Shown piece after piece: positions 1 to 64,000 of a stretch of DNA of 64,000 bases. The position numbers were made by a program, and so were the translations under genes. A model generated the notes under the pieces. That model was not told where the DNA came from and searched no databases. It saw only the letters and a program-made list of their open reading frames with translations. Source of the DNA: Chelatococcus asaccharovorans. Lineage in GTDB: Bacteria; Pseudomonadota; Alphaproteobacteria; Rhizobiales; Beijerinckiaceae. Within the stretch, counting starts at the first letter, position 1, and each line of letters begins with the position of its first letter. The stretch lies in assembly GCF_003201475.1 (NCBI RefSeq), contig NZ_QJJK01000004.1, forward strand, positions 70,631 to 134,630, written 5' to 3'.

Positions 1-714
1 GCTATCGATTTCGTACCATTTGAGGTCGTCGCACCGGGCTGCCGCCAGCCGCAGCCCATGCCGTTCGATGAGGCGCGCGAACAACTCCTCCGTATAGGAT
101 TTGACCGCGCCCGCACCGACGATCTCGTCGAGATAGGGAACGATCTTCGAACGCAGGTCCGTGCCCGACAATCGAATGAGATTCATGGTCTTGAAGAGCT
201 GCGGCGACCCGCTGGCGAGATCGGCGGCCGTTTGCTTCATGCGGAACTCGGCGATGTAGCCGTTATCGGCAAGGACGACAGCAGAGCCTTCCATCATGGA
301 ATCGAACGGCGCGACAGCCGTGACGTTCTGCGCGTCGCCTAGGTTGAGGCAGCGCAGCGCGTCGAGCTCGAAAAGCACGTCGCCCTCAAGCAGATAGGTG
401 TCGCCCTGCAGCAGCGCCTCTCGCGCCAGCCAAAGCGAATAGGCGCTGCCTGTTCTGTCGAAGACGCTGGATTCGACATAGGTGATGTCCAGATTGCCGA
501 AGCGGAGGCCGCATGCATACTGGATAGCATCCTTGCGATAGCCGACGACGATGGTCACGTCCTCGACTCCGACGGCTTCGAGATTGCGCAGCGCGTTGAA
601 GAGGATTGGCGTCCCATGCACCGCCACGAGGGACTTGGGCATGAGATCGGTATGGGGGCGAAGACGGGAGCCAAGCCCTGCGGCCAGAATGACGGCCTTC
701 TTTATCTGCGTCAT
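1..714 (-). CDS. Nucleotidyltransferase, probable phosphonate/sugar cytidylyltransferase (partial, 3' end outside window)
   Basis: This NTP_transferase-fold protein runs off the left edge after 238 codons, so its C-terminus is unknown. The N-terminus shows the nucleotide-binding signature AAGLGSRLRP followed by LMPKSL (residues 11-27), and an acidic stretch LLEGDVLFELDAL lies in the middle. Enzymes of this fold activate small phosphorylated molecules as CMP, UDP or similar derivatives. It starts 40 bp after an aminotransferase gene and is third in a row with PEP mutase. By comparison with PntC-type cytidylyltransferases, the likely substrate is a phosphonate such as 2-aminoethylphosphonate (inference). 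The ATG at 714 has GGAG about 10 nt upstream. A sugar-phosphate nucleotidyltransferase is the main alternative. Confidence 0.8.
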   Translation of the reverse strand, partial: MTQIKKAVILAAGLGSRLRPHTDLMPKSLVAVHGTPILFNALRNLEAVGVEDVTIVVGYRKDAIQYACGLRFGNLDITYVESSVFDRTGSAYSLWLAREALLQGDTYLLEGDVLFELDALRCLNLGDAQNVTAVAPFDSMMEGSAVVLADNGYIAEFRMKQTAADLASGSPQLFKTMNLIRLSGTDLRSKIVPYLDEIVGAGAVKSYTEELFARLIERHGLRLAAARCDDLKWYEIDS

Positions 715-754
715 GATCAATCTCCGGTTCGAGGGATGGAAATGAGGTGGCGGC

Positions 755-1951
755 CTAACGGCTTTTCAGGGCGTTGAGCGTGCCGACCAGCTTTTCCAGG
801 GCTGGGATCAGAAGCTCGGGCAGCGCGCCGAAGGACAAGCGCAACCCGACCGGATCGCCGAAGGTCGAGCCGGCCACGGAGGCGACGCCGGTTTCCTCGA
901 GGAGGAGGCGCGCGATATCGTCGACCGTCTTGACCGGACCTCCGACCGGCAGCCCGGCAAGCAACTCGGTCAGGTCGAGATAGAAGAAGAACGAGCCATC
1001 CGCCCGCGGTACGGGCACATCGGGGAGCCGCGCCAGGATCGCTAGCCCGTCAGTCCGCGCTTTGGTCAGGCGCGCGAACATATGCTTCTCGAACACGCCG
1101 TCCGTGGCCGAGAGGTGGTGCAGGATTGCGTGCTGGGCGATGACATTGGCATTGGACGTCGTGTGGCTCTGCAGTTTCTTCGCCGCCGAGACGATCTCGG
1201 GTGGAGCGGCGAAGTAACCAAGGCGCCAGCCGGTGATCGCGAGTTCCTTGGAAAAGGCATTGACCAGGATCGTTCGCGAGCGGACACTCGGATGCGCGGT
1301 AACGATCGATTCATGCGCCTCGCTGGTGTAGACGAAGCTCGAATAGCATTCGTCCGAGATGATCCAGAGCTGATCGTTTATGGCGAGGTCGCCGATCGCC
1401 TGCAGGGTCGCCCGGTCATAAACGGCACCCGTCGGGTTGTTGGGCGAGTTGAGGATGATTGCTTTCGTCTTCGGCGTCACCGCGGCTCGGATGCTGTCGA
1501 TCGTCGGGACGTAGCTCGGTCCCTTGACGTCGACGAAAACGGGCTTGGCGCCGGCGAGCAGGACCTGCGACGGGAAGGTCGGCCAGCAAGGCCGGAAGAT
1601 GATCACTTCGTCGCCGGGGTTGAAGACGGCCAAGGCCGCATCGAGGAGCGCCTGCTTGGCGCCGTTGGTGATGACGATATTCTCGGCGGTCCATTTCACA
1701 GGTGTGCTCGCCGTCAATTTCGTGGCCACCGCTTCGCGCAGCGGCATGATCCCGATGGAATCGGTATAGCGGTTGACGCCGGCGTCGATTGCGGCAATGG
1801 CGCCGTCGCGTACCGTCTTCGGCGGTGCGATGATCACCTCTCCGGCCGCAAGGTCGATGATCTCTTTTCCGGCTGCGGCTGCAACTTTTGCGGCCTCTCT
1901 GGCGGCGGCGGTTCCCGATCCCGAAAGCAAAGACATCCGTTGCGCAAGCAT
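755..1951 (-). CDS. Class I/II PLP-dependent aminotransferase, probably phosphonate pathway
   Basis: This 398-residue aminotransferase has the aspartate-aminotransferase fold. Visible motifs are SPNNPTG (residues 169-175), the cofactor-binding ISDECY (198-203), and FSKELAITGWRLGY, in which Lys235 should carry PLP. The reading frame stays open much further upstream but overlaps the PEP mutase gene there. The ATG at 1951 has a strong AAGGAGG site just upstream and gives the usual family length. It sits between PEP mutase and a nucleotidyltransferase, so transamination of phosphonopyruvate (to phosphonoalanine) or of phosphonoacetaldehyde (to 2-aminoethylphosphonate) is the likely role. The sequence alone cannot choose between them. 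No phosphonopyruvate decarboxylase gene is visible in the window. Confidence 0.85.
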   Translation of the reverse strand: MLAQRMSLLSGSGTAAAREAAKVAAAAGKEIIDLAAGEVIIAPPKTVRDGAIAAIDAGVNRYTDSIGIMPLREAVATKLTASTPVKWTAENIVITNGAKQALLDAALAVFNPGDEVIIFRPCWPTFPSQVLLAGAKPVFVDVKGPSYVPTIDSIRAAVTPKTKAIILNSPNNPTGAVYDRATLQAIGDLAINDQLWIISDECYSSFVYTSEAHESIVTAHPSVRSRTILVNAFSKELAITGWRLGYFAAPPEIVSAAKKLQSHTTSNANVIAQHAILHHLSATDGVFEKHMFARLTKARTDGLAILARLPDVPVPRADGSFFFYLDLTELLAGLPVGGPVKTVDDIARLLLEETGVASVAGSTFGDPVGLRLSFGALPELLIPALEKLVGTLNALKSR

Positions 1952-2021
1952 GTGCGCCTCCTTTGATCGGACTGTTGGTGGTGTGGCCTTTGGCGGCTGT
2001 TTCAGCGCCGGCCGACGCGAT

Positions 2022-2942
2022 TCATGCGTGCTTGGGCAGGTAGCGATCTTCCGCTGCCGCGAGCTCGTCATAGTGGAGAAGGCCAAACACCTCCTCCAGC
2101 GTCGCCACCTCCGGCTCGACACCGGCGATGCCTTCCTCGGCCATGATGCGGTCGCAGGTGGTGCGCATGGCAGAAATCGCCGCACGCATATTGTGATTGG
2201 CCCAGATCACGGTGGAGATTTGCGCGTCGCGGTAGGCCGATACTGGAGTTTTATAGTATTTTGTCGGCACGATCACGATCGGCAGCTTGCCCGCCCACCG
2301 ACGGGCAAAGTCGAGAATCTCGGTCGCCTCGCTTTTGCGGGAATGGATCAGGATGGCGTCGGCACCGGCATCCGCATAGGCGTCGGCGCGATGCAATGCC
2401 TCGTCGAGGCCATAGCCGGCGATCAGCGCTTCGATCCTTGCGACCAGCACGAAATCGGGTCCGGTCGTGTCCTTGACCGCCTTCAGACGGCCCGAAAACT
2501 CATCGATTTCGGCGAGTGGGTGGCGATTTCCGACGAAGGAATTCATCTTGGGAAAGCCCTTGTCCTCGAGGCACACACCGGAGGCGCCGCGCTGCTGCAG
2601 TTTCCCAGCCAGCAAACGGGCATTGTTGAAATTGCCGAAGCCGGAATCTCCATCGACCAATATCGGCAGGTCGCTGGCGTCCGCCATACGCTCGACCACA
2701 TCGACGACCTGGGTCCAGGAAGCCTCGTTGGCATCGCGATAGCCAAGGCTCGACGAGATCGACAGGCCAGACGCCCAAAGCCCCTTGAAGCCGGCCTGTC
2801 GGGCGATTGCCGCCGAGAGGCCGTCATGGGCTTCCATCAGATAGGACAGGCCTTTCGATACGATCAGATCGCGCAAGGTTTCGCGCGCCTGGTTGGGCGG
2901 TAACGCAATATTCATGGATTTGGTTTGTAGCATACGATTCAT
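2022..2942 (-). CDS. pepM: Phosphoenolpyruvate mutase
   Basis: This enzyme rearranges PEP to phosphonopyruvate, forming the C-P bond that starts nearly all phosphonate biosynthesis. It belongs to the isocitrate lyase/PEP mutase superfamily. It carries the signature EDKGFPKMNS (residues 126-135), which matches the EDK-X5-NS motif separating true mutases from the hydrolases and lyases of the family. Further conserved elements are WASGLS (56-61), LGYRDANEAS with Asp70, ILVDGDSGFGN with Asp97 and Asp99 for the metal and catalysis, and VPTKYYKTP near the C-terminus. The ATG at 2942 is chosen because GAAGGGA lies 8 nt upstream; an ATG at 2948 sits too close to it. The result is 306 residues, normal for the family. 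It heads a leftward operon with the aminotransferase and nucleotidyltransferase. Confidence 0.95.
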   Translation of the reverse strand: MNRMLQTKSMNIALPPNQARETLRDLIVSKGLSYLMEAHDGLSAAIARQAGFKGLWASGLSISSSLGYRDANEASWTQVVDVVERMADASDLPILVDGDSGFGNFNNARLLAGKLQQRGASGVCLEDKGFPKMNSFVGNRHPLAEIDEFSGRLKAVKDTTGPDFVLVARIEALIAGYGLDEALHRADAYADAGADAILIHSRKSEATEILDFARRWAGKLPIVIVPTKYYKTPVSAYRDAQISTVIWANHNMRAAISAMRTTCDRIMAEEGIAGVEPEVATLEEVFGLLHYDELAAAEDRYLPKHA

Positions 2943-3333
2943 TGTCATATTCCCTTCACAACTCGCGAATTTGATATCAAACCACCAACCGTCAAGCAAA
3001 GATAAATATCATTCAAGCAAAAATTGCGATAAAACAAGCAATGATTGCTATAAGAGAGATATATTAGAGAGTTTGTAACTAGTGGGTTCTCGATTATTGA
3101 ATATAAGAAGAGGAGAATATCGGCATTTAGGCCATTGATTGAGAATTATATTAACTGAGATAAAGCCATCTATAACGACTACTATAACCGTCATTATAGT
3201 GGCCGATATATCGACGAATATAATGTGATCCGGCTAATGAAAAGGGAGGCGTCATTCCGCGGCAACGCGAAATGGGATGCTCCCGGCTTCAGCCGGAAAG
3301 CGGATGCAGACTGGCGCGTGAGGGCGGATAGCG
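2943..3333. promoter_or_regulatory. Divergent AT-rich control region between pepM operon and GntR gene
   Basis: This 391-bp spacer is far more AT-rich than its surroundings and holds no credible gene. It should contain the leftward pepM promoter and the rightward GntR promoter. It includes an inverted repeat at 3181-3200, a 10-bp palindrome CGATATATCG at 3204-3213, and a small GC-rich hairpin (CCGGCT TC AGCCGG) at 3283-3296 next to the regulator start. I could not fix -35/-10 boxes with confidence. Confidence 0.6.
3181..3200. promoter_or_regulatory. Inverted repeat, candidate GntR operator
   Basis: ACTATAA and TTATAGT form perfect 7-bp arms around a 6-bp centre. A further TATAAC copy lies just upstream near 3171-3176. 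The position between pepM and a divergent GntR gene fits an operator for that regulator. Binding is inferred. Confidence 0.5.
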
Positions 3334-4050
3334 GTGACAGAAGAGGAGGGCGGGCAGGCCGATAGGGGCCTTAGTTCCGCGATCTACCAGAGGCTGAGGA
3401 ATCTCATCATCAAGCACGAGATTCCCGCCGGTCAACGTCTGGACACGCGCCGCTTGGCTGAGGCCTTCGCGGTCAGTTCCGGACCGGTACGAGATGCCAT
3501 CAACCGGCTGACCGGGGAGGCCCTCGTGCAGCATGTCGCGTCACGGGGCTATTTCGTCCGGCCGATTTCCGAGGTCGACCTCATCGAAGCCCATGAAATG
3601 ATCTTCATGGTGCTGCGCCATGCCGTGCTCTTCCCCAGGAGACCATTCGAAACGGTCGGGCTGCAGATGGCCGCAGCACAGCGCGTAGCCGGGGTCCTTC
3701 CGGATGCCGCGGAAGAAATCGTGAAACAATACACTTTCTTTAAAGAGACCCTCTTCGAGCGGATCGCCGGATTGAGCGGCAATGCGACGGCGGTCGCATT
3801 CACACGACATTGTCTCGACAGGACGCATTATGTCCGGACCCGCGATCTGCTCGATCCCCTCCATCTTGAGGCCGTGGGCGGATTGATGGAAGAACTCTTG
3901 CAGAATCTCACCATTGGCGAACGCGAAAGGGCGCTGCTGGTGCTGGAGACGTTGCTCGACCGCAAGCTGCCGCGACTGTCGGTCCTGGTGGCTCAAATCG
4001 AAAACCAGATCCTGGCGCAGGACCTGTTGTTTGGTGACCTCGATGATTGA
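3334..4050 (+). CDS. GntR-family transcriptional regulator (FadR/FCD-like)
   Basis: This 238-residue regulator has an N-terminal winged helix-turn-helix of the GntR type: YQRLRNLIIKHEIPAGQRLD, then RRLAEAFAVSSGPVRDAINRL, then the wing ASRGYFV (roughly residues 18-80). A helical C-terminal effector domain follows. The start is a GTG; the upstream ribosome site is only moderate (GAGGGCG). The gene diverges from pepM across an AT-rich spacer with an inverted repeat, so control of the phosphonate operon is the natural guess. The effector domain is shorter and less acidic than in well-studied FCD proteins, and I cannot name the ligand. Confidence 0.85.
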   Translation: MTEEEGGQADRGLSSAIYQRLRNLIIKHEIPAGQRLDTRRLAEAFAVSSGPVRDAINRLTGEALVQHVASRGYFVRPISEVDLIEAHEMIFMVLRHAVLFPRRPFETVGLQMAAAQRVAGVLPDAAEEIVKQYTFFKETLFERIAGLSGNATAVAFTRHCLDRTHYVRTRDLLDPLHLEAVGGLMEELLQNLTIGERERALLVLETLLDRKLPRLSVLVAQIENQILAQDLLFGDLDD

Positions 4051-4088
4051 TCCGGAGACTGCGTAACGAACGATATTAAAAGAAATGA

Positions 4089-4724
4089 GCACATGAGCCG
4101 AGACGACGCCAAGATCCGTTATCTGCTCATACAGTCGCCCGCATCATTGATGATTTCGAGCTCGTCTTCCTGATCCTGCGGTACGGGGTGAACAGCAATA
4201 CATGCAGCTTCAGCCGCGCCGGCCTGCAACCACCCTTCGAGATCAACTTCTGTCAGGGCGGCATCGTTGTGGAAATCAACTCGGAGATATATGGGTCGTC
4301 CTTACCGACCGATTTTACCGAGCGGATCGCAAATCGGACAGACGACGTCCAAATGATCAGCGCGGTCTGCGGCTGCATCGATCGGACCCTGCGGCTCGCC
4401 GAAGCGCAGAACCGCGTCTATTGCGAGGAAGATGCACGAAGCCTGCTCGCTCTCACCGATGCCATGATGCGCCGCGACGCAGGGGATGCAACCGCCAGCC
4501 TCGCCGCACAACGCACCGGTCACGCCGACAGGCTTCCCGAACTAACGGGCGTAACGGTAAAGCCGTTGGCTTATCGTCCTTCCATTGCGGAGCCGATGCC
4601 GCCCTTCAATGATGCTGCTGAGGATTCCGATTGCCGCGCTTCACCAATGCCGGCCGGGCTATATTCAATAGAACGCCTTCCATGGTGCCGGCCGAGCTAT
4701 TCTGCAATCGGCGGGCTCGCATGA
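4089..4724 (+). pseudogene. Decayed GntR effector-domain remnant
   Basis: The frame is open from 4089 and encodes a stretch (IIDDFELVFLILRYGV, from 4143) resembling the start of the effector domain of the upstream GntR protein (IEAHEMIFMVLRHAV). A helical segment follows (EEDARSLLALTDAMMRRD, about 4429-4482) like the end of such domains. There is no helix-turn-helix part; the first in-frame ATG is at 4188, inside the domain. After about 4560 the frame only reads antisense to the next gene. I read it as the 3' remnant of a third GntR paralogue. It could be chance similarity in an open frame. Confidence 0.4.
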
Positions 4725-5433
4725 CGGCTTCTGCGTAACGTTGATAATGGACGGTGAAGCGGTTCATTTCATGCGCGATGATCGCATCGATGCTGCCGAC
4801 CGCGAGATCGAGGCGTTTCGCCGCGATCTGTTCGGTCAGTTGCGCCAGCATGGGCGCAAGCTCGAAGGCTGCTTGTGACTCGTGCGAGACCACCCGCCGG
4901 AACGCCAGTGTCTGATCGAATATCCTGAGCAGATGCCATCGCGGCTGACGCGGATAACAGGTTCGGGCCAGGCGGCGAATGATGGCTTCTATCCACCAGA
5001 AAGCGTGATCGGCATTTGCACTTTCGCACAGCGCGCGGCGGCAGCGTTCGGCGGACAGTCCTACAGCGACGATGGCCTCCTGATGCCCATGGAGGAACAC
5101 CTCATCCAGCCCGACGACCGCGATCGCCCGGCTAATCGAGCAGGCCTGAACGATATCGGTCTGCGAGAGGCTCTTCGCAAAGAAGCCCTTCTCGGCACGG
5201 TGACGAATCAATCCCTCATGCGATGCCCGGAACAAGGCCTCTCGGACAGGTATGTGACTCACTCCGATCGCGTTGGCAAGTGCCTGAACATTGATCGGAG
5301 CCCTGTCTGAGAGAACATTATGCGTTACATAGTTCTTTATATATTGGAACGTTAGGCTCTGCCTATGCGATACCAAAGGTGCCTCCCAGTGCAAATTACG
5401 GCTCGGGACCTCACCATTGCTTGTCTGGCGCAT
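4606..5433 (-). CDS. GntR-family transcriptional regulator
   Basis: This is a second GntR protein, 275 residues from the ATG at 5433. The winged helix-turn-helix is at about residues 30-95 (VQALANAIGVSHIPVREALFRASHEGLI, shown as its first and last parts: ALANAIGVSHIPVREAL and HEGLIRH), followed by the wing AEKGFFA. The C-terminal helical domain ends in IAHEMNRFTVHYQRY. The frame is open 105 bp further upstream, but that extension reads unlike a GntR N-terminus. The gene converges on the decayed GntR remnant and diverges from the RHS locus. Its target is unknown; the phosphonate operon, the RHS genes or a gene elsewhere are all possible. Confidence 0.8.
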   Translation of the reverse strand: MRQTSNGEVPSRNLHWEAPLVSHRQSLTFQYIKNYVTHNVLSDRAPINVQALANAIGVSHIPVREALFRASHEGLIRHRAEKGFFAKSLSQTDIVQACSISRAIAVVGLDEVFLHGHQEAIVAVGLSAERCRRALCESANADHAFWWIEAIIRRLARTCYPRQPRWHLLRIFDQTLAFRRVVSHESQAAFELAPMLAQLTEQIAAKRLDLAVGSIDAIIAHEMNRFTVHYQRYAEAVMRARRLQNSSAGTMEGVLLNIARPALVKRGNRNPQQHH

Positions 5434-5989
5434 TGCGGATCTATAATGATTACCTAACCGGGCGCGGTCTCGCAACTGTAGATATCGACAGTACGCTCCG
5501 AACGCGATTTCCACCAAGAGGATCGGGCCGCGCATCACTCTGCCGTCGTTTGTAGATTTCGCCAGCGGCTGACGCCCGCAGTACTCCGGCCGAGACGTTC
5601 GGCGGCATCTCGGTGGGGCGCATCAGAGGAAACCGCGGTAAGCACCCGAATGCGCAGATCGACCGAACGGGCGTTCGACACATCCGCCGCCCTCCACCGG
5701 CAGATAGTTTGAATCAGACCGGGCCTGGAAGCCCGCTGAGCACCTGCGTGCCATCGGAGTCAAAGGCGATGGCGGCTGTGATAGTCGCCATCGCCCGGAG
5801 CACTCCGCAAACGGCCATCTTAGACTTAAGTCTAATCCCCTTGCCTGATGCGAGGCATTCCAGGTTAGCGGGAAAATCAGAGCAATTTCCGATCGTTCTA
5901 CGGTTAACGGTCGATAAAACAAATTTATTGCCAATTGTCGCGAAGCATTTAGGCTTGAGCCTGGGCATTCGAAGCTTGGGGAGAAGCAG
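5434..5989. other. Gene-free spacer upstream of the RHS locus
   Basis: This 556-bp stretch has only short frames with no recognisable product. It lies between the divergent GntR gene and the SpvB/RHS gene and should hold both promoters. The part after 5815 is more AT-rich and contains the palindrome at 5820-5835. Confidence 0.5.
5820..5835. promoter_or_regulatory. 16-bp perfect palindrome TTAGACTTAAGTCTAA
   Basis: This uninterrupted palindrome with 8-bp arms lies 154 bp upstream of the RHS-locus start and on the promoter side of the divergent GntR gene. Symmetry of this length suggests a dimeric repressor site, but no binding protein can be assigned from sequence. Confidence 0.4.
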
Positions 5990-8875
5990 ATGTTGTCTGG
6001 CAACGGCACCCGTGCGTCCGCGTTTTGCTGGACGTTGCTTAGCCCCCTCAAAGATATCGCCAGACGTGCGGCGATCAGCGGGCTGGCGGTCAGCGTCGCG
6101 CTCGGCACGATGCCGGTGCAGGCCCAGACGGCAGGGCCCTCCCCCGCCGCGACAGCGCCCACGGCACCAGCCTCCAGCCCGGCTCCGTCCCAGGCGGCGC
6201 CCGGTGTGCCGCCGATGGGGCCGCAGATCCGGGCGCCGCGGCCCCTGGGGCCGCCGGTTTTGCCAGGCCCAGCCTCTCAGAGCCCGCAACCGACAGCGGC
6301 ACAGCCCTCACCAACACCATCGCCCGCGGAGATGGCCACCGGTCAGAGGGCGCCGGGGACGCCGGTTCCCTCGGGGGCCGGTGGGGTGACCCCCGATCCG
6401 GTGAAGAGCGAACCGCCTGCCATGGCGACGCCCAAGTCGGGGGCCAAGGCGGAGGCCAAATCCGAGGCCAAATCCGAAGCCAAACCGGATGCGGCCAAGG
6501 CCGAGACGGACAAGGCGAACACCGACAAGGCTGATACGGACAAGAAGGACGCGGAGAAGGCCGAGACCGAGAAAGCAGGCGGCCCGACGGTCCTGGCTGA
6601 GCAGACACCCTCGGCCATCACGATCGGTGACTTCGACAAGAAAGCGCCGGAAGACCCGGAAGCGCCCTTCAACGGCAGCTTCACCCAGCGCATTCCGCTG
6701 GAGGTGCCGGGGTTCCGCGGCCTCGAGCCGAAGCTCAGCCTCGTCTATGATTCGAGCCAGGGCCTGCGCGCCGGCGGCATGACGGCCGGCCTCCTCGGGG
6801 TCGGCTGGGACCTCGGCGGCCTCTCCGACATTGTGCGGGTGTCGCGCGTCAATGGCGCACCGCGTTTCAACACCGACGACACCTGGCTGCTCGATGGCGC
6901 CGAGCTTGTGCCCTGCGCCCAGGCCCCGTCCAGCCCGAGTTGCAGCTATGGCGGCAACTTTACGACCCGGGTCGAGAGCTACAAGCATATTCTCTTCAAC
7001 GAAGGTGAGAACTCCTGGACCATCAAGGCCAGGGACGGCACCCGCTATATCTATCAGTCGTCGCTCTGGTTTCAGGGCGTGCCGGAGTCGCCCGAGGCCG
7101 GGCATTACCGCTACATGTTGCAGCGGATCGTCGACTGGCGGGACAACGAGGTGGTGTTCGGCTACGAATGCCCCTCCTTCGTCGTCTGCTATCCGATCCG
7201 GACCGAATACAACGGCACCCTGATCAAGTATTTCTGGCAGAGCCAGGGCGACCAGCAGAAGACCCAGCTCGCGGCCGGAACGGTCATTGCCGTGGCCGAT
7301 CGCCAGTTGCGCAGCGTCTTCGTCACGAACGACAACGTGACGATCCGCGCCTACGGGCTCGACTACGAAGTAAGCCCGGCGACAGGCCTGTCACGCCTCA
7401 TCCGGGTGCAGCAATACGGCAAGGACGCCGTGTTCGACAACGGCGCGGTGGTCGGCGGCACCGCGCTGCCGGCGATCGAGATCAGCTACACCAATACGGG
7501 GGTGTCATTTACTCTGGTTCCCGGCATCGCAGGCGGCAAATACATCGGCGACTTCAACGGCGACGGCCTTAGCGATGTTTTCGCCGCAGCTCCAGAAGGG
7601 AACACACAGGTCCCACCTGAATGCATACCTTATCCTGCCTACACTTACCTATCGACGGGGAGTGGCTACGATGCGGGGCAAGCGCTGAACCTCTCCTATC
7701 CCGCCCTGAACTGCTATGTCGATGTCGGTAACGACCGATGGGCGGTCGGCGACTTCGACGGCGATGGGCGCTCGGACCTCGTTCGCAGCTATCAGGTGGT
7801 AGACTATCCCACCAACCCCAACGATCCGAACGCGCCAAAGATCACAGGCTTCGGCTTAACCTTCTATCGCTCGACGTCTTCGGGCTGGGTCGCGTCCAGC
7901 CTGCTCGACCCACTTTCATCTGTACCTGTTTATACGGGTGGGGAGATAGCTGCAGCCGATTTCGATGGCGACGGACGCGATGAACTGGCGGCATTTGGCA
8001 CAACTGCGGGCGGTGGAGGCCTATCCGGACGTTTTGTCTGGAACGGCACCACATTGGTGCTGGACCCGAACCTCGCGCTGCCGCCTATCAGCATAGGAGG
8101 CGTCCCTGCCCAGCCTCCGCTTTCGCGGATTAGTGACTTCAACGGCGATGGCAAAGCCGATTCCATCGTCTTCAGCCAGGGCCCGACCGTCGGCGACACG
8201 TCGTATGAGATTTGGTTATCCAATGGGATGGGGTTCATTTCCCAGGGGATCCAGACCTTTTCAGGCTTGCCCTTCTTCACCCTCCAGCAGGGCATTCAGA
8301 GCGGCGATTTCAACGGCGACGGCAAGGCTGACGTGCTGCTCTTTGCAGCCCGCGGTGATGGCCAGTGGGATGTCAATGTGGGGCTCTCGACCGGGCGTTC
8401 ACTCGATCGCCAGATCTGGGCGGCGCCACAATGGGTCGCTTATACGCCTGGCACTGAAGGCGGTATTGCGATCGGCGATCTGGATGGTGACGGGCGAAGT
8501 GATGTTATCATCGCCGCTGCCACGGAAGCACGCTTGCTGCTCTCGCGCGGCACGAGCTTCGCCATCAGCTCCGCGCCGATCGCAGGCCTTGTGAGTACAC
8601 CGGGAGATGTGAACGGAGATGGCAAGGCCGATATCGCTAGCCTTCTCGGCCTCTATCTCTCGCAAGGCGGCATCCCCGACCTCCTCTCTCAATACAAGAA
8701 CGTCTTCGGCGGCTACACCCACGTAGAAGGGCACGAGCTCGACGCCCCTCCTCGACACCCGCTATCTCTGGGACAACCAGCCCTACACGGTCTATCCCTC
8801 GACCGGCAACCTGACCCAGGTCGACCAGTGGCGCAACACCGACAACACGCTCGCCGTCACGGCGATGACCTATGA
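5990..8875 (+). CDS. Exported SpvB/TcdB-N plus FG-GAP repeat protein (first half of a split RHS protein)
   Basis: The product starts with a signal peptide (hydrophobic core [13 protein letters not shown], cleavage near VQAQ), then a Pro/Ala-rich linker and a Lys/Ala/Glu/Asp-rich low-complexity stretch to about residue 200. Residues about 207-300 form a SpvB/TcdB N-terminal domain ([33 protein letters not shown]). Seven FG-GAP/VCBS calcium-loop motifs (D[FLV][ND]GDG) follow at roughly residues 522, 588, 657, 717, 773, 830 and 873. The last 50 or so residues (after about 8726) are out of frame, because the same DNA reads as YD-repeat sequence in the next frame. With the following gene it forms one RHS/Tc-type toxin-delivery protein split by a frameshift and probably an internal deletion. 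Confidence 0.8.
8713..8864 (+). other. Frameshift/deletion junction in the RHS gene
   Basis: The frame of the upstream gene makes sense up to about [10 protein letters not shown] (8726) and then becomes Pro/His/Arg-rich. In the frame of the downstream RHS gene, a stop at 8724-8726 is followed by YD-like sequence ([16 protein letters not shown], then [19 protein letters not shown]) running straight into it. The long middle region usual between SpvB/FG-GAP and YD parts is absent. A deletion that also shifted frame explains both facts. Confidence 0.65.
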
Positions 8876-11783
8876 TCAATGGGGCAATCTGACGGCCCAG
8901 GTCGATCCGGTCGGCAACCGCTTTGAGTACACCTACGACGGCACCTACCACATCTTCCCCATCAAAACGCGCAACCCGCTCTACTTCGCGCCGGTCATTG
9001 ATACCCGGCAGGAAACCACGGCGACCTACGACACCCTCTGCGGTCTGCCGGCGACCACCACCGATATCGACAGCCTCGTCACCACCTATGGCTATGATGC
9101 GCTCTGCCGGCCGACCTCGGTGGTCAAGCCCGGCGGCGACTATACGCTGACCACCTATACCGAAATCGGCAATCCGCAGACCCAGGCGGTCACCACCCTG
9201 ACCCCGCCAGCCACCGGCAGCCAGCAGGTCTGGACGTCGCGCTTCTTCGACGGCATGGGCCGCACCTATGCCACCACCATGGACGGCCTCATCGTCGAAG
9301 GGCTCGCCTTCAACCCGCGCGGCCTCGTGCGCCAGCGGGAGGCGCCGCATTATTCAGGCCAGCCAGCCTATCCCACGAACTTGACCTATGACGCGCTCGA
9401 TCGCCTGGTGCTGACCACCAATCCGGACAACAGCACGGTCACGACGAGCTACCAGGCCTCGCCCGATGCCTTCGACCAGACGACGGTGGTCGATGAGCTC
9501 GGCCGCACGACCATCACCCACCACGATCCTTACGGCAACACGGTCTTCCTCGATCGCTTCAATGCCGGCGTCCGTAACCGCATGTCGATGCAGTATGACG
9601 CGGTCGACCGGCTGTTTCGCGTCACCGACCAGCCCGGCAATCTCTGGGTCTATGGCTACAACTCCCTGTCGAACCGGGTGTCGGCGCTCGATCCCAACCT
9701 CGGCCAGTGGTGGTATGCCTATGACCTCGCCGGCAATCTCACCTGGGTCACCGATGCCAAGGGCCAGCACACCACCTACACCTATGACGGCCTGAAGCGC
9801 GTCAAGACGAAGACCCTGCTCGCCACCACGCCGCAGGCGACGACGACCACCTCGACCTATGACGAGACCCGGCCGGGCTATGCCAATGGCGGCAAGCTCA
9901 CCACGGTCACTGACGCCGCCGGCACCATCCAGTACGACTATGACGCCAACGGCCGGCCGGTGAAGACGAGCTGGCAGGTCGACGGCACCACCTATGCCTT
10001 GACAGCCACGCTCGATATCGGCGGCTATGTCCGGGGCAAGACCTATCCGGACGGCGACCAGATCGGCACCCCGGGCCAGCCCTGGACCTATGACATCTAC
10101 GGCTCGCTCAAGACCATCCCGGGTCTCGTCAGCACTATCGACTACAACGCCCGCCGCCAGACCACCGCCATCACCTATGCCAATGGGGTCTCGACCAGCT
10201 TCGTCTATAACGACGCCCGCGGCTGGCTGAACAGCTACACCACCACGAAGGGCCCCAGCGTCTATCTCGGCGGCCATTACAGCCGCGCCGCCACCGGCCG
10301 CATCAATAGCGTCACCGCCTCGCCGGGCTCCCCGGCCGACGGCTGGCAATATGGCTATGACGACCTCGACCAGCTGCTGACGGCGACCCATCTCGACTTC
10401 CCCGGGCTGCTCTCGCAAAACTTCACCTACGACGCCGCCTTCAACATGACGTCGAACTCGCAGCTCGGCACCTACACCTACCCGGCACCGGGCCAGCCGC
10501 GCCCGCATACGCCGACCCAGGTCGGGGCCTCCGCCTATAGCTACGACGCCAACGGCAACCTCTTGGCCGGCTCCAACCGCAGCTACAGCTGGGACGGCGA
10601 CAACCGCCCGGCGACGGTCACCATGGTCACCGGCATCACGACGGCCATGACTTATGGGCCGGACGGCTCACGCCTGAAGAAGGTCGCCAATACCGGGCCC
10701 AACCGCACGCCGCAGACGACGCTCTATCTCGGCCCGGAGATCGAGCGCGGCCCCGACGGCGTCTGGCAGAAATACCCCTATCCCGACATCAACAAGCGCG
10801 GCACGGCGGCGACCTTCCTGCATCGCGACCACCTCGCCACGGTGCGCTCGATCACCGACGCCGCCGGCGCCGAGGTGCTGCACCGCTATTACCGGCCCTA
10901 CGGCCAGATCCCGATCACCACCTCGACCTTCAAGGAGGCCAAGGCCTTCATCGGCGAGCGCCAGGACAGCGAGACCGGCCTCCTCTATCTCAACGCCCGC
11001 TTCTACGATCCTGCCCTCGGGCGCTTCATCTCGCCGGATTGGTATCTCCCCACCGACCCCGGCGTCGGCACCAACCGCTACGCCTATGCCTTCAATGATC
11101 CGATCAATAAATCCGATCCGAATGGGCATATCTGGCAGGCCCCGGCTCGGGGCGCGCTGATCGGGGCGGCCTCTTCGTACGCGGTGCAAGAGGCTGAGAT
11201 TGCCTTGGGATTACGCACCGAAATTAACTACAATGCTATAGCTTATGAGGCTCTTATCGGAGCGGTCACCTTGGGGCTTGCCGGTCGCGAGAAGGAGGTT
11301 GATCTCGCGGTGCATATGTTCAGCCGGGCACTTGGCAGGGCACTGTTTAGCGAGAGTAGGACTAGGTTTGATGAAAACCGCGCTATCGGAAAAGCTGGAG
11401 AGCAGCTGGTAGGGCAGGATCTCAAAGGGAGAGGTTATGAGGTCTTTGCGCAAGTTGGACTTCGAAGCAAGGATGCGTTCGCGATTTTCGATTTTGTTGC
11501 TGTCAAGGATGATGTGATCACAGCGATCGAGGTCAAAACGGGAGACGCCATATTGTCCAAAGGTCAGGAAGCAATTAGAGATGCCTTTAAGGCCGGGTAT
11601 GACGTAGTGGTCGCTCCGACATCTAAAAATGCGCCGACTTTAAGAGGGCGTTCTGTGGGAGCTGTGCAAGAAAATAGGCTAAGCAGAGAAGACGTTCTTG
11701 GTAAGGCGCGAGGAGTAGATCCATTCGAGGCAGCTCAGGACGAAACCAATCCAGATGACGAAAATTCGGCGGAATTTCAGTAG
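8865..11783 (+). CDS. RHS/YD-repeat protein with C-terminal PD-(D/E)XK-like nuclease toxin domain
   Basis: This 972-residue frame starts within YD repeats ([23 protein letters not shown] and many more). They end in the RHS core signature [20 protein letters not shown]...GRFISPD and the toxin junction DPNG near residue 750. The variable tip beyond it is encoded by clearly AT-richer DNA from about 11170. It contains [16 protein letters not shown] (Glu845), [10 protein letters not shown] (Asp875) and AIEVKTG (Glu889-Lys891), the order expected of a PD-(D/E)XK nuclease fold. RHS proteins deliver such tips to competing cells. The first ATG (8865) has no good ribosome site and lies 46 codons inside the YD region, so it may not be translated alone. 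Confidence 0.75.
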
Positions 11784-11794
11784 TAGAGTGATAA

Positions 11795-12466
11795 ATGTCT
11801 ACAGAAGCGATTATCCCCACGACGGTCGATGCAGAGGTTTTCCGGGCGGCGGAAGACTTTCTTACTCTCGATCAATTCAAGTGTCGGGCAAGCAATGGCG
11901 CTCTGAATGCGGTCCGCTCTATCGATAATGAGACGGTTTTTCTTATTCACATTGCCCGTAAGAATTATTTCCGCGAGTGGAAATACGAACTGTCATGCTC
12001 CATTAATTGGAAAATTATCTACAGTAATATTTCCATATTGGGAGGCAATTTCAACGAAAGGCAGTGGAAAAATAGGGCTCTCATTTCTACTGGGACAAGC
12101 AAGGCGTCGGTATATAGAGATTGGGGGGATAATCGTTTCTCGTTCACTAAAATTGATGACGCAAGTTATATAATTGGAAATATGCGAGAGTTTTACAATA
12201 AAATCTGCGTGCCTTTTTTTGAAAAATGGAATTCATTTGAGATTTCCAAGAATGAGTTCTACAATCACTCCAAATCGGCTGAAGATATTGTTCTTCTGCG
12301 TAGAGATTTATCGTTAATCGCAATATCTATAGCTATAATTAAACGTGATGTTGATATTGATGAATTGATAGAAAATCACAGATTATATCTTGCCAAGATA
12401 AATGAGAGCTCAGTTGATGTTATTGACGACTTCGTTGGAAGACTTCGGGACGCTGGACTGTTGTGA
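11795..12466 (+). CDS. Hypothetical AT-rich protein, candidate immunity protein to the RHS nuclease tip
   Basis: This 223-residue protein is unfamiliar to me. It starts 11 bp after the RHS stop and is rich in Ile, Asn, Lys and Phe, in strong contrast to the GC-rich genes on either side. It has no signal peptide or membrane segment, so it should act in the cytoplasm, where an immunity protein must bind a nuclease. An aromatic/acidic middle and a helical Ile/Asp/Glu-rich C-terminus (about residues 160-223) are visible. Position and base composition are the whole case for immunity; no motif confirms it. The ribosome site is weak, which suggests coupling to the toxin gene. Confidence 0.6.
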   Translation: MSTEAIIPTTVDAEVFRAAEDFLTLDQFKCRASNGALNAVRSIDNETVFLIHIARKNYFREWKYELSCSINWKIIYSNISILGGNFNERQWKNRALISTGTSKASVYRDWGDNRFSFTKIDDASYIIGNMREFYNKICVPFFEKWNSFEISKNEFYNHSKSAEDIVLLRRDLSLIAISIAIIKRDVDIDELIENHRLYLAKINESSVDVIDDFVGRLRDAGLL

Positions 12467-12489
12467 TTGATGATCTGGAGAGCATCGCC

Positions 12490-13392
12490 ATGCCCGCCCA
12501 ACAATTCACCGCACAGATGTACAATGCCTTCCTCGGGCGGGCGCCGGAGCCGAACGGCTATGCCTGGTGGGTCTCGCTTTATCCCGGCATGACCGAGACG
12601 GCCTTCATCAATGCCTGGGCGGCCACGGCGGAAGCCAAGGCCCTCAATCCCTGGATCGACAGCCCGACGCTGACCAACGCCCATATCTTCATCGCCTCGC
12701 TCTATGTCCATCTCTACGACCGCATCCCTGACGCGGCCGGCCAGACCTATTGGGCCAATGAGCTCCAGGCCAGCGGCATCGCCCCGGTGCTGCTGACGCT
12801 GCTCGGCGTCGGCGGAACGGACGGCGCCGTGCTCGCCAACCGCACCGAGGTCGGCGTCTATTTCGCCGAGAAGTTTCTGGCCGCCGGCGCCGCCCCCGCC
12901 TTCTCCTGGCAGCAGTCGATCCTCAACAGTGTCGATGCCACGTCAGCCTCGGTGACGGCAGCCAAGGCCCAGATCGACGCCTGGGTGGCGGCCGCGCCCC
13001 TCGACACCACGCTCGGCACCTATGCCCAGGTCCTCGCCCGCGCCAAGACCTACAATATCACCGGCCTCCCTAGCTTCATGACCTATGAGCTGGCGAGCGA
13101 GATGCTGGCGGCCGCCAACCCGACCGGCAACGTGGTCGGCTTCGTCCACAACGGCGCCAAGCTCGGCCTTGTGCCGCTTTATCTCACCGCGACCGCCATC
13201 GCCGAACTCGGCCCGGCCTCCGCCCAGACCGTCGCCAGCGTCTTCGCCGACGGCCCGATCGCCCGCGTCACCCTCGACGGCCAGCCCGTCATCTGCGTCA
13301 GCGTCAACGGCGATTTGACCTTCTCCGTCACCACAGACTTCGTCCTCACCGGCCTCGGCGCCGCCACCATCACGGATTTCGTGCTGGCGTAG
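12490..13392 (+). CDS. DUF4214-repeat protein
   Basis: This 300-residue protein carries two DUF4214-type units: YNAFLGRAPEPNGYAWWVS (residues about 10-28) and LYVHLYDRIPDAAGQTYWAN (about 73-92). Such units occur in secreted or surface alphaproteobacterial proteins next to S-layer and toxin-like genes. The C-terminal third is Ala/Val/Thr-rich and looks beta-structured. An ATG at 12490 is chosen because GGAGAG lies just upstream; a GTG at 12463 overlaps the previous gene. Base composition returns to the GC-rich norm. It follows the RHS/immunity pair in the same direction and may be a surface or export partner, but its function is unknown. No signal peptide is seen. Confidence 0.75.
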   Translation: MPAQQFTAQMYNAFLGRAPEPNGYAWWVSLYPGMTETAFINAWAATAEAKALNPWIDSPTLTNAHIFIASLYVHLYDRIPDAAGQTYWANELQASGIAPVLLTLLGVGGTDGAVLANRTEVGVYFAEKFLAAGAAPAFSWQQSILNSVDATSASVTAAKAQIDAWVAAAPLDTTLGTYAQVLARAKTYNITGLPSFMTYELASEMLAAANPTGNVVGFVHNGAKLGLVPLYLTATAIAELGPASAQTVASVFADGPIARVTLDGQPVICVSVNGDLTFSVTTDFVLTGLGAATITDFVLA

Positions 13393-13646
13393 GCGCCGTC
13401 GATGGCCGGACAGGCCCTGCCGGGCAGACACGGACAGCCTGGCAAGATGCCGCCGGGCCGGCGCGGGGCGTGATCCCGGGGTGGCGGCCCTCCGGGGCGA
13501 GGCGCCCTTTGGCTCGCGCGGCGGTGAGGCGTGCAGGCCGGCAGGGCACGATACGGCGGATCCGGAGCGACGGAAACAAAGCCCGATTTGACTGCCGCTC
13601 TATGCCGTAAGCGCTTCTGTCCCGGCGGCATAAGGCCTACGCAAGG

Positions 13647-13976
13647 TCAGGGACCCGGCGGGACCGCCGCTGCGGGCGTCGTACTCCGGATCGCCTCCCA
13701 CATGCTGATCCGTCGCGGCTCCTGCAGCAGATCCGGCAAGGCTGCATGCCAGGCGGCGCGATAGGGGCGCTTAAGCTCGATGTCGATGACGTCCTGGTGG
13801 TTCGCCCAGGTCTCGTAGAGCATGAAATGGGCGTCGTTCGCCGGATCGCGATGCAGCACAGCGTTCCTGAAGTTGGTTTCGGCACGCATGGCGTCCAGAA
13901 CGTCGTTGAGAAGGGCGAGGAACCGGTCGCGCTCGGCCGGCTTGACGTCGAATTCGATGACGTAGGTCACGCTCAT
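13647..13976 (-). CDS. ABM-domain protein (putative quinol monooxygenase/YgiN-like)
   Basis: This 109-residue ferredoxin-like alpha-beta-barrel protein starts MSVTYVIEFDVKPAERDRF. It has the typical pattern NFRNAVLHRDPANDAHFMLYE...W of small antibiotic-biosynthesis-monooxygenase family proteins. These act as dimers on quinones or other aromatic compounds without cofactors. The ATG at 13976 overlaps the stop of the upstream XRE regulator by 4 bp (ATGA), which implies translational coupling. The frame extends upstream, but that part overlaps the regulator. The substrate is unknown. Confidence 0.8.
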   Translation of the reverse strand: MSVTYVIEFDVKPAERDRFLALLNDVLDAMRAETNFRNAVLHRDPANDAHFMLYETWANHQDVIDIELKRPYRAAWHAALPDLLQEPRRISMWEAIRSTTPAAAVPPGP

Positions 13977-14788
13977 GATGAATCTCCCACAGCGTCGGGG
14001 AAGGAAAACGGGGTCAGCAGCGCTGCGCGCGTGGCGGCATTGGCCGGGTAGAAGCATTCAAGGGTGAGCTCCGCCAGCGTTACGTCCATGGCGGAGCCGA
14101 AGACGGTGGTCGTGGAGAGCAATGACAGGCAGACGCCGCCGTCCTGCTTGAGGTTAAGCGGCACCGCGACGGCGTTCGCGGCAGCCGGGCGCGTTCTGCT
14201 GGCGCGGAACGGCAGGGCCGAGAGCTCCGCCAGCAGCCCGGCCAGCACGGGGTCCCCTGTCACGTCGCTTTGCCTGGCGAGGCGATTGAGCAGGTGGTGG
14301 CGCCATTCGGCCAGGTTCTCGATGCGCGGCGCCAGCCCCCGGGGATGGAGGCTCAGCCGCAGCACATTCACGGGAGGCGTCAGCAGTTCGGCCGCCACGT
14401 CCGCCAGCAGCGGTGTCAGCGCTGCATTGGCGAGGACGAGGTTCCAGTGGCGGTCGACGGCCAGGGCCGGGAACGGCATATGGGCTGCAAGGACCGCCTC
14501 CACGGCCTCACGAGCCGCTGTCATGTCGGGTGCAGCAAGCGCGCGCTCTGGATGTTCCGGGGCAAAACCGCCCGCGAGGAGCAGACGATTGCGGATCCGC
14601 AGCGGCATCGCAAGCTGCTCGGCCAGGCGCAGCAACATATCCCGGCTCGCCGAAGCCCGCCCGCTTTCCACGAAGCTCAGATGGCGGGTGGACAGGGCTG
14701 CCTCACTCGCGAGATCGAGCTGGCTAAAGCGGCGTCGTTTGCGCCATTCACGCAACAGATCGCCCACACTCTCGGCTGTCGTATCCAT
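13973..14788 (-). CDS. XRE-family regulator with MmyB-like ligand-binding domain
   Basis: This 271-residue regulator has an N-terminal helix-turn-helix (LREWRKRRRFSQLDLASEA, then STRHLSFVESGRASASRDML, residues about 11-55). The C-terminal domain of the MmyB type includes the hallmark PALAVDRHWNLVLANAA near residue 125. Such proteins usually repress a neighbouring oxidoreductase gene and respond to a small lipophilic ligand. It overlaps the downstream ABM gene by 4 bp and diverges from an NTF2-like gene across a spacer with a perfect 9-bp inverted repeat, so it probably controls both units. Confidence 0.88.
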   Translation of the reverse strand: MDTTAESVGDLLREWRKRRRFSQLDLASEAALSTRHLSFVESGRASASRDMLLRLAEQLAMPLRIRNRLLLAGGFAPEHPERALAAPDMTAAREAVEAVLAAHMPFPALAVDRHWNLVLANAALTPLLADVAAELLTPPVNVLRLSLHPRGLAPRIENLAEWRHHLLNRLARQSDVTGDPVLAGLLAELSALPFRASRTRPAAANAVAVPLNLKQDGGVCLSLLSTTTVFGSAMDVTLAELTLECFYPANAATRAALLTPFSFPDAVGDSS

Positions 14789-14822
14789 GGGGACACTATA
14801 ACGGAGTGTTCGCCCGCTGGAC

Positions 14823-14841
14823 GATTACCTCCGAGGTAATC
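14823..14841. promoter_or_regulatory. 19-bp inverted repeat, probable operator of the XRE/MmyB regulator
   Basis: GATTACCTC and GAGGTAATC are perfect 9-bp arms around one central base. The site lies 35 bp upstream of the regulator start and 56 bp upstream of the NTF2-like gene, in the shared divergent promoter. Autoregulation and control of both directions is the simplest reading. Confidence 0.65.
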
Positions 14842-14896
14842 GCAGTGGTCTCCCCGTCCTGGCAAGGTGGTCATCGCCACCACAGGAGTGACCGAC

Positions 14897-15259
14897 ATGA
14901 TCGACAGCCGAGACATCGCAGACATCTATCTTGCCACCTGGAACGAAGGTGATGCCGGGCTTCGGCGGACGCTCATCGCGGCGCGCTGGGCCGCGGATGC
15001 GCGCTATGTGGATCCGGTGATGTCCGGCACGGGCGCTGACGGGATCGCCGCGATGATAGAAAGCGCGCGCGCACAATTTCCTGGTCACTGCTTTGCATTG
15101 CGGGGAACGCCCGACAGCCACAATCGCCATGTGCGCTTCTCCTGGTCGCTCGTGAGCGGTGAGGGGAGGCCCGTGGCCGGTGGAACCGACATCGTCCGGC
15201 TGGACGATGCGGGACGGATCGCGGAGGTCACTGGCTTTCTCGATACCCTACCCGCATGA
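14897..15259 (+). CDS. SnoaL/NTF2-like protein
   Basis: This 120-residue protein has an NTF2-like cone fold pattern. It opens with IADIYLATWNEGDAGLRRTL, continues with YVDPVMSGTGADGIAAMI and FPGHCFALRG, and ends VRLDDAGRIAEVTGFLDTLP. Proteins of this kind are small hydrolases, isomerases or ligand binders. The ATG at 14897 has AGGAG about 8 nt upstream and is preferred over one 30 bp earlier. It is divergent from the XRE/ABM pair and likely co-regulated with it. The substrate is unknown. Confidence 0.8.
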   Translation: MIDSRDIADIYLATWNEGDAGLRRTLIAARWAADARYVDPVMSGTGADGIAAMIESARAQFPGHCFALRGTPDSHNRHVRFSWSLVSGEGRPVAGGTDIVRLDDAGRIAEVTGFLDTLPA

Positions 15260-15335
15260 CAGGGGCTGCCCCTGAGATCGTCCGGCCCAGGCTTGCGAAC
15301 GACACACGGGGCCGAGCATGCGAGCGCGGCGGCGA

Positions 15336-15436
15336 GAGCATTTTCGAGCGAAGTGGACACCGGTTCGCGTGAAGAAAATGCGCTAAAACAAAAACATGGA
15401 GCATTTTCGCGATTCGGAGAAACGCGAAAATGCTCC
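15336..15436. repeat. Rhizobial-type intergenic repeat element with 14-bp inverted repeat
   Basis: The spacer 15260-15630 holds no gene. GAGCATTTTCGAGCG at 15336-15350 is followed by a perfect inverted repeat with 14-bp arms (GGAGCATTTTCGCG at 15398-15411 and its complement at 15423-15436, loop 11 nt). From memory, this GAGCATTTTC...GGTTCGCGTGAAGAAAA pattern is scattered through many Hyphomicrobiales genomes. The hairpin would be present in any transcript crossing it. Confidence 0.7.
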
Positions 15437-15630
15437 AGAGCAAATCCGGCTTGGATGGAATTGTCTGATATCGCCTAACCCGCTGAATATGCACGTCAAT
15501 TTTTGAGCGTTGCCAAGTTCGCAACAGACGGACCAGCTCTAAAGCCAAGCGTTCTCAGACTGGCGTTCTCAGGCCGGGTTTCTGGGCCGGCGCTTCTCGG
15601 GAGCGGGGAGCATTGAAGGAGAAGAATGCC

Positions 15631-15705
15631 TGGCTGGGGCGGGAGGATTCGAACCTCCGCATGGCGGAATCAAAATCCGCTGCCTTACCACTTGGCGACG
15701 CCCCA
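15631..15705 (-). tRNA. tRNA-Gln (anticodon TTG)
   Basis: Read on the minus strand, the 75-nt gene folds as a cloverleaf. The acceptor stem is TGGGGCG/CGCCCCA with discriminator G and an encoded CCA. The anticodon stem GCGGA/TCCGC encloses loop TTTTGAT, giving anticodon TTG. The T arm carries GGTTCGAATCC. It stands alone between a gene-free spacer and the RND efflux gene. Confidence 0.95.
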
Positions 15706-15887
15706 ACGTGTTGCACGCTCTGTCACCATAGGCGACACCGGTGTTGCAAGCGGGCGGACCATAATTCGCCGCTTGGGCGATGGCAATGGTCAACCCGGGG
15801 GCTTCTCGCAGAAATCTCGGGCGCGGAAGCCCCGCGCGGATTCGCTGGCCGGGCTCCGTTCGCCGCATGGCCTGCGGAAATCGTGAA

Positions 15888-18800
15888 CTACTCCGCAGGC
15901 GTCAGATGTCCGGGCGCGTGGTTCCCCTTGCCTTCGGGATGATGGCCATGGGCATGGGCCTCGTCATGCTCCTCATGCGGCTTGTGGATCCGCCCCACGA
16001 GGCTGTAGACGGTGGGCACCACGAACAGCGTGAGCAGTGTGCCGAGGGTAAGGCCGCCGACGATGACAAGGCCGATCTGCTGGCGGCTCTCGGCGCCGGC
16101 ACCCTCTGCAAAGGCCAGCGGCATGGCGCCGAGCACCATGGCGCCCGTCGTCATCAGGATGGGCCGCAGGCGCATCGTCGCTGCCTCGACGACGGCGGTC
16201 AGCCGGTCCTTGCCGGCCTCCTGCTGCTGGTTGGCGAATTCGACAATGAGAATGCCGTGTTTCGTGATGAGACCGACAAGGGTGACGAGGCCGATCTGCG
16301 AATACACATTGAGCGTCCCACCGGCATAGTAGAGCGCGGCGAGGGCGCCGGTCATCGACAACGGCACCGTCAGGAGGATGATGACGGGGTCGCGGAAGCT
16401 CTCGAACTGCGCCGCGAGAACGAGATAAATAAAGCCGAGCGCCAGCACGAAGACCACAGCGAGGCTCTGGCTGGACGCATGAAACTCGCGGCTCTGCCCG
16501 CCGTAATCCGTCTGGACCGTTGCCGGGAGGACCTCCTGTGCGGCCTTGTCGAGATAGGCAAGGCCATCGCCCAGGGCGTAGCCTGGCGCGAGATTGGCCG
16601 AGATGGTCGCGGAGCGCAGCTGGTTGAAGCGTCGGAGCTCCTTGGGGGCGACGGATTCGGTGACTTTGACGATATTCGAGAGCTGCACCATCTGGCCGTT
16701 GGGTGCGCGCAGGAAAATGGTGGAGAGCGTCGAGGGCGAGGCGCGGTCTTCCGCCGCCATCTGCACATAGACGTCGTATTGCTCGCCCTCGACCTCGAAG
16801 CGGGTGACCTGGCGGCCCCCCAGGAGCGTCTCCAGCGTCCGGCCGATAACCGAGACCTCAAGGCCGAGGTCCGCCACCTTCGCGCGGTCGAGCTCGATGC
16901 GGAACTCAGGCTTGTTCAGCTTGAGGTCTGAATCGAGATTGACGAAGCCGGGGTAGTCACCGACCCGCTTGAGGAAGGTGTCGACATAACCCTGCAACTC
17001 CTCGTAGGTGCCGGACGTCTGCAGGATGAATTCGATAGGGCGCGACGAGCCGCGCTGGCCGAGCGAGGCCGGGTTGTTGGCATAGGCCATGACGCCTGGA
17101 ATGCGCGCGAGCTTGCCGCGCATCGACGCCGCGATCTCTTGCTGGCTGCGCTGGCGGACATCCCAATCCTTCAGGCGGCCGACGATCATGAAATCCGTGA
17201 TCTCGGGGAAGCCCAGAATGACCAGGACCGACTGCATCTCCGGAATTTCGCGGAGCGAGTCCTCGATCTGGCGGGAATAGCGGCTCATATAGGCGAGGGT
17301 TGCGCCCTCCGGGCCGCTGCCGCGAATCATGATCACGCCGCGATCCTCGACAGGCGCAAGTTCAGCCCTGAGATGCGTGAAATAATAGCCGCTCATGCCG
17401 GCGACGCCGATTGCCAGGAGAATGATGAGCGCACGCACCTTGAGCGAACCGACGAGGAGGCGGCGATAGCCGTGCTCGAAGGCATTGAAGCCGCGCTCGA
17501 GCACCCGGAAAATAAAGCCGGGGTTGGGCTCGTGCTTCAGGATCTTCGAGCACATCATCGGCGTGAGCGTCAGCGCGACGAAGCCGGAGACCAGAACCGC
17601 GCCGGCGAGCGTCAGCGCGAATTCCAGGAACAGGCGGCCTGTGCGGCCCGGTGAGAAGGCCACCGGCGCATAGACTGCGACCAGCGTGAGCGTCATGGCG
17701 ACGACGGCGAAGCCGATCTCCTTGATGCCCTTGATGGCCGCCGCCTTCGGCTTCATGCCATGTTCGACATGGCGATGAATGTTCTCGAGCACGACGATGG
17801 CGTCATCCACCACGAGGCCGATCGCCAGCACCATGGCCAGCAGCGTCAGGGTGTTGACGCTGAATCCAAGCGCATACATCAGCGTGAAGGTGGCGATCAG
17901 CGAGATCGGGATCGTCACGATGGGGATAAGCGAGGCGCGCAGCGAGCGCAGGAAGAACAGGATGACAAGGACGACGAGGACGATGGCCTCGAGAATGGTG
18001 TGAAAGACGCTCTGGATCGAACGGTCGATGAAGACCGCGTTGTCGTTGGCGATCTCGGCGGTGACGCCATCAGGCAGCGAGGCGCTGATATCGGGCATGA
18101 CCGCCCTGAGCGCCTCCGACACGTCGAGCGGGTTGGCAACGGCCTGCTTGACGATGCCGACGGTGACACTCGTCTGGCCGTTGTAGCGGCCATCGCGCCG
18201 CTGGTCCGCCGCGCCGAGCTCGACGCGGGCTATGTCCTTCATCTTGACCTGATAGTTGCCGGACAATTTGACGACGATATTCTCGAACTGCTCCGCATTC
18301 GTCAGGCCGGTGCGCGACAGCACGGTGAATTCGCGGTCGCGGCTCTCGATGCGGCCGGATGGCAACTCGACATTCTGGGCGCGCAGCGCCGCCTCGATGT
18401 CCTGGACGGTGAGGTTGTAAGCGGCCAGGCGTTCGCGATCGACCCAGATCCGCATCGCATAACGGCGCTCCCCGAAAATCGAAACGTCGGCGACGCCGGT
18501 GAGATTCTTCAGGCGGTTGGTGACATAGCGGTCGATGTAGTCGGTCAACTCCAGGGCGTTCATGGTGGTGGCCATGAACGAGATGAAGATGATCGGCTGG
18601 GCGTCGGCCTCGACCTTGGCGATGACGGGCTCGTCGATTTCATCCGGCAGGCGCCGGCGCACGCGGCTGACGCGGTCACGCACGTCGCTCGCGGCCACGT
18701 CGGCATCGACGCCAAGGCGGAACCTGACGGTGATGCGGCTTGATTCCGAGCGACTGGACGATTCCAGCACATCAATGCCGGCGATGCCGGCGATCGAGCC

Positions 18801-19004
18801 TTCGAGAACCTGCGTCACCTGGCTTTCCATGATGGTGGCCGAGGCGCCGGGGTAGGTGGTGGCCACGGAGACCACGGGCTCATCGATGTTGGGGTATTCG
18901 CGCACCGTCAGGCGCTGGTAGGAGACCGCGCCGATCAGCACAATGATCAGGCTGAGCACCGTGGCGAAGACCGGCCGGCGGATGCAGAGCTCGGAAAAAC
19001 CCAT
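15888..19004 (-). CDS. RND-family multidrug efflux transporter (AcrB/MexB-like)
   Basis: This 1038-residue inner-membrane proton-driven pump starts with MGFSELCIRRPVFATVLSLI, the usual first transmembrane helix. It has the large periplasmic loops and the proton-relay segment AIGLVVDDAIVVLENI in transmembrane helix 4. The C-terminal tail is His/Glu-rich (about the last 40 residues, HKPHEEHDEAHAHGHH), which might bind metal. It follows a membrane-fusion adaptor gene by 98 bp, so the two form an operon. No outer-membrane channel gene is present, so it probably shares a TolC-like protein encoded elsewhere. The substrate cannot be told from sequence. Confidence 0.93.
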   Translation of the reverse strand: MGFSELCIRRPVFATVLSLIIVLIGAVSYQRLTVREYPNIDEPVVSVATTYPGASATIMESQVTQVLEGSIAGIAGIDVLESSSRSESSRITVRFRLGVDADVAASDVRDRVSRVRRRLPDEIDEPVIAKVEADAQPIIFISFMATTMNALELTDYIDRYVTNRLKNLTGVADVSIFGERRYAMRIWVDRERLAAYNLTVQDIEAALRAQNVELPSGRIESRDREFTVLSRTGLTNAEQFENIVVKLSGNYQVKMKDIARVELGAADQRRDGRYNGQTSVTVGIVKQAVANPLDVSEALRAVMPDISASLPDGVTAEIANDNAVFIDRSIQSVFHTILEAIVLVVLVILFFLRSLRASLIPIVTIPISLIATFTLMYALGFSVNTLTLLAMVLAIGLVVDDAIVVLENIHRHVEHGMKPKAAAIKGIKEIGFAVVAMTLTLVAVYAPVAFSPGRTGRLFLEFALTLAGAVLVSGFVALTLTPMMCSKILKHEPNPGFIFRVLERGFNAFEHGYRRLLVGSLKVRALIILLAIGVAGMSGYYFTHLRAELAPVEDRGVIMIRGSGPEGATLAYMSRYSRQIEDSLREIPEMQSVLVILGFPEITDFMIVGRLKDWDVRQRSQQEIAASMRGKLARIPGVMAYANNPASLGQRGSSRPIEFILQTSGTYEELQGYVDTFLKRVGDYPGFVNLDSDLKLNKPEFRIELDRAKVADLGLEVSVIGRTLETLLGGRQVTRFEVEGEQYDVYVQMAAEDRASPSTLSTIFLRAPNGQMVQLSNIVKVTESVAPKELRRFNQLRSATISANLAPGYALGDGLAYLDKAAQEVLPATVQTDYGGQSREFHASSQSLAVVFVLALGFIYLVLAAQFESFRDPVIILLTVPLSMTGALAALYYAGGTLNVYSQIGLVTLVGLITKHGILIVEFANQQQEAGKDRLTAVVEAATMRLRPILMTTGAMVLGAMPLAFAEGAGAESRQQIGLVIVGGLTLGTLLTLFVVPTVYSLVGRIHKPHEEHDEAHAHGHHPEGKGNHAPGHLTPAE

Positions 19005-19102
19005 ATCAGCCGTGCCTCTCGGATTGGTCTGGAACGCGTCGGGCGTAGCCTGGACTTACAGGGGATGAACGGTGGACGTCCGCGGCAGCGCGGTGTGAAG
19101 CG

Positions 19103-20236
19103 TCAGCTCTGCCGCAGCGCGTTGGCGACGACATCAACGCGGACGCCATCGCGCAACCGCGCCTGCCCGGATGTCACCACCAATGCATCGGTGATCAATC
19201 CCTCGAGCACCTCGACCTCGCCGGCCTTGCGGCTGCCGAGACGCACCTTCGTCTCCACGGCCTTGCCATCGACGATCTGGTAGATGAGGGCGTCCTTGCC
19301 GCGCGGCACGACGGCCTCTTCCGGGACGAGCGAGACATTCTGCACGCTCGGGCCCTTCACGGTGATGCGCGCGAACAAGCCGGGGCGCAGGGTGAGATCC
19401 GGGTTCGGCAGGCGGGCGCGGATCGTGAGTGCCCGGCCATTCACGTCGACCATCGGGTCGATGGCGTAGATGGTGCCGGTAAAGACGCGCCCGGGAAGCG
19501 CGTCGACGGTGATTTCCACCGTCTGACCAACGGAAACGCGTGAGAGGTAGACCTCCGGCACCTTAAAGTCGACTTTCAGGGCGTCGATCTTCTCCAGATT
19601 GACGATGGCAGCGCCGGGACTGAGATAGGCGCCGACGGATATCTTGCGGATGCCGAGCACGCCCGGGAAGGGCGCCAGGATCGACAGCTTGTCGAAGCGC
19701 GCCTGGATAAGCGACAGGGTCGCCCGGGCTGTGGCCAAGCCGGCAAAGGCCTCGTCATTGGCGCGCTGGGTGGCATTGCCGCCTTTTGCCAGCACATTGG
19801 TCCGCTTATAATTGGATTCCGCAAGGTCGAGGCGTGCCCGGGCGTCATCGAGTTCGGCCTGGGTGAGCGAGCCGTCAAGCTTGGCAAGCAGGGCACCCGC
19901 CTCGACCTGCTGGCCTTCCTTGAACAAAATCTCGGCAACGCGCCCGGCGATTTCCGACGAAACGATGACCGATTCATCGGATTGCAAGCCGCCGACCGCG
20001 AGAATGTCGGATGTCGCTTCCCCACGCCGCGGTCGCACCGCTTCAACCGGCATGGCGGCTGCCTGACGAACCGGGGCAGGCGCAGCACTTTGGTCGCGCG
20101 CGCGCGCCTCGCCGAATACCGCCTCCCGCAGCCGCTTGACTTCGGCGGACAGGTCCGTTCCACCGCGCTCGAGCACGAAAGCGCCGGCAGAGGCCAGAGC
20201 AATAAGACCCACAACTGCCCATACCGACTTTCGCAT
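19103..20236 (-). CDS. RND efflux periplasmic adaptor (membrane fusion protein)
   Basis: This 377-residue adaptor has an N-terminal membrane anchor (VWAVVGLIALASAGAFVL), a lipoyl/barrel-sandwich hybrid domain (GRVAEILFKEGQQVEAGALL), a helical hairpin (about residues 110-160), the second lipoyl half (FPGVLGIRKISVGAYLSPG) and a beta-barrel (VGQTVEITVDALPG). It bridges the RND pump to an outer-membrane channel. It lies directly upstream of the pump gene in the same direction. Confidence 0.92.
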   Translation of the reverse strand: MRKSVWAVVGLIALASAGAFVLERGGTDLSAEVKRLREAVFGEARARDQSAAPAPVRQAAAMPVEAVRPRRGEATSDILAVGGLQSDESVIVSSEIAGRVAEILFKEGQQVEAGALLAKLDGSLTQAELDDARARLDLAESNYKRTNVLAKGGNATQRANDEAFAGLATARATLSLIQARFDKLSILAPFPGVLGIRKISVGAYLSPGAAIVNLEKIDALKVDFKVPEVYLSRVSVGQTVEITVDALPGRVFTGTIYAIDPMVDVNGRALTIRARLPNPDLTLRPGLFARITVKGPSVQNVSLVPEEAVVPRGKDALIYQIVDGKAVETKVRLGSRKAGEVEVLEGLITDALVVTSGQARLRDGVRVDVVANALRQS

Positions 20237-20446
20237 TCTCGTCTCATCCGCTGCGGAGTGCTCTGGATCCTCTAAGCAACTCGCGTGCCGATCAAGTTAA
20301 CATTTGCTCATGTAACGCCGAAGGGCGCGATCAAAGCATTATCCGGCATTTGTTCGCGCTCCGCCATCACGTGTTCGAGACCGCGTTTCGTCCCATTGTC
20401 GGACAGGCCCAGGCACCCCCCTGCCGCGGCGCTGGAGAGAGCCGGA

Positions 20447-21223
20447 TCAGTCCGCCGGGGCGGCGCGCGACGAGGCGTAGACGTCCAGGATCTCGTCGAC
20501 GCCCCCCTCGGCAATGACCCGGCCTTCGCGCAGCATGATGGCACGATTGCAGTATTGCCGGAGGACGCTGCTGTCATGGGACGCGAGCACCAGAATGCTG
20601 GCGTTGTTCATCATGTTCTCGGTGCGCTGCAAGGCCTTGTCGGCAAAGCCCGCGTCACCGACGCTGATGAGCTCGTCCAGGAGCAGGATGTCCGGCTGGA
20701 CGGCCGTGGAGATGGCAAAGGCCAGCCTGAGCGCCATGCCGTTCGAATAGGTTCGCATCGGCAGGTCGATATAGCCGCCGAGTTCGGAAAAATCGGCGAT
20801 CTCGCCGATGCGCGATCTGGCTTCCGCGATCGACATGCCCACGATGACGCCACGCAGGATGATATTTTCGGCGCCGGTGAGTTCCGGGTCCATGCCCATG
20901 CTGATGTCGAGCAGGGAGGAGACACGCCCGTCGATGTCGACGGTGCCCTCCGAGGGCTCGTAGGAGCCGGAAAACACGCGCAGCAAGGTCGATTTGCCAG
21001 CGCCGTTGTGGCCGATGATGGCCAGGCGATCGCCGGCCTTGAGCGACAGGTTGATATTGCGCAGCGCCTTCACGGTCACGACGTCGCCGTTCTCGCTTTC
21101 GATCTGGCCGCCGACGCGTTTCAGGAGGCTCGACCGCAAAGAGCGTCCGCGCGCGTTGTAGATGGGGAATTCAACCGAGGCATTGACGAGGTCGATCGAC
21201 GGCATGGCCCTGTCCGATCTCAT
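20447..21223 (-). CDS. ABC transporter ATP-binding protein, polysaccharide export (Wzt/KpsT-like)
   Basis: This 258-residue ATPase has Walker A GHNGAGKS, the degenerate signature YSNGMALRLAFA typical of polysaccharide exporters, Walker B ILLLDE and the H-loop ASHD. It energises export of a lipid-linked glycan, with the permease encoded immediately upstream (3-bp gap). It lacks the C-terminal carbohydrate-binding domain found in some Wzt proteins, so it resembles the shorter KpsT/TagH class. An ATG six codons later (21205) is a possible alternative start. No glycosyltransferase cluster flanks the pair. Confidence 0.88.
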   Translation of the reverse strand: MRSDRAMPSIDLVNASVEFPIYNARGRSLRSSLLKRVGGQIESENGDVVTVKALRNINLSLKAGDRLAIIGHNGAGKSTLLRVFSGSYEPSEGTVDIDGRVSSLLDISMGMDPELTGAENIILRGVIVGMSIAEARSRIGEIADFSELGGYIDLPMRTYSNGMALRLAFAISTAVQPDILLLDELISVGDAGFADKALQRTENMMNNASILVLASHDSSVLRQYCNRAIMLREGRVIAEGGVDEILDVYASSRAAPAD

Positions 21224-21226
21224 AAC

Positions 21227-22036
21227 TTAAAGCCAGTAGACAATGCGCGCCCGGAACCGGGCGAACAGCGGTGCCGCGATGAGCGTCAACACCGCGATGA
21301 CGACGAGGGCGCTCGCATAGGTTGCGACGCCGGGGATGCGGCCGTGCAGCGGCTCGGCCACGATGCGCAGGAAGACCGCGAACGGATTGAAGCCGACGAT
21401 ATACCATGCGGCGGCGCCCATCTGGTCCACCCGCCACATCACCGGTGTCATGAAGAAGGCGATCTGCAGCAGGTTCTGAATGATCTGCGGCAGGTCGCGA
21501 AAGCGTGTCGACAGGATGCCGATGATCATCGCGGACAGGAAGGCGGCCACCATCATCAGAGCGAGGCCGGGGATCGCGAGCAGCATGGCCGGGCTCGGAA
21601 CCACCAGAAAGCATATCCAGACGATGGGAATGATGATGAGATTATGCGCGAAGGCGATCAGATTGCGCACGAGAAGACGGAAAACGAAGACCGTCTTCGG
21701 CATCGCCTCCTGGCGCAGATAGACGGAGGCCTGCACGAAGGTGAGGGTTGCGTCGTTGACGATGCCCGCGATCAGCGTCCACACCACCATGTTGACCGCC
21801 AGGAAGGGCAGATATTCGCGGATGGGCTGATTGAACAGGAAGGCGTAGACGATACCGATGCCTGCGACAAAAATGCCCATGCTCAGCGTGATCCAGAATT
21901 GTCCGAATTTGGATCGCTTGTAGCGTTGGCGAATGTCGCTGAAGCCGAGCAGCACCCAAACGTGCCAGGCGGTGATACCATGCACGACATCGTTCAGCAT
22001 AAGCCGCCAGTCGCGACGGGTCGGGCTCAGGGACAT
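21227..22036 (-). CDS. ABC-2 type permease, polysaccharide export (Wzm/KpsM-like)
   Basis: This 269-residue integral membrane protein has six predicted hydrophobic segments. It carries the ABC-2 family features SDIRQRYKRSKFGQFWITLS near the N-terminus and FRDLPQIIQNLLQIAFFMTP in the middle. It partners the ATPase just downstream to move a polysaccharide or polyol-phosphate polymer across the inner membrane. The pair stands alone, between an efflux pump operon and pyrE. Confidence 0.9.
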   Translation of the reverse strand: MSLSPTRRDWRLMLNDVVHGITAWHVWVLLGFSDIRQRYKRSKFGQFWITLSMGIFVAGIGIVYAFLFNQPIREYLPFLAVNMVVWTLIAGIVNDATLTFVQASVYLRQEAMPKTVFVFRLLVRNLIAFAHNLIIIPIVWICFLVVPSPAMLLAIPGLALMMVAAFLSAMIIGILSTRFRDLPQIIQNLLQIAFFMTPVMWRVDQMGAAAWYIVGFNPFAVFLRIVAEPLHGRIPGVATYASALVVIAVLTLIAAPLFARFRARIVYWL

Positions 22037-22574
22037 TGACGGTTTCTCGGAAACGGTTCTCGACTAGACCAGATCAGGCCGGTGGCAGAAGCTTGAAAAA
22101 CCTCGTCAGGTCATTGCTTCCGCCTCCGTTCGGCGCGGCATCGTACCGGGCGTAGCACGGTGGAGGCACGCCTTGCCGGGCCCGCGCCGCAGGGGCAGTC
22201 GTGCAGCGCGGAGGTACCCGCACGTCCGGCCAGCCTGTGCGGCTGTCTAGCGAAGGCCGCGATGGGGGTCAAGGCGACCGGGATGCAGCGGGGCAAGGTC
22301 AGCACGGTGGGGACGGAGGGAAGACCGGTTCACGGAGGCGGCAGGGACAGATCGGCATTGGATTGCTCGTGCGGGCTATCAAACGGGCTTGTCAGGATCG
22401 GCCCGCCGGTGTTCTTAAGCGCCCAGCGGGGCGAGCCGCCGCTCGGTGATCTCGGACGCCTTGATGCCCGACAGCGGGAGCCCAAGACCGGGCACCCCGT
22501 GTCGGAATATCGTGGCTGCTTCATGGGCATGCGGTGGCCGCATAATGGCAGGCAGAGAGGCGTGAGGCGCCGGG
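22037..22574. other. GC-rich spacer without a recognisable gene
   Basis: This 538-bp region lies between the divergent permease and pyrE genes. Open frames cross it, but their translations are Gly/Arg-rich and look like antisense or chance frames. Promoters for both flanking genes should lie here. I see no repeat or RNA gene. Confidence 0.45.
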
Positions 22575-23297
22575 ATGATGGAGAGAGTGATGGTGAAAGC
22601 AGCGTCCCTGGCGGACAGACAAACGATCGCCCACCAGACCGCCCGCATGATGCTCGAGGTCAAGGCCATTCATTTCAACGCCGAGACGCCGTTCATCTTC
22701 ACGTCGGGCTGGGCGAGCCCGGTGTATACCGACTGCCGCAAGCTGATCTCCTATCCGCGGCTGCGCGCCGGGCTGATGGATTTCGCCGCAACCACCATTC
22801 TGCGCGACATCGGCTACGAATCGATCGATTGTGTGGCGGGCGGTGAAACCGCTGGCATTCCCTTCGCGGCGTGGATCGCCGACCGGCTGATGCTGCCTAT
22901 GCAGTATATCCGCAAGAAGCCGAAAGGTTTCGGCCGCAACGCGCAGATCGAGGGCGAGGTGGTGGAAGGCTCGCGCACGCTTCTCGTCGAGGATCTGGCG
23001 ACGGATGGTCGCAGCAAGGTGACGTTCGCCGATGCCATCCGCAATGCCGGGCAGACCGTCGATCATTGCTTCGTGCTCTTCTTCTACGATATTTTCCCGA
23101 CGGCTCGCGCCGACCTGAAGGCCATAGGCCTCGATCTCCACGCGCTGGTGACCTGGTGGGACGTGCTGGAGGTCGCGAAGGCGAGCGGCCATTTCGATGC
23201 CGGTGTGCTTGCGGAGGTGGAAGCCTTCCTGCATCAGCCGGCGCAGTGGTCGTCGGCCCACGGTGGGATTTCCGAATTCGGCGGCCCGAAGAGCTAA
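22575..23297 (+). CDS. pyrE: Orotate phosphoribosyltransferase
   Basis: This enzyme makes orotidine monophosphate from orotate and PRPP in pyrimidine synthesis. Type I phosphoribosyltransferase features are [16 protein letters not shown], the stretch [16 protein letters not shown], the RKKPKGFGR lysine loop, and the PRPP-binding [14 protein letters not shown]. It is 240 residues from the ATG at 22575 (GAGG 7 nt upstream); an ATG at 22590 also has a fair GGAG site. pyrD lies about 8 kb away in the same window, so the pathway genes are near each other but not in one operon. Confidence 0.93.
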
Positions 23298-23311
23298 ATC
23301 TGCCCTCAGCG

Positions 23312-23329
23312 CCCCGGGCTTCTCCGGGG
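23312..23329 (+). terminator. Small GC hairpin after pyrE
   Basis: CCCCGG and CCGGGG pair around a 6-nt loop 15 bp after the pyrE stop. There is no T tract, so intrinsic termination is uncertain. Confidence 0.3.
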
Positions 23330-23491
23330 ATGTCGTGTGTTCAAGCGACACATCACCTCCCCGACCTCGGGTCAGGCCTGTCGCTTCAGCGCGTGCCAGA
23401 GGCTGCACAGGGCGATCCCGTCGCGGCCGCGCGCCGCATGGTTTGTGCGGCGCGGGCCCATCTGTCGCGCTGCTGCTTGCGGATCTGCGGG

Positions 23492-23734
23492 TCAAGTCAT
23501 TCCTGGTTGCAGCTGTGCCGAGGGCAAACCCACAGCCAGGAGCAGATCAATCAGGCGACGCACCCGGCGGGTCGGTGAAGAGTGAAGCGCGGCCTGATTT
23601 GCCCGATCGTCCAGACGCGCCATGGCTTCCTCGAGTTCAGCCGTGCTCGCGCCGGTACCAATCATTTCAGTGGCAATCATGTCGTCTACCGTGCCAACGA
23701 GCGTGTCGATGTCACGCCGTGATATGCCAGTCAT
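23492..23734 (-). CDS. Small hypothetical protein
   Basis: This 80-residue acidic then basic protein starts MTGISRRDIDTLVGTVDDMI. Helical patterning is strong (AELEEAMARLDDRANQAALH), and it ends in a hydrophobic stretch (RLIDLLLAVGLP). The start has a good ribosome site (GGAGAAG, 4 nt before the ATG), which is the main reason to accept it. I do not recognise the family. It lies alone between pyrE and an AT-rich spacer. Confidence 0.5.
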   Translation of the reverse strand: MTGISRRDIDTLVGTVDDMIATEMIGTGASTAELEEAMARLDDRANQAALHSSPTRRVRRLIDLLLAVGLPSAQLQPGMT

Positions 23735-24206
23735 TCAACTTCTCCCGCGCCGTTCCCTTGGCGTAGAACATTTTGCATGACAAGTGTTACAGCGGTTCTA
23801 GGAGCGCCAGGAGGCGCACCTACTTATTTTCTTATAATTATTACAAATATTATGCTCTAATGTCACAAATCCTTATTATTAGGGCTGCTCTGAGGTATGG
23901 CGAATGCAGGAATCACGATCCTGATTCGCACCTCATCATACAGAGTTCGTGCCGTTATTCTAACCATCCCTCGCGAGCGCCTGCTTGTGGCTGTGGGTTG
24001 TGGCATGCATCCGCCCGACCCGTGCTCGTGGAATGAATTTGACGTTCGGTACTCGCTCGATGTCGGCCTCGAGACCGAATGTCAAACTCGAAAATTCCAC
24101 GCGAATCATAGACATTCTGGGGATGCTCCTGTTTCCAAGAGCGGTGTCGCGCATTATCTTTAATGAAGCCGTCTGTGACCGGCTGATCATGAGGAGCCTT
24201 TTCGCC
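23735..24206. other. AT-rich spacer without a recognisable gene
   Basis: This 472-bp stretch is notably AT-rich around 23815-23880. It carries a short GCGCC-AGGA-GGCGC hairpin at 23804-23817. A frame at 23897-24163 has no recognisable product. It probably holds promoters for the flanking small genes. Confidence 0.4.
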
Positions 24207-24389
24207 ATGGCCCCGTCCGAACCCGTTATCGGGCCCACTGAAGCGCTTTCTGACAACCGCGGGCTGATCATCGGGCTGTCCGCGGCTGGCGTTATCGTGG
24301 CGCTCGCTGCGGGCGCGATGCTCTGGGCGAGCCAGGGCGACGGCGTATTCCTGACCTGGGTGACAGCTGCGATTGCGGGTTGTTTTTAA
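24207..24389 (+). CDS. Small single-pass membrane protein
   Basis: This 60-residue protein has one clear transmembrane segment (GLIIGLSAAGVIVALAAGAM) after a polar N-terminus. The ATG at 24207 has AGGAG 10 nt upstream; an ATG at 24189 would add six residues. It lies 188 bp before the SCO1 gene in the same direction. A link to cytochrome oxidase assembly or respiration is possible from position only. The frame extends further upstream without coding character. Confidence 0.5.
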   Translation: MAPSEPVIGPTEALSDNRGLIIGLSAAGVIVALAAGAMLWASQGDGVFLTWVTAAIAGCF

Positions 24390-24577
24390 GGGTGCGGGCA
24401 TGGCGCAGCGCCGTGGTTGGCTGCAGCCCCTTCAGGTCTCCATGACGTTTTCGCGAGGCGACCATCTGCCGCCTTCTCCTGCAGGGCTTTGGCGGCGTAT
24501 AGCGATCCCGCCGGTGCTCGCTGCCGAAGGTCGTGGGGCGTCGGCGCCGCCTGCGGATGGAACGGGAGCAACGCATT

Positions 24578-25171
24578 ATGAAGCATGACCGCCTCCGGCG
24601 TCTGGCGCTGCCTCTCCTCACGTTCCTTGTCAGCGTTGTCCTGCTCGGCATCGCGATCGTCTCGCTGGTCGATTTTCGTCGTGAGGAGCCGGTGACATCC
24701 TCGGTCGGTGGGCCATTCACCCTGACCTCGCAGGATGGACGCACCGTCACGGAGAAAGATCTCCGCGGCGCACCGTTCCTCGTGTTCTTCGGCTTCACCC
24801 ATTGCCCCGATGTCTGTCCGACCACGCTGTTCGAGGCATCCGAGCTGCTGCGCGCGGCGGGGTCGCAAGGCGACAAGCTGCGTATCCTGTTTGTGACGGT
24901 CGATCCGGAACGTGACACCCCTGAGGTCATGAAAAGCTATCTCAGCGCGTTCGATCCACGGATCATCGGGCTTTCCGGTTCGCCTGAGGCCATTGCCGCC
25001 ATTGTCAAGTCTTACAAGGTCTATGCGCGCAAGGTTCCGACCAGCGACGGATACACCATGGATCACACGGCCATGGTGTATCTGATGGATGCCAAGGGGC
25101 GCTTCGTGAACGGCTTCGATCTCAAACGCGCACCGGACGTCGCGGCGAAAGATCTTCTGAGCTACCTGTAA
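24578..25171 (+). CDS. SCO1/SenC copper chaperone for cytochrome oxidase
   Basis: This 197-residue membrane-anchored thioredoxin-fold protein delivers copper to the CuA site of cytochrome c oxidase. It has an N-terminal transmembrane helix (LLTFLVSVVLLGIAIVSLV), the copper-binding FTHCPDVCP motif and the conserved histidine in TMDHTAMVYL. The ATG at 24578 has GGGAG 9 nt upstream and gives a normal length. Its 3' end overlaps the convergent glycosyltransferase gene by 50 bp. No oxidase genes are adjacent. Confidence 0.92.
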   Translation: MKHDRLRRLALPLLTFLVSVVLLGIAIVSLVDFRREEPVTSSVGGPFTLTSQDGRTVTEKDLRGAPFLVFFGFTHCPDVCPTTLFEASELLRAAGSQGDKLRILFVTVDPERDTPEVMKSYLSAFDPRIIGLSGSPEAIAAIVKSYKVYARKVPTSDGYTMDHTAMVYLMDAKGRFVNGFDLKRAPDVAAKDLLSYL

Positions 25172-27083
25172 TCTGGAGGCTGCGGCGTCGGGCGGATAGT
25201 CCATGTTCCGTCTTGTTCCAGGTGAAGGGCGACGTGACGAGGCCGGCGAGGCCGCGCCACGAAGCCACGGACACGAGGACGTAGTAGAACGGCAGCAGCG
25301 GCACGTAGAGCATCAGCCTCCAGGGGCCGCGCCGGGCGATGCCGATGACCGGGGGCAGCAGCATCGAGACGAAGCCAGCCGCGAAGACGACCAGCGCCAG
25401 CGCCGCAAAGCCGGCGTCGGCCATCGAGGAGACCGGGACAGCACCGCCGTTCAGGACGAGCCTCGTCATCGCGATGACGGCGAGCGCGGCGAACAGCGGA
25501 TAACCCAGCGCTGTCGCCACAGTGCCGAAGGCCATGGTCAGGACGCCGAGGGAGCCGGCGCCGCCGAGCGCCCGGGCCGTGGTGAGGGGCATCCGGCTGT
25601 GGGTGACGCAGACTTGCATCCAGCCCTTCATCCAGCGCGCGCGCTGGCGCATCCACGCCCCGAGTTGCATCGGCGCTTCCTCGAGGGTTGCCGACGGCAG
25701 GTCGGCGACGTCGTAGCCGCGGCACGCGAGCCGCACGCCGAGGTCGGCATCCTCAGTCACGTTCCAGGCGTCCCAACCCTTGATGTCACGCAGCACCTGC
25801 GTCCGGAAGTGGTTGGAGGTGCCGCCGAGCGGCAGCGGCAGGCCGTAGCTGGCGAGGCCGGGATTGATGACGTCGAACAGCGCCATGTATTCGATGGCGA
25901 AGAGGGTGGCGAGCAGGCCGTCCTTGAGATTGTCGATGACGAGACGCGCCTGGAGGCAGACCACCGAGCGGGGCATGCGCGCGAAGGTCGCGACGGCAAG
26001 GCGCAGCTGATCACGATCGGGTACGTCTTCGGCGTCGTAGACGACGACGAACTCGCCCCGGGCGAGCGGCAGGGCCACGTTCAGCGCGCGCGGCTTGGTC
26101 CGGGGCTGTCCCACGGGTGCGATGAGGACTTCGATGAAATTGGGCATCTCCATGGCGCGCACGGCCGCCCGCATGGGCGCATCGTCCTCTTCCAGGACCA
26201 GCTTGATGTCGAGCTTGGCGGCGGGATAGTCGAGCGCCTGCAGCGCACCGACGATCTGTCGGAGCACCCGCGTCTCCCGGAACAGGGGAACGATAATGGT
26301 GTAGACCGGCAGGTGCTCATCGCCTCGCTCTTCATCATCCGGCGCAAGGGCAGGCTTGCGGCGCTGGCGGATCGGCACCCGCTCGAGGCAACAGGCCAGC
26401 CGGACGGTGATCATGGCGAGGAAGACGAGGCTGATCACGCCGATGACGACCTGTTGCATGGTGTCCGGCGCCAGTGTCGCCATGAAGCTGGCCGCGCCCA
26501 CGGCTGTCGCCAGAGAGATGACCTGTGCCTTGGTGGCGCCGTCGCGCGCGGACAGGGCAGGGTCCTCATCCGGCAATTCATTGGCGGCGCGCTGTGCGAT
26601 ACGGTCCGCGGACGCGGCCATCACGCGTTCGGCCAGGCGCCGCGGCGAAACCAGCGCGACGCCCTGTCGGGCGAGCTTGGGTCCGCGCAGCAGCAGTTCC
26701 TGCACGGCACTGCCGCGCGGGGCGATGGCGAAGGCCAGATGTCGCCGGTTTGGCTGCAGTGCAACGATGCCGGCACGGATGCCGAGGTCGTAGGGCGCGC
26801 TGGGGCTGACCGCGATATCGGCCGGCAGGAGCGGAATCCCCGTTTCGGCCGCCAGGGCCCGGTAGAAGGCCTCTTCGTCCATGAAGCCGAGCGCCAGCAA
26901 GGCCTCGGACGGTGTAACGCCCCACAGGAGCGCATAGCGCTTGGCTTTGATGAGTTGCGGTATAGTCACCCCGTGCGCCGCCAGAAAGGCGATTTCGGGT
27001 GGCAAGGGCTCCTCATAGCCCTCTGGTGACCACCGATAACGCAACAACCAGCCTTCCCCGCTGGCATTGCTGCCCCGATGCAT
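25122..27083 (-). CDS. Processive family 2 glycosyltransferase with N-terminal GspE-N-like domain
   Basis: This 653-residue membrane glycosyltransferase has the processive GT2 signature D...DAED (about residue 348)...TEDADLG (about 443)...QRARW (about 478), as in cellulose and related synthases. Before it come a cytosolic domain of about 170 residues resembling the N-terminal domain of type II secretion ATPases (GFMDEEAFYRALAAETGIPL) and two transmembrane helices near residue 200. Several more membrane helices follow the catalytic part. It probably makes a cell-surface polysaccharide; the sugar is unknown. The start ATG follows GGGGGA. Its 3' end overlaps the SCO1 gene tail-to-tail. Confidence 0.87.
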   Translation of the reverse strand: MHRGSNASGEGWLLRYRWSPEGYEEPLPPEIAFLAAHGVTIPQLIKAKRYALLWGVTPSEALLALGFMDEEAFYRALAAETGIPLLPADIAVSPSAPYDLGIRAGIVALQPNRRHLAFAIAPRGSAVQELLLRGPKLARQGVALVSPRRLAERVMAASADRIAQRAANELPDEDPALSARDGATKAQVISLATAVGAASFMATLAPDTMQQVVIGVISLVFLAMITVRLACCLERVPIRQRRKPALAPDDEERGDEHLPVYTIIVPLFRETRVLRQIVGALQALDYPAAKLDIKLVLEEDDAPMRAAVRAMEMPNFIEVLIAPVGQPRTKPRALNVALPLARGEFVVVYDAEDVPDRDQLRLAVATFARMPRSVVCLQARLVIDNLKDGLLATLFAIEYMALFDVINPGLASYGLPLPLGGTSNHFRTQVLRDIKGWDAWNVTEDADLGVRLACRGYDVADLPSATLEEAPMQLGAWMRQRARWMKGWMQVCVTHSRMPLTTARALGGAGSLGVLTMAFGTVATALGYPLFAALAVIAMTRLVLNGGAVPVSSMADAGFAALALVVFAAGFVSMLLPPVIGIARRGPWRLMLYVPLLPFYYVLVSVASWRGLAGLVTSPFTWNKTEHGLSARRRSLQITGSSEDLSPRRPVRV

Positions 27084-27204
27084 CGTCGTCCCCCAAATTG
27101 TCCCCGGAGCGTATTGTGATAGGAGTTTGGCAAGGAATGCGAGTCAAATCCGACTCGTTTCATGGTCGAATTGGCCCCTGGCTCCCGCGATGCCTGGATC
27201 AGAA

Positions 27205-28119
27205 ATGAAGCCTTTCCCATTGCCGCATGGCCGGGCTGTTCGGTGGCCTTGGCCGCGGTTCGTGACGGCTGCCGTTCTGGCGGCTCTCCTCGTGGCGGTC
27301 TTCGGCACAGGGCCCTCCCTGAGCCAGGATGGACGTCTGCGCGCAGGCCCGGGCGAGGTTGTCGTGCCGAATTTCTGGGACCGGCAGAATTCACCCAACA
27401 AACCGGATCTCACCGGGGTCCGGGTCATCCGGTTTCTGACGGATGATTTGTATCCCCCTCTGCATTTCGCGGATGCCGAAGGACTGCCGGCGGGCTTCTC
27501 GGTGGATCTGGCGCGTGCCGTCTGTGACGTTTTGCAGGTCGCCTGCACCATTCAGGTCCGGCGTTTCGACACGCTTCTCGACTCGCTCGCTGAAAGCCGT
27601 GGCGATGTCATCGCCGCCGCCATCCCCATTCGGGAGGGGCTGCGGCAGCGTTTTACGGTGACGTCCCCCTACTACAGAACGCCGGCGCGCTTCGTGGCGC
27701 GGGCGGGAGGCGACCTGCCGGAGCCCACGGTGGAAACGCTGGTCGGCCGCACGGTGGGTGTCGTGGCGCAATCAGCCCATGGTGTCTATCTCAAGGTGAT
27801 GTTCCCGGGCGCAAAGGTCGGGACCTTCCCGAACCTCGGCCTGGCGCAGGATGCGCTGCGCGACAGGAAGGTCGACTACGTCTTTGCCGATGGGTTGAGC
27901 ATGGCGCTCTGGCTGAACGGCAGCGATGCTGCGGGCTGCTGCCGCTTTATCGGCGGGCCATACACCGAAAGCCGCTATTTCGGCGAAGGGGTCGGATTCA
28001 TCATCCGGCGGGACGATCCCATTCTGCGCCAGGCCCTCGACTATGGCCTGCAGAAGGTATGGGAGGACGGCACCTACGCCGAGCTCTTCCTGCGCTACTT
28101 TCCCGTGAGCTTCTACTGA
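27205..28119 (+). CDS. Extracellular solute-binding protein family 3 (orphan)
   Basis: This 304-residue periplasmic protein has a signal peptide (hydrophobic FVTAAVLAALLVAVFGTG) and the family 3 fold: IRFLTDDLYPPLHFADAEG, GFSVDLARAVCDVL, RGDVIAAAIPIREGLRQRF, TSPYYRTPARFVAR, and YGLQKVWEDGTYAELFLRYF. Such proteins bind amino acids or related solutes for ABC import or for sensing. No permease or ATPase gene is adjacent. The start is uncertain; the ATG at 27205 places the signal peptide well, though an ATG at 27190 is possible. It diverges from the glycosyltransferase gene. Confidence 0.85.
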   Translation: MKPFPLPHGRAVRWPWPRFVTAAVLAALLVAVFGTGPSLSQDGRLRAGPGEVVVPNFWDRQNSPNKPDLTGVRVIRFLTDDLYPPLHFADAEGLPAGFSVDLARAVCDVLQVACTIQVRRFDTLLDSLAESRGDVIAAAIPIREGLRQRFTVTSPYYRTPARFVARAGGDLPEPTVETLVGRTVGVVAQSAHGVYLKVMFPGAKVGTFPNLGLAQDALRDRKVDYVFADGLSMALWLNGSDAAGCCRFIGGPYTESRYFGEGVGFIIRRDDPILRQALDYGLQKVWEDGTYAELFLRYFPVSFY

Positions 28120-28358
28120 CGCGAACGGACGCCGGCCGGTGGCCCGCCGTGCGGCCAGGGCGACGGCCACTCCAAGGGCCGCGCGCCGTCATATTTCGCG
28201 GCTCTATCCTCTTGTTCGGGCAACGCATTTCCCCAGAAACCGCGTGCACTTTGGCCGTCGATGTTCTAGTGTCCGCCGCGTTTGCGTCAGACCGGCCCTT
28301 GTCGAGCCTGCTGCCGGCAGACCCTTTCGATATCCTGAAAACCTGAAAGTTTGAGTTC

Positions 28359-30074
28359 ATGACGACCCCTCTCGCGCTCGATCGCGGCGTTATCGATGCG
28401 GCCCGCGCATCCCAGGCCTGGCCTTTCGAAGAGGCCCGCAAGCTCATTGCACGCCTGGAGCGCTCGGGGAAAAAGGAGATCCTGTTCGAGACCGGCTACG
28501 GGCCTTCCGGCCTGCCCCATATCGGTACCTTCGGGGAAGTGGCGCGCACCTCGATGGTCCGTCATGCCTTCCGCGTGCTGACCGAGGACGAGGTGCCGAC
28601 CCGCCTCGTCGCCTTCTCGGACGACATGGACGGCCTGCGCAAGGTGCCGGACAATATTCCCAACAAGGAGCTCGTCGCCGCCTATCTGGGCAAGCCGCTG
28701 ACGCAGGTGCCGGACCCCTTCGGCACGCATCCGAGCTTCGGGGCGCACAATAATGCGCGTCTGCGCGCCTTTCTCGATGCCTTCGGCTTCGACTATTCCT
28801 TCCAGTCGGCCACCGAGAGCTACAAGGCGGGCATCTTCGACGCCACGCTCAGGCTGGTCCTCGAACGCTATGACGCCGTCATGGCCATCATGCTGCCGAG
28901 CCTCCGGGCGGAGCGGGCGCAAAGCTATTCGCCGTTTCTGCCCGTGCACCCGAAGACCGGCATCGTCATGCAGGTGTCGATCGACGAGGTGAAGCCGGAG
29001 GCCGGCACCATCGTCTGGCGCGATCCGGACACGGGCGAGCGCTTCGAGACACCGGTCACCGGCGGGCATGCCAAGCTGCAGTGGAAGCCGGATTGGGCGA
29101 TGCGCTGGGTTGCGCTCGGCGTCGATTATGAAATGGCCGGCAAGGACCTGATCGACTCGGTCAAATTGTCGGGCCAGATCGCGCGCGCACTCGGCGCGAC
29201 GCCGCCGGATGGCTTCAACTACGAGCTGTTTCTCGACGAGAAGGGCCAGAAGATCTCGAAGTCCAAGGGCAACGGCCTGACGATCGAGGATTGGCTGGCC
29301 TATGGCATGCCCGAGAGCCTGGCGCTCTTCATGTATTCCAAGCCGCGCGAGGCCAAGCGCCTCTATTTCGACGTCATCCCGCGGCAGGTCGACGAATATG
29401 CCGCCCATCTCGCCGCCTATCCCCGGCAGACGGAGCCGCAGCGGCTGTCGAACCCGGTCTGGCATATCCATGGCGGCAATCCGCCGGCGCCGGAAACCAT
29501 CGCCGAAGCCGGCGACAACGGCGGGCGCAGCCAGCTGTCCTTCGCGCTGCTGCTGAATATCGTCGCGGTCGCCAATGCCGAAAGCAAGGATATGCTCTGG
29601 GGTTATATTCGCCGCTACGCACCGGGTGTCGGGCCGGAGACGCATCCGCGGCTCGATGCGCTCGTCGGTTATGCCATCCGCTATTTCCAGGACTTCGTGA
29701 AGCCGGCCAAGACCTATCGCATGCCCGACGACGAGGAGAGGGCGGCGCTTGAGACGCTCTCGGCGGCGCTCGCCGGGCTTCCGGCGGATGCCACGGCCGA
29801 GAAGATCCAGGAGGTTCTCTACGATGTGGCCCGGCCCATCCCGCGTTACCAGGACTTCAAGGCCAAGAACGCGACGCCTGAGCGGCCGGGCGTGTCAAAC
29901 GCCTGGTTCAACACGATCTACCAGATCCTGCTGGGCGAGGAGCGCGGGCCGCGTTTCGGATCGTTCGTCGCCGTTTACGGCATTCCCGAAACGCGTGCGC
30001 TGATTGCAAAGGCTTTGGGCGGCGAGCTCATCGCGGAGCATCAGGCCTTCCTGGCAGCGCGCGGCACGGCCTGA
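28359..30074 (+). CDS. lysK: Lysyl-tRNA synthetase, class I
   Basis: This 571-residue enzyme charges tRNA-Lys. It is the archaeal-type class I form found in many alphaproteobacteria in place of the common class II LysS. The class I signatures are [13 protein letters not shown] (HIGH region) and KISKSKGNG (KMSKS region, about residues 304-312). It stands alone, with a stem-loop after the stop and a convergent S24 repressor gene downstream. Confidence 0.93.
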
Positions 30075-30084
30075 GCCGCTTATC

Positions 30085-30112
30085 CCGGGGCTTCGCGCCG
30101 GCGAAGTCCCGG
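30085..30112. terminator. Stem-loop between convergent lysK and the S24 repressor gene
   Basis: Arms CCGGGGCTTCGC and GCGAAGTCCCGG pair over 12 positions with one mismatch around a 4-nt loop. It lies 10 bp after the lysK stop and 12 bp from the end of the opposite gene, so it could end transcription from both sides. There is no T tract. Confidence 0.5.
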
Positions 30113-30124
30113 AACGGCGGCCGT

Positions 30125-30769
30125 CTACTGGCTCGCCCACATGACGCGGGCCATCCAGGAGACATCGGCCAGCGACAGCACGCGATCGGCATGATCCGGG
30201 TTGAGGGAGCGCAGCTCCACGGTTCTCACCGTGCGGCGCTTCAGCTCCTTCACCATCACCTCACCCTCGGTGGTGCGCACAACCACCCGGTCGCCCCGGC
30301 GCGGCGCGGCTGTGGGCGAAACGATGATGACATCGCCGTCGCGATAGAGCGGCATCATGGATTCGCCGGAAATCTCCAGCGCATAGAACCGGTCATCGCC
30401 CATGTCGGGAAAGGCGACCTCGTCCCAGCCTGTGCCCGCCGGAAACCCGCCGTCGTCGAAATAGCCACCCTGGCCGGCCTGGGCAAATCCGAGCAGTGGC
30501 AGACCGCGCGGCGCACGGCGCCCGCCGCGCTCCAGGTTCGCCATGAATTCGTCGAGGGAGGCCCCCGTTGCTTCCAGGATCTTGGCGATCGATTCCGTCG
30601 ATGGCCAGCGCAGGCGGCCATCGGGACCGACGCGCTTCGACCGGTTGAGGGACGTTGGATCAAGCCCGGCCTTGCGGGCCAATCCGGATGGCGACAGGCC
30701 GTATCGCGCCGCGAGCCCATCGATGGCTGACCAGATCTGATCATGCGAGAGCATCGAAGCGGCTTTCAT
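30125..30769 (-). CDS. LexA/CI-like repressor with helix-turn-helix and S24 peptidase domain
   Basis: This 214-residue protein has an N-terminal helix-turn-helix (LAARYGLSPSGLARKAGLD, PTSLNRSKR). A C-terminal S24 domain has the serine in EISGESMMPLYRDGD and the lysine in GEVMVKELKRR. Repressors of this design cleave themselves when RecA filaments form, or act as stress or prophage regulators. No phage genes are near, so it is more likely a chromosomal regulator. An ATG five codons later (MLSHDQIW) is an equally good start. Confidence 0.87.
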   Translation of the reverse strand: MKAASMLSHDQIWSAIDGLAARYGLSPSGLARKAGLDPTSLNRSKRVGPDGRLRWPSTESIAKILEATGASLDEFMANLERGGRRAPRGLPLLGFAQAGQGGYFDDGGFPAGTGWDEVAFPDMGDDRFYALEISGESMMPLYRDGDVIIVSPTAAPRRGDRVVVRTTEGEVMVKELKRRTVRTVELRSLNPDHADRVLSLADVSWMARVMWASQ

Positions 30770-30884
30770 GCGGGGGCTAGGATTAAGCCCTTATTATAGG
30801 ATAATATGCCTTTCCGCAAGAGGCGCGAGCTTGAAGAGGCGGGCATTTGGCTGGCGTTGGCATTTCGGCAGGGGGCCACAGGGA

Positions 30885-31109
30885 CCCCCACCCCGTACCC
30901 CTCCCCGACGGATCTTGGACTTGTCCAAGATCCGCAGGCATCTACGCAAGTCGCGAAAGCTCGACTTGCGTTGGGGAGGGGGGCGGCAGCGTCGAGCCTT
31001 TACCATCAAACCGCGTGTATCGGAACGCTTTGGGGCATCAACGCGCTGTCCAGAAATCGCAACGTGGAATACTCCCCTCCCCCTTGCGGGGAGGGGTACG
31101 GGGTGGGGG
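30885..31109. repeat. Palindromic intergenic element with 22-bp perfect terminal inverted repeats
   Basis: The 462-bp spacer 30770-31231 has no gene before the DUF952 start. It contains a compact element bounded by a perfect 22-bp inverted repeat (30885-30906 and 31088-31109). Two internal perfect stem-loops are present: 30910-30933 (11-bp arms, 2-nt loop) and 30944-30971 (10-bp arms, 8-nt loop). It encodes no transposase. It looks like a MITE- or REP/BIME-type element. Confidence 0.75.
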
Positions 31110-31231
31110 ACACGCGCCGCTATCAGCGTCCCGGCCGTTATCACTTAGCCTGGCCTGGCAAGCATCCCCTGCATCGACGGGTTGATCTCCGGCGGCGCCT
31201 GCCCTACCCACCTGATGAGGAGGCGCTGCCC

Positions 31232-31591
31232 GTGTCGACCATCAACGATATCCGTATCTACAAGATCTGCCCGGCCGCCTTGTGGCGCGAGGCCGAACGC
31301 GCCGGCGTGTTCATGGGTGCGCCGGTGGATCATGCGGACGGTTTCATCCATTTCTCGACGGCCGCACAGCTCCGCGAGACGGCGCGCCGTCATTTCGCCG
31401 GGCAGGAGGACCTCACGCTGGTTGCGATCGATCCCGCGGCACTTGGCGCGGCGTTGCGTTTCGAGCCTTCGCGCGGCGGCGATCTCTTTCCGCATCTCTA
31501 CGGGACGTTGCCCCTGTCTGCCGTCCGCCGTGTCGCTCCGCTGCCGCTCGGTCCCGATGGTGCCCATGTCTTTCCGGAAGAAATCCCATGA
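31232..31591 (+). CDS. DUF952 family protein
   Basis: This 119-residue protein has the DUF952 pattern: [38 protein letters not shown] and [14 protein letters not shown]. The biochemical role of the family is unknown; the fold resembles ADP-ribosyltransferase-like or glutathione-linked small proteins only distantly. The start is a GTG at 31232 with AGGAGG 9 nt upstream, which is decisive over the open frame further up. Its stop overlaps the pyrD ATG by 4 bp, so the two are translationally coupled. Confidence 0.85.
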
Positions 31592-32670
31592 TGTCGATGC
31601 TCGCCTCCCTCGCGCGGCCCTTTCTGGCGCAGCTTGATGCCGAGACGGCGCATCGCCTGACCATCCGCGCTTTGGCCGCCCTGCCGCCTGCCACGCCCCC
31701 ACAGAGCGACCCGAAGCTCAGGGTCGCGGCCTTCGGGTTGCGCTTCGCCAATCCCATCGGCCTTGCCGCCGGCTTCGACAAGAATGCTGAGGTGCCGGAC
31801 GCGATGCTCGGCTTCGGTTTCGGCTTCGTCGAGGTGGGCACGCTGACGCCGCGGGCGCAGGAGGGCAACCCGCGCCCGCGCGTGTTCCGCTTGCCGGCCG
31901 ACCAGGGTGTCATCAACCGGCTCGGCTTCAACAACGGTGGCCATGCCGCGGCCGAGGCACGGCTCGCGGCGCGGCGCGGCCGGGCCAACCCGTCGGCCAT
32001 CCTCGGCATCAATATCGGTGCCAACAAGGATTCCGCCGATCGGGCGGCCGACTACGTGGCGGGGGTGAAGGCCCTCGCGCCCTATGCGAGCTATTTCACC
32101 GTCAATATCTCATCGCCGAACACGCCCGGACTGCGCGATCTGCAGCAGGCGGCAGCCCTCGACGATCTGCTCGCCCGCGTGATCGAGGCGCGTGACAGCG
32201 TCGGCGGCCCGCGCCGTCCGGTCATCCTCAAGATCGCGCCGGATGTGACGCTCGCCGAGCTCGACGATATCGTCAGGGTGGCCCGCTCCCGCGCGATCGA
32301 CGGCATGATCGTCGGCAATACCACGATCAGCCGGCCCACGACCTTGCGGGATCCGCGCGCGAACGAGGCAGGCGGCTTGTCCGGCCAGCCGCTGTTTCCG
32401 CTGGCAACGCGCATGCTGGCCGAGACCTTCCTGCGTGTCGAAGGCGCTTTCCCGCTGATCGCGGCGGGCGGCATCTCCTCGGCCGAAACCGCCTGGCAGA
32501 AGGTTCGGGCCGGAGCGACGCTCATGCAGCTCTATAGCGCGCTGGTCTATCACGGCCCGGAACTCGTCGGCGTCATCAAGCGGGGGCTTCTCACCAGGCT
32601 TGCGACGGAAGGCGGGTCGCTCAGCGATCACATCGGCCGCGATGCCAGCGCCTGGACGCGCGAGAGTTGA
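31588..32670 (+). CDS. pyrD: Dihydroorotate dehydrogenase, class 2 (quinone-linked)
   Basis: This 360-residue membrane-associated flavoenzyme oxidises dihydroorotate to orotate with quinone as acceptor, just before PyrE in the pathway. Class 2 features are the N-terminal helical extension ([18 protein letters not shown]), [51 protein letters not shown] with the catalytic Ser, and [12 protein letters not shown]. The ATG at 31588 overlaps the DUF952 stop (ATGA). Confidence 0.95.
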
Positions 32671-32684
32671 ATGTCGATGTCGCT

Positions 32685-32954
32685 CTAACGCCCCCGGCTG
32701 GTCAGGCGCAGGATGAGCCAGATCGGCACGACGATGATGGCACCATACAGCAGCCAGCGGCCCACTTCGATCAGCGTCTCCAGCCCCCGGCCGAAGATGC
32801 GATGGATGAAATTGACGATGCCGTCGACCAGGCTCAGCGGTGTGATGTCGAGAAAGGCCATGAGCGCGCCGACCAGGATCGACAGGAAGACCAGCCGCAC
32901 CAGAACCGCTCCCGGCGAACCGCCGAGGAAACGTTGCAGCGAACCATTGGTCAT
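32685..32954 (-). CDS. Small membrane protein, DUF6460-like
   Basis: This 89-residue protein has two transmembrane segments ([19 protein letters not shown] and [18 protein letters not shown]) around an amphipathic loop. It matches my memory of a rhizobial DUF6460 family with unknown function. It converges on pyrD with 14 bp between stops. The frame extends upstream, antisense to the hydrolase gene, but the ATG at 32954 gives the natural N-terminus. Confidence 0.75.
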
Positions 32955-33053
32955 ACGCGTGCTCCTGTTGTCGACATCCGCGTCGTGCTGGACGACGATC
33001 ACTCCCTGATGTTTCATCGCAGGCCCGTCCCCCGAGTGCAACCGGTCTGTCAC

Positions 33054-33998
33054 ATGCTTGATCCCGCCTTGTTCGATCCCGCAGCCGTCGATCTGGAAAC
33101 GGCAAGGCTTAATGCCGACATCGTCGCCAAGGCCGACCAGGCGCCCGACCAGTGGAGCCTGCCGCCGGCGGTCATTCGCGACATGCGTGCGAGGGGTATC
33201 GGGGCCTTTCCCCTGGCGCCGAAGAGCCCGCGCGCCGAGACCGTGACGATCCCCGGCCCGGCCGGGCCGATCGCGCTGCGCATCATCGCGCCGGCAGAGC
33301 CGCGCGGCGTTTACTTCCACATTCACGGCGGTGGCTGGACCTTCGGTGGTGCCGACCTGCAGGATGGCCGGCTCGAGCGCTGGGTCGAGACGGCGGGACT
33401 GGCGTGTGTGTCCGTGGAATACCGGCTTGCGCCGGAACATCCCTATCCTGCCGGGCCCGATGATTGCGAGGCGGCGGCGCTCTGGCTGGTCAGCGAGGCC
33501 AAGAGCCGCTTCGGGACGGAGCGGCTGTTCATCGGCGGCGAATCGGCCGGGGCCCATCTGTCCGTCGTCACCTTGCTGCGCCTGCGCGACCGGCACCGGC
33601 TCACGCCCTTCCGTGCGGCCAATCTGGTGGCGGGGGCCTTCGATCTCGGCATGACCCCGAGCGCCCGGCAGTTCGGCGAGGAGAAGCTGATCCTGAGGAC
33701 GCTCGATATCCACCTGTTCGTGCAGAATTTCCTGCGCAACGGCGGGGATCTGCGCGATCCCGATATTTCACCGCTCTATGGGGATCTGCGCGGCCTGCCG
33801 CCCGCGATTTTCACGATCGGCACGCGCGACGCGCTGCTCGATGACAACCTCTTCATGAGCGCACGCTGGACTGCTGCCGGCAATCGCGCCGAACTCGCGG
33901 TCTATCCCGGCGGGTGCCACGTCTTCATCGGCTTTCCCAGCGCCCTCACGGAAGAGGCCCTTTGCCGCAGCGAGGCCTTTTTCGCCGGCATCCCGTGA
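33054..33998 (+). CDS. Alpha/beta hydrolase of the hormone-sensitive-lipase family
   Basis: This 314-residue esterase/lipase has the oxyanion motif [12 protein letters not shown], the nucleophile elbow [10 protein letters not shown], the acidic residue in [11 protein letters not shown] and the histidine in YPGGCHVF. It is a cytosolic hydrolase of small acyl esters or amides; the true substrate is unknown. The start is unclear: the ATG at 33054 is used, with another in frame at 33009; neither has a strong ribosome site. Confidence 0.87.
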
Positions 33999-34011
33999 TG
34001 CGCCGCGCCGC

Positions 34012-34671
34012 TCAGGCCGCGGTTCCAGTGCCGGTGACACGCCCCGCGAGGATGACAGCCTGCGTACGGCTCTCGACGCCGAGCTTTTGCAGGATCGCTG
34101 AAACATGAGCCTTCACGGTGGCCTCCGAGACGCTGAGCTCATAGGCGATCTGCTTATTGAGGAGGCCTTCCGTCAGCATCATCAGCACGCGCAACTGCTG
34201 CGGCGTCAGGCGGGAGAGACGCCTCGCGGCATCACCCACGGCCGCGTCGCCGGCGGTCGAGAGGTCGATGTCGGGCGGAACCCAGGTGTTCCCCGCCAGA
34301 ACCGACCGCACCGCCTCGCCGATGCTTGCGACGCCGAGGGACTTCGGGATGAAGCCGGAAGCGCCGCAGTCCATGCAACTGCGAATCACCGCCCGGTCGT
34401 CATTGCCCGAGACGATGACGACGGGCGTGCCCGGGTATTGGGCGCGAAGATATATCAGGCCAGACAGGCGCTGGGCACCGGGAATGGCGAGATCGAGCAA
34501 GACGAGATCGACGCCCCCCTTTTCCGCCAGAACCGCAACCGCGTCGTCGAAAGTGCCAACGTCGATCACCGTCGCTTGGGGCACCAGCGTCGCAATGGTT
34601 TGTTGCAAGGCCCCGCGATAAAGCGGGTGGTCATCTGCGATGACGATCTGCACTGGTGGCTGATCGTTCAA
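34012..34671 (-). CDS. NarL/LuxR-type response regulator
   Basis: This 219-residue regulator has a receiver domain (IVIADDHPLYRGAL; phospho-acceptor in VDLVLLDLAIPG; Lys in GFIPKSL) and a C-terminal LuxR helix-turn-helix (LTPQQLRVLMMLTEGLLNKQ, then VSEATVKAHVSAILQKL). No kinase gene is adjacent. A symporter-type hybrid kinase at 51998-55579 belongs to a class often paired with a regulator of this kind, as in CrbS/CrbR; pairing here is speculation. Confidence 0.9.
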   Translation of the reverse strand: MNDQPPVQIVIADDHPLYRGALQQTIATLVPQATVIDVGTFDDAVAVLAEKGGVDLVLLDLAIPGAQRLSGLIYLRAQYPGTPVVIVSGNDDRAVIRSCMDCGASGFIPKSLGVASIGEAVRSVLAGNTWVPPDIDLSTAGDAAVGDAARRLSRLTPQQLRVLMMLTEGLLNKQIAYELSVSEATVKAHVSAILQKLGVESRTQAVILAGRVTGTGTAA

Positions 34672-34708
34672 TGAATGGGCCTCCCGAATTTTGCCACATT
34701 GTTTCGCG

Positions 34709-34726
34709 TTGCGCCTTTCGGCGCAA
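34709..34726. promoter_or_regulatory. Hairpin upstream of the response regulator gene
   Basis: TTGCGCC and GGCGCAA pair around TTTC, 38 bp upstream of the regulator start. An AT-rich stretch follows at 34728-34760. It could be an operator, an mRNA leader hairpin or the ligase terminator. Confidence 0.3.
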
Positions 34727-34797
34727 GAGTTACTCTAAAAAAACGAGAAATTAGTATGATTTGGCGATCGTCGACCACATAGGACAGTGTCCTTGCC

Positions 34798-36519
34798 CTA
34801 ATTTCGCCCTCTGAGCAAGGCTTCGAGGAATTCGATGCGGTCCGCTTCCCGGGGCGGCTTGTCCCAGCGGATGCGGCTGATGCGCGGAAAGCGCATGGCG
34901 ATACCGGATTTATGCCGCGGTGAGGATTGCAGGCCTTCGAAGGCCACCTCCAGCACCAAGCCGCTGTCGCGCCCATGTACGACCTCGCGCACAGGGCCGA
35001 ACCGATTGATCGTCGACTGGCGCACGAAGCGATCGAGCTGGCTCAGTTCCTCGTCGGTGAAGCCGAAATAGGCCTTGCCAACCGGCACCAGCTCTTCCTC
35101 GCCTTCAGGGCCTCGCCACACCCCGAAGGTGAAATCGGAATAGAGCGACGAGCGCTTGCCATGGCCGCGCTGGGCATACATCAGGACCGCATCGACCGTG
35201 TGGGGGTCGCGCTTCCACTTGAACCACGGCCCCTTGGGACGGCCGGGGACATAGGTGCTGTCATGGCGCTTCAGCATCAAGCCTTCGATGGCCGCGGCAT
35301 CGGCGCCGCCGCCGGCCGATGCGGGATCCGCGCGGGCGGCCGTCAGCGCCTCCCAGCTTGCTGCTGGAACGAGAGGCGACAGATCGATGCGTGACGTGGC
35401 AAGGCCTGTGACGAACGCCTCCAGGCGCTCCCGGCGCCCGCGGAAGGGGAGGACGCGGAGATCCTCGCCCGCCTGCGCCAGGAGATCATAGGCCCGGATA
35501 TGTGCGGGATACTCCGCCATCAGCTTCGGCGTGACGGATTTGCGATTGAGGCGCTGCTGCAGCACGTTGAAGCTCTGCACGAGCCCGTCGCGCATGATGA
35601 GCAGTTCGCCGTCGATGGCGCCGTCGAAGGCCGGATCGAGAAGGATCGCCTCGATGAGATCGGGAAAACCTCCCGAAATATCCTCACCCGTGCGTGTATA
35701 GAGCCGCACCTGCCGGCGCCCCTCGCGCTGTCCTTGGCGGCTCCCCGCCACGGCCTGGATGCGGATGCCGTCCCATTTCCATTCGGCTGAGAAATCCGCC
35801 GGGTCGAGCTTCGCGACGTCCATTTCCTCAAGGGCATGGGCCAGCATCGGCGGGCGAAAGGGAACGGCCGAGGCGCCTTCCGGCTTCTCGCCGCGCCCCT
35901 CGACCCAGGCGAACAAGGGCTCGTAGGGTGCCTCGAGCCCGTGCCAGACTTCCTCGATGGCATCCGGGTCGAGGCCGCCGAGTTCCGCCACGGCCGTCTT
36001 GGCGAGCCGTGCGGAGACCCCGACGCGCAGGCCGCCGGTGATGAGCTTCAGCAGGGCCCAGCGCCCGGTCTCGTCGAGCCCGTCGAGCCAGCCGGCGATC
36101 AGGTGAGGCAGGTCGGGCTTCAGGGTCGCGGTGAGTGCCTCGATGACTTCGGTCAGCGTCGGCGCGGGCGGGTGGTTATGTCCCCGCGAGGCGAGCCCTC
36201 GAGATCCCTCCCTTTGAGGGGAGGGATCCGGGCGGCCGGCAGGGGGAGGGCCCGGCCACATCAGGGCGACGGTTTCCGACAGGTCGCCGACATAGTCATA
36301 GGACAAAGCGAACAGCACGGGGTCCGTGCGCTCGGCGATCAGGGCACGGATGACGCCGGGCTTCGCATTGGCAAAAGACAAGGCACCGGTCAGCGCCGCG
36401 AGCGCGAAGCCGCGTTCCGGGTCCGGCGTCTCGCGGAAATAGGCCGTCATCAGCCGGAGCTTGGCATTGCGGCGCGGCTCATAGGCGAGGCGGTCGAGCA
36501 GTTCGGCGAAACGGTTCAT
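34798..36519 (-). CDS. ATP-dependent DNA ligase of the ligase-associated damage-response cassette
   Basis: This 573-residue ligase has an N-terminal DNA-binding domain and a nucleotidyltransferase core with the adenylation lysine in AEWKWDGIRIQ. Later motifs are GELLIMRDG, EGLMLKR and PWFKWKRDP, followed by an OB fold ending FPRISRIRWDKPP. It belongs to the bacterial family linked to cisplatin and other DNA damage. The ATG at 36519 overlaps the exonuclease stop by 4 bp (ATGA). A Pro/Arg/Gly-rich segment (about residues 87-113) is encoded by a palindromic repeat element, unlike the rest of the protein. Confidence 0.9.
   Translation of the reverse strand: MNRFAELLDRLAYEPRRNAKLRLMTAYFRETPDPERGFALAALTGALSFANAKPGVIRALIAERTDPVLFALSYDYVGDLSETVALMWPGPPPAGRPDPSPQREGSRGLASRGHNHPPAPTLTEVIEALTATLKPDLPHLIAGWLDGLDETGRWALLKLITGGLRVGVSARLAKTAVAELGGLDPDAIEEVWHGLEAPYEPLFAWVEGRGEKPEGASAVPFRPPMLAHALEEMDVAKLDPADFSAEWKWDGIRIQAVAGSRQGQREGRRQVRLYTRTGEDISGGFPDLIEAILLDPAFDGAIDGELLIMRDGLVQSFNVLQQRLNRKSVTPKLMAEYPAHIRAYDLLAQAGEDLRVLPFRGRRERLEAFVTGLATSRIDLSPLVPAASWEALTAARADPASAGGGADAAAIEGLMLKRHDSTYVPGRPKGPWFKWKRDPHTVDAVLMYAQRGHGKRSSLYSDFTFGVWRGPEGEEELVPVGKAYFGFTDEELSQLDRFVRQSTINRFGPVREVVHGRDSGLVLEVAFEGLQSSPRHKSGIAMRFPRISRIRWDKPPREADRIEFLEALLRGRN
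36180..36262. repeat. Palindromic element inserted in frame inside the ligase gene
   Basis: Perfect 10-bp arms GATCCCTCCC (36203-36212) and GGGAGGGATC (36219-36228) enclose a 6-nt loop. Flanking GC-rich tracts resemble the spacer elements at 37751-37815 and 30885-31109. The insertion keeps the reading frame and encodes a low-complexity PAGRPDPSPQREGSRGLASR stretch between the ligase N-terminal and linker regions. Confidence 0.6.
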
Positions 36520-37595
36520 GACGGTTTGTTCTCCGCCGGCGCCTCGCTCTCCGCTGCCGCCGCGACACCATCGGCCGCGGCTGCCTCCTCGTCGTCGCTG
36601 TAGCCGATGAGGTGCAGCGGCTTCGCTGTGAGCCCGCGGTTTGTGCACCAGTGGACGAGGGCGTCGGCCTCGCCATGGGTCACCCAGATCTCGGAGGCGC
36701 CCGTCTCGCAGACGGTCGTGCAGAGGTCTTCCCAATCGGCATGGTCGGACACCACGAGCGGCAGCTCGACGCCGCGCTGGCGGGCCCGGGCGCGCACGCG
36801 CATCCAGCCCGAGGCAAAAGCGGTGACGGGATCGGCGAAGCGGCGCGACCAGATCTCCTGGGTGGCGCTCGGCGGACAGAGGATGATCGAACCGGCGAAG
36901 CTGGTGCGGGCGGCCTCCTTGCCCGTTGGCACCTTGCGGATGTCGCCGAGCGGCACTCCGAGCGTCTCATAGAGGGCCATCAGCCGCTCCATGGCACCGT
37001 GGATATAGAGCGGCGCGTCGTGTCCCGCCGCGCGCAGGAGGGCTGCGAGCCGTTGCGCCTTGCCCAGCGAATAGGCGCCGACGAGATGGCTGCGCTCCGG
37101 AAACAGGGCGACGGAATCAAGCAGCCTGGCGACCTCGTCGCGGGCCGGCGGGTGGCGGAACACCGGCAGGCCGAAGGTCGCTTCGGTGATGAAGACGTCG
37201 CAGGCGATCGGTTCGAAAGGCGTGCAGGTCGGGTCCGGCTCGCGCTTGTAGTCGCCGGAATTGACGATGCGGCAACCGCCGGCCTCGATCAGGATCTGCG
37301 CCGAGCCGAGCACGTGACCGGCGGGATAGAAGGTGACGGTGACGTCACCGAGCCGCATCGGCTCGCCCAGCACGGCGGCCTGCCGCGTGCCGCAAAACCC
37401 TTCGCCGCACCTGACCGCCATGATCGCCAGCGTTTCCGTCGTGGCGAGCACCGCGCCATGGCCGGGCCGGGCATGGTCGGAATGGCCATGCGTGATCAGG
37501 GCCCGCGGCACGGGCCGCAGCGGGTCGATGTAAAAATCGCCGGGCGGGCAATAAAGCCCCGCGGGCGTGAGCGTGAGAAGATCGGTTGGGCGCAT
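36516..37595 (-). CDS. Ligase-associated DNA exonuclease (metallo-beta-lactamase/beta-CASP fold)
   Basis: This 359-residue nuclease of the SNM1/CPSF-like group has the metal motif ITHGHSDHARPGHG, GHVLGSAQI and SGDYKREPDPTC. The C-terminal region VVSDHADWEDLC also fits the fold. Its family occurs next to the special ATP-dependent ligase and trims DNA ends. The ATG at 37595 (start MRPTDLLTLTP) is preferred; AAGGA lies close upstream. An ATG at 37628 would add 11 residues. It overlaps the ligase gene by 4 bp and diverges from the helicase gene. Confidence 0.9.
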   Translation of the reverse strand: MRPTDLLTLTPAGLYCPPGDFYIDPLRPVPRALITHGHSDHARPGHGAVLATTETLAIMAVRCGEGFCGTRQAAVLGEPMRLGDVTVTFYPAGHVLGSAQILIEAGGCRIVNSGDYKREPDPTCTPFEPIACDVFITEATFGLPVFRHPPARDEVARLLDSVALFPERSHLVGAYSLGKAQRLAALLRAAGHDAPLYIHGAMERLMALYETLGVPLGDIRKVPTGKEAARTSFAGSIILCPPSATQEIWSRRFADPVTAFASGWMRVRARARQRGVELPLVVSDHADWEDLCTTVCETGASEIWVTHGEADALVHWCTNRGLTAKPLHLIGYSDDEEAAAADGVAAAAESEAPAENKPS

Positions 37596-37750
37596 GGTCC
37601 TTGACAAGATAAGTCTTTCCGCGGCCATGCACAGGGTTCCGGGTTCATTGTCGCATGTGTTGCGGGAGAAACGCTTCTGGAAAGACAGCTGTGGCTTCCC
37701 TTCCCGGCGCTTCGCGCCGCCGGGAATGGCGCGGGGGGAGCCGTCGCCCG

Positions 37751-37815
37751 GATCCCTCGCTCACCCCACCCGACCTCGCTGACGCGAGGTCACCCTCCCC
37801 TCGAGGGGAGGGATC
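37751..37815. repeat. Palindromic repeat in the divergent exonuclease/helicase spacer
   Basis: GACCTCG (37772-37778) and CGAGGTC (37785-37791) form a stem-loop. Next to it, CCCTCCCCTCGAGGGGAGGG (37793-37812) is a perfect 20-bp palindrome. The element lies 75 bp upstream of the helicase start and shares sequence with the ligase-internal element and with 51941-51955 (CTCGCTGACGCGAG). Confidence 0.65.
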
Positions 37816-37889
37816 GAGGTGGCGTCCAATGGAGGCCAGATCCGCCAAATCCGCATACACTTTTCGGCGCAATGCACTAGATTGGGATC

Positions 37890-40388
37890 GTGCCCGACGC
37901 GCCGCCCATATTCCCTTTGCCGGAGCCTTTCGCCGGCTGGTTCGCCGCCCGGGGCTGGACACCGCGCGTCCATCAGCTCGAACTTCTGGCCAAGGCCGAG
38001 GCCGGCCGTTCGGCGCTGCTTGTCGCGCCGACCGGTGCCGGCAAGACGCTGGCCGGCTTTCTGCCGAGCCTCGTGGAGCTCACCGCGCGCGGCAGGCATC
38101 CCGATCTATCCCGCGGAATCCACACGCTCTATATCTCGCCCTTGAAGGCGCTGGCCGTCGATATCGCCCGCAATCTGGAAACGCCGGCGCGCGAGATGGA
38201 GCTGCCGGTGCGCGTCGAGACCCGCACGGGCGACACGCCGGCCCACAAGCGCGCGCGGCAGATCGAGCGGCCGCCGGACATCCTGCTGACGACGCCGGAG
38301 CAACTGGCGCTTCTTCTCGCCCATCGGGAAGCCGAGGCTTTCTTTGGAGGGCTGAAGCGGGTGGTCCTCGACGAATTGCATGCGCTCGTCACCTCCAAGC
38401 GGGGTGACCTGCTGTCGCTCGGTCTCGCCCGGCTCGGACGGCTCGCGCCGGGCCTCGCGGCGGTCGGCCTGTCCGCGACGGTGCGGCAGCCGGAGGTGCT
38501 CGCCCGCTACCTGCCGGGGCGGGAGCCGGCCGACATCGTCGTGGTGAAGGGAGGCGCGCCACCGGATATCGGTATCCTCGAAACGAAGGTCGCGCCGCCG
38601 CTCGCCGGCCACACCGCAGCCCATGCCATGCGCGAGATCTATGCGGCGATCCGCGACCACAAGCTCAGCCTTGTGTTCGTCAACACCCGCATGCAGGCGG
38701 AGTTCCTGTTCCAGGAGCTCTGGCACATGAATGACGACAATCTCGCCATTGCGCTGCATCACGGCTCGCTCGACGTCGGCCAGCGCCGCCGCGTCGAGGA
38801 GGCGATGGCGGCGGGACAGCTCAAGGCCGTCGTCTGCACGTCGACGCTCGATCTCGGGATCGACTGGGGCGACGTGGACCTCGTCATCAATGTGGGCGCA
38901 CCCAAGGGCGCGAGCCGCCTGATGCAGCGCATCGGCCGTGCCAACCACAGGCTCGACGAGCCGTCGCAGGCTGTGCTGGTCCCGTCGAACCGCTTCGAGG
39001 TGCTGGAATGCCGGGCGGCGCTCGATGCCGTGGCCGAAGCCGCGCAGGACACGCCGGATGCGCGGGTCGGGGCGCTGGACGTGCTCGCCCAGCATATTCT
39101 CGGCATGGCCTGCGGCGCCCCCTTCGCGAGTGACGCGCTCTATGACGAGGTGCGGCAGGCGGCGCCCTATGCCGGCCTCAGCCGTGCCGATTTCGACGCC
39201 ACCGTCGATTTCGTGGCGACGGGTGGCTACGCGCTCAGGAGCTACGAGCGCTTCGCCAAGATCAGACAGGGGCGCGACGGGCTCTGGCGCGTCGCCAATC
39301 CGCGCGTAGCCCAGCAGTACCGGTTGAATGTCGGCACCATCGTCGAGGCTGCGATGCTCAAGGTGCGTGTCTCGAAGCCGCGCCGGGGTGTCCAGCCCAC
39401 CCAGGCCTGGATGCGCGGCGGCCGCGTGCTCGGCGAGGTGGAGGAGTATTTCGCAGAGGGCTTGTCGCCGGGCGATACCTTCGTCTTCGCCGGGGAGGTT
39501 CTGCGCTTCGAGGCCATCGTCGAGAACGAGGTGATCACCCAACGCACGGCGCCCGGCACCGATCCCAAGATCCCGTCCTATGAGGGGGGCAAGTTCCCGC
39601 TCTCGACCTTCCTTGCGGACCGCGTGCGCGCCATGCTGGCGACGCCGGACGACTGGCATCGTCTGCCCGCACCGGTCGCGAACTGGCTGGAGGGGCAGCG
39701 CCGGCTGTCGCGGTTGCCGGGTCGCGAGGGCCTCCTGGTCGAGACCTTTCCCCGCGCCGGACGGCATTTCCTCGTCTGCTACCCCTTCGAGGGGCGCCTC
39801 GCCCACCAGACGCTCGGCATGCTGCTGACCCGGCGGCTGGAGCGGGCGCGGCTCAACCCGCTCGGCTTCGTGGCCAACGACTATGGCCTTGCCGCCTGGT
39901 GCCTGTCGGACCTCGATGCCGCCATTGCCACCGACAGGCTGTCGATCAATGGGCTCTTCGGCCAGGACATGCTGGGCGACGACCTGGAGGAATGGCTTGC
40001 CGAATCGGCGCTGATGAAGCGCAGCTTCCGTCAGTGTGCCATCATCGCCGGCCTGATCGAGCGGCGCTTCCCCGCGCAGGAAAAGTCCCAGCGCCAGGTC
40101 ACCATGTCGACCGATCTCGTCTACGACGTGTTGCGCCGGCACGAACCGCAGCATCTCCTCCTGCGGGCGGCGCGGGCCGATGCGGCCACGGGCCTGCTTG
40201 ACCTCGCGCGCCTCGCCGGCATGCTGGGGCGCATCGAAGGTCGAATCACGCACCAGCCGCTTGAGCGGCTTTCGCCGCTGTCGATTGCGGTCATGCTCGA
40301 AATTGGCCGTGAGCTGGTCTACGGCGAGGCTTCGGAGGCGATCCTGGCGGATGCGGAGGCGAGCCTTGTCGAGGAGGCGATGGGCTGA
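37890..40388 (+). CDS. Ligase-associated DEXH-box DNA helicase (Lhr-like)
   Basis: This 832-residue superfamily 2 helicase has Walker A APTGAGKT (residues 46-53), motif Ia ISPLKALAVD, DEXH motif VVLDELHA (about 160), motif III GLSATV and motif VI QRIGRANHRLD. An Lhr-type winged-helix and C-terminal region follows. It belongs to the family that accompanies the damage-response ligase. The start is a GTG at 37890. It is followed after 33 bp by the phosphoesterase gene. Confidence 0.92.
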   Translation: MPDAPPIFPLPEPFAGWFAARGWTPRVHQLELLAKAEAGRSALLVAPTGAGKTLAGFLPSLVELTARGRHPDLSRGIHTLYISPLKALAVDIARNLETPAREMELPVRVETRTGDTPAHKRARQIERPPDILLTTPEQLALLLAHREAEAFFGGLKRVVLDELHALVTSKRGDLLSLGLARLGRLAPGLAAVGLSATVRQPEVLARYLPGREPADIVVVKGGAPPDIGILETKVAPPLAGHTAAHAMREIYAAIRDHKLSLVFVNTRMQAEFLFQELWHMNDDNLAIALHHGSLDVGQRRRVEEAMAAGQLKAVVCTSTLDLGIDWGDVDLVINVGAPKGASRLMQRIGRANHRLDEPSQAVLVPSNRFEVLECRAALDAVAEAAQDTPDARVGALDVLAQHILGMACGAPFASDALYDEVRQAAPYAGLSRADFDATVDFVATGGYALRSYERFAKIRQGRDGLWRVANPRVAQQYRLNVGTIVEAAMLKVRVSKPRRGVQPTQAWMRGGRVLGEVEEYFAEGLSPGDTFVFAGEVLRFEAIVENEVITQRTAPGTDPKIPSYEGGKFPLSTFLADRVRAMLATPDDWHRLPAPVANWLEGQRRLSRLPGREGLLVETFPRAGRHFLVCYPFEGRLAHQTLGMLLTRRLERARLNPLGFVANDYGLAAWCLSDLDAAIATDRLSINGLFGQDMLGDDLEEWLAESALMKRSFRQCAIIAGLIERRFPAQEKSQRQVTMSTDLVYDVLRRHEPQHLLLRAARADAATGLLDLARLAGMLGRIEGRITHQPLERLSPLSIAVMLEIGRELVYGEASEAILADAEASLVEEAMG

Positions 40389-40421
40389 AGCGCGGCCACG
40401 GATGATGGGCAGGACGTCGGT

Positions 40422-41150
40422 TTGAGCATGGTGGTGGCGAGAGACGACGAGGTCGCCGGGCAGGACACTGCCGGTGCGCTGGTGCTCGGCCTCCATGCCG
40501 CCAAGGCCGATCCGAGCGGGGCCCTGTTCCTGTGCGAGGCACAGATGCTCGTGGTGGCTGATCTTCACCTCGAGAAAGGGTCATCCTATGCGCGGCGCCG
40601 CATCTTCCTGCCGCCTTATGACACGCGTGCCACGCTGGAGCGGCTGGCGGCGGTGATCGACACCCACGCGCCGCGTATCGTCGTCGCCCTCGGCGACAGC
40701 TTCCACGACGATGGCGGCGGATCGCGGCTCGATGCCGGAGATTGGGAACGGCTGGCGACCTTGCAGCGCGGCCGCCAGTGGATCTGGATCACGGGCAATC
40801 ATGATCCCTCACCGCCGGCCGGCGTCGGCGGCGACGTGGTCGCGGAGATCGCCACCGGCGGCATAGCCTTGCGGCATGTCCCGGGCAGTGCGCCGGATTG
40901 CCGTGCGGCTTTCGAGCTTGCGGGCCATCTCCACCCGGTCGCCAAGGTCGCGGCGCGCGGCCAGGTCGTCCGTCGTCGCTGCTTTGCCTTCGGGCCGCGG
41001 CGCGGCATTCTGCCGGCGTTCGGCGCCTATGCGGGCGGCCTCAATGTGCGGGACAGGGCCTTCGCGCCGCTCTTTCCCGATGGGCTGACGGCGCATGTGC
41101 TGGGTCGCCGCACCTTCGCCATCGCTGCGCCCCGACTGCTGCCGGATTGA
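40422..41150 (+). CDS. pdeM: Ligase-associated DNA damage response phosphoesterase (PdeM-like)
   Basis: This calcineurin-like metallophosphoesterase of about 240 residues has MLVVADLHLEKGSSY, VVALGDSFHDDGG, WITGNHDP and the C-terminal AGHLHPVAKV, which together form the two-metal site. It completes the set of ligase, exonuclease and helicase. The start is either TTG at 40422, with AGGA at a good distance, or ATG at 40428. Natural substrates are not certain. Confidence 0.9.
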   Translation: MSMVVARDDEVAGQDTAGALVLGLHAAKADPSGALFLCEAQMLVVADLHLEKGSSYARRRIFLPPYDTRATLERLAAVIDTHAPRIVVALGDSFHDDGGGSRLDAGDWERLATLQRGRQWIWITGNHDPSPPAGVGGDVVAEIATGGIALRHVPGSAPDCRAAFELAGHLHPVAKVAARGQVVRRRCFAFGPRRGILPAFGAYAGGLNVRDRAFAPLFPDGLTAHVLGRRTFAIAAPRLLPD

Positions 41151-41154
41151 GCGG

Positions 41155-41913
41155 TCACTCGCGGCGGAAGACGACGGTGGCGAGCCAGCCCAGGACGAGC
41201 GCGCTCGCAGCGGCGATGAGGCCGTAGATGAAGCCATGGTCGCGCGCCAGCACGACGGTGGCCTGTTCGAATCCGGTTTTCTCGACCTCGAAATTGGTCG
41301 ATTGGCGCGATAGCGGGACCCCATCGGACAAGAGGATCGTCTCCACCTCGTAGAGGCCGGTAGGCGCGATGGCCGGCAGGTCGATCTTCGCCCGGAAGAG
41401 GTTCTGCGTCAGGAAAACGACCCCCTCGGGATCCTCCTGAAACAGACCCTGCTGGCGCCGGAGCCGGATGAAGGCTTCGACGAAATCCTCGCCCATAAGG
41501 TTCGGGCCCGGCAGCGGGGAGGCGAACTCGGCCTCCAACCCCAGCTTCAGCCGTTCGCGCATGGGCGCCGCCGCGATGTCGTCGATCGCGCGGGAACTCA
41601 CGACCGCCAGATAGACCGGCTGATCGACGAAGCGGCGCTGTCCCCGGGTGATCCAGAGCGGGCCGAGCGGCTCCTTCTCGCGCACCAGCGCCGTGCGGCG
41701 GGGCCCGCGTACCGTGACGACGAGATCGTAAGGTCCGGCGCGCGGCGCCGTGCGGGCATCGCGCTCGATCGAGCCGAACAGGATGAGGGAGGCCCCGGTG
41801 TAGTTGGAGTTGATCGCGACGCGATAGGTCGACAGCGAGGTGACGAGCGTCTCCGCCGTCGCTGTCGCCATGCTGGCGAGACAGATGAGAAGGGCCAGCG
41901 CGCTCCGTTTCAT
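41155..41913 (-). CDS. TIGR02186 family membrane-anchored protein
   Basis: This 252-residue protein has a signal peptide (ALALLICLASMATATA) and an extracytoplasmic body (LVTSLSTYRVAINSNYTGAS, LVVTVRGPRRTALVREKEPL). A C-terminal transmembrane helix (FIYGLIAAASALVLGWLATV) anchors it. It belongs to a conserved alphaproteobacterial family of unknown function that follows TauE/SafE genes. Its ATG touches the TauE stop (1-bp overlap). It may be a periplasmic partner of the transporter. Confidence 0.85.
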   Translation of the reverse strand: MKRSALALLICLASMATATAETLVTSLSTYRVAINSNYTGASLILFGSIERDARTAPRAGPYDLVVTVRGPRRTALVREKEPLGPLWITRGQRRFVDQPVYLAVVSSRAIDDIAAAPMRERLKLGLEAEFASPLPGPNLMGEDFVEAFIRLRRQQGLFQEDPEGVVFLTQNLFRAKIDLPAIAPTGLYEVETILLSDGVPLSRQSTNFEVEKTGFEQATVVLARDHGFIYGLIAAASALVLGWLATVVFRRE

Positions 41914-42833
41914 CAGTTGTCCAGCGTCACGAGGGAGAATGTCTCCTCCGGCTTCAGGACGATGTCGCCCGCGAAACGGATGCCGACGGCGAGAATGAGC
42001 AAGGCAAGCAGCAGGCGGAACGCGTCGCCGCGCAGGTTCCTTCCTGCGATGGCGCCGAACTGCGCGCCCATGACGCCGCCGACGATGAGGAGCAGCGCCA
42101 GAACGAGATCGACGGAATGGTTGGAGGTGGCGTGCATGATGGTCGCCGCCACCATCGTGAGCAGGATCTGGAACAGCGAGGTGCCCACCACGACGGCCGC
42201 GGGAATGCGAAACAGGTAGATCAGCGCGGGGACGGCGATGAAGCCGCCGCCGATCCCGAGAACCGCGCCGACAAAGGCGATGAGAAGCGCGAGCAGTGCG
42301 AGCGGTATGACGCTGCCGTAGAGCTTCGACTGGTGAAAGCGCATCTTCAGGGGCAGGCCGAGGTACCAGGGATGCTCGCCCGAGCGGCGCGCGGGGCGGC
42401 GTATACCCTTGCGTTTCAGCCACATCGCCCTGAGGCTTTCGAACAGCATCAGCCCGCCGATGATGCCGAACAGCACGACATAGGCGATGGCGATGATGAC
42501 ATCGAGCTGGCCGAGCCGGCGCATCACGTTGAAGAACCAGACGCCGAGCACCGTGCCGATCAGGCCGCCGCCGGCCAAGACGAGGCCGAGCCTCATATCG
42601 ACGGCGCGTCTTCGCCAGTAGCCGATGGAGCCGGTCATCGAGGAGGCAGCGATCTGGGCGGCCTGGGTCGCCACGGCGATGGCGGTGGGGATGCCGATGA
42701 AGATGAGCAGCGGTGTCATCACGAAGCCGCCGCCCACACCGAACAGGCCGGAAATGAAACCGACACCGCCGCCCATGGCCAGCAGCAGCAACCAGTTCAC
42801 CGAGACATCGGCGATGGGGAGATAGATCTGCAC
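41913..42833 (-). CDS. TauE/SafE-family anion exporter
   Basis: This membrane permease of about 306 residues has two TauE/SafE halves, each with a glycine-rich motif: GFISGLFGVGGGFVMTPLL near the N-terminus and FVGAVLGIGGGFIAVPALI in the second half. Members export sulfite, sulfoacetate or related organosulfur anions. No ATG is available; the GTG at 42833 (VQIYLPIADV) has AAGG 6 nt upstream and is preferred over a GTG at 42869. It forms an operon with the TIGR02186 gene. Confidence 0.88.
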   Translation of the reverse strand: MQIYLPIADVSVNWLLLLAMGGGVGFISGLFGVGGGFVMTPLLIFIGIPTAIAVATQAAQIAASSMTGSIGYWRRRAVDMRLGLVLAGGGLIGTVLGVWFFNVMRRLGQLDVIIAIAYVVLFGIIGGLMLFESLRAMWLKRKGIRRPARRSGEHPWYLGLPLKMRFHQSKLYGSVIPLALLALLIAFVGAVLGIGGGFIAVPALIYLFRIPAAVVVGTSLFQILLTMVAATIMHATSNHSVDLVLALLLIVGGVMGAQFGAIAGRNLRGDAFRLLLALLILAVGIRFAGDIVLKPEETFSLVTLDN

Positions 42834-42991
42834 GACGCGCCTTACACCAACGGGATCAACCCATAGCACTACGCTCCAGCGTCGTGGGGAACGGCGCCGG
42901 TCTCAAGAATATGGCGCATAGCTCTTGGAGAAGGTCGATCAACCCCGTGGACTACGCGTTTGTCTCACGGTTACTCCCCCGCAGGGAAAGG

Positions 42992-45900
42992 TCAACCGCG
43001 CGATTTCGTCTTGCCACCTGTGCTGGCATCGCCAGTCGTGCCTCTGGGGACGGACGGCTTGTTCCATTCGGGCGATACCTCGACCGTATTGGCGGCCGGG
43101 TCCGGCGTCTTCACCACCCATTGGTCGGCGGCGGCGCGCGCCAGTGTGAGATCCGTCGGGGACAGGCGGGCTCCGACGCTGTCACGCTTTTCGGCCGCAT
43201 CAGCGTCGCCGTTCTCCGCGAGAATAGCGAACCATGTGTAGGACTGTGCGAGGTCGGCCTCCATGCCGAGGCCGCGGGCGGCGAGGATCGCCAGATTGAA
43301 CTGGCTGTCGCGGACGCCGAGCTCGGCGGCCTTGCGGAACCATTTCACCGCTGTCGGATAGTCGGGCTTGCCGCTGACGCCTTCCGCATAGAGCACCGCC
43401 AGATTGTGCATGGCTTTCGCGTTGCCGGCCTCGGCGGCTCGCTGGTACCATTCGCGTGCCTTGGCGAGATCCCGATCGACACCGAAGCCCTTCTCATAGT
43501 GATTGGCGATGCGATACTGGGCCGGCGCGAAACCGGCTTCCGCCTGCGCCTCGAACAGCCGCGCGGCCATCTTCATGTCCCGCGGCATGCCGCGCCCTTC
43601 CGCCAGCCGCGACGCGAGTTCATAGACTGCCGCCGCATTTCCCTTCTCGGCAGCCTGCCGCAGGGCTTCCGTGCCGATGCTGGCCGGGATGCCGGCAAGC
43701 ATGCCCTTGGGCAGGGCGGTCGTCATCTCGCGCGGCTTTGCCGATTCGGGAGCCGCGTCCAAAGCGGCGGCCTTGGTCTTTGGGGCGAGCGCCTCAGGCA
43801 ATGGCTTGATGGAGCCCGTGGTCATGGCGGCGTCCGCGCTGGCGGCAGGGGGCTCGGGGGGCTGCGCCAGGGGATTGGCGAAGTCGCTCAACACCAGCGG
43901 GTGGACGGGGCCTGATCCCGCCGCGTCCGTGATCTGCGCGTCGGGCGCGTGCGGGGTTGTTCCATGCGCACTGGGCTGCAGCGCAAGCGGGCTGGGCAAG
44001 GCGCTTTGCGGCTGGGCCAGGGCGAGGCCCGACATATCCGCGGCAGGCTCACGTGAAACGGCGCCGTGCTGCCCCATTGCGGGAGGTGCCGTCCCGTCGT
44101 TCGACAGGCGCCCATAGGACACGATCAGTTGCGCGGCGCCGATCGCAATCACCAGCGCGGCGATGCCGAAAACCACGTTGCGACGGCGTGTCGTGCCATG
44201 ACGCAGGCGCTCGATCAGGGATTCGCCGCGCCCGCGCACCATCGTCGCGGCGTCGGCTTTCGCCGCGGCGGGACCTGGCCTGCCCGAAGCCGTCTGTTCG
44301 GGGCTGACGCCTGGCGCGGCGGCCGGGCCCGCCATTTCCAGGGTTGCCGTCTGGGCGGCGCGGCGTGCGGCGGCGATGAAGCTCGACTTGACATCCGGGG
44401 TGGCGGTTGGCGCCGTCTCGGTGCCTGCCGCGCGTGCGGGTTCCGCGTGGCGCGACGCTGCCGTGGCGGGAATGGCTTCGCGATCAGTTGCAAGGATCTG
44501 CGCTGCCTGCGTCTCAAAAAGTGCACGCGAAAGGTCGGGCTTGCGGCCCAGGGCACGTTCGGATTCCATGAGCGCGAGGCGCTGGACCACCAGCTCCAGC
44601 GTCTGATGCACGGCACGGAGGGTGTCCTGCGTGCGCTCGCTCGCGGCGCTGTGCACAGATTTGAGGTCGGCTATGTCGGCCTTGAGGCCGTTCATATCGC
44701 CCGTGCCGTCCCAAATCTTCGCGCCGAGGGCCTCCGTCACCGCAGTGCGCGTCGCGAATTCGACGGACTGGATGGCGTCCTTCTGCATGCCCTGCGCGCG
44801 ATCGACGAGGCCAATCATGAGCGCCTCGAGATCGGCCAGCTTTTTGTCGAGCGTGGCGTCGGTCGGCTTGCTGCGCAGCGCCTCGTCGACCCGGCGCGCC
44901 AAATGCGCGATCTGCGTTTCGAGCGCGTCGAGGCTTTCCGGGTCGAGTGCGTTGCCCTGGTCCGATTCAAGCCGCGCGGCGACGGCGGCGAGCAATTGCT
45001 CGACGCGCTCGACATCGACGGGACGTTTCGGATGCGCGATATGGGCGTCGATGCGGTCGAGCCGTTCGATCACGCCGTCCAATGCGGGGAATCGGCCGGG
45101 TACGAGCAGCGCGTCGATCTTCTCCGTCAGCGTCTCCAGCCGTTCCGTGAAATCCGCCGTGTGGCCGCTTGCGACGGCCTGATCCGAGGACGTGGCCGGC
45201 CCGCTTGCGGAGCCGGTCGCCCCATGGGCAGGACGGGCCTTGTCAGTGTCGTCCATGGCGGCGTCTTCCGTGTCGGCCAGCGTGTCGGCCCGGGTGGTGG
45301 CCAGCGTGTCGGCCAGCGTGTCGGCGATGTCCCTTTCGCCTTCTTCCGACAGTCTGGCCTGCCGGCGGCGGATCTCGGCGATGGTCGCCGCGAAGCGGTC
45401 GCTGTCCGTATCACCACTGCCGGGGCGGGTGATGGGCTCGTGAAAGGGAGTCGCCCCACGCAGGCTCATGGCCTTGCGGGGCGAGGCGGCCGGCTCCTGC
45501 TGGTCGCCACTTTCGCTATATCCGTCATCGACATGTCTCGCGGCCTCCCGCCGGGGCGCGATCGCCGCGCTCGCATCCGGACCCAGCCGAACGATGATGT
45601 CGGTCAATCGCGTTTCGAGCGTACGCAACATGTCTTCCGCCGCGGTTGCACCGGACGGTTGTACCGCCGCGGTGAGGGACTCCAAACGTTGTTCAAGCTT
45701 CTCGACCACGGACAGCATCGGCTGCGATGCCTGTTCGCTATCAAGACGTGCTTCCATGGCATCGAGGCGCTTGGCGACGCTCTCGAGCAGATTTTCGAGA
45801 TCGCCCGGGCTACGCTGCGCTCCCTCCTGGGGAGCCGCCGCCTGGGCCTTCAGCGCCGCGGTTTCGCGGGAAAGCCGATCGGCCGCATCCGCAAAGATAT

Positions 45901-46084
45901 CCTGCGATTCGCTGTCGAAGGAGAAGCGATGGAGACCGCCGCCGCCACCCGGCTGCGTCGTCTCCGCGATCATACTGTTCAGCCACGCACCCAGCGTCAT
46001 GCCGGCCTTGCGCGCGGCATCCTTTGCGGCCTCGCGGGCTTGCGGATCGATCCCTTTGACACTCCAGGGAACGTTTTGAGTCAT
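42992..46084 (-). CDS. PodJ-like polar localisation protein with Sel1 repeats
   Basis: This 1030-residue protein starts MTQNVPWSVKGIDPQAREAA, the conserved N-terminus of rhizobial PodJ-like proteins. Long charged regions with coiled-coil patterning follow (about residues 60-550), including a degenerate ADTLADT repeat. Then come one transmembrane helix (NVVFGIAALVIAIGAAQLIV), a Pro/Ala linker and four or more periplasmic Sel1/TPR repeats (AAAVYELASRLAEGRG, AQYRIANHYEKGFG, AMHNLAVLYAEG, SQFNLAILAARGLG). No peptidoglycan-binding domain follows, unlike Caulobacter PodJ. It is expected at a cell pole, organising division or surface structures. Confidence 0.82.
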   Translation of the reverse strand: MTQNVPWSVKGIDPQAREAAKDAARKAGMTLGAWLNSMIAETTQPGGGGGLHRFSFDSESQDIFADAADRLSRETAALKAQAAAPQEGAQRSPGDLENLLESVAKRLDAMEARLDSEQASQPMLSVVEKLEQRLESLTAAVQPSGATAAEDMLRTLETRLTDIIVRLGPDASAAIAPRREAARHVDDGYSESGDQQEPAASPRKAMSLRGATPFHEPITRPGSGDTDSDRFAATIAEIRRRQARLSEEGERDIADTLADTLATTRADTLADTEDAAMDDTDKARPAHGATGSASGPATSSDQAVASGHTADFTERLETLTEKIDALLVPGRFPALDGVIERLDRIDAHIAHPKRPVDVERVEQLLAAVAARLESDQGNALDPESLDALETQIAHLARRVDEALRSKPTDATLDKKLADLEALMIGLVDRAQGMQKDAIQSVEFATRTAVTEALGAKIWDGTGDMNGLKADIADLKSVHSAASERTQDTLRAVHQTLELVVQRLALMESERALGRKPDLSRALFETQAAQILATDREAIPATAASRHAEPARAAGTETAPTATPDVKSSFIAAARRAAQTATLEMAGPAAAPGVSPEQTASGRPGPAAAKADAATMVRGRGESLIERLRHGTTRRRNVVFGIAALVIAIGAAQLIVSYGRLSNDGTAPPAMGQHGAVSREPAADMSGLALAQPQSALPSPLALQPSAHGTTPHAPDAQITDAAGSGPVHPLVLSDFANPLAQPPEPPAASADAAMTTGSIKPLPEALAPKTKAAALDAAPESAKPREMTTALPKGMLAGIPASIGTEALRQAAEKGNAAAVYELASRLAEGRGMPRDMKMAARLFEAQAEAGFAPAQYRIANHYEKGFGVDRDLAKAREWYQRAAEAGNAKAMHNLAVLYAEGVSGKPDYPTAVKWFRKAAELGVRDSQFNLAILAARGLGMEADLAQSYTWFAILAENGDADAAEKRDSVGARLSPTDLTLARAAADQWVVKTPDPAANTVEVSPEWNKPSVPRGTTGDASTGGKTKSRG

Positions 46085-46437
46085 GATCGCAAAGGTCCTC
46101 GTGCGGTCACGTGCTATCGCAGACATCCTTCTGAATTGGGGCCGCCGCGACGCCACAAAACGGGCGGGACCAAAAGTCTGCCTCGCCGCCCTACTCTTTT
46201 CAATTTACGGTTAACAACCAGTTAACGAATAACGTGGATGCTTGCACCGAATGGTTGTAGTGTTCGCAAATCGCGTGTTTTCTCTGATCGATCCTTGCAT
46301 GGCGGTGTTTTCCGCCTGTCGTCCGCTTCCTGTGGACGGGAAGCGAATGTACCATTCGTGTGCGCAGAATTGGCAAATGCCCGGGCCCTTCCTAGCTTAC
46401 AGAGAGTGGGGGACGTTCCGTGGGAGGAGACACTATC
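46085..46437. other. Divergent spacer between the PodJ-like gene and the fatty-acid oxidation operon
   Basis: This 353-bp stretch holds no credible gene. It carries the CtrA-type site at 46211-46225 and the promoter and ribosome site (GGAGGAG) of the acyl-CoA dehydrogenase gene. Confidence 0.55.
46211..46225. promoter_or_regulatory. TTAA-N7-TTAA box, candidate CtrA-binding site
   Basis: TTAACAACCAGTTAA matches the full CtrA consensus TTAA-N7-TTAA exactly. It lies 127 bp upstream of the PodJ-like start and would be the main cell-cycle signal of this promoter. CtrA is the master cell-cycle regulator of alphaproteobacteria. Confidence 0.6.
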
Positions 46438-48246
46438 GTGCCGAGCTACAAGGCGCCTTTGGACGACGTGCTGTTCCTGATCAACGACGTGTTTCCTCTC
46501 GATGGCTACAACCATCTCGATGCCTTTGCCGAAGTGACGCCGGAGCTTGCCGGGGCGGTGCTGACAGAAGCTGCCAGGATCACCGAAGAGGCATTTGCGC
46601 CTCTCAATGCCACGGGCGACCGGCAGGGCTGCCGCCGTGATTCTGCCGGCAGCGTGCGGACGCCGGAAGGCTTCGCCGAGGCTTATGGAGCCTTCGTGAA
46701 GGGCGGCTGGGTAGGCTTGGCCACACCGCCGGATTATGGCGGACAGGGGCTGCCCTATACCTTTGCGGCCATCGTCAACGAATTCGCCTCATCCGCCAAC
46801 ATGGCGCTCGCCATGTATCCCGGTCTAACGCAAGGGGCGATCGCGGCGATCCTGCTGCACGGCACGGCGGAGCAGAAGGCGCTTTACCTGCCGCCGATGG
46901 TGTCGGGGGCCTGGACGGGCACTATGAACCTCACCGAGCCGCAATGCGGCACGGATCTCGGCCTCATCCGCACCAAGGCCGAGCGCAAGGGGGATGGCAC
47001 CTATGCCATCACCGGCACCAAGATCTTCATTTCGGCGGGCGAGCATGATCTTGCCGGCAATATCGTCCATCTCGTTCTCGCCCGCGTGGAAGGGGCGCCA
47101 TCCGGCACAAAGGGCCTCAGCCTGTTCATCGTGCCGAAATTCATGGCGGCCAACGGCGGCGTCAGGGGCGCACGCAACCGCGTGAGCTGCGGCTCGATCG
47201 AAGACAAGATGGGCATTCACGGCAATGCCACCTGCGTGATGAACTACGAGGGGGCGACGGGGTGGCTGCTCGGCGAGGAGAATCGCGGCCTCAATGCCAT
47301 GTTCACGATGATGAACGAGGCGCGGCTCGGCGTCGGCATCCAGGGCCTGGCGCTCTCCGAGGTCGCCTATCAGAACGCCGCGACCTATGCGCGCGAGCGC
47401 CTGCAGGGACGCGCGCTGACCGGCGCGGCCTTTCCGGCGCAGGCGGCCGATCCCATCATCGTCCATCCGGACGTTCGCCGCACGCTCCTGTCCATCAAGG
47501 CCTTCAACGCGGCGGCGCGGGCGCTGGTGGTGTGGACATCGCTCAAGGCCGATGTCGCGCGCCAGGCGACCGACGAGGCCGAGCGCCAGGCGGCTGAGGA
47601 CCATCTCGGGCTGCTGACGCCCGTCATCAAGGGCGTGCTCACGGACATCGGCTTCGACAACACGGTCAAAGCCCAGCAGATGTTCGGCGGGCACGGCTAT
47701 ATCGTCGAGACCGGCGTGGAGCAGTTCGTGCGCGATGCCCGCATCGCCATGCTCTACGAGGGCGCCAACGGCATTCAGGCGATCGACCTCGTCGGCCGCA
47801 AGCTGCCGCGGGATGCCGGCCGCGCCATGCTCGCCTTCTTTGCGGAGGTCTCCGGCTTCTTGAAGGAGAACGCGGCGCATGATGGGGTGCAGCCCTACGT
47901 CGCCGGCATGAAAACCGCGCTGGACCACCTGCAGGACGCCTCCATGTGGTTCATGCGCAATGCGCTCGGCAAGCCCGACAATGCCGGTGCGGGCTCGACC
48001 GACTACATGCATCTCTTCGGGCTCGTGGCGCTGGGCTATATGTCCCTCAGGATTGCCAAGGCCGCCGCGGACAAGCTGGCCGCCGCGCGCGCGGCGAATG
48101 ACGATTCGGCGACCGGGCCGATGGAGGCCCGGCTGACAACGACCCGTTTCTTCATGGAGCGGATGCTGCCGGAGACCGCGGTGCGGCTCAATCGCGTGAC
48201 TGCCGGTGCAGAGGGCATCATGGCGATGCCCGCAGAGATGTTCTGA
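46438..48246 (+). CDS. Acyl-CoA dehydrogenase, FadE/DmdC-like long form
   Basis: This 602-residue flavoprotein oxidises acyl-CoA to the trans-2-enoyl-CoA. Visible features are [19 protein letters not shown], the FAD/substrate segment [23 protein letters not shown], and the catalytic region [11 protein letters not shown]. An extra C-terminal domain of the DmdC-like subgroup is also present. Substrates may be long-chain acyl-CoA or methylthiopropionyl-CoA; the operon favours general beta-oxidation. The GTG at 46438 has GGAGGAG 8 nt upstream. It heads an operon with thiolase and a FadB/FadJ-type enzyme. Confidence 0.92.
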
Positions 48247-48313
48247 CGGCGAAGAGCCTGACCGACGCGCAACGTGGTGGCCGGTGTGGCACCGGCCGCA
48301 AGGGAGATCCGAG

Positions 48314-49522
48314 ATGCCCGATGCCTTCATCTACGACCACGTTCGCACGCCGCGCGGACGCGGCAAGCCGGATGGCGCGTTGCACCAAGTGTCGTCGGTG
48401 GCGCTCGCAGCCGGTGCGCTCTCCGCCCTCAAGGAGCGCAACGGGCTCGATACACGCCTCATCGATGATGTCATTCTCGGCTGTGTCGATCCTGTCGGCG
48501 AGGCCGGCGGCGATATCGCGCGCGCGGCCGTGTTCCTCGCGGACTATGGCAGTCACGTGCCCGGCATGCAGATCAACCGCTTCTGCGCGTCGGGGCTCGA
48601 TGCCGTGAATATTGCCGCGGCGCAGGTGCTGTCCGGGCAGCACGAGCTCGCCATCGGCGGCGGCATCGAATCCATGAGCCGCGTCGGTATCGGCGCCTCG
48701 GGCGGTGCCTGGCCCGTCGATCCGGCGGTCGCGGTGAAGTCCTATTTCATGCCGCAGGGCGTTTCGGCGGATCTCATCGCCACGCGCTACGGCTTTTCCC
48801 GCGAGGCGGTGGATGCCTACGCCGTCGAGAGCCAGCGGCGCGCGGCCCTGGCCTGGCGCGAAGGGCGCTTCGCCAAATCCGTCGTACCGGTCAAGGATGT
48901 GAACGGCCTTGTCCTACTCGCCCGCGACGAACATATGCGGCCCGACACGACGCTGGAAACGCTGGCGGCACTCAAACCTTCCTTCGCGCAGATGGGAGAG
49001 CTCGGCGGCTTCGATGCGGTCGGCATTGCCGCCCATCCGGAGATCGAGGCCATCGACCATGTGCACCACGCGGGCAATTCCTCCGGTATCGTCGATGGTG
49101 CGGCCGCCGTGCTCATCGGCTCCGCCGCGGCCGGACGGGCCATGGGCCTGAAGCCCCGCGCGCGCATCCGGGCCTTCGCCAATATCGGCTCCGACCCTGC
49201 CTTCATGCTGACCGGGCCCGTGGACGTGACGCGCAAGCTCCTGGACCGGTCCGGGCTGTCGCTGTCCGATATCGATCTGTTTGAGGTCAACGAAGCCTTC
49301 GCGGCGGTGGTCCTGCGCTATCTCCAGGCCTTCGACCTCGATCCGGCGATCGTCAACGTGAACGGCGGCGCGATCGCCATGGGGCATCCGCTCGGCGCGA
49401 CCGGCGCGATGATCCTCGGCACGGCGCTCGACGAACTCGAGCGGCGCCAGGCTTCGACGGCGCTCGTCACATTGTGCATCGGCGCGGGCATGGGGACTGC
49501 CACCGTCATCGAGAGGATGTGA
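48314..49522 (+). CDS. fadA: Acetyl-CoA acyltransferase (3-ketoacyl-CoA thiolase)
   Basis: This 402-residue thiolase cleaves 3-ketoacyl-CoA to acetyl-CoA and a shortened acyl-CoA. The nucleophilic cysteine is in [13 protein letters not shown], and further signatures are [22 protein letters not shown] and LCIGAGMG with the second cysteine. The ATG at 48314 has GGGAG 8 nt upstream. It is the middle gene of the beta-oxidation operon, 67 bp after the dehydrogenase and 27 bp before the FadB-like gene. Confidence 0.94.
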
Positions 49523-49549
49523 CCGGCACGGCCGGATGGGAGATCGACC

Positions 49550-51754
49550 ATGAATCTCGTGAACTTCCGTTTCGAGATCGACGCCGACGGCATCGCGCTC
49601 GCGACCTGGGACATGCCCGACCGCTCGATGAATGTCATCACCGCGGAGGTGATGGAGGAACTCTCCCTGATCGTCGACGGCGTTGCCGCTGACGAGGAGA
49701 TCAAGGGTTGCGTCATCACCTCGGGCAAGGAGAGCTTCTCGGGGGGGGCGGACCTTGCCATGCTGCAAGAGCTCGGCCGCAACCATGCGCTGCTCAAGGC
49801 CGAGCGCGGCGAGACGGAGGCGATAGAGGCCTTCTTCGACCAGTCACGTCGGCTGTCGCAGCTTTACCGAAGGTTGGAGACCTGCAGAAAGCCCTTCGCC
49901 ATCGCGATCCACGGTATCTGCCTCGGGGGCGCCTTCGAGCTCGCGCTGGCGTGTCACTACCGGGTTCTGTCCGATGCCGACGCCACGCGGGTCGGGCTGC
50001 CCGAGATCAAGGTCGGTCTCTTTCCCGGGGCCGGTGGCAGCCAGCGCTTGCCGCGGCTGATGCCCACGCCTGACGCGCTGCAGCTGATGGCGCGGGGCGA
50101 GCAATTGCGGCCAGGCGCCGCGAAGAAGCTCGGCATCGCCGGCGCGGTGGTGCCGCGCGAGCAGATCGTCGAGGCGGCCAGGGACTGGATCCGTCAGGGC
50201 GGCAAGGCGGTGGCTCCGTGGGACGAGCCGGGCTTCCGCCTGCCGTCCGGCAAGGTCTATTCGCCCGCCGGCATGCAGATCTGGCCCCCCGCCAATGCCA
50301 TCTACCGCCGCGAGACCCAGGACAATTATCCCGCCGGGCGCGCCCTTCTGCAGGCCGTCTATGAGGGGCTGCAGTTGCCGATGGATCAGGCGCTGACCGT
50401 GGAGAGCCGCTATTTCGCGTCCATCCTGCGCTCGCCGGTGGCCGCCGCGATGATCCGCACGCTCTTCCTGTCAAAGCAGGAGCTCGACAAGGGCGCACGG
50501 CGGCCGAAGGAGATCCCGCCGGCCAAACCCGCGACCGTCGGCATCGTCGGGGCCGGCTTCATGGGCGCGGCCATCACCTATGTCGCGGCGCTGGCCGGCA
50601 TCAAGGTGGTGCTCGTGGACCGGGACCAGGAAACCGCCGACAAGGGCAAGAGCCTGTCGCACAAGCTGATGACCGATCAGATCATGAAGGGTCGCGCCAA
50701 GATGGCCGATCGCGACCGGCTGCTTGGATTGATCACGGCAACTCCAGACTATACGGCGCTCGGGGCCTGCGATCTCGTCATCGAGGCGGTGTTCGAGGAT
50801 CCGAAGGTCAAGGCCGAGGTGCTCGGGCGCATTGATGCGGTGCTGAGGGACGATGCCATCCTGGCCACCAACACCTCCACGCTGCCGGTGAGCGGCCTGG
50901 CCCGCGCCGTCACCCGGCCGGAGCGCTTCGTCGGCATCCACTTCTTCTCGCCGGTGGAAAAGATGCTCCTCGTCGAGGTCATTCGCGGCCAGGGGACGGG
51001 CGACCGCGCGCTCGCGGTGGCGCTCGACTTCGTGCGGGCGTTGAAGAAGACGCCGATCGTCGTCAATGACGCCCGCGGCTTCTACGCCAACCGCTGCGTG
51101 CTCGCCTATGTGCGCGAGGGGCATATCATGCTGGGCGAGGGCGTTCCCCCGGCGATGATCGAGAACGTGGCGAAACAGGCCGGCATGCCGGTCGGCCCGC
51201 TCGCCCTCAATGACGAGGTTGCGCTCGATCTCGCGCTCCGCATCGTCCGGGCGACCAAGGCGGAAGTCGGGAACGACGCCGTCGATCCCGCGCAGGAGGC
51301 GCTGCTCGTCGCCCTCGTCGAGGGCGAAGGCCGGCTGGGGCGCAAGAACCGCAAGGGCTTCTACGACTATCCGGAGAACGGGCCGAAACGCCTTTGGCCG
51401 GGGTTGCGCGCCTTCAAGCCGGTGTCGCAGGACCCCGAGAGCATCGACATCGCGGTGTTGAAGCAGCGCTTTCTGGTCGTGCAGGCTCTGGAGGCGGCCC
51501 GCGCCATCGAGGAAAGGGTGCTGACCGATCCGCGCGAGGGGGATGTCGGCGCCATTCTCGGCTTCGGCTTTGCGCCGTTCACGGGAGGGCCGCTCTCCTA
51601 TATCGATGGCATGGGTGCTGCGACCTTCGTCGGATTGAGCGAGCGGCTGGCCGCCGCGCATGGGCCGCGTTTTGCGCCCTGCGATCTCCTCGTCGAGATG
51701 GCCCGCACCGGTGGCGCATTCTATGCCGAGGACGCGCGCAGCGCGGCGGCGTAG
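49550..51754 (+). CDS. fadJ: Bifunctional enoyl-CoA hydratase/3-hydroxyacyl-CoA dehydrogenase
   Basis: This 734-residue enzyme carries out the hydration and second oxidation of beta-oxidation. The N-terminal crotonase domain (to about residue 190) has [18 protein letters not shown] and [20 protein letters not shown] with the catalytic glutamates. From about residue 328 a NAD-binding domain begins [13 protein letters not shown] and includes [11 protein letters not shown] and [12 protein letters not shown]-terminal 3HCDH domains follow ([10 protein letters not shown]). It closes the operon with the dehydrogenase and thiolase. The symbol could equally be fadB. Confidence 0.93.
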
Positions 51755-51817
51755 CGCGCCGGGCATAAGAGCGGCCGGTTTTCGGCAAGTTGTGCCGATT
51801 TCACACACGAACCAAGC

Positions 51818-51964
51818 GTCATTCCGGGGCGGGCCGAAAGGCCCGAACCCGGAACCCATGAACACAACGGGAGACACATAGAGCGCCGCATCCAACGCGT
51901 CTTCTTGTGCGACGCCATGTTCATGGTTTCCGGGCTCCTCGCTGACGCGAGGCCCCGGAATGAC
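51818..51964. repeat. Palindromic intergenic element with 13-bp terminal inverted repeats
   Basis: GTCATTCCGGGGC (51818-51830) and its complement (51952-51964) bound a cruciform-like element. Inner arms around CCATGAACA and TGTTCATGG also pair nearly perfectly. It sits between the convergent FadJ-type and histidine kinase genes. The motif CTCGCTGACGCGAG at 51938-51951 also occurs at 37775-37788. Confidence 0.65.
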
Positions 51965-51997
51965 AGTGTCGCGAGTGCATCTCTTCCAAGAGAGAGG

Positions 51998-54900
51998 TCA
52001 CTCGGCGGCGATGTCAGGCGTCGACTGCCAGTGCACGAACAGCGCCCTGAGCGCCGCCGGCTTCAGGGGCTTTTCCAGCACGTGGATGCCGGTCGCACGG
52101 GCACGTTCGCGCACTTCCGGGGAACGATCGGCGGTCACAAGCACGGCCGGCAAGGCTCGGCCGAGCCTGCGGCGCAGGGCCAGAATGGCGGCGATCCCCT
52201 CGCCGTCGTCAAGATGATAATCGGCCACGAGAACGGCCGGCACGAAGCCGTCGGCAACCAGCGCCTCGGCTTCGGCGAGGCCGGCGGCCGTGGCGACGCG
52301 GCAGCCCCAGCTCGAGAACAGGACCCGCATGCCGTCCGCCACCACCGGTTCGTTGTCGATGGCGAGGATGGACAGGTTCTCCAGGGTGCCAAAGCTCGGC
52401 GCCGTGATGTCCTGCGTCGGCGTGGTCGCTGGCACCTTGTCGGAGATCGGCAGCTCAACGGCGAACACGGAGCCGCGGCCAGGTACCGATTTAAGGGTGA
52501 CGGCATGGCCGAGCACGCGCGCGATGCGCTCGACGATCGACAGACCGAGTCCGAGCCCGCGCGCCATATGCGCGGCGTCGAGGCGCTGGAACTCGCGGAA
52601 GATGATGCGGTGCTGGCTGGTGGGAATGCCGGGGCCGGTATCCCAGACCTCGATCCGTACCGTGCCGTGGCCGGTGCGCCGGCAGCCGACCAGCACCCGG
52701 CCGGCTGGGGTATATTTCACCGCGTTGGAGACGAAGTTCTGCAGGAGGCGCCGCATGAGGCGCCGGTCGGTGCGCACGGCGAGGGACGAGCGCACGACGG
52801 TCAACGCGATGCCCTTCTCCTCGGCCATGAGTTCGAATTCCCGCTGGATGGGTACCAGCAGGTCATCGATCCGGAAATTGGAGAGTTCGGCCTTGAGCGC
52901 ACCGGCATCGAGCCGGGCTATATCGAGAAGGGCCGTCAGGATTTCCTCGACGGTGTCGAGCGAAGCCTGCACATTCTCGGCAAGCGATGGGTCGCCCTCC
53001 CGGCGGTCGCGTTCGGCAAGAGCGGTCGCATAGAGGCGGGCCGCGTTCAGCGGCTGCAGGATGTCGTGGCTGGCCGCCGCAAGGAAGCGGGTCTTCGACG
53101 CATTGGCATCCTCGGCCTCGCCCTTGGCGCGGGAGAGCTCCTGGTTCAGCCGCTCCAGCTCCTCCGTGCGCTCCTTCACGCGCCGTTCCAATGTCTCGTT
53201 GGCGCGGGCCAGCTCCTCCTCGGTTGCGACCGTGTCCGTGATATCCGCATAGGTTGTCACGATGCCGCCGTCAGGCAGGCGGTTGGAGCGGATCTCGATG
53301 ACGTTGCCGGAGGGAAACAGCTTGAGGCGCACCGGCGCGCGGTCGCCCATCAGGCTTTCGATGCGCGCGGCCAAGAGTTGCTCCGGGTGACCGTCGCCAT
53401 AGGCACCGCGCGCGATATTCGACCGGACGATCTCGTCGAGCCCGACGCCGACCCGCATGAGATAGGGGGGCAGGTTATAGATGTCGCAGAACGCCCGGTT
53501 CCACCCCATCAGGCGCAGGTCCTTGTCGAAGATCGTGATGCCCTGGCTCGCGTGATCGAGCCCATGCTGCAGCAGGTCGCGATTGTACTGGATGGCCGCC
53601 GAGGCGTCGTCCAGAAGCTTGAGCGCGGCCGAGGCCGACACATTGCGGCGCAGCAGCAGCGAGAGCACGAGGCGCGACGATGCCGCACCGATGGCCGATG
53701 CGAGCAGATGCTCTGTCTGGCGCAGGAGGTGCAGGTCGGCTTCACTGTCGTCGGAAAGCGGTGCGCCACGCGCTGTCGTGAAACTGGCAAAGGCGCGCTC
53801 GGCCCGCTCCGTCCCGAGATAGCGCGCCACGGTTGCGCGCAACTCCGCGACGCTGACGGCCGAACGGCGCAAGCGCAGGTTCTGCGTGAGCGCTGGCGTG
53901 CTGAGATGGTTCTTGCTGGTGAACACCTGCGCCTGCAATGTCTCCATCACAGAGGCGGGGCGCATGAAGGAAAAGCCGATATAGGCGGCGATATTGATGG
54001 CGAGGCTCCACAGCACGCCATGGGTAAGCTGGGGCAGGTCGGTGCCGAAGAGGGCCGTGGGTTTGAGGGCCGCTATGCCGAAGGGCCCCTCGGCGATCAG
54101 CGCCGCGGCAAGGCCCCCCGTTGGCGCCAGGCTTGGCAGAAGCAGCGTGTAAAGCCAGACGCCGAAACCCGCGACGAGGCCGGCACCGGCGCCGCGCGCC
54201 GTGCCGCGTCGCCAGAACAGGCCGCCGAAGAAGGCCGGGGCGATCTGCGCCACGGCCGCGAAGGACAGGAAGCCGATGGCTGCGAGCTGAGCCTCGCCCG
54301 CCATCCGGAAATAGGCGTAGCCGAAGAAGATGATGGTCACGATGGCGATACGCCGTGTCGTCAGCACGAATGTGCCGAGATCGCCCATCGTCCCTGCCGA
54401 ATCCCGCATGGCGTTTTGCAGAAGGGAGCCGCGGTCCGCCCCGCGCTGGCGCAGCCAGCCGCGGCGGCGCAGCACGAAGGGCATGACGAGGTCGTTCGAG
54501 ATCATGATGGCGAGCGCCACGGAATCGACGATCACCATGGCCGTTGCCGCCGACAGGCCGCCGATGAAGGCGATGAGGGCGATGCCGCCCGCGTTGACCG
54601 ACAGGGGCAAGGCCAGCACGGTCATGTCGTGGTCGATGGTGCCGGGCTGGAACAGGAGCTGGCCGGCGGCGGCAAGCGGCACCACGAACAGGTTGATGAG
54701 AACGAGATAGAGCGGAAACAGCCAGGAGGCCGTGCGCACATCGCGCAGGTTGCGGTTTTCCACGATGGTCATGTGGAATTGGCGGGGCAGAAGCAGGGCG
54801 GCTATGCTCGACAGCAGAACCATGGTCAGGAATGGCAGGGGCGGCGAGGTGCCTTCCGTCACGCTGTGGGCGTGCTGCAGGCTGCCGATCCGGTTGAAGA

Positions 54901-55579
54901 TGTCGGCCACCCCATCGAACATCCAATAGGAGACGAACAGCCCGACGGTGAGGAATGCGATGAGCTTGACCACCGATTCCGCAGCGATCGCCAGGACGAG
55001 ACCGTTCTGCGGCCGGGTTGCGTCGATATGACGTGTGCCGAAGGCGACCGAGAAGGTCGCGAGCACGCAGGCGACGACGAAGGCGAGATCGCCGAAGATC
55101 ATCGTTGAGGTCGACAGGCCGGTGATCCGGCTCGCTTCCAGAAAGGCCGTCAGCGAATTCGAGACGGCTTTCAGCTGCAGAGCGATATAGGGCACGGTGC
55201 CGACGACAGCGATCAGCGTCACGAAGGCCGCGATCCGATCATCCTTGCCGTAACGCGCCGCCACGAAATCGGCGATCGTGGTGATGTTCTGCGCCTTTGC
55301 CAGCCGCACGATATGCATGACCAGGCGGCTGCCGAGGCCGATGACGAGAATCGGACCGATGTAGATGGTGAGAAAGTCGAGCCCCGAACGCTCCGCCAGC
55401 CCAACCCCGCCGAAGAAGGTCCAGGAGGTGCAGTAGACCGCGAGCGCCAAGGCGTAGATGAGGGCGCCGGGGCGGCCGACCATAAGGCCTTTGCCGAACA
55501 GCGTGCCGGCACGCGCCACCGCGAAGAGGCCGCTGAGATAGACCAGCGCGGAGAGGACGACGGCCCAATCGGCAATCAT
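51998..55579 (-). CDS. Sodium:solute symporter-domain hybrid sensor histidine kinase (CrbS/CbrA-like)
   Basis: This 1193-residue membrane protein starts with a sodium:solute symporter-type domain of many transmembrane helices (to about residue 490; FGGVGLAERSGLDFLTIYIG). A PAS domain lies at about 660-760 (GITIFDKDLRLMGWNRAFC), a coiled coil and the H-box AAASHDILQPLNAARLYA at about 836. The ATPase domain (NFVSNAVKYTP, DTGPGIP, GLGLGLSI) is at about 900-1045, and a receiver domain (LVADYHLDDGEG) at about 1120. Such kinases sense carbon sources and control acetate or alcohol use. An adjacent response regulator is missing. Confidence 0.9.
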   Translation of the reverse strand: MIADWAVVLSALVYLSGLFAVARAGTLFGKGLMVGRPGALIYALALAVYCTSWTFFGGVGLAERSGLDFLTIYIGPILVIGLGSRLVMHIVRLAKAQNITTIADFVAARYGKDDRIAAFVTLIAVVGTVPYIALQLKAVSNSLTAFLEASRITGLSTSTMIFGDLAFVVACVLATFSVAFGTRHIDATRPQNGLVLAIAAESVVKLIAFLTVGLFVSYWMFDGVADIFNRIGSLQHAHSVTEGTSPPLPFLTMVLLSSIAALLLPRQFHMTIVENRNLRDVRTASWLFPLYLVLINLFVVPLAAAGQLLFQPGTIDHDMTVLALPLSVNAGGIALIAFIGGLSAATAMVIVDSVALAIMISNDLVMPFVLRRRGWLRQRGADRGSLLQNAMRDSAGTMGDLGTFVLTTRRIAIVTIIFFGYAYFRMAGEAQLAAIGFLSFAAVAQIAPAFFGGLFWRRGTARGAGAGLVAGFGVWLYTLLLPSLAPTGGLAAALIAEGPFGIAALKPTALFGTDLPQLTHGVLWSLAINIAAYIGFSFMRPASVMETLQAQVFTSKNHLSTPALTQNLRLRRSAVSVAELRATVARYLGTERAERAFASFTTARGAPLSDDSEADLHLLRQTEHLLASAIGAASSRLVLSLLLRRNVSASAALKLLDDASAAIQYNRDLLQHGLDHASQGITIFDKDLRLMGWNRAFCDIYNLPPYLMRVGVGLDEIVRSNIARGAYGDGHPEQLLAARIESLMGDRAPVRLKLFPSGNVIEIRSNRLPDGGIVTTYADITDTVATEEELARANETLERRVKERTEELERLNQELSRAKGEAEDANASKTRFLAAASHDILQPLNAARLYATALAERDRREGDPSLAENVQASLDTVEEILTALLDIARLDAGALKAELSNFRIDDLLVPIQREFELMAEEKGIALTVVRSSLAVRTDRRLMRRLLQNFVSNAVKYTPAGRVLVGCRRTGHGTVRIEVWDTGPGIPTSQHRIIFREFQRLDAAHMARGLGLGLSIVERIARVLGHAVTLKSVPGRGSVFAVELPISDKVPATTPTQDITAPSFGTLENLSILAIDNEPVVADGMRVLFSSWGCRVATAAGLAEAEALVADGFVPAVLVADYHLDDGEGIAAILALRRRLGRALPAVLVTADRSPEVRERARATGIHVLEKPLKPAALRALFVHWQSTPDIAAE

Positions 55580-56126
55580 GGGGCACCTTGCCGCCGACAG
55601 CCATCTGGCCGCCGACAGCCATCTGGCTGGCGAGAGCCATCTGGCTGGAAAGACGTCACGCCCGCAACGAGGGCGAGCGCTTGCCCGCCGACCGGGCGGC
55701 CGTCGTCATCTCCGCGCGTGACGCGGGCAGCATGAAGCTCAATCGGCATAGGATGCCTGCCGTCCTCCCCCAGACATCAAGGCACTCCACCATCCAGTTC
55801 CTGAAGTCCATGGACCGCGGCGGGGGCGAGGGCGTTTCGCGACCAAACGCCATCGCACACGGCTCTTTTCTGAAAGGAGAGTAGCGTCCGCTGTGAAAAA
55901 CGGCAAATATCGGGCGATTCGTACGGTCCGTGAGCCGGAAACGCTCGCGAGGGCTATCCGGACAGGGGCAACCTGCCGCTGTTAAGGGGTGCGAAGAGAT
56001 CGTGATGGCTCGCCATAACGGTGGCGCGTGTTCCGATCGAAACCATCGCCTCCGTCGTGAGGTTTCACCCGCAGGCAAGCATCGCCGGAACAGCTTTAAA
56101 TCGACCAAACCAGGAAGGGTCTCGTT
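55580..56126. other. Spacer between the histidine kinase and mscL
   Basis: This 547-bp stretch starts with a short tandem repeat at 55590-55643. A 98-codon frame across 55588-55884 translates the repeat as IW-rich nonsense and is not credible. It should hold promoters for both divergent genes. Confidence 0.45.
55590..55643. repeat. 18-bp tandem repeat, three copies
   Basis: Two identical 18-bp units ending AGCCATCTG (55590-55607 and 55608-55625) are followed by a diverged third (55626-55643). They lie 11 bp upstream of the histidine kinase start, in its leader. Confidence 0.7.
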
Positions 56127-56555
56127 ATGTCCATGATCAAGGAGTTTCGGGAATTTGCCCTCAAGGGCAACGTCATGGATCTCGCCATCGGTGTTATCAT
56201 CGGCGCTGCGTTCAGCCGCATCGTCGAATCCCTCGTGAATGACCTCTTCAACCCTATCCTCGGTGCCATCACCGGTGGCGGCATCGATTTCGCAAACTAC
56301 TTCATTCCGCTCAGCAGCAACGTCACAGCCACCTCCCTTGCTCAGGCGCGCGAACAGGGCGCGGTCCTGGCATGGGGCAATTTCGTGACCGTCGCCATCA
56401 ACTTCCTGATCGTGGCCTGGATTCTCTTCCTCGTCGTCAAGGGCATCAACAGGCTGCGCCGCGAGGAGAAGGTGGAGCAGAAGGCGCCGGAAGCCCCGGC
56501 CGATGTGAAGCTCTTGACGGAAATCCGCGATCTTCTTGCCGCACAACGCCGATAG
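56127..56555 (+). CDS. mscL: Large-conductance mechanosensitive channel
   Basis: This 142-residue inner-membrane channel opens under osmotic downshock. The N-terminus [20 protein letters not shown] leads into TM1 ([20 protein letters not shown]), then the periplasmic loop, TM2 ([20 protein letters not shown]) and the C-terminal helix bundle. The ATG has a strong AGGAAGGG site upstream. It converges on the lytic transglycosylase gene. Confidence 0.96.
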
Positions 56556-56586
56556 TCCGCCGCCCGACCCTTCCTTTCACGCCCTA

Positions 56587-57792
56587 TCAATTGCGGCGCA
56601 GGGCCTCCAGCAGGTCCTGGGAGGGGTAGGAGTCTGCAGGCAGGCCAAACCGGCCCTGGGCCTCGCGAACCGCCGTGCGGGTCGCGGTGCCCAGTTTGCC
56701 GTCGATGGGGCCGGGATCCCAGCCTTTGGCCGAGAGCAACCTCTGAAGGTCATATGTGTCCTGGGCGTTGAGAGGCGTGACGCGTCCGCGGCCCCTGCTG
56801 ATCGGCGGTGCGCCCGCGAGACGGTCGGCGAGATAGGCCGCTGTCGTCGCATAGACCAGCGACTGGTTCCATTTCAGGAACACCTGGAAATTGTCGTAGG
56901 CGAGGAAGGCCGGGCCGAGGCGTCCCATCGGCAGGTGGAGCGATGCCTCGCGCTCCTCTGCCGGGAGGGCGCTGCCGTTGGGCAGGGTCACGCCCCAGTT
57001 GGCCCACACGGATACAGGATGCTTGATGGCGAGGTCCGCCTGTTTCCAGTCCAGGGTGTCGGGGACGCGGACCTCGCGCAGCCAGGCCTCGCCGCGTCGC
57101 CAGCCCAGCGACGCCAGGAAATTGCCGGCCGAGGCGAGTGCATCCGCGCGGCTGCGCAAGAGGTCGCGCCGGCCATCCCCGTCCTCGTCCACCGCATATT
57201 TCAGATAATATGACGGCATGAACTGGAACTGGCCGAGTTCGCCTGCCCAGGCCCCGCGCATGTCGGCGGCCTTGAGATCACCGCGATCGATGATTTTCAG
57301 CGCGTCGATCAGCTCCGCACGGAACATCGCGGGGCGCCGGCAATCATAGGCGAGGGTCGCCAGCGAACGCAGCGTCGACATATTGCCCATTACCGCACCA
57401 AAGTCGGTCTCGAGGCCCCAGAACGCGACGATCACCGGCCCGGGCACGCCATAGGTTCTCGCGATATGATCGAAGGTGGCGGCTTCGCTTTTCAGGAAGC
57501 GCCCTCCGCGCAGGAGGCGGTCGGCCGATACCATGCGATCCGAGAACTGCAGGAAGCTTTGCTGGAACACGCCCTGCCCGCGGTCGCGGGCCACGATCTG
57601 GGGGTCGTAGGTGAGACCGTCGAGAGCTGCCAGTCCGCGCGGCGTGACGCCGGCCGCATGAGCCTCCGACTTCACGTCCGCAAGCCAGGCCTCGAAGGGC
57701 TGGCGCGTGGAGCACGGCGCCGCCCATGCGGAAGACAGGGTGGCTGCGGCCAGAAGCAGTGCTGTTGCAGTTGCCCGAAACATGGTCTTCAT
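56587..57792 (-). CDS. Lytic murein transglycosylase, MltB family, with peptidoglycan-binding domain
   Basis: This 401-residue exported enzyme cleaves peptidoglycan glycan strands. It has a signal peptide (ATATALLLAAATLSSAWA), the catalytic glutamate in VAFWGLETDFGAVMG and the family motifs WAGELGQFQFMPS and VDEDGDGRRDLLRS. A C-terminal PG_binding_1 domain (YDLQRLLSAKGWDPGPIDGK) follows. The ATG at 57792 (MKTMFRATAT) is chosen because it puts the signal peptide at the N-terminus; the frame opens 14 codons earlier. Confidence 0.92.
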   Translation of the reverse strand: MKTMFRATATALLLAAATLSSAWAAPCSTRQPFEAWLADVKSEAHAAGVTPRGLAALDGLTYDPQIVARDRGQGVFQQSFLQFSDRMVSADRLLRGGRFLKSEAATFDHIARTYGVPGPVIVAFWGLETDFGAVMGNMSTLRSLATLAYDCRRPAMFRAELIDALKIIDRGDLKAADMRGAWAGELGQFQFMPSYYLKYAVDEDGDGRRDLLRSRADALASAGNFLASLGWRRGEAWLREVRVPDTLDWKQADLAIKHPVSVWANWGVTLPNGSALPAEEREASLHLPMGRLGPAFLAYDNFQVFLKWNQSLVYATTAAYLADRLAGAPPISRGRGRVTPLNAQDTYDLQRLLSAKGWDPGPIDGKLGTATRTAVREAQGRFGLPADSYPSQDLLEALRRN

Positions 57793-57937
57793 CCGTCCTC
57801 GACGCCTGGCGCGCATGGTGATGCACCGCGACAAAGGGATCCGCCGAGAGTGAGCACCCGCCGGCCCCGGGTCAAGCCGAGCCTCCGGTCACGGTGAACA
57901 GCAGTTGAGCGGGACGTTTCGGAAGCCTGCTTTGCTT

Positions 57938-58801
57938 TTAGGTGTCAAATACGACCGTCTTGCGGCCGTTGAGGATGACGCGGTCCTCCAGATGATAGCT
58001 CAGCGCGCGCGCCAGCACGCGGCGTTCGATATCGCGTCCCTTGCGAATGAGATCCTCGGGGAAATCCGCGTGAGTCACCCGCTCCACGTCTTGCGCGATG
58101 ATCGGCCCTTCGTCGAGGTCGCCCGTGACGTAATGCGCCGTCGCGCCAATGACTTTGACGCCCCGTGCGTGGGCCTGGTGATAGGGCTTGGCGCCCTTGA
58201 AGCCCGGAAGGAAGGAATGGTGGATGTTGATGCAACGTCCGGCGAGCTTGGCCGCGAGGCCTTCCGACAGCACTTGCATGTAGCGGGCCAGCACGACAAC
58301 GTCGCTCTCAGTCGACTGCACGAGCTCCCACAGGGCGTGCTCCTGCTCCAGCTTGGTGTCCCGCGTCACGGGAAGATAGTGAAAGGGGATCCCGTCGAAA
58401 TCGTGGTGCGCGTAAGTGTCCCGCGGATGGTTGGCGACGATCGCCGCGATATCCATTGGCAACTCCTCGATGCGCCAGCGATAGAGGAGATCGGCGAGGC
58501 AATGGTCGAATTTCGAGACGAGGATCATGACGCGCCGCCTGGCCGCGGGGTCGCTCATGCGCCAATCCATGCCGAAGCGGTTGGCGATGGTCTGGAAGCC
58601 GTCTTCCAGCGCGGTGTGGCTTGGCTCGGAGGCTACGCGATCGAAAACCACACGCATGAAGAAGCGGCCGGTCTCGGTGTCATCGAACTGGTGGGCCTGG
58701 TTGATGTTGCATCCTGTTTCGAACAGGTAGGTCGAAACGGCCGAGACAATGCCGGGGCGGTTGATGCACGACAGGGTCAGCACATGATTGGCACGAGACA
58801 T
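57938..58801 (-). CDS. purU: Formyltetrahydrofolate deformylase
   Basis: This 287-residue enzyme hydrolyses 10-formyl-THF to formate and THF, balancing one-carbon pools. It has an N-terminal ACT domain ([20 protein letters not shown]) and a formyltransferase-fold C-terminal domain. Catalytic Asn, His and Asp are in [11 protein letters not shown] and [15 protein letters not shown] lies 6 nt before the ATG. It is a single gene here; no sarcosine-oxidase cluster is adjacent. Confidence 0.95.
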
Positions 58802-59149
58802 CGGGAGCTCCGGCGGCCTTGACGACTATGGTTCCGTGGCAGGGCGGCCCTGTGACAGGCCCCGCCGGCTTCATGCCGCCGGTCGCCCGAGAACGCAAGG
58901 GCCGGGAGCGAACGCAAGGGCAGGGAGCGCAGGAGCCGGGAGCCTTGGAGCCGGGAGCCTTGGAGCCGGGAGCCCTGCCGCGTCGCGACAGGGGGCGCCT
59001 GTGTCGTAATTGTGGCGATTGCTTGTCGCAGGCTGCCATCAAGTGCTACACCCAGCGCAGCTTTTCGACCCGAAAGGGCCGGGCCGGCGGAAGCTGGCCT
59101 TGCGGCTTGCCTGGTCGGATATTACCTGAAGTCCATGCCAAGGTGCTGA
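58802..59149. other. Spacer between purU and the RNase D gene
   Basis: This 348-bp stretch has no credible gene. It carries a 15-bp tandem repeat at 58932-58976 with further degenerate GGGAGC units just upstream. Promoters for purU and the RNase D gene should lie here. Confidence 0.45.
58932..58976. repeat. 15-bp tandem repeat, three copies
   Basis: GGAGCCGGGAGCCTT occurs twice exactly (58932-58946, 58947-58961) and once with a single change (58962-58976). It is a candidate variable-number repeat. Confidence 0.8.
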
Positions 59150-59764
59150 ATGGCCATTCGTCTCAATCGCGGAGATCTTCCGCCAGGTCTTGATTTCGGC
59201 GCGTCCGTCGCGGTGGATACAGAGACGCTTGGGCTCAATCCGCATCGCGATCGGCTGTGTGTGGTCCAGCTCTCGCGTGGCGACGGGTCCGCCGAGGTGG
59301 TGCAGATTCTGCGCGACGGGCCGCCGCCGGAGAACCTGATCAAGCTTCTCGCGGATCCCCAGGTGCTGAAGATCTTTCATTTCGCCCGTTTCGATCTGGC
59401 GGTGCTGTTCCATCGGCTCGGCGTGATGCCGACGCCGGTCTATTGCACAAAGATCGCCTCGAAGCTCACGCGCACCTACACGGACCGCCACGGCCTCAAG
59501 GATCTTCTCAAGGAGCTCCTTTCCGTCGACATCTCGAAGCACCAGCAATCCTCGGATTGGGGTGCCGATACATTGACCGAGGCGCAGATCGCCTATGCCG
59601 CATCGGATGTCCTGCATCTCCACGCCGTCAAGGAGAAGCTGGATGCGTCGCTCGCCCGCGAGGGGCGGACCGATATTGCGGCTGCCTGTTTCGATTTTCT
59701 GCCGGCCCGCGCCCGGCTCGATCTTCTCGGCTGGGCGGAGGCTGATATTTTCGCGCATAGTTGA
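59150..59764 (+). CDS. rnd: Ribonuclease D-like 3'-5' exonuclease (short form)
   Basis: This 204-residue DEDDy exonuclease has motif I VAVDTETLGLNPHRDRL, motif II FHFARFDLAVL and motif III YAASDVLHLH. It lacks the HRDC domains of full-length RNase D, as is usual for the short alphaproteobacterial form. It trims RNA 3' ends, probably tRNA or other stable RNA. AAGG lies 5-6 nt before the ATG. It is followed by lptC in the same direction. Confidence 0.92.
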   Translation: MAIRLNRGDLPPGLDFGASVAVDTETLGLNPHRDRLCVVQLSRGDGSAEVVQILRDGPPPENLIKLLADPQVLKIFHFARFDLAVLFHRLGVMPTPVYCTKIASKLTRTYTDRHGLKDLLKELLSVDISKHQQSSDWGADTLTEAQIAYAASDVLHLHAVKEKLDASLAREGRTDIAAACFDFLPARARLDLLGWAEADIFAHS

Positions 59765-59885
59765 GCGGTCGGCTGGTTCTTGAACGCTGGCCGAGCCACA
59801 ACTTTGCCACGGGTTTCCCTGATTGACTGGTTTCCCTGATCGAGGAGCACGATCCGGGGTAGGGGCCGTACGGGTTCAGGACACG

Positions 59886-60590
59886 ATGGATCAACCGACT
59901 TTGAGGATGAAACCTGCTGCAGGCGCATCGCCCGGCGCCACCCTGAGGGGATCCAGCCGTGGTGGCTATGCCGCTGCGCTGCGCCATTCCGCGCGGGTGC
60001 GCTTCTTCAAGAAAGCCATTCCTCTCGGCGCGGCCGTGGCCGTGATCCTCGTACTCATCATTGGTATCTTTGATCCGTTCGGTCGTCTGCGTGGCCTGAC
60101 GCTCGGCCCGATCAGCCTGTCCGGCACGAAGATCACGATGGATGCGCCGAAGCTCCGGGGGTATCGGGCGGGGTCGCGGCCCTACGAGATGACGGCAGCC
60201 TCCGCATCCCAGGATGCGCGCAAGCCCAATCTCGTGGAACTCAACGAAATCGTCGGGAAGGTGACGCTGGAGAACAACGGCCAGGCCCATATCGAGGCGA
60301 CGACCGGCGTCTATGATTCCCAGACGGAGCTGCTGGAGCTCGCCGGACGGGTCAATGTGCGCACGGACACCGGCTACAGTGCCCATCTCACGACGGCCTC
60401 CGTCGATTTCAAAGGCGGTAAGGTTTCATCGGCCGAGCCGGTGAGGGTTGATATCGATGGAGGCTCGATTAAAGCGGACAAGCTTGATATCGATGACAAT
60501 GGCAAGCATATCGTCTTCCAGGGGCGGGTGCAGGCCATCATGGAATCTGATAAGGCCCGATCGACCCCTCCTGCCCCAACGAACGATTGA
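59886..60590 (+). CDS. lptC: LPS export system protein LptC
   Basis: This 234-residue bitopic protein hands LPS from the LptB2FG transporter to LptA. It has a cytosolic N-terminus, one transmembrane helix (IPLGAAVAVILVLIIGIFD) and a periplasmic beta-jellyroll (MTAASASQDARKPNLVELNE, IEATTGVYDSQTELLELAGR). The ATG at 59886 has AGGAC just upstream and is preferred over one 63 bp earlier. It is the first gene of lptC-lptA-lptB, 10 bp before lptA. Confidence 0.9.
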   Translation: MDQPTLRMKPAAGASPGATLRGSSRGGYAAALRHSARVRFFKKAIPLGAAVAVILVLIIGIFDPFGRLRGLTLGPISLSGTKITMDAPKLRGYRAGSRPYEMTAASASQDARKPNLVELNEIVGKVTLENNGQAHIEATTGVYDSQTELLELAGRVNVRTDTGYSAHLTTASVDFKGGKVSSAEPVRVDIDGGSIKADKLDIDDNGKHIVFQGRVQAIMESDKARSTPPAPTND

Positions 60591-60600
60591 GAGACGAGCC

Positions 60601-61248
60601 ATGAAGTGTCGCTTCCTTTCGCATGTCGGCTTCGCCTTGGCTTTGCCGATCGCGATTGCGGCAGTTCAGCCCGCGGCCCTCGCCCAGAAAGCCACGCAGC
60701 AGCAGGGCCCGAAGAATTCGCCGCTCGGGGGTATCGGCTCCAACAACAAGGAGCCGATCAAGATCGATGCCGATCGTCTTGACATCTTCGATCGCGAGCA
60801 GCGCGCGACCTTCTCCGGCAATGTGGTGGCCGTTCAGGGCGACACGACGATGCGATGCTCGCTCCTCAACGTCTATTACGAGCAGAGCGCGATGGGTGGG
60901 GCAACCGGTGCGCAACGGCCTGCGCAACCCGCCGCGCAACCCGGTGGGGAGAACAGTAATATCCGCCGGCTCGACTGCAAGGGACCGGTGACGGTCGTCT
61001 CCAAGGAGCAGACGGCGACCGGTGAGAATGCCACCTATGACCGGGGGGATAACAAGGTCATCCTGACCGGGCGTGTGGCCTTGAGCCAGGGCCCGAACGT
61101 GCAGCAGTGCGATCGCGTCGTCTACAACCTGGACACCAGCATCGCCAATTGTGAATCCCGGCCGGGTGGCCGTGTACAGGGCGTCTTCGTGCCCGGGAGC
61201 GCTCAGCCTGGACAGCAACAGCCAGGTCAGCCGCGCTCCGGCCGCTGA
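60601..61248 (+). CDS. lptA: LPS export periplasmic bridge protein LptA (OstA-like)
   Basis: This 215-residue periplasmic protein has a signal peptide (GFALALPIAIAAVQPAALAQ). The LptA/OstA fold is visible in PIKIDADRLDIFDREQRATF, GNVVAVQGDTTMRC and TATGENATYDRGDNKVILTG. A Gln/Pro/Ala-rich insertion lies in the middle, and the C-terminus is Gln/Pro-rich. It carries LPS across the periplasm. Its stop is directly followed by the lptB ATG. Confidence 0.9.
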   Translation: MKCRFLSHVGFALALPIAIAAVQPAALAQKATQQQGPKNSPLGGIGSNNKEPIKIDADRLDIFDREQRATFSGNVVAVQGDTTMRCSLLNVYYEQSAMGGATGAQRPAQPAAQPGGENSNIRRLDCKGPVTVVSKEQTATGENATYDRGDNKVILTGRVALSQGPNVQQCDRVVYNLDTSIANCESRPGGRVQGVFVPGSAQPGQQQPGQPRSGR

Positions 61249-62115
61249 ATGGCGGCTGCGCCGCCCGGCGCCATAATGGATCAGGTCATGGATCAGCCAG
61301 TCGGCTCTCGCTACGCCGCTTCTTCACAGGCCTCATTCGGCGCCCCGCCATCCGTGGAGAGCGGCGAAGCCGTGCCGCGCCGCATCATGGGCAGCGGCAT
61401 TCTCTCCGTGCATGGACTCGAGAAGAGCTATCGTGGCCGCACCGTCGTGCAGGATGCGACGCTCCATCTCAGCAATGGCGAGGCGGTTGGGTTGCTCGGG
61501 CCGAACGGCGCAGGCAAGACAACGATCTTCTACATGATTACCGGGCTGGTGGGCGCCGATCGGGGTATGATCAGCCTCGACGGTCACGATATCACGCACC
61601 TGCCGATGTACCGGCGGGCCCGTCTCGGCATCGGCTATCTCCCGCAGGAGGCTTCGATTTTCCGCGGCCTGAGCGTCGAGGACAACATCCGGGCCGTTCT
61701 CGAAGTGGTGGAGCCGGACCGCAAGGCGCGTGAATACAAGCTCGACGAACTGCTCGAGGAGTTCGATATCGCGCGGCTGCGCAAGTCGCCCTCGATCGCA
61801 CTGTCGGGCGGCGAGCGGCGGCGCTGCGAGATCGCGCGCGCTCTCGCCGGCAATCCGTCGTTCATGCTTCTCGATGAGCCCTTTGCGGGCATCGATCCCA
61901 TCGCAGTCGGCGACATTCAGAATCTCGTGCGTCACCTGACCCGGCGTGGCATCGGGGTGCTCATCACCGACCATAACGTGCGCGAGACACTCGGGCTGAT
62001 CGACCGAGCCTATATCATCCATTCCGGCCGCGTGCTCACCGAGGGTACGCCAAACGAGATCATCGCGGATCAGGACGTCCGCCGGTTGTATCTCGGGGAA
62101 GATTTTCACCTGTAA
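61249..62115 (+). CDS. lptB: LPS export ABC ATPase LptB
   Basis: This 288-residue ATPase powers LPS extraction from the inner membrane with LptFG, which are not in this window. It has Walker A GPNGAGKT, signature LSGGERRRCEIARAL, Walker B FMLLDEPFAGID and the H-loop ITDHNV. The first 45 or so residues form an extra low-complexity leader before GILSVHGLEKSYRG, where the normal LptB begins. A downstream ATG at 61387 would give the standard length. The first ATG abuts the lptA stop. Confidence 0.94.
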   Translation: MAAAPPGAIMDQVMDQPVGSRYAASSQASFGAPPSVESGEAVPRRIMGSGILSVHGLEKSYRGRTVVQDATLHLSNGEAVGLLGPNGAGKTTIFYMITGLVGADRGMISLDGHDITHLPMYRRARLGIGYLPQEASIFRGLSVEDNIRAVLEVVEPDRKAREYKLDELLEEFDIARLRKSPSIALSGGERRRCEIARALAGNPSFMLLDEPFAGIDPIAVGDIQNLVRHLTRRGIGVLITDHNVRETLGLIDRAYIIHSGRVLTEGTPNEIIADQDVRRLYLGEDFHL

Positions 62116-62444
62116 TTATTTCGGGCTACGCATCGCGTTCGCGAGCAGGCGGGCCAAGCTGCTCAATCCATGAGCATTTTGCTGTTTTACCATCACGCCG
62201 GATTGCCGCGTGACCGCATTCAGCACGCGCATTGCGCCTTTGACGCCACGCCCACAACCAGATAGAGATTGAACGCAAGAATTGTGCCGAATGCCGCCTT
62301 ATGCTGTCTCTCCGTGCGCGCGAAGCCATCCGGGATGCAGGAAAAGACGGCATGGATGGCAAGCCGGAGGCATGTGCGCGACGCCGAGGTGGGGGCACTT
62401 TAGCGTGGCGTGTTCCGGCCATCGGCTGAGGGTGGGCGTCGGCA
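62116..62444. other. Spacer between lptB and rpoN
   Basis: This 329-bp stretch has no credible gene or clear terminator. It is probably the rpoN promoter region. Confidence 0.45.
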
Positions 62445-63992
62445 ATGGCTCTATCTCACAGACTGGAACTGCGCCAGGGTCAGTCCTTGGTCATGACACC
62501 GCAGCTGCTGCAAGCGATCAAGCTGCTGCAGCTGTCGCATTTCGAGCTCATGGCCCATGTGGAGGCGGAACTCGAGACCAATCCTCTTCTGGAGCGGGGT
62601 GGTGACGGGGCCGAGGACGGTTTCGAAGGGGCGGATGAGAGGCCCGACGACCTGCGCGAACCGGCGCCCCTCTCAGCCGACACTCCGGTCGATCCCGCCG
62701 ACTGGGGCCAGCCTGACAGCGGGCTGCAGCGCGAGACGATCGAGGCGGATTTCGGCACGACCCTCGACAATGTCTTTCAGGATGAACCGCCGTCGCGCGT
62801 CGTAGAAGCGCAAGGCGGGGACGAGTTGCCGGTGTCGTCGTCGCTCTGGAGCGGCGTCGGGGGCGGCGGCTTCGACGATGACACGGATTTCATGGCGACG
62901 CTTGTCGCCGACGAAACCCTCCATGGCCACCTCGAAGCCCAACTCGATCTTGCAACGACGGATCCCGTCACGCAGTTGATCGGCCGCTTCCTGATCGATG
63001 CCATCGACGAGGCAGGCTATCTGTCCGAGGATCTGGGCGCGATCGCCGAGCGCCTTGACGTCAGTGTCGCACGGGTCGAACTTGTCCTGAAGCTCGTCCA
63101 GGGGTTCGAGCCGTCCGGCGTGGGCGCGCGCAACCTTGCGGAATGCCTCGCGATCCAGCTCCGGGAGCTCGACCGCTTCGATCCGGCGATGGAGGCGCTC
63201 GTCGCCCATCTGCCGCTCGTCGCGCGCCGCGATTTCCCAGCCCTCAAGCGCATCTGCGGGGTGGATGACGAGGATCTCGCCGACATGCTGGCGGAAATCC
63301 GTCAGCTCGACCCGAAACCCGGGCGCGCCTTCGGGTCTACGCCGGTTCAGTCGCTGGTGCCGGATGTCTTCGTGCGGACTGCGCCTGACGGCAGTTGGCT
63401 CATCGACCTCAACCCGGAGACACTGCCGCGGGTGCTCGTCAACCAGAGCTACCATGCCAAGGTGGCCCGCCACGCGCGGAATGAAACGGAAAAGGCCTAT
63501 ATCGCCGATTGTCTGCAGAATGCGACATGGCTGCAGCGCAGCCTCGAGCAGCGCGCCAAGACCATTCTGAAGGTCGCCTCAGAGATCGTGCGCCAGCAGG
63601 ACGGCTTTTTCGCCTACGGCGCCGAGCACCTCAGGCCGCTGAATCTGAAGACGGTGGCGGATGCCATCGGCCTGCACGAATCCACGGTATCCCGCGTGAC
63701 ATCGAACAAGGCGATCGGCACGAGCCGGGGCGTCTTCGCGATGAAATATTTCTTCTCGGCGGCCATCGCGGGGGTGACAGGTGCCGAGAGCCACTCGGCG
63801 GAAGCCGTTCGCCATCGGATCAAGCAGATGATCGATCAGGAAACGCTGCGCGACATTCTGTCCGATGATGCTATCGTACAGAAGTTGCGTGACAGTGGCA
63901 TCGATATTGCTCGGAGGACGGTCGCCAAATATCGCGAATCGCTGCGCATCCCATCCTCCGTCGAACGCCGCAGAATGAATCAGCGAGCCTGA
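62445..63992 (+). CDS. rpoN: RNA polymerase sigma-54 factor
   Basis: This 515-residue alternative sigma factor directs transcription from -24/-12 promoters of nitrogen, carbon and other genes with enhancer-binding activators. The N-terminal activator-interacting region is Gln/Leu-rich (LRQGQSLVMTPQLLQAIKLL). An acidic linker and the core-binding domain follow (about residues 160-330), then the DNA-binding domain with LHESTVSRVTSNKAIGT. The RpoN box ARRTVAKYRE is near the C-terminus. Placement after lptB is the usual alphaproteobacterial order. Confidence 0.96.
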   Translation: MALSHRLELRQGQSLVMTPQLLQAIKLLQLSHFELMAHVEAELETNPLLERGGDGAEDGFEGADERPDDLREPAPLSADTPVDPADWGQPDSGLQRETIEADFGTTLDNVFQDEPPSRVVEAQGGDELPVSSSLWSGVGGGGFDDDTDFMATLVADETLHGHLEAQLDLATTDPVTQLIGRFLIDAIDEAGYLSEDLGAIAERLDVSVARVELVLKLVQGFEPSGVGARNLAECLAIQLRELDRFDPAMEALVAHLPLVARRDFPALKRICGVDDEDLADMLAEIRQLDPKPGRAFGSTPVQSLVPDVFVRTAPDGSWLIDLNPETLPRVLVNQSYHAKVARHARNETEKAYIADCLQNATWLQRSLEQRAKTILKVASEIVRQQDGFFAYGAEHLRPLNLKTVADAIGLHESTVSRVTSNKAIGTSRGVFAMKYFFSAAIAGVTGAESHSAEAVRHRIKQMIDQETLRDILSDDAIVQKLRDSGIDIARRTVAKYRESLRIPSSVERRRMNQRA

Positions 63993-64000
63993 CCACGGGA

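Follow-up and report, generated by a model that had tools for sequence, protein, structure and literature searches.

Genes of the putative phosphonate operon

We analyzed a 64,000-nucleotide stretch of the Chelatococcus asaccharovorans genome (the window), the left end of which carries three closely spaced genes on the minus strand. The gene for phosphoenolpyruvate (PEP) mutase, pepM (2022..2915, minus strand), has its stop at 2022 and, in its longest frame, possibly a start as far upstream as 2999. After a gap of 70 bases follows a class I aminotransferase gene (755..1951, minus strand), whose product is proposed to convert phosphonopyruvate to phosphonoalanine, and after a further 40 bases a LicC/PntC-like nucleotidyltransferase gene (1..714, minus strand), which is truncated by the window edge and ends about 98 bases past it. 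The first gene outside the window encodes a CDP-alcohol transferase of the phosphatidylserine-synthase type (contig C4 69912-70535) and overlaps the nucleotidyltransferase gene by 4 bases. Beyond it, up to C4 63211, lie genes for a PLP enzyme, a GNAT protein, a methyltransferase, DoeB-like and DgaE-like proteins, a small frame, and another methyltransferase. The layout thus agreed with the initial annotation, which had described the three enzymes as closely spaced on one strand in an operon cut by the window edge. The order of pepM, aminotransferase, and nucleotidyltransferase genes is repeated in many rhizobial loci with 50-83% protein identity to the window's genes and is therefore not a product of chance. 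Divergently from pepM lies a GntR-like regulator gene (3334..4050, plus strand) of the same sequence family as genes annotated as GntR in plasmid records; this divergent arrangement next to pepM was seen in 11 of 87 analyzed loci, the window's locus included.

The window PepM scored 352.1 bits against the PEP mutase model TIGR02320 (curated equivalog cut-off, 319.55), whereas its score against the phosphonopyruvate hydrolase model TIGR02321 was 209.6 (cut-off, 374.4). Its similarity to the Mytilus PEP mutase (1m1b) was 363 bits, compared with 203 bits to phosphonopyruvate hydrolase, and in the phylogenetic tree it shared a branch with the Mytilus enzyme and was separated from the hydrolases. 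These results bore out the earlier assignment as a true PEP mutase; of the two findings named as counter-evidence, grouping with hydrolases and sugar-nucleotide genes on the left, neither was observed, the left neighbor being the CDP-alcohol transferase gene. The protein carries EDKGFPKMNS, including the FPK-x-NS segment of the PEP mutase active site with its Lys and Asn; across 82 sequences, K123 and N125 were conserved in 97% or more. EDS or EDT replaced EDK in 35 of these 82 PepM sequences, showing that the family partly escapes the EDK-x5-NS motif.

The aminotransferase matched PF00155 (E 3.6e-55), and its best solved relatives were aspartate aminotransferases. The CDP-alcohol transferase scored 33.8 bits against PF01066 (cut-off, 22), and D47, D50, D73, and D77, the four aspartates of the CDP-alcohol phosphatidyltransferase motif, were each conserved in 97% or more of 59 sequences; 13 residues separate AR from the next Gly in the window genome's own enzyme, more than in the consensus. 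Phosphatidylserine synthases were its only solved relatives by profile, and the structure model of a relative sharing 79% identity matched phosphatidylserine synthase with a TM score of 0.72. The nucleotidyltransferase exceeded the cut-offs of both PF00483 and PF12804 and was nearer to LicC (83 bits; best solved relative, 1jyk) than to PntC (61.5 bits) by profile. Its GLGSR-x8-PK motif, with a spacing of 8, fits the GxG(T/S)R-x4-8-PK motif described for LicC/PntC cytidylyltransferases (PMC6697681), and a slightly wider pattern (spacing 4-9) was found in 68 of 69 sequences. We propose that it may act as a CTP:phosphonoalanine cytidylyltransferase.

Linked candidate uptake and degradation genes

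The region 16-26 kb to the left of the window genes encodes what would be the reverse pathway: an importer, a phosphodiesterase, a PalB-like transaminase, and a probable phosphonopyruvate hydrolase. The hydrolase-like gene (contig C4 46347-47219) scored 368.3 against TIGR02321, just below the cut-off of 374.4; its product showed 341 bits to the Variovorax enzyme (2dua), has Thr at the position of the PEP mutase Asn, and grouped with hydrolases in the tree. The gene for the PalB-like transaminase, which is 33% identical to the window aminotransferase, overlaps the hydrolase gene by 4 bases. A LysR gene and a binding protein gene complete this half of the locus; UgpC was the best family for the importer ATPase, with a score under its cut-off. 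The adjacent LysR, transaminase, and phosphonopyruvate hydrolase genes resemble Variovorax Pal2 (PalAB; pathway described in PMC10574752), unlike which the catabolic genes here lie near a biosynthetic operon for their proposed substrate. The whole locus spans about 46.3-74.7 kb of C4 and is cut by the window edge. Its uptake and degradation half, invisible from the window alone, changes the likely purpose of the operon.

The two halves also occur together in many root-nodule bacteria. The hydrolase was found in 27 of 50 cluster-bearing genomes and, in 24 of these, on a pepM contig at a distance of 12-61 kb (median, 16.6 kb), compared with 0.14 expected to be so linked. Of 297 genomes drawn evenly from the order, six had a free-standing pepM, and all six also had the hydrolase (four already among the 50, the other two with the genes on different contigs), as did 4 of the 291 others. 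Of 385 genomes drawn evenly from the class, three had a full free-standing pepM, and the hydrolase was present in one of these three, namely the window's own genome. Eight regions fetched because both halves shared a contig showed one compact layout, with the importer and hydrolase in eight, LysR and the transaminase in seven, and the phosphodiesterase in five. The reclaim half is not universal, because 16 of 40 nucleotidyltransferase-bearing clusters sit in genomes in which the hydrolase was not found, including AsnB-bearing clusters of the Mesorhizobium loti type, like that of R7A, and one from a Ti plasmid. Related clusters were located on Ti plasmids as well as on plasmids carried by nodule isolates, and at least 10 plasmid records contained the hydrolase with no PEP mutase match better than the hydrolase itself.

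Importers with binding proteins adjoin many clusters; in several, the importer is of the oligopeptide type. The class of tailoring enzyme agreed with that of the importer in all 38 classified clusters, as it did in 10 of 10 clusters examined after the pattern was noticed, and tailoring genes and importer type switched together in all 8 independent pairs (0.0078 by sign test).

Proposed function and alternatives

The initial annotation had suggested a CMP-activated phosphonate, perhaps made via phosphonoalanine. Phosphonopyruvate decarboxylase was not found in the window's genome, including the sequence left of position 1, where the CDP-alcohol transferase gene lies; an ordinary aminoethylphosphonate surface pathway in this genome was thereby ruled out. 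Because no decarboxylase was found and the linked catabolic genes belong to the phosphonoalanine (Pal) type, the phosphonoalanine route is favored; the initial suggestion is further supported by the adjoining phosphatidylserine-synthase-type transferase.

From the gene families, their linkage and recurrence, and the co-switching of tailoring genes and importers, we infer the substrates, acceptor, transport direction, and roles as follows. PepM would convert PEP to phosphonopyruvate, which the aminotransferase would trap as phosphonoalanine; the nucleotidyltransferase would activate this as a CMP-phosphonate, and the CDP-alcohol transferase would pass the phosphonoalanyl group on to a hydroxyl acceptor, for which the phosphatidylserine-synthase fold makes a serine-like alcohol the best guess. 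The variable PLP enzymes, methyltransferases, acyltransferase, and deacylase may tailor the remainder of the compound. The ABC importer would then take the compound up, the phosphodiesterase would open the ester, and the PalB-like transaminase and phosphonopyruvate hydrolase would yield pyruvate and phosphate. Accordingly understood, the larger locus probably makes and reclaims a phosphonoalanine-based phosphonate that serves plant-associated bacteria as a private nutrient resembling an opine or rhizopine (probability of roughly 0.55). Apart from the R7A expression data, neither this system nor its product was found described in the open-access literature searched.

The participation of a transferase from a lipid-making superfamily, with phosphatidylserine synthases as its only solved profile relatives, would also suit a phosphonolipid or phosphonoglycan, in which phosphonoalanine is attached to diacylglycerol or to a surface glycan, with the Ugp-like importer and Pal genes serving only to recycle breakdown products. 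Phosphonoalanine is stated to be a phosphonolipid component (PMC10574752), and UgpC is the best, albeit sub-threshold, family of the importer ATPase. However, a lipid head group alone does not account for variable tailoring genes that switch with importer class, and the oligopeptide-type importers at several clusters also speak against it; we consider this explanation unlikely.

Less probable still is a phosphonate antibiotic directed against neighbors, with the Pal genes providing self-protection. The clusters are variable and often plasmid-borne, an MFS transporter gene stands in line with one plasmid cluster, and antibacterial phosphonoalanine peptides are reported to be made by PepM and a transaminase (PMC11867202). 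Importers with binding proteins beside many clusters argue against it, as do the plasmid records with a hydrolase and no better PEP mutase match. Moreover, no ATP-grasp family match was found among the genome's own proteins scanned. The Streptomyces phosphonoalamide pathway (PnaD, PnaA) likewise couples PepM to a phosphonoalanine-forming transaminase (PMC11867202), a role predicted here for the aminotransferase from its family; its peptides are formed by ATP-grasp ligases, whereas the locus here has a nucleotidyltransferase and a CDP-alcohol transferase. That the synthesis of a surface phosphonate and the scavenging of phosphonoalanine from the environment are unrelated and joined only by mobile elements is scarcely credible: many copies are plasmid-borne and some genomes have one half only, but the shared compact layout in eight different genomes, the 24 of 27 hydrolases on a pepM contig, and the co-switching all argue against it.

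For the preferred make-and-reclaim locus, the proposed cytidylyl activation following PEP mutase has a counterpart in the PntC phosphonyl tailoring pathways (PMC6697681), whose enzyme is related to the nucleotidyltransferase. In contrast to the locus here, the characterized PntC pathways activate aminoethylphosphonate formed by way of phosphonopyruvate decarboxylase, and the enzyme here is nearer to LicC.

Relation to nodulation and expression in M. loti R7A

NodC was found in 37 of 50 cluster genomes, compared with 6 of 297 in the even draw of the order. A strictly nodulation-bound system was ruled out: NodC was not found in the other 13 cluster genomes, and neither NodC nor NifH was above cut-off in the window's genome. 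In M. loti R7A, pepM, aatA, and asnB are reported to be nodule-expressed and NifA2-dependent, with strong nodule expression of pepM and aatA and with 2456 units for aatA::lacZ versus 855 for nifH; mutants in all three genes were fully effective on the plant (PMC3538637). The R7A pepM and aatA genes apparently represent the same operon as that in the window. Such nodule expression, together with the linkage of synthesis to uptake and catabolism genes, recalls the rhizopine system of Sinorhizobium meliloti (mos/moc). However, the known rhizopine derives from inositol (PMC3538637), whereas the compound predicted here is a phosphonate; the locus is moreover found in some genomes that lack NodC, and its rhizopine-like role is a proposed one.

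A wider reading, to which we give somewhat less than an even chance, is that these loci represent a new and widespread opine-like class with a C-P bond, in which every symbiosis or Ti plasmid or island specifies a phosphonoalanine ester of its own together with an importer that fits it and, in many cases, a pathway for its breakdown, to the profit of the producer's kin. If so, this would be a second rhizopine-like system, chemically distinct and present in many lineages. A hidden phosphonate economy would then exist in many nitrogen-fixing symbionts and on some Ti plasmids, the very high expression in R7A of genes dispensable for nitrogen fixation would be explained, and the long-standing question of who benefits from nodules would become testable.

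Direct activation by NifA was held highly unlikely by the authors of the R7A study (PMC3538637), and our analysis likewise gave no support for direct NifA promoters across the family. No candidate -24/-12 site was found before the window's pepM. Such sites occurred upstream of pepM in 13 of 87 loci, confined to two Mesorhizobium groups, compared with 32 of 1384 other genes, a mis-called pepM frame among them.

The biosynthetic operon and its enzymes

Three genes on the minus strand at the left edge of the window encode a PEP mutase (PepM; 2022–2915, start possibly at 2999), a class I aminotransferase (755–1951), and a nucleotidyltransferase cut by the window edge (1–714); coordinates and profile scores confirmed this arrangement, as described in the initial annotation. 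Its claim that PepM is a true PEP mutase rather than a phosphonopyruvate hydrolase was borne out. PepM scored 352.1 against the PEP mutase family profile (cut-off, 319.55) and 209.6 against the hydrolase profile, below the cut-off of 374.4; phmmer gave 363 bits to the Mytilus PEP mutase and 203 bits to the Variovorax hydrolase; and a 39-row tree, some branches of which were very long, placed PepM, its rhizobial relatives, and the enzyme from Mytilus together (100/99), separate from the hydrolases. We analysed 87 loci, comprising the best 80 of 244 from a PepM alignment scan of genome contigs, six plasmid loci, and the window's region. Of 82 PepM sequences from these loci, 27 have Ser and 8 have Thr in place of the first Lys in EDK-x5-NS, so that motif mining would miss those 35.

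The window spans 70631–134630 of NZ_QJJK01000004.1. Leftward of position 1, where a search for further transferases, a decarboxylase, and exporters had been suggested, a CDP-alcohol transferase gene overlaps the nucleotidyltransferase gene by 4 bases. The operon continues outside the window with genes for an EhuR-like PLP enzyme without the N-terminal part of the regulator, a GNAT-like protein, a methyltransferase, a DoeB-like deacylase, a DgaE-like PLP enzyme, an open frame assigned to no family, and a second methyltransferase. Among the operon genes scanned against protein families, none was recognised as an exporter. A family search of the 7.25-Mb genome gave no match to phosphonopyruvate decarboxylase, and the earlier proposal of a CMP-activated phosphonate made via phosphonoalanine holds as far as it goes. 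Phosphatidylserine synthase was the sole match of the CDP-alcohol transferase profile among solved structures, and the model of a relative from locus L117 (79% identical; pLDDT 95.5) matched phosphatidylserine synthase structures at TM 0.72, the rest being far weaker. The nucleotidyltransferase profile ranked LicC first (83 bits), with PntC at 61.5 bits over nearly its full length.

Around the gene families, order, linkage, and co-variation that we observed, a pathway may be drawn. The aminotransferase would convert phosphonopyruvate to phosphonoalanine, as described for PnaA (PMC11867202); the nucleotidyltransferase would activate the phosphonate as a CMP adduct, as PntC does for AEP (PMC6697681); and the CDP-alcohol transferase would pass the group to a serine-like hydroxyl. 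The compound would then be tailored, secreted, taken up again, and degraded. Chemically, the locus combines known kinds of enzyme in a new way. In its putative biological role, the locus is most like a rhizopine system, and its interest lies in the paired catabolic half and in its distribution.

Linkage of synthesis to a catabolic half

Catabolic genes lie 16–26 kb from pepM on the same contig. A gene that matches the phosphonopyruvate hydrolase of Variovorax at 341 bits (368.3 on TIGR02321, slightly below cut-off) overlaps a PalB-like transaminase gene by 4 bases. The same stretch encodes a LysR-type regulator and a type I phosphodiesterase, as well as an ABC importer, together with a solute-binding protein, and another EhuR-like PLP enzyme. 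PalB and PalA convert phosphonoalanine to pyruvate and phosphate (PMC10574752); with hydrolase and PalB-like genes near the pepM operon, one region thus encodes the making and breaking of the same proposed building block. Near the hydrolase, a DoeB-like deacylase gene adjoins one for a D-cysteate sulfo-lyase/D-cysteine desulfhydrase-like enzyme (NZ_QJJK01000004.1, 42213–44302), and the genome encodes a second phosphonopyruvate hydrolase, above the cut-off at 409 bits (contig C13, 145332–146186).

We searched the genomes that carry 50 loci, hand-picked from the 80 to cover the list, for the hydrolase at a threshold of ≥350 bits. It was present in 27, seven of them over the curated cut-off, and in 24 of the 27 it lay on a pepM contig at a distance of 12.4–60.8 kb (median, 16.6 kb), 0.14 being expected that near. 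The 50 included 40 nucleotidyltransferase loci; a hydrolase was found in the genomes of 24 and in none of the other 16, which included M. loti-type AsnB clusters and a Ti plasmid. We also made even draws, scoring only the best 6–7 candidates per genome. Among 297 genomes from the order of genome G138 (included), the hydrolase occurred in 6/6 with a free-standing pepM versus 4/291 others (Fisher, 2e-10; 7e-9 minus G138), the split between free-standing and fused pepM having been defined after the list was seen; genomes with a long fused pepM had it in 0/7. Four of the six were already in the 50, with both genes on one contig, and the other two carried them on different contigs. Drawing 385 genomes from the class added no strength to the linkage case: one of three genomes with full-length free-standing pepM had the hydrolase, and it was the window's own.

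Among the matches listed (40/61, 60/108, and 34/34 rows), at least 13 plasmid records carried both genes, 4–33 kb apart. Eight regions, chosen because both halves shared one contig, had a common layout of biosynthesis, importer (8/8), hydrolase (8/8), LysR (7/8), transaminase (7/8), and phosphodiesterase (5/8). At least 10 further plasmid records had a hydrolase that was itself their best PEP mutase match (e.g., Bradyrhizobium from Acmispon and Phyllobacterium zundukense); judged on single plasmid records, such strains are possibly consumers, not producers.

Distribution and co-switching of modules

A tblastn search of 72,556 plasmids with the nucleotidyltransferase matched 61 records (Sinorhizobium, 17; Agrobacterium, 12; Rhizobium, 11; Mesorhizobium, 8; others, 13), 45 of them at 60–80% identity and with pTi among the titles. 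In 99 relatives of the window's genome (three from the same genus), the nucleotidyltransferase had its best match at E 6e-25 and 31% identity, as would fit horizontal gain. The nucleotidyltransferase was found in 70/87 loci, 63 of which had the CDP-alcohol transferase; one nucleotidyltransferase locus (L058) also had a decarboxylase-type TPP enzyme. In nine Bradyrhizobium loci (L052, 9947–18069, and eight alike), pepM is followed instead by an O-methyltransferase and a decarboxylase-type TPP enzyme, and several add an EamA transporter, an aldehyde dehydrogenase, and a periplasmic binding protein. A different pepM cluster on A. vitis pAvCG678a (L168, 15124–26924) encodes a citrate synthase-family enzyme and a citryl-CoA lyase, and also holds another PEP mutase-family gene along with tripartite transporter genes; it is a candidate for another phosphonate make-and-break system.

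Tailoring and import switched together. In the 38 clusters where both PLP enzyme status and importer class were readable, the EhuR-like enzyme accompanied a sugar/Ugp-type importer (20 clusters) and its absence an oligopeptide-type importer (18), with none discordant; one cluster (L054, genome G112), with a second, oligopeptide-type importer beside its Pal genes, was scored by the nearer importer. The pattern was first spotted in 24 clusters (10 and 14), and 61 of the 85 loci of the first count had no importer of either class within the DNA stretch examined. After 11 clusters were extended subsequently, an importer was present in 10 and the prediction was right in 10/10, the binding protein of one (L092) having been seen beforehand and another (L100) falling outside the 38. 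Importer class switches 10 times on the PepM tree, and independent pairs on supported branches agreed in 8/8 (sign test, 0.0078); two strains, L072 and L074, have identical PepM rows and differ in tailoring and importer modules.

Nodulation setting and regulation

NodC exceeded its cut-off in 37/50 cluster genomes versus 6/297 of the order draw (Fisher, 2e-32). A divergent GntR-like regulator adjoined pepM, as in the window, in 11/87 loci, and among the 50 genomes, 7/8 with this regulator were NodC-negative versus 6/42 without (p = 1.2e-4). On the M. loti R7A symbiosis island, pepM (msi327), aatA (msi326), and asnB (msi323) reached 827, 2456, and 862 units in nodules (nifH, 855), compared with 8–22 in a nifA2 mutant and <20 in broth, and mutants in pepM, aatA, and asnB were fully effective (PMC3538637). 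The authors of that study named no product, saw no NifA promoter, and considered it highly unlikely that NifA acts directly. On the basis of their names and arrangement, we infer that these genes belong to the same family as the present locus; several M. loti loci in our set have the order pepM, aminotransferase, nucleotidyltransferase, transferase, methyltransferase, AsnB. A near-consensus –24/–12 site was found upstream of pepM in 13/87 loci, versus 32/1384 other genes; since these 13 were confined to two Mesorhizobium groups, direct NifA control is worth reconsidering in those groups only.

Elsewhere in the window (5990–12466), two long ORFs resembled RHS/YD-repeat proteins by eye, the second with a nuclease-like tail, and the small ORF that follows them could, judged likewise, be an immunity gene.
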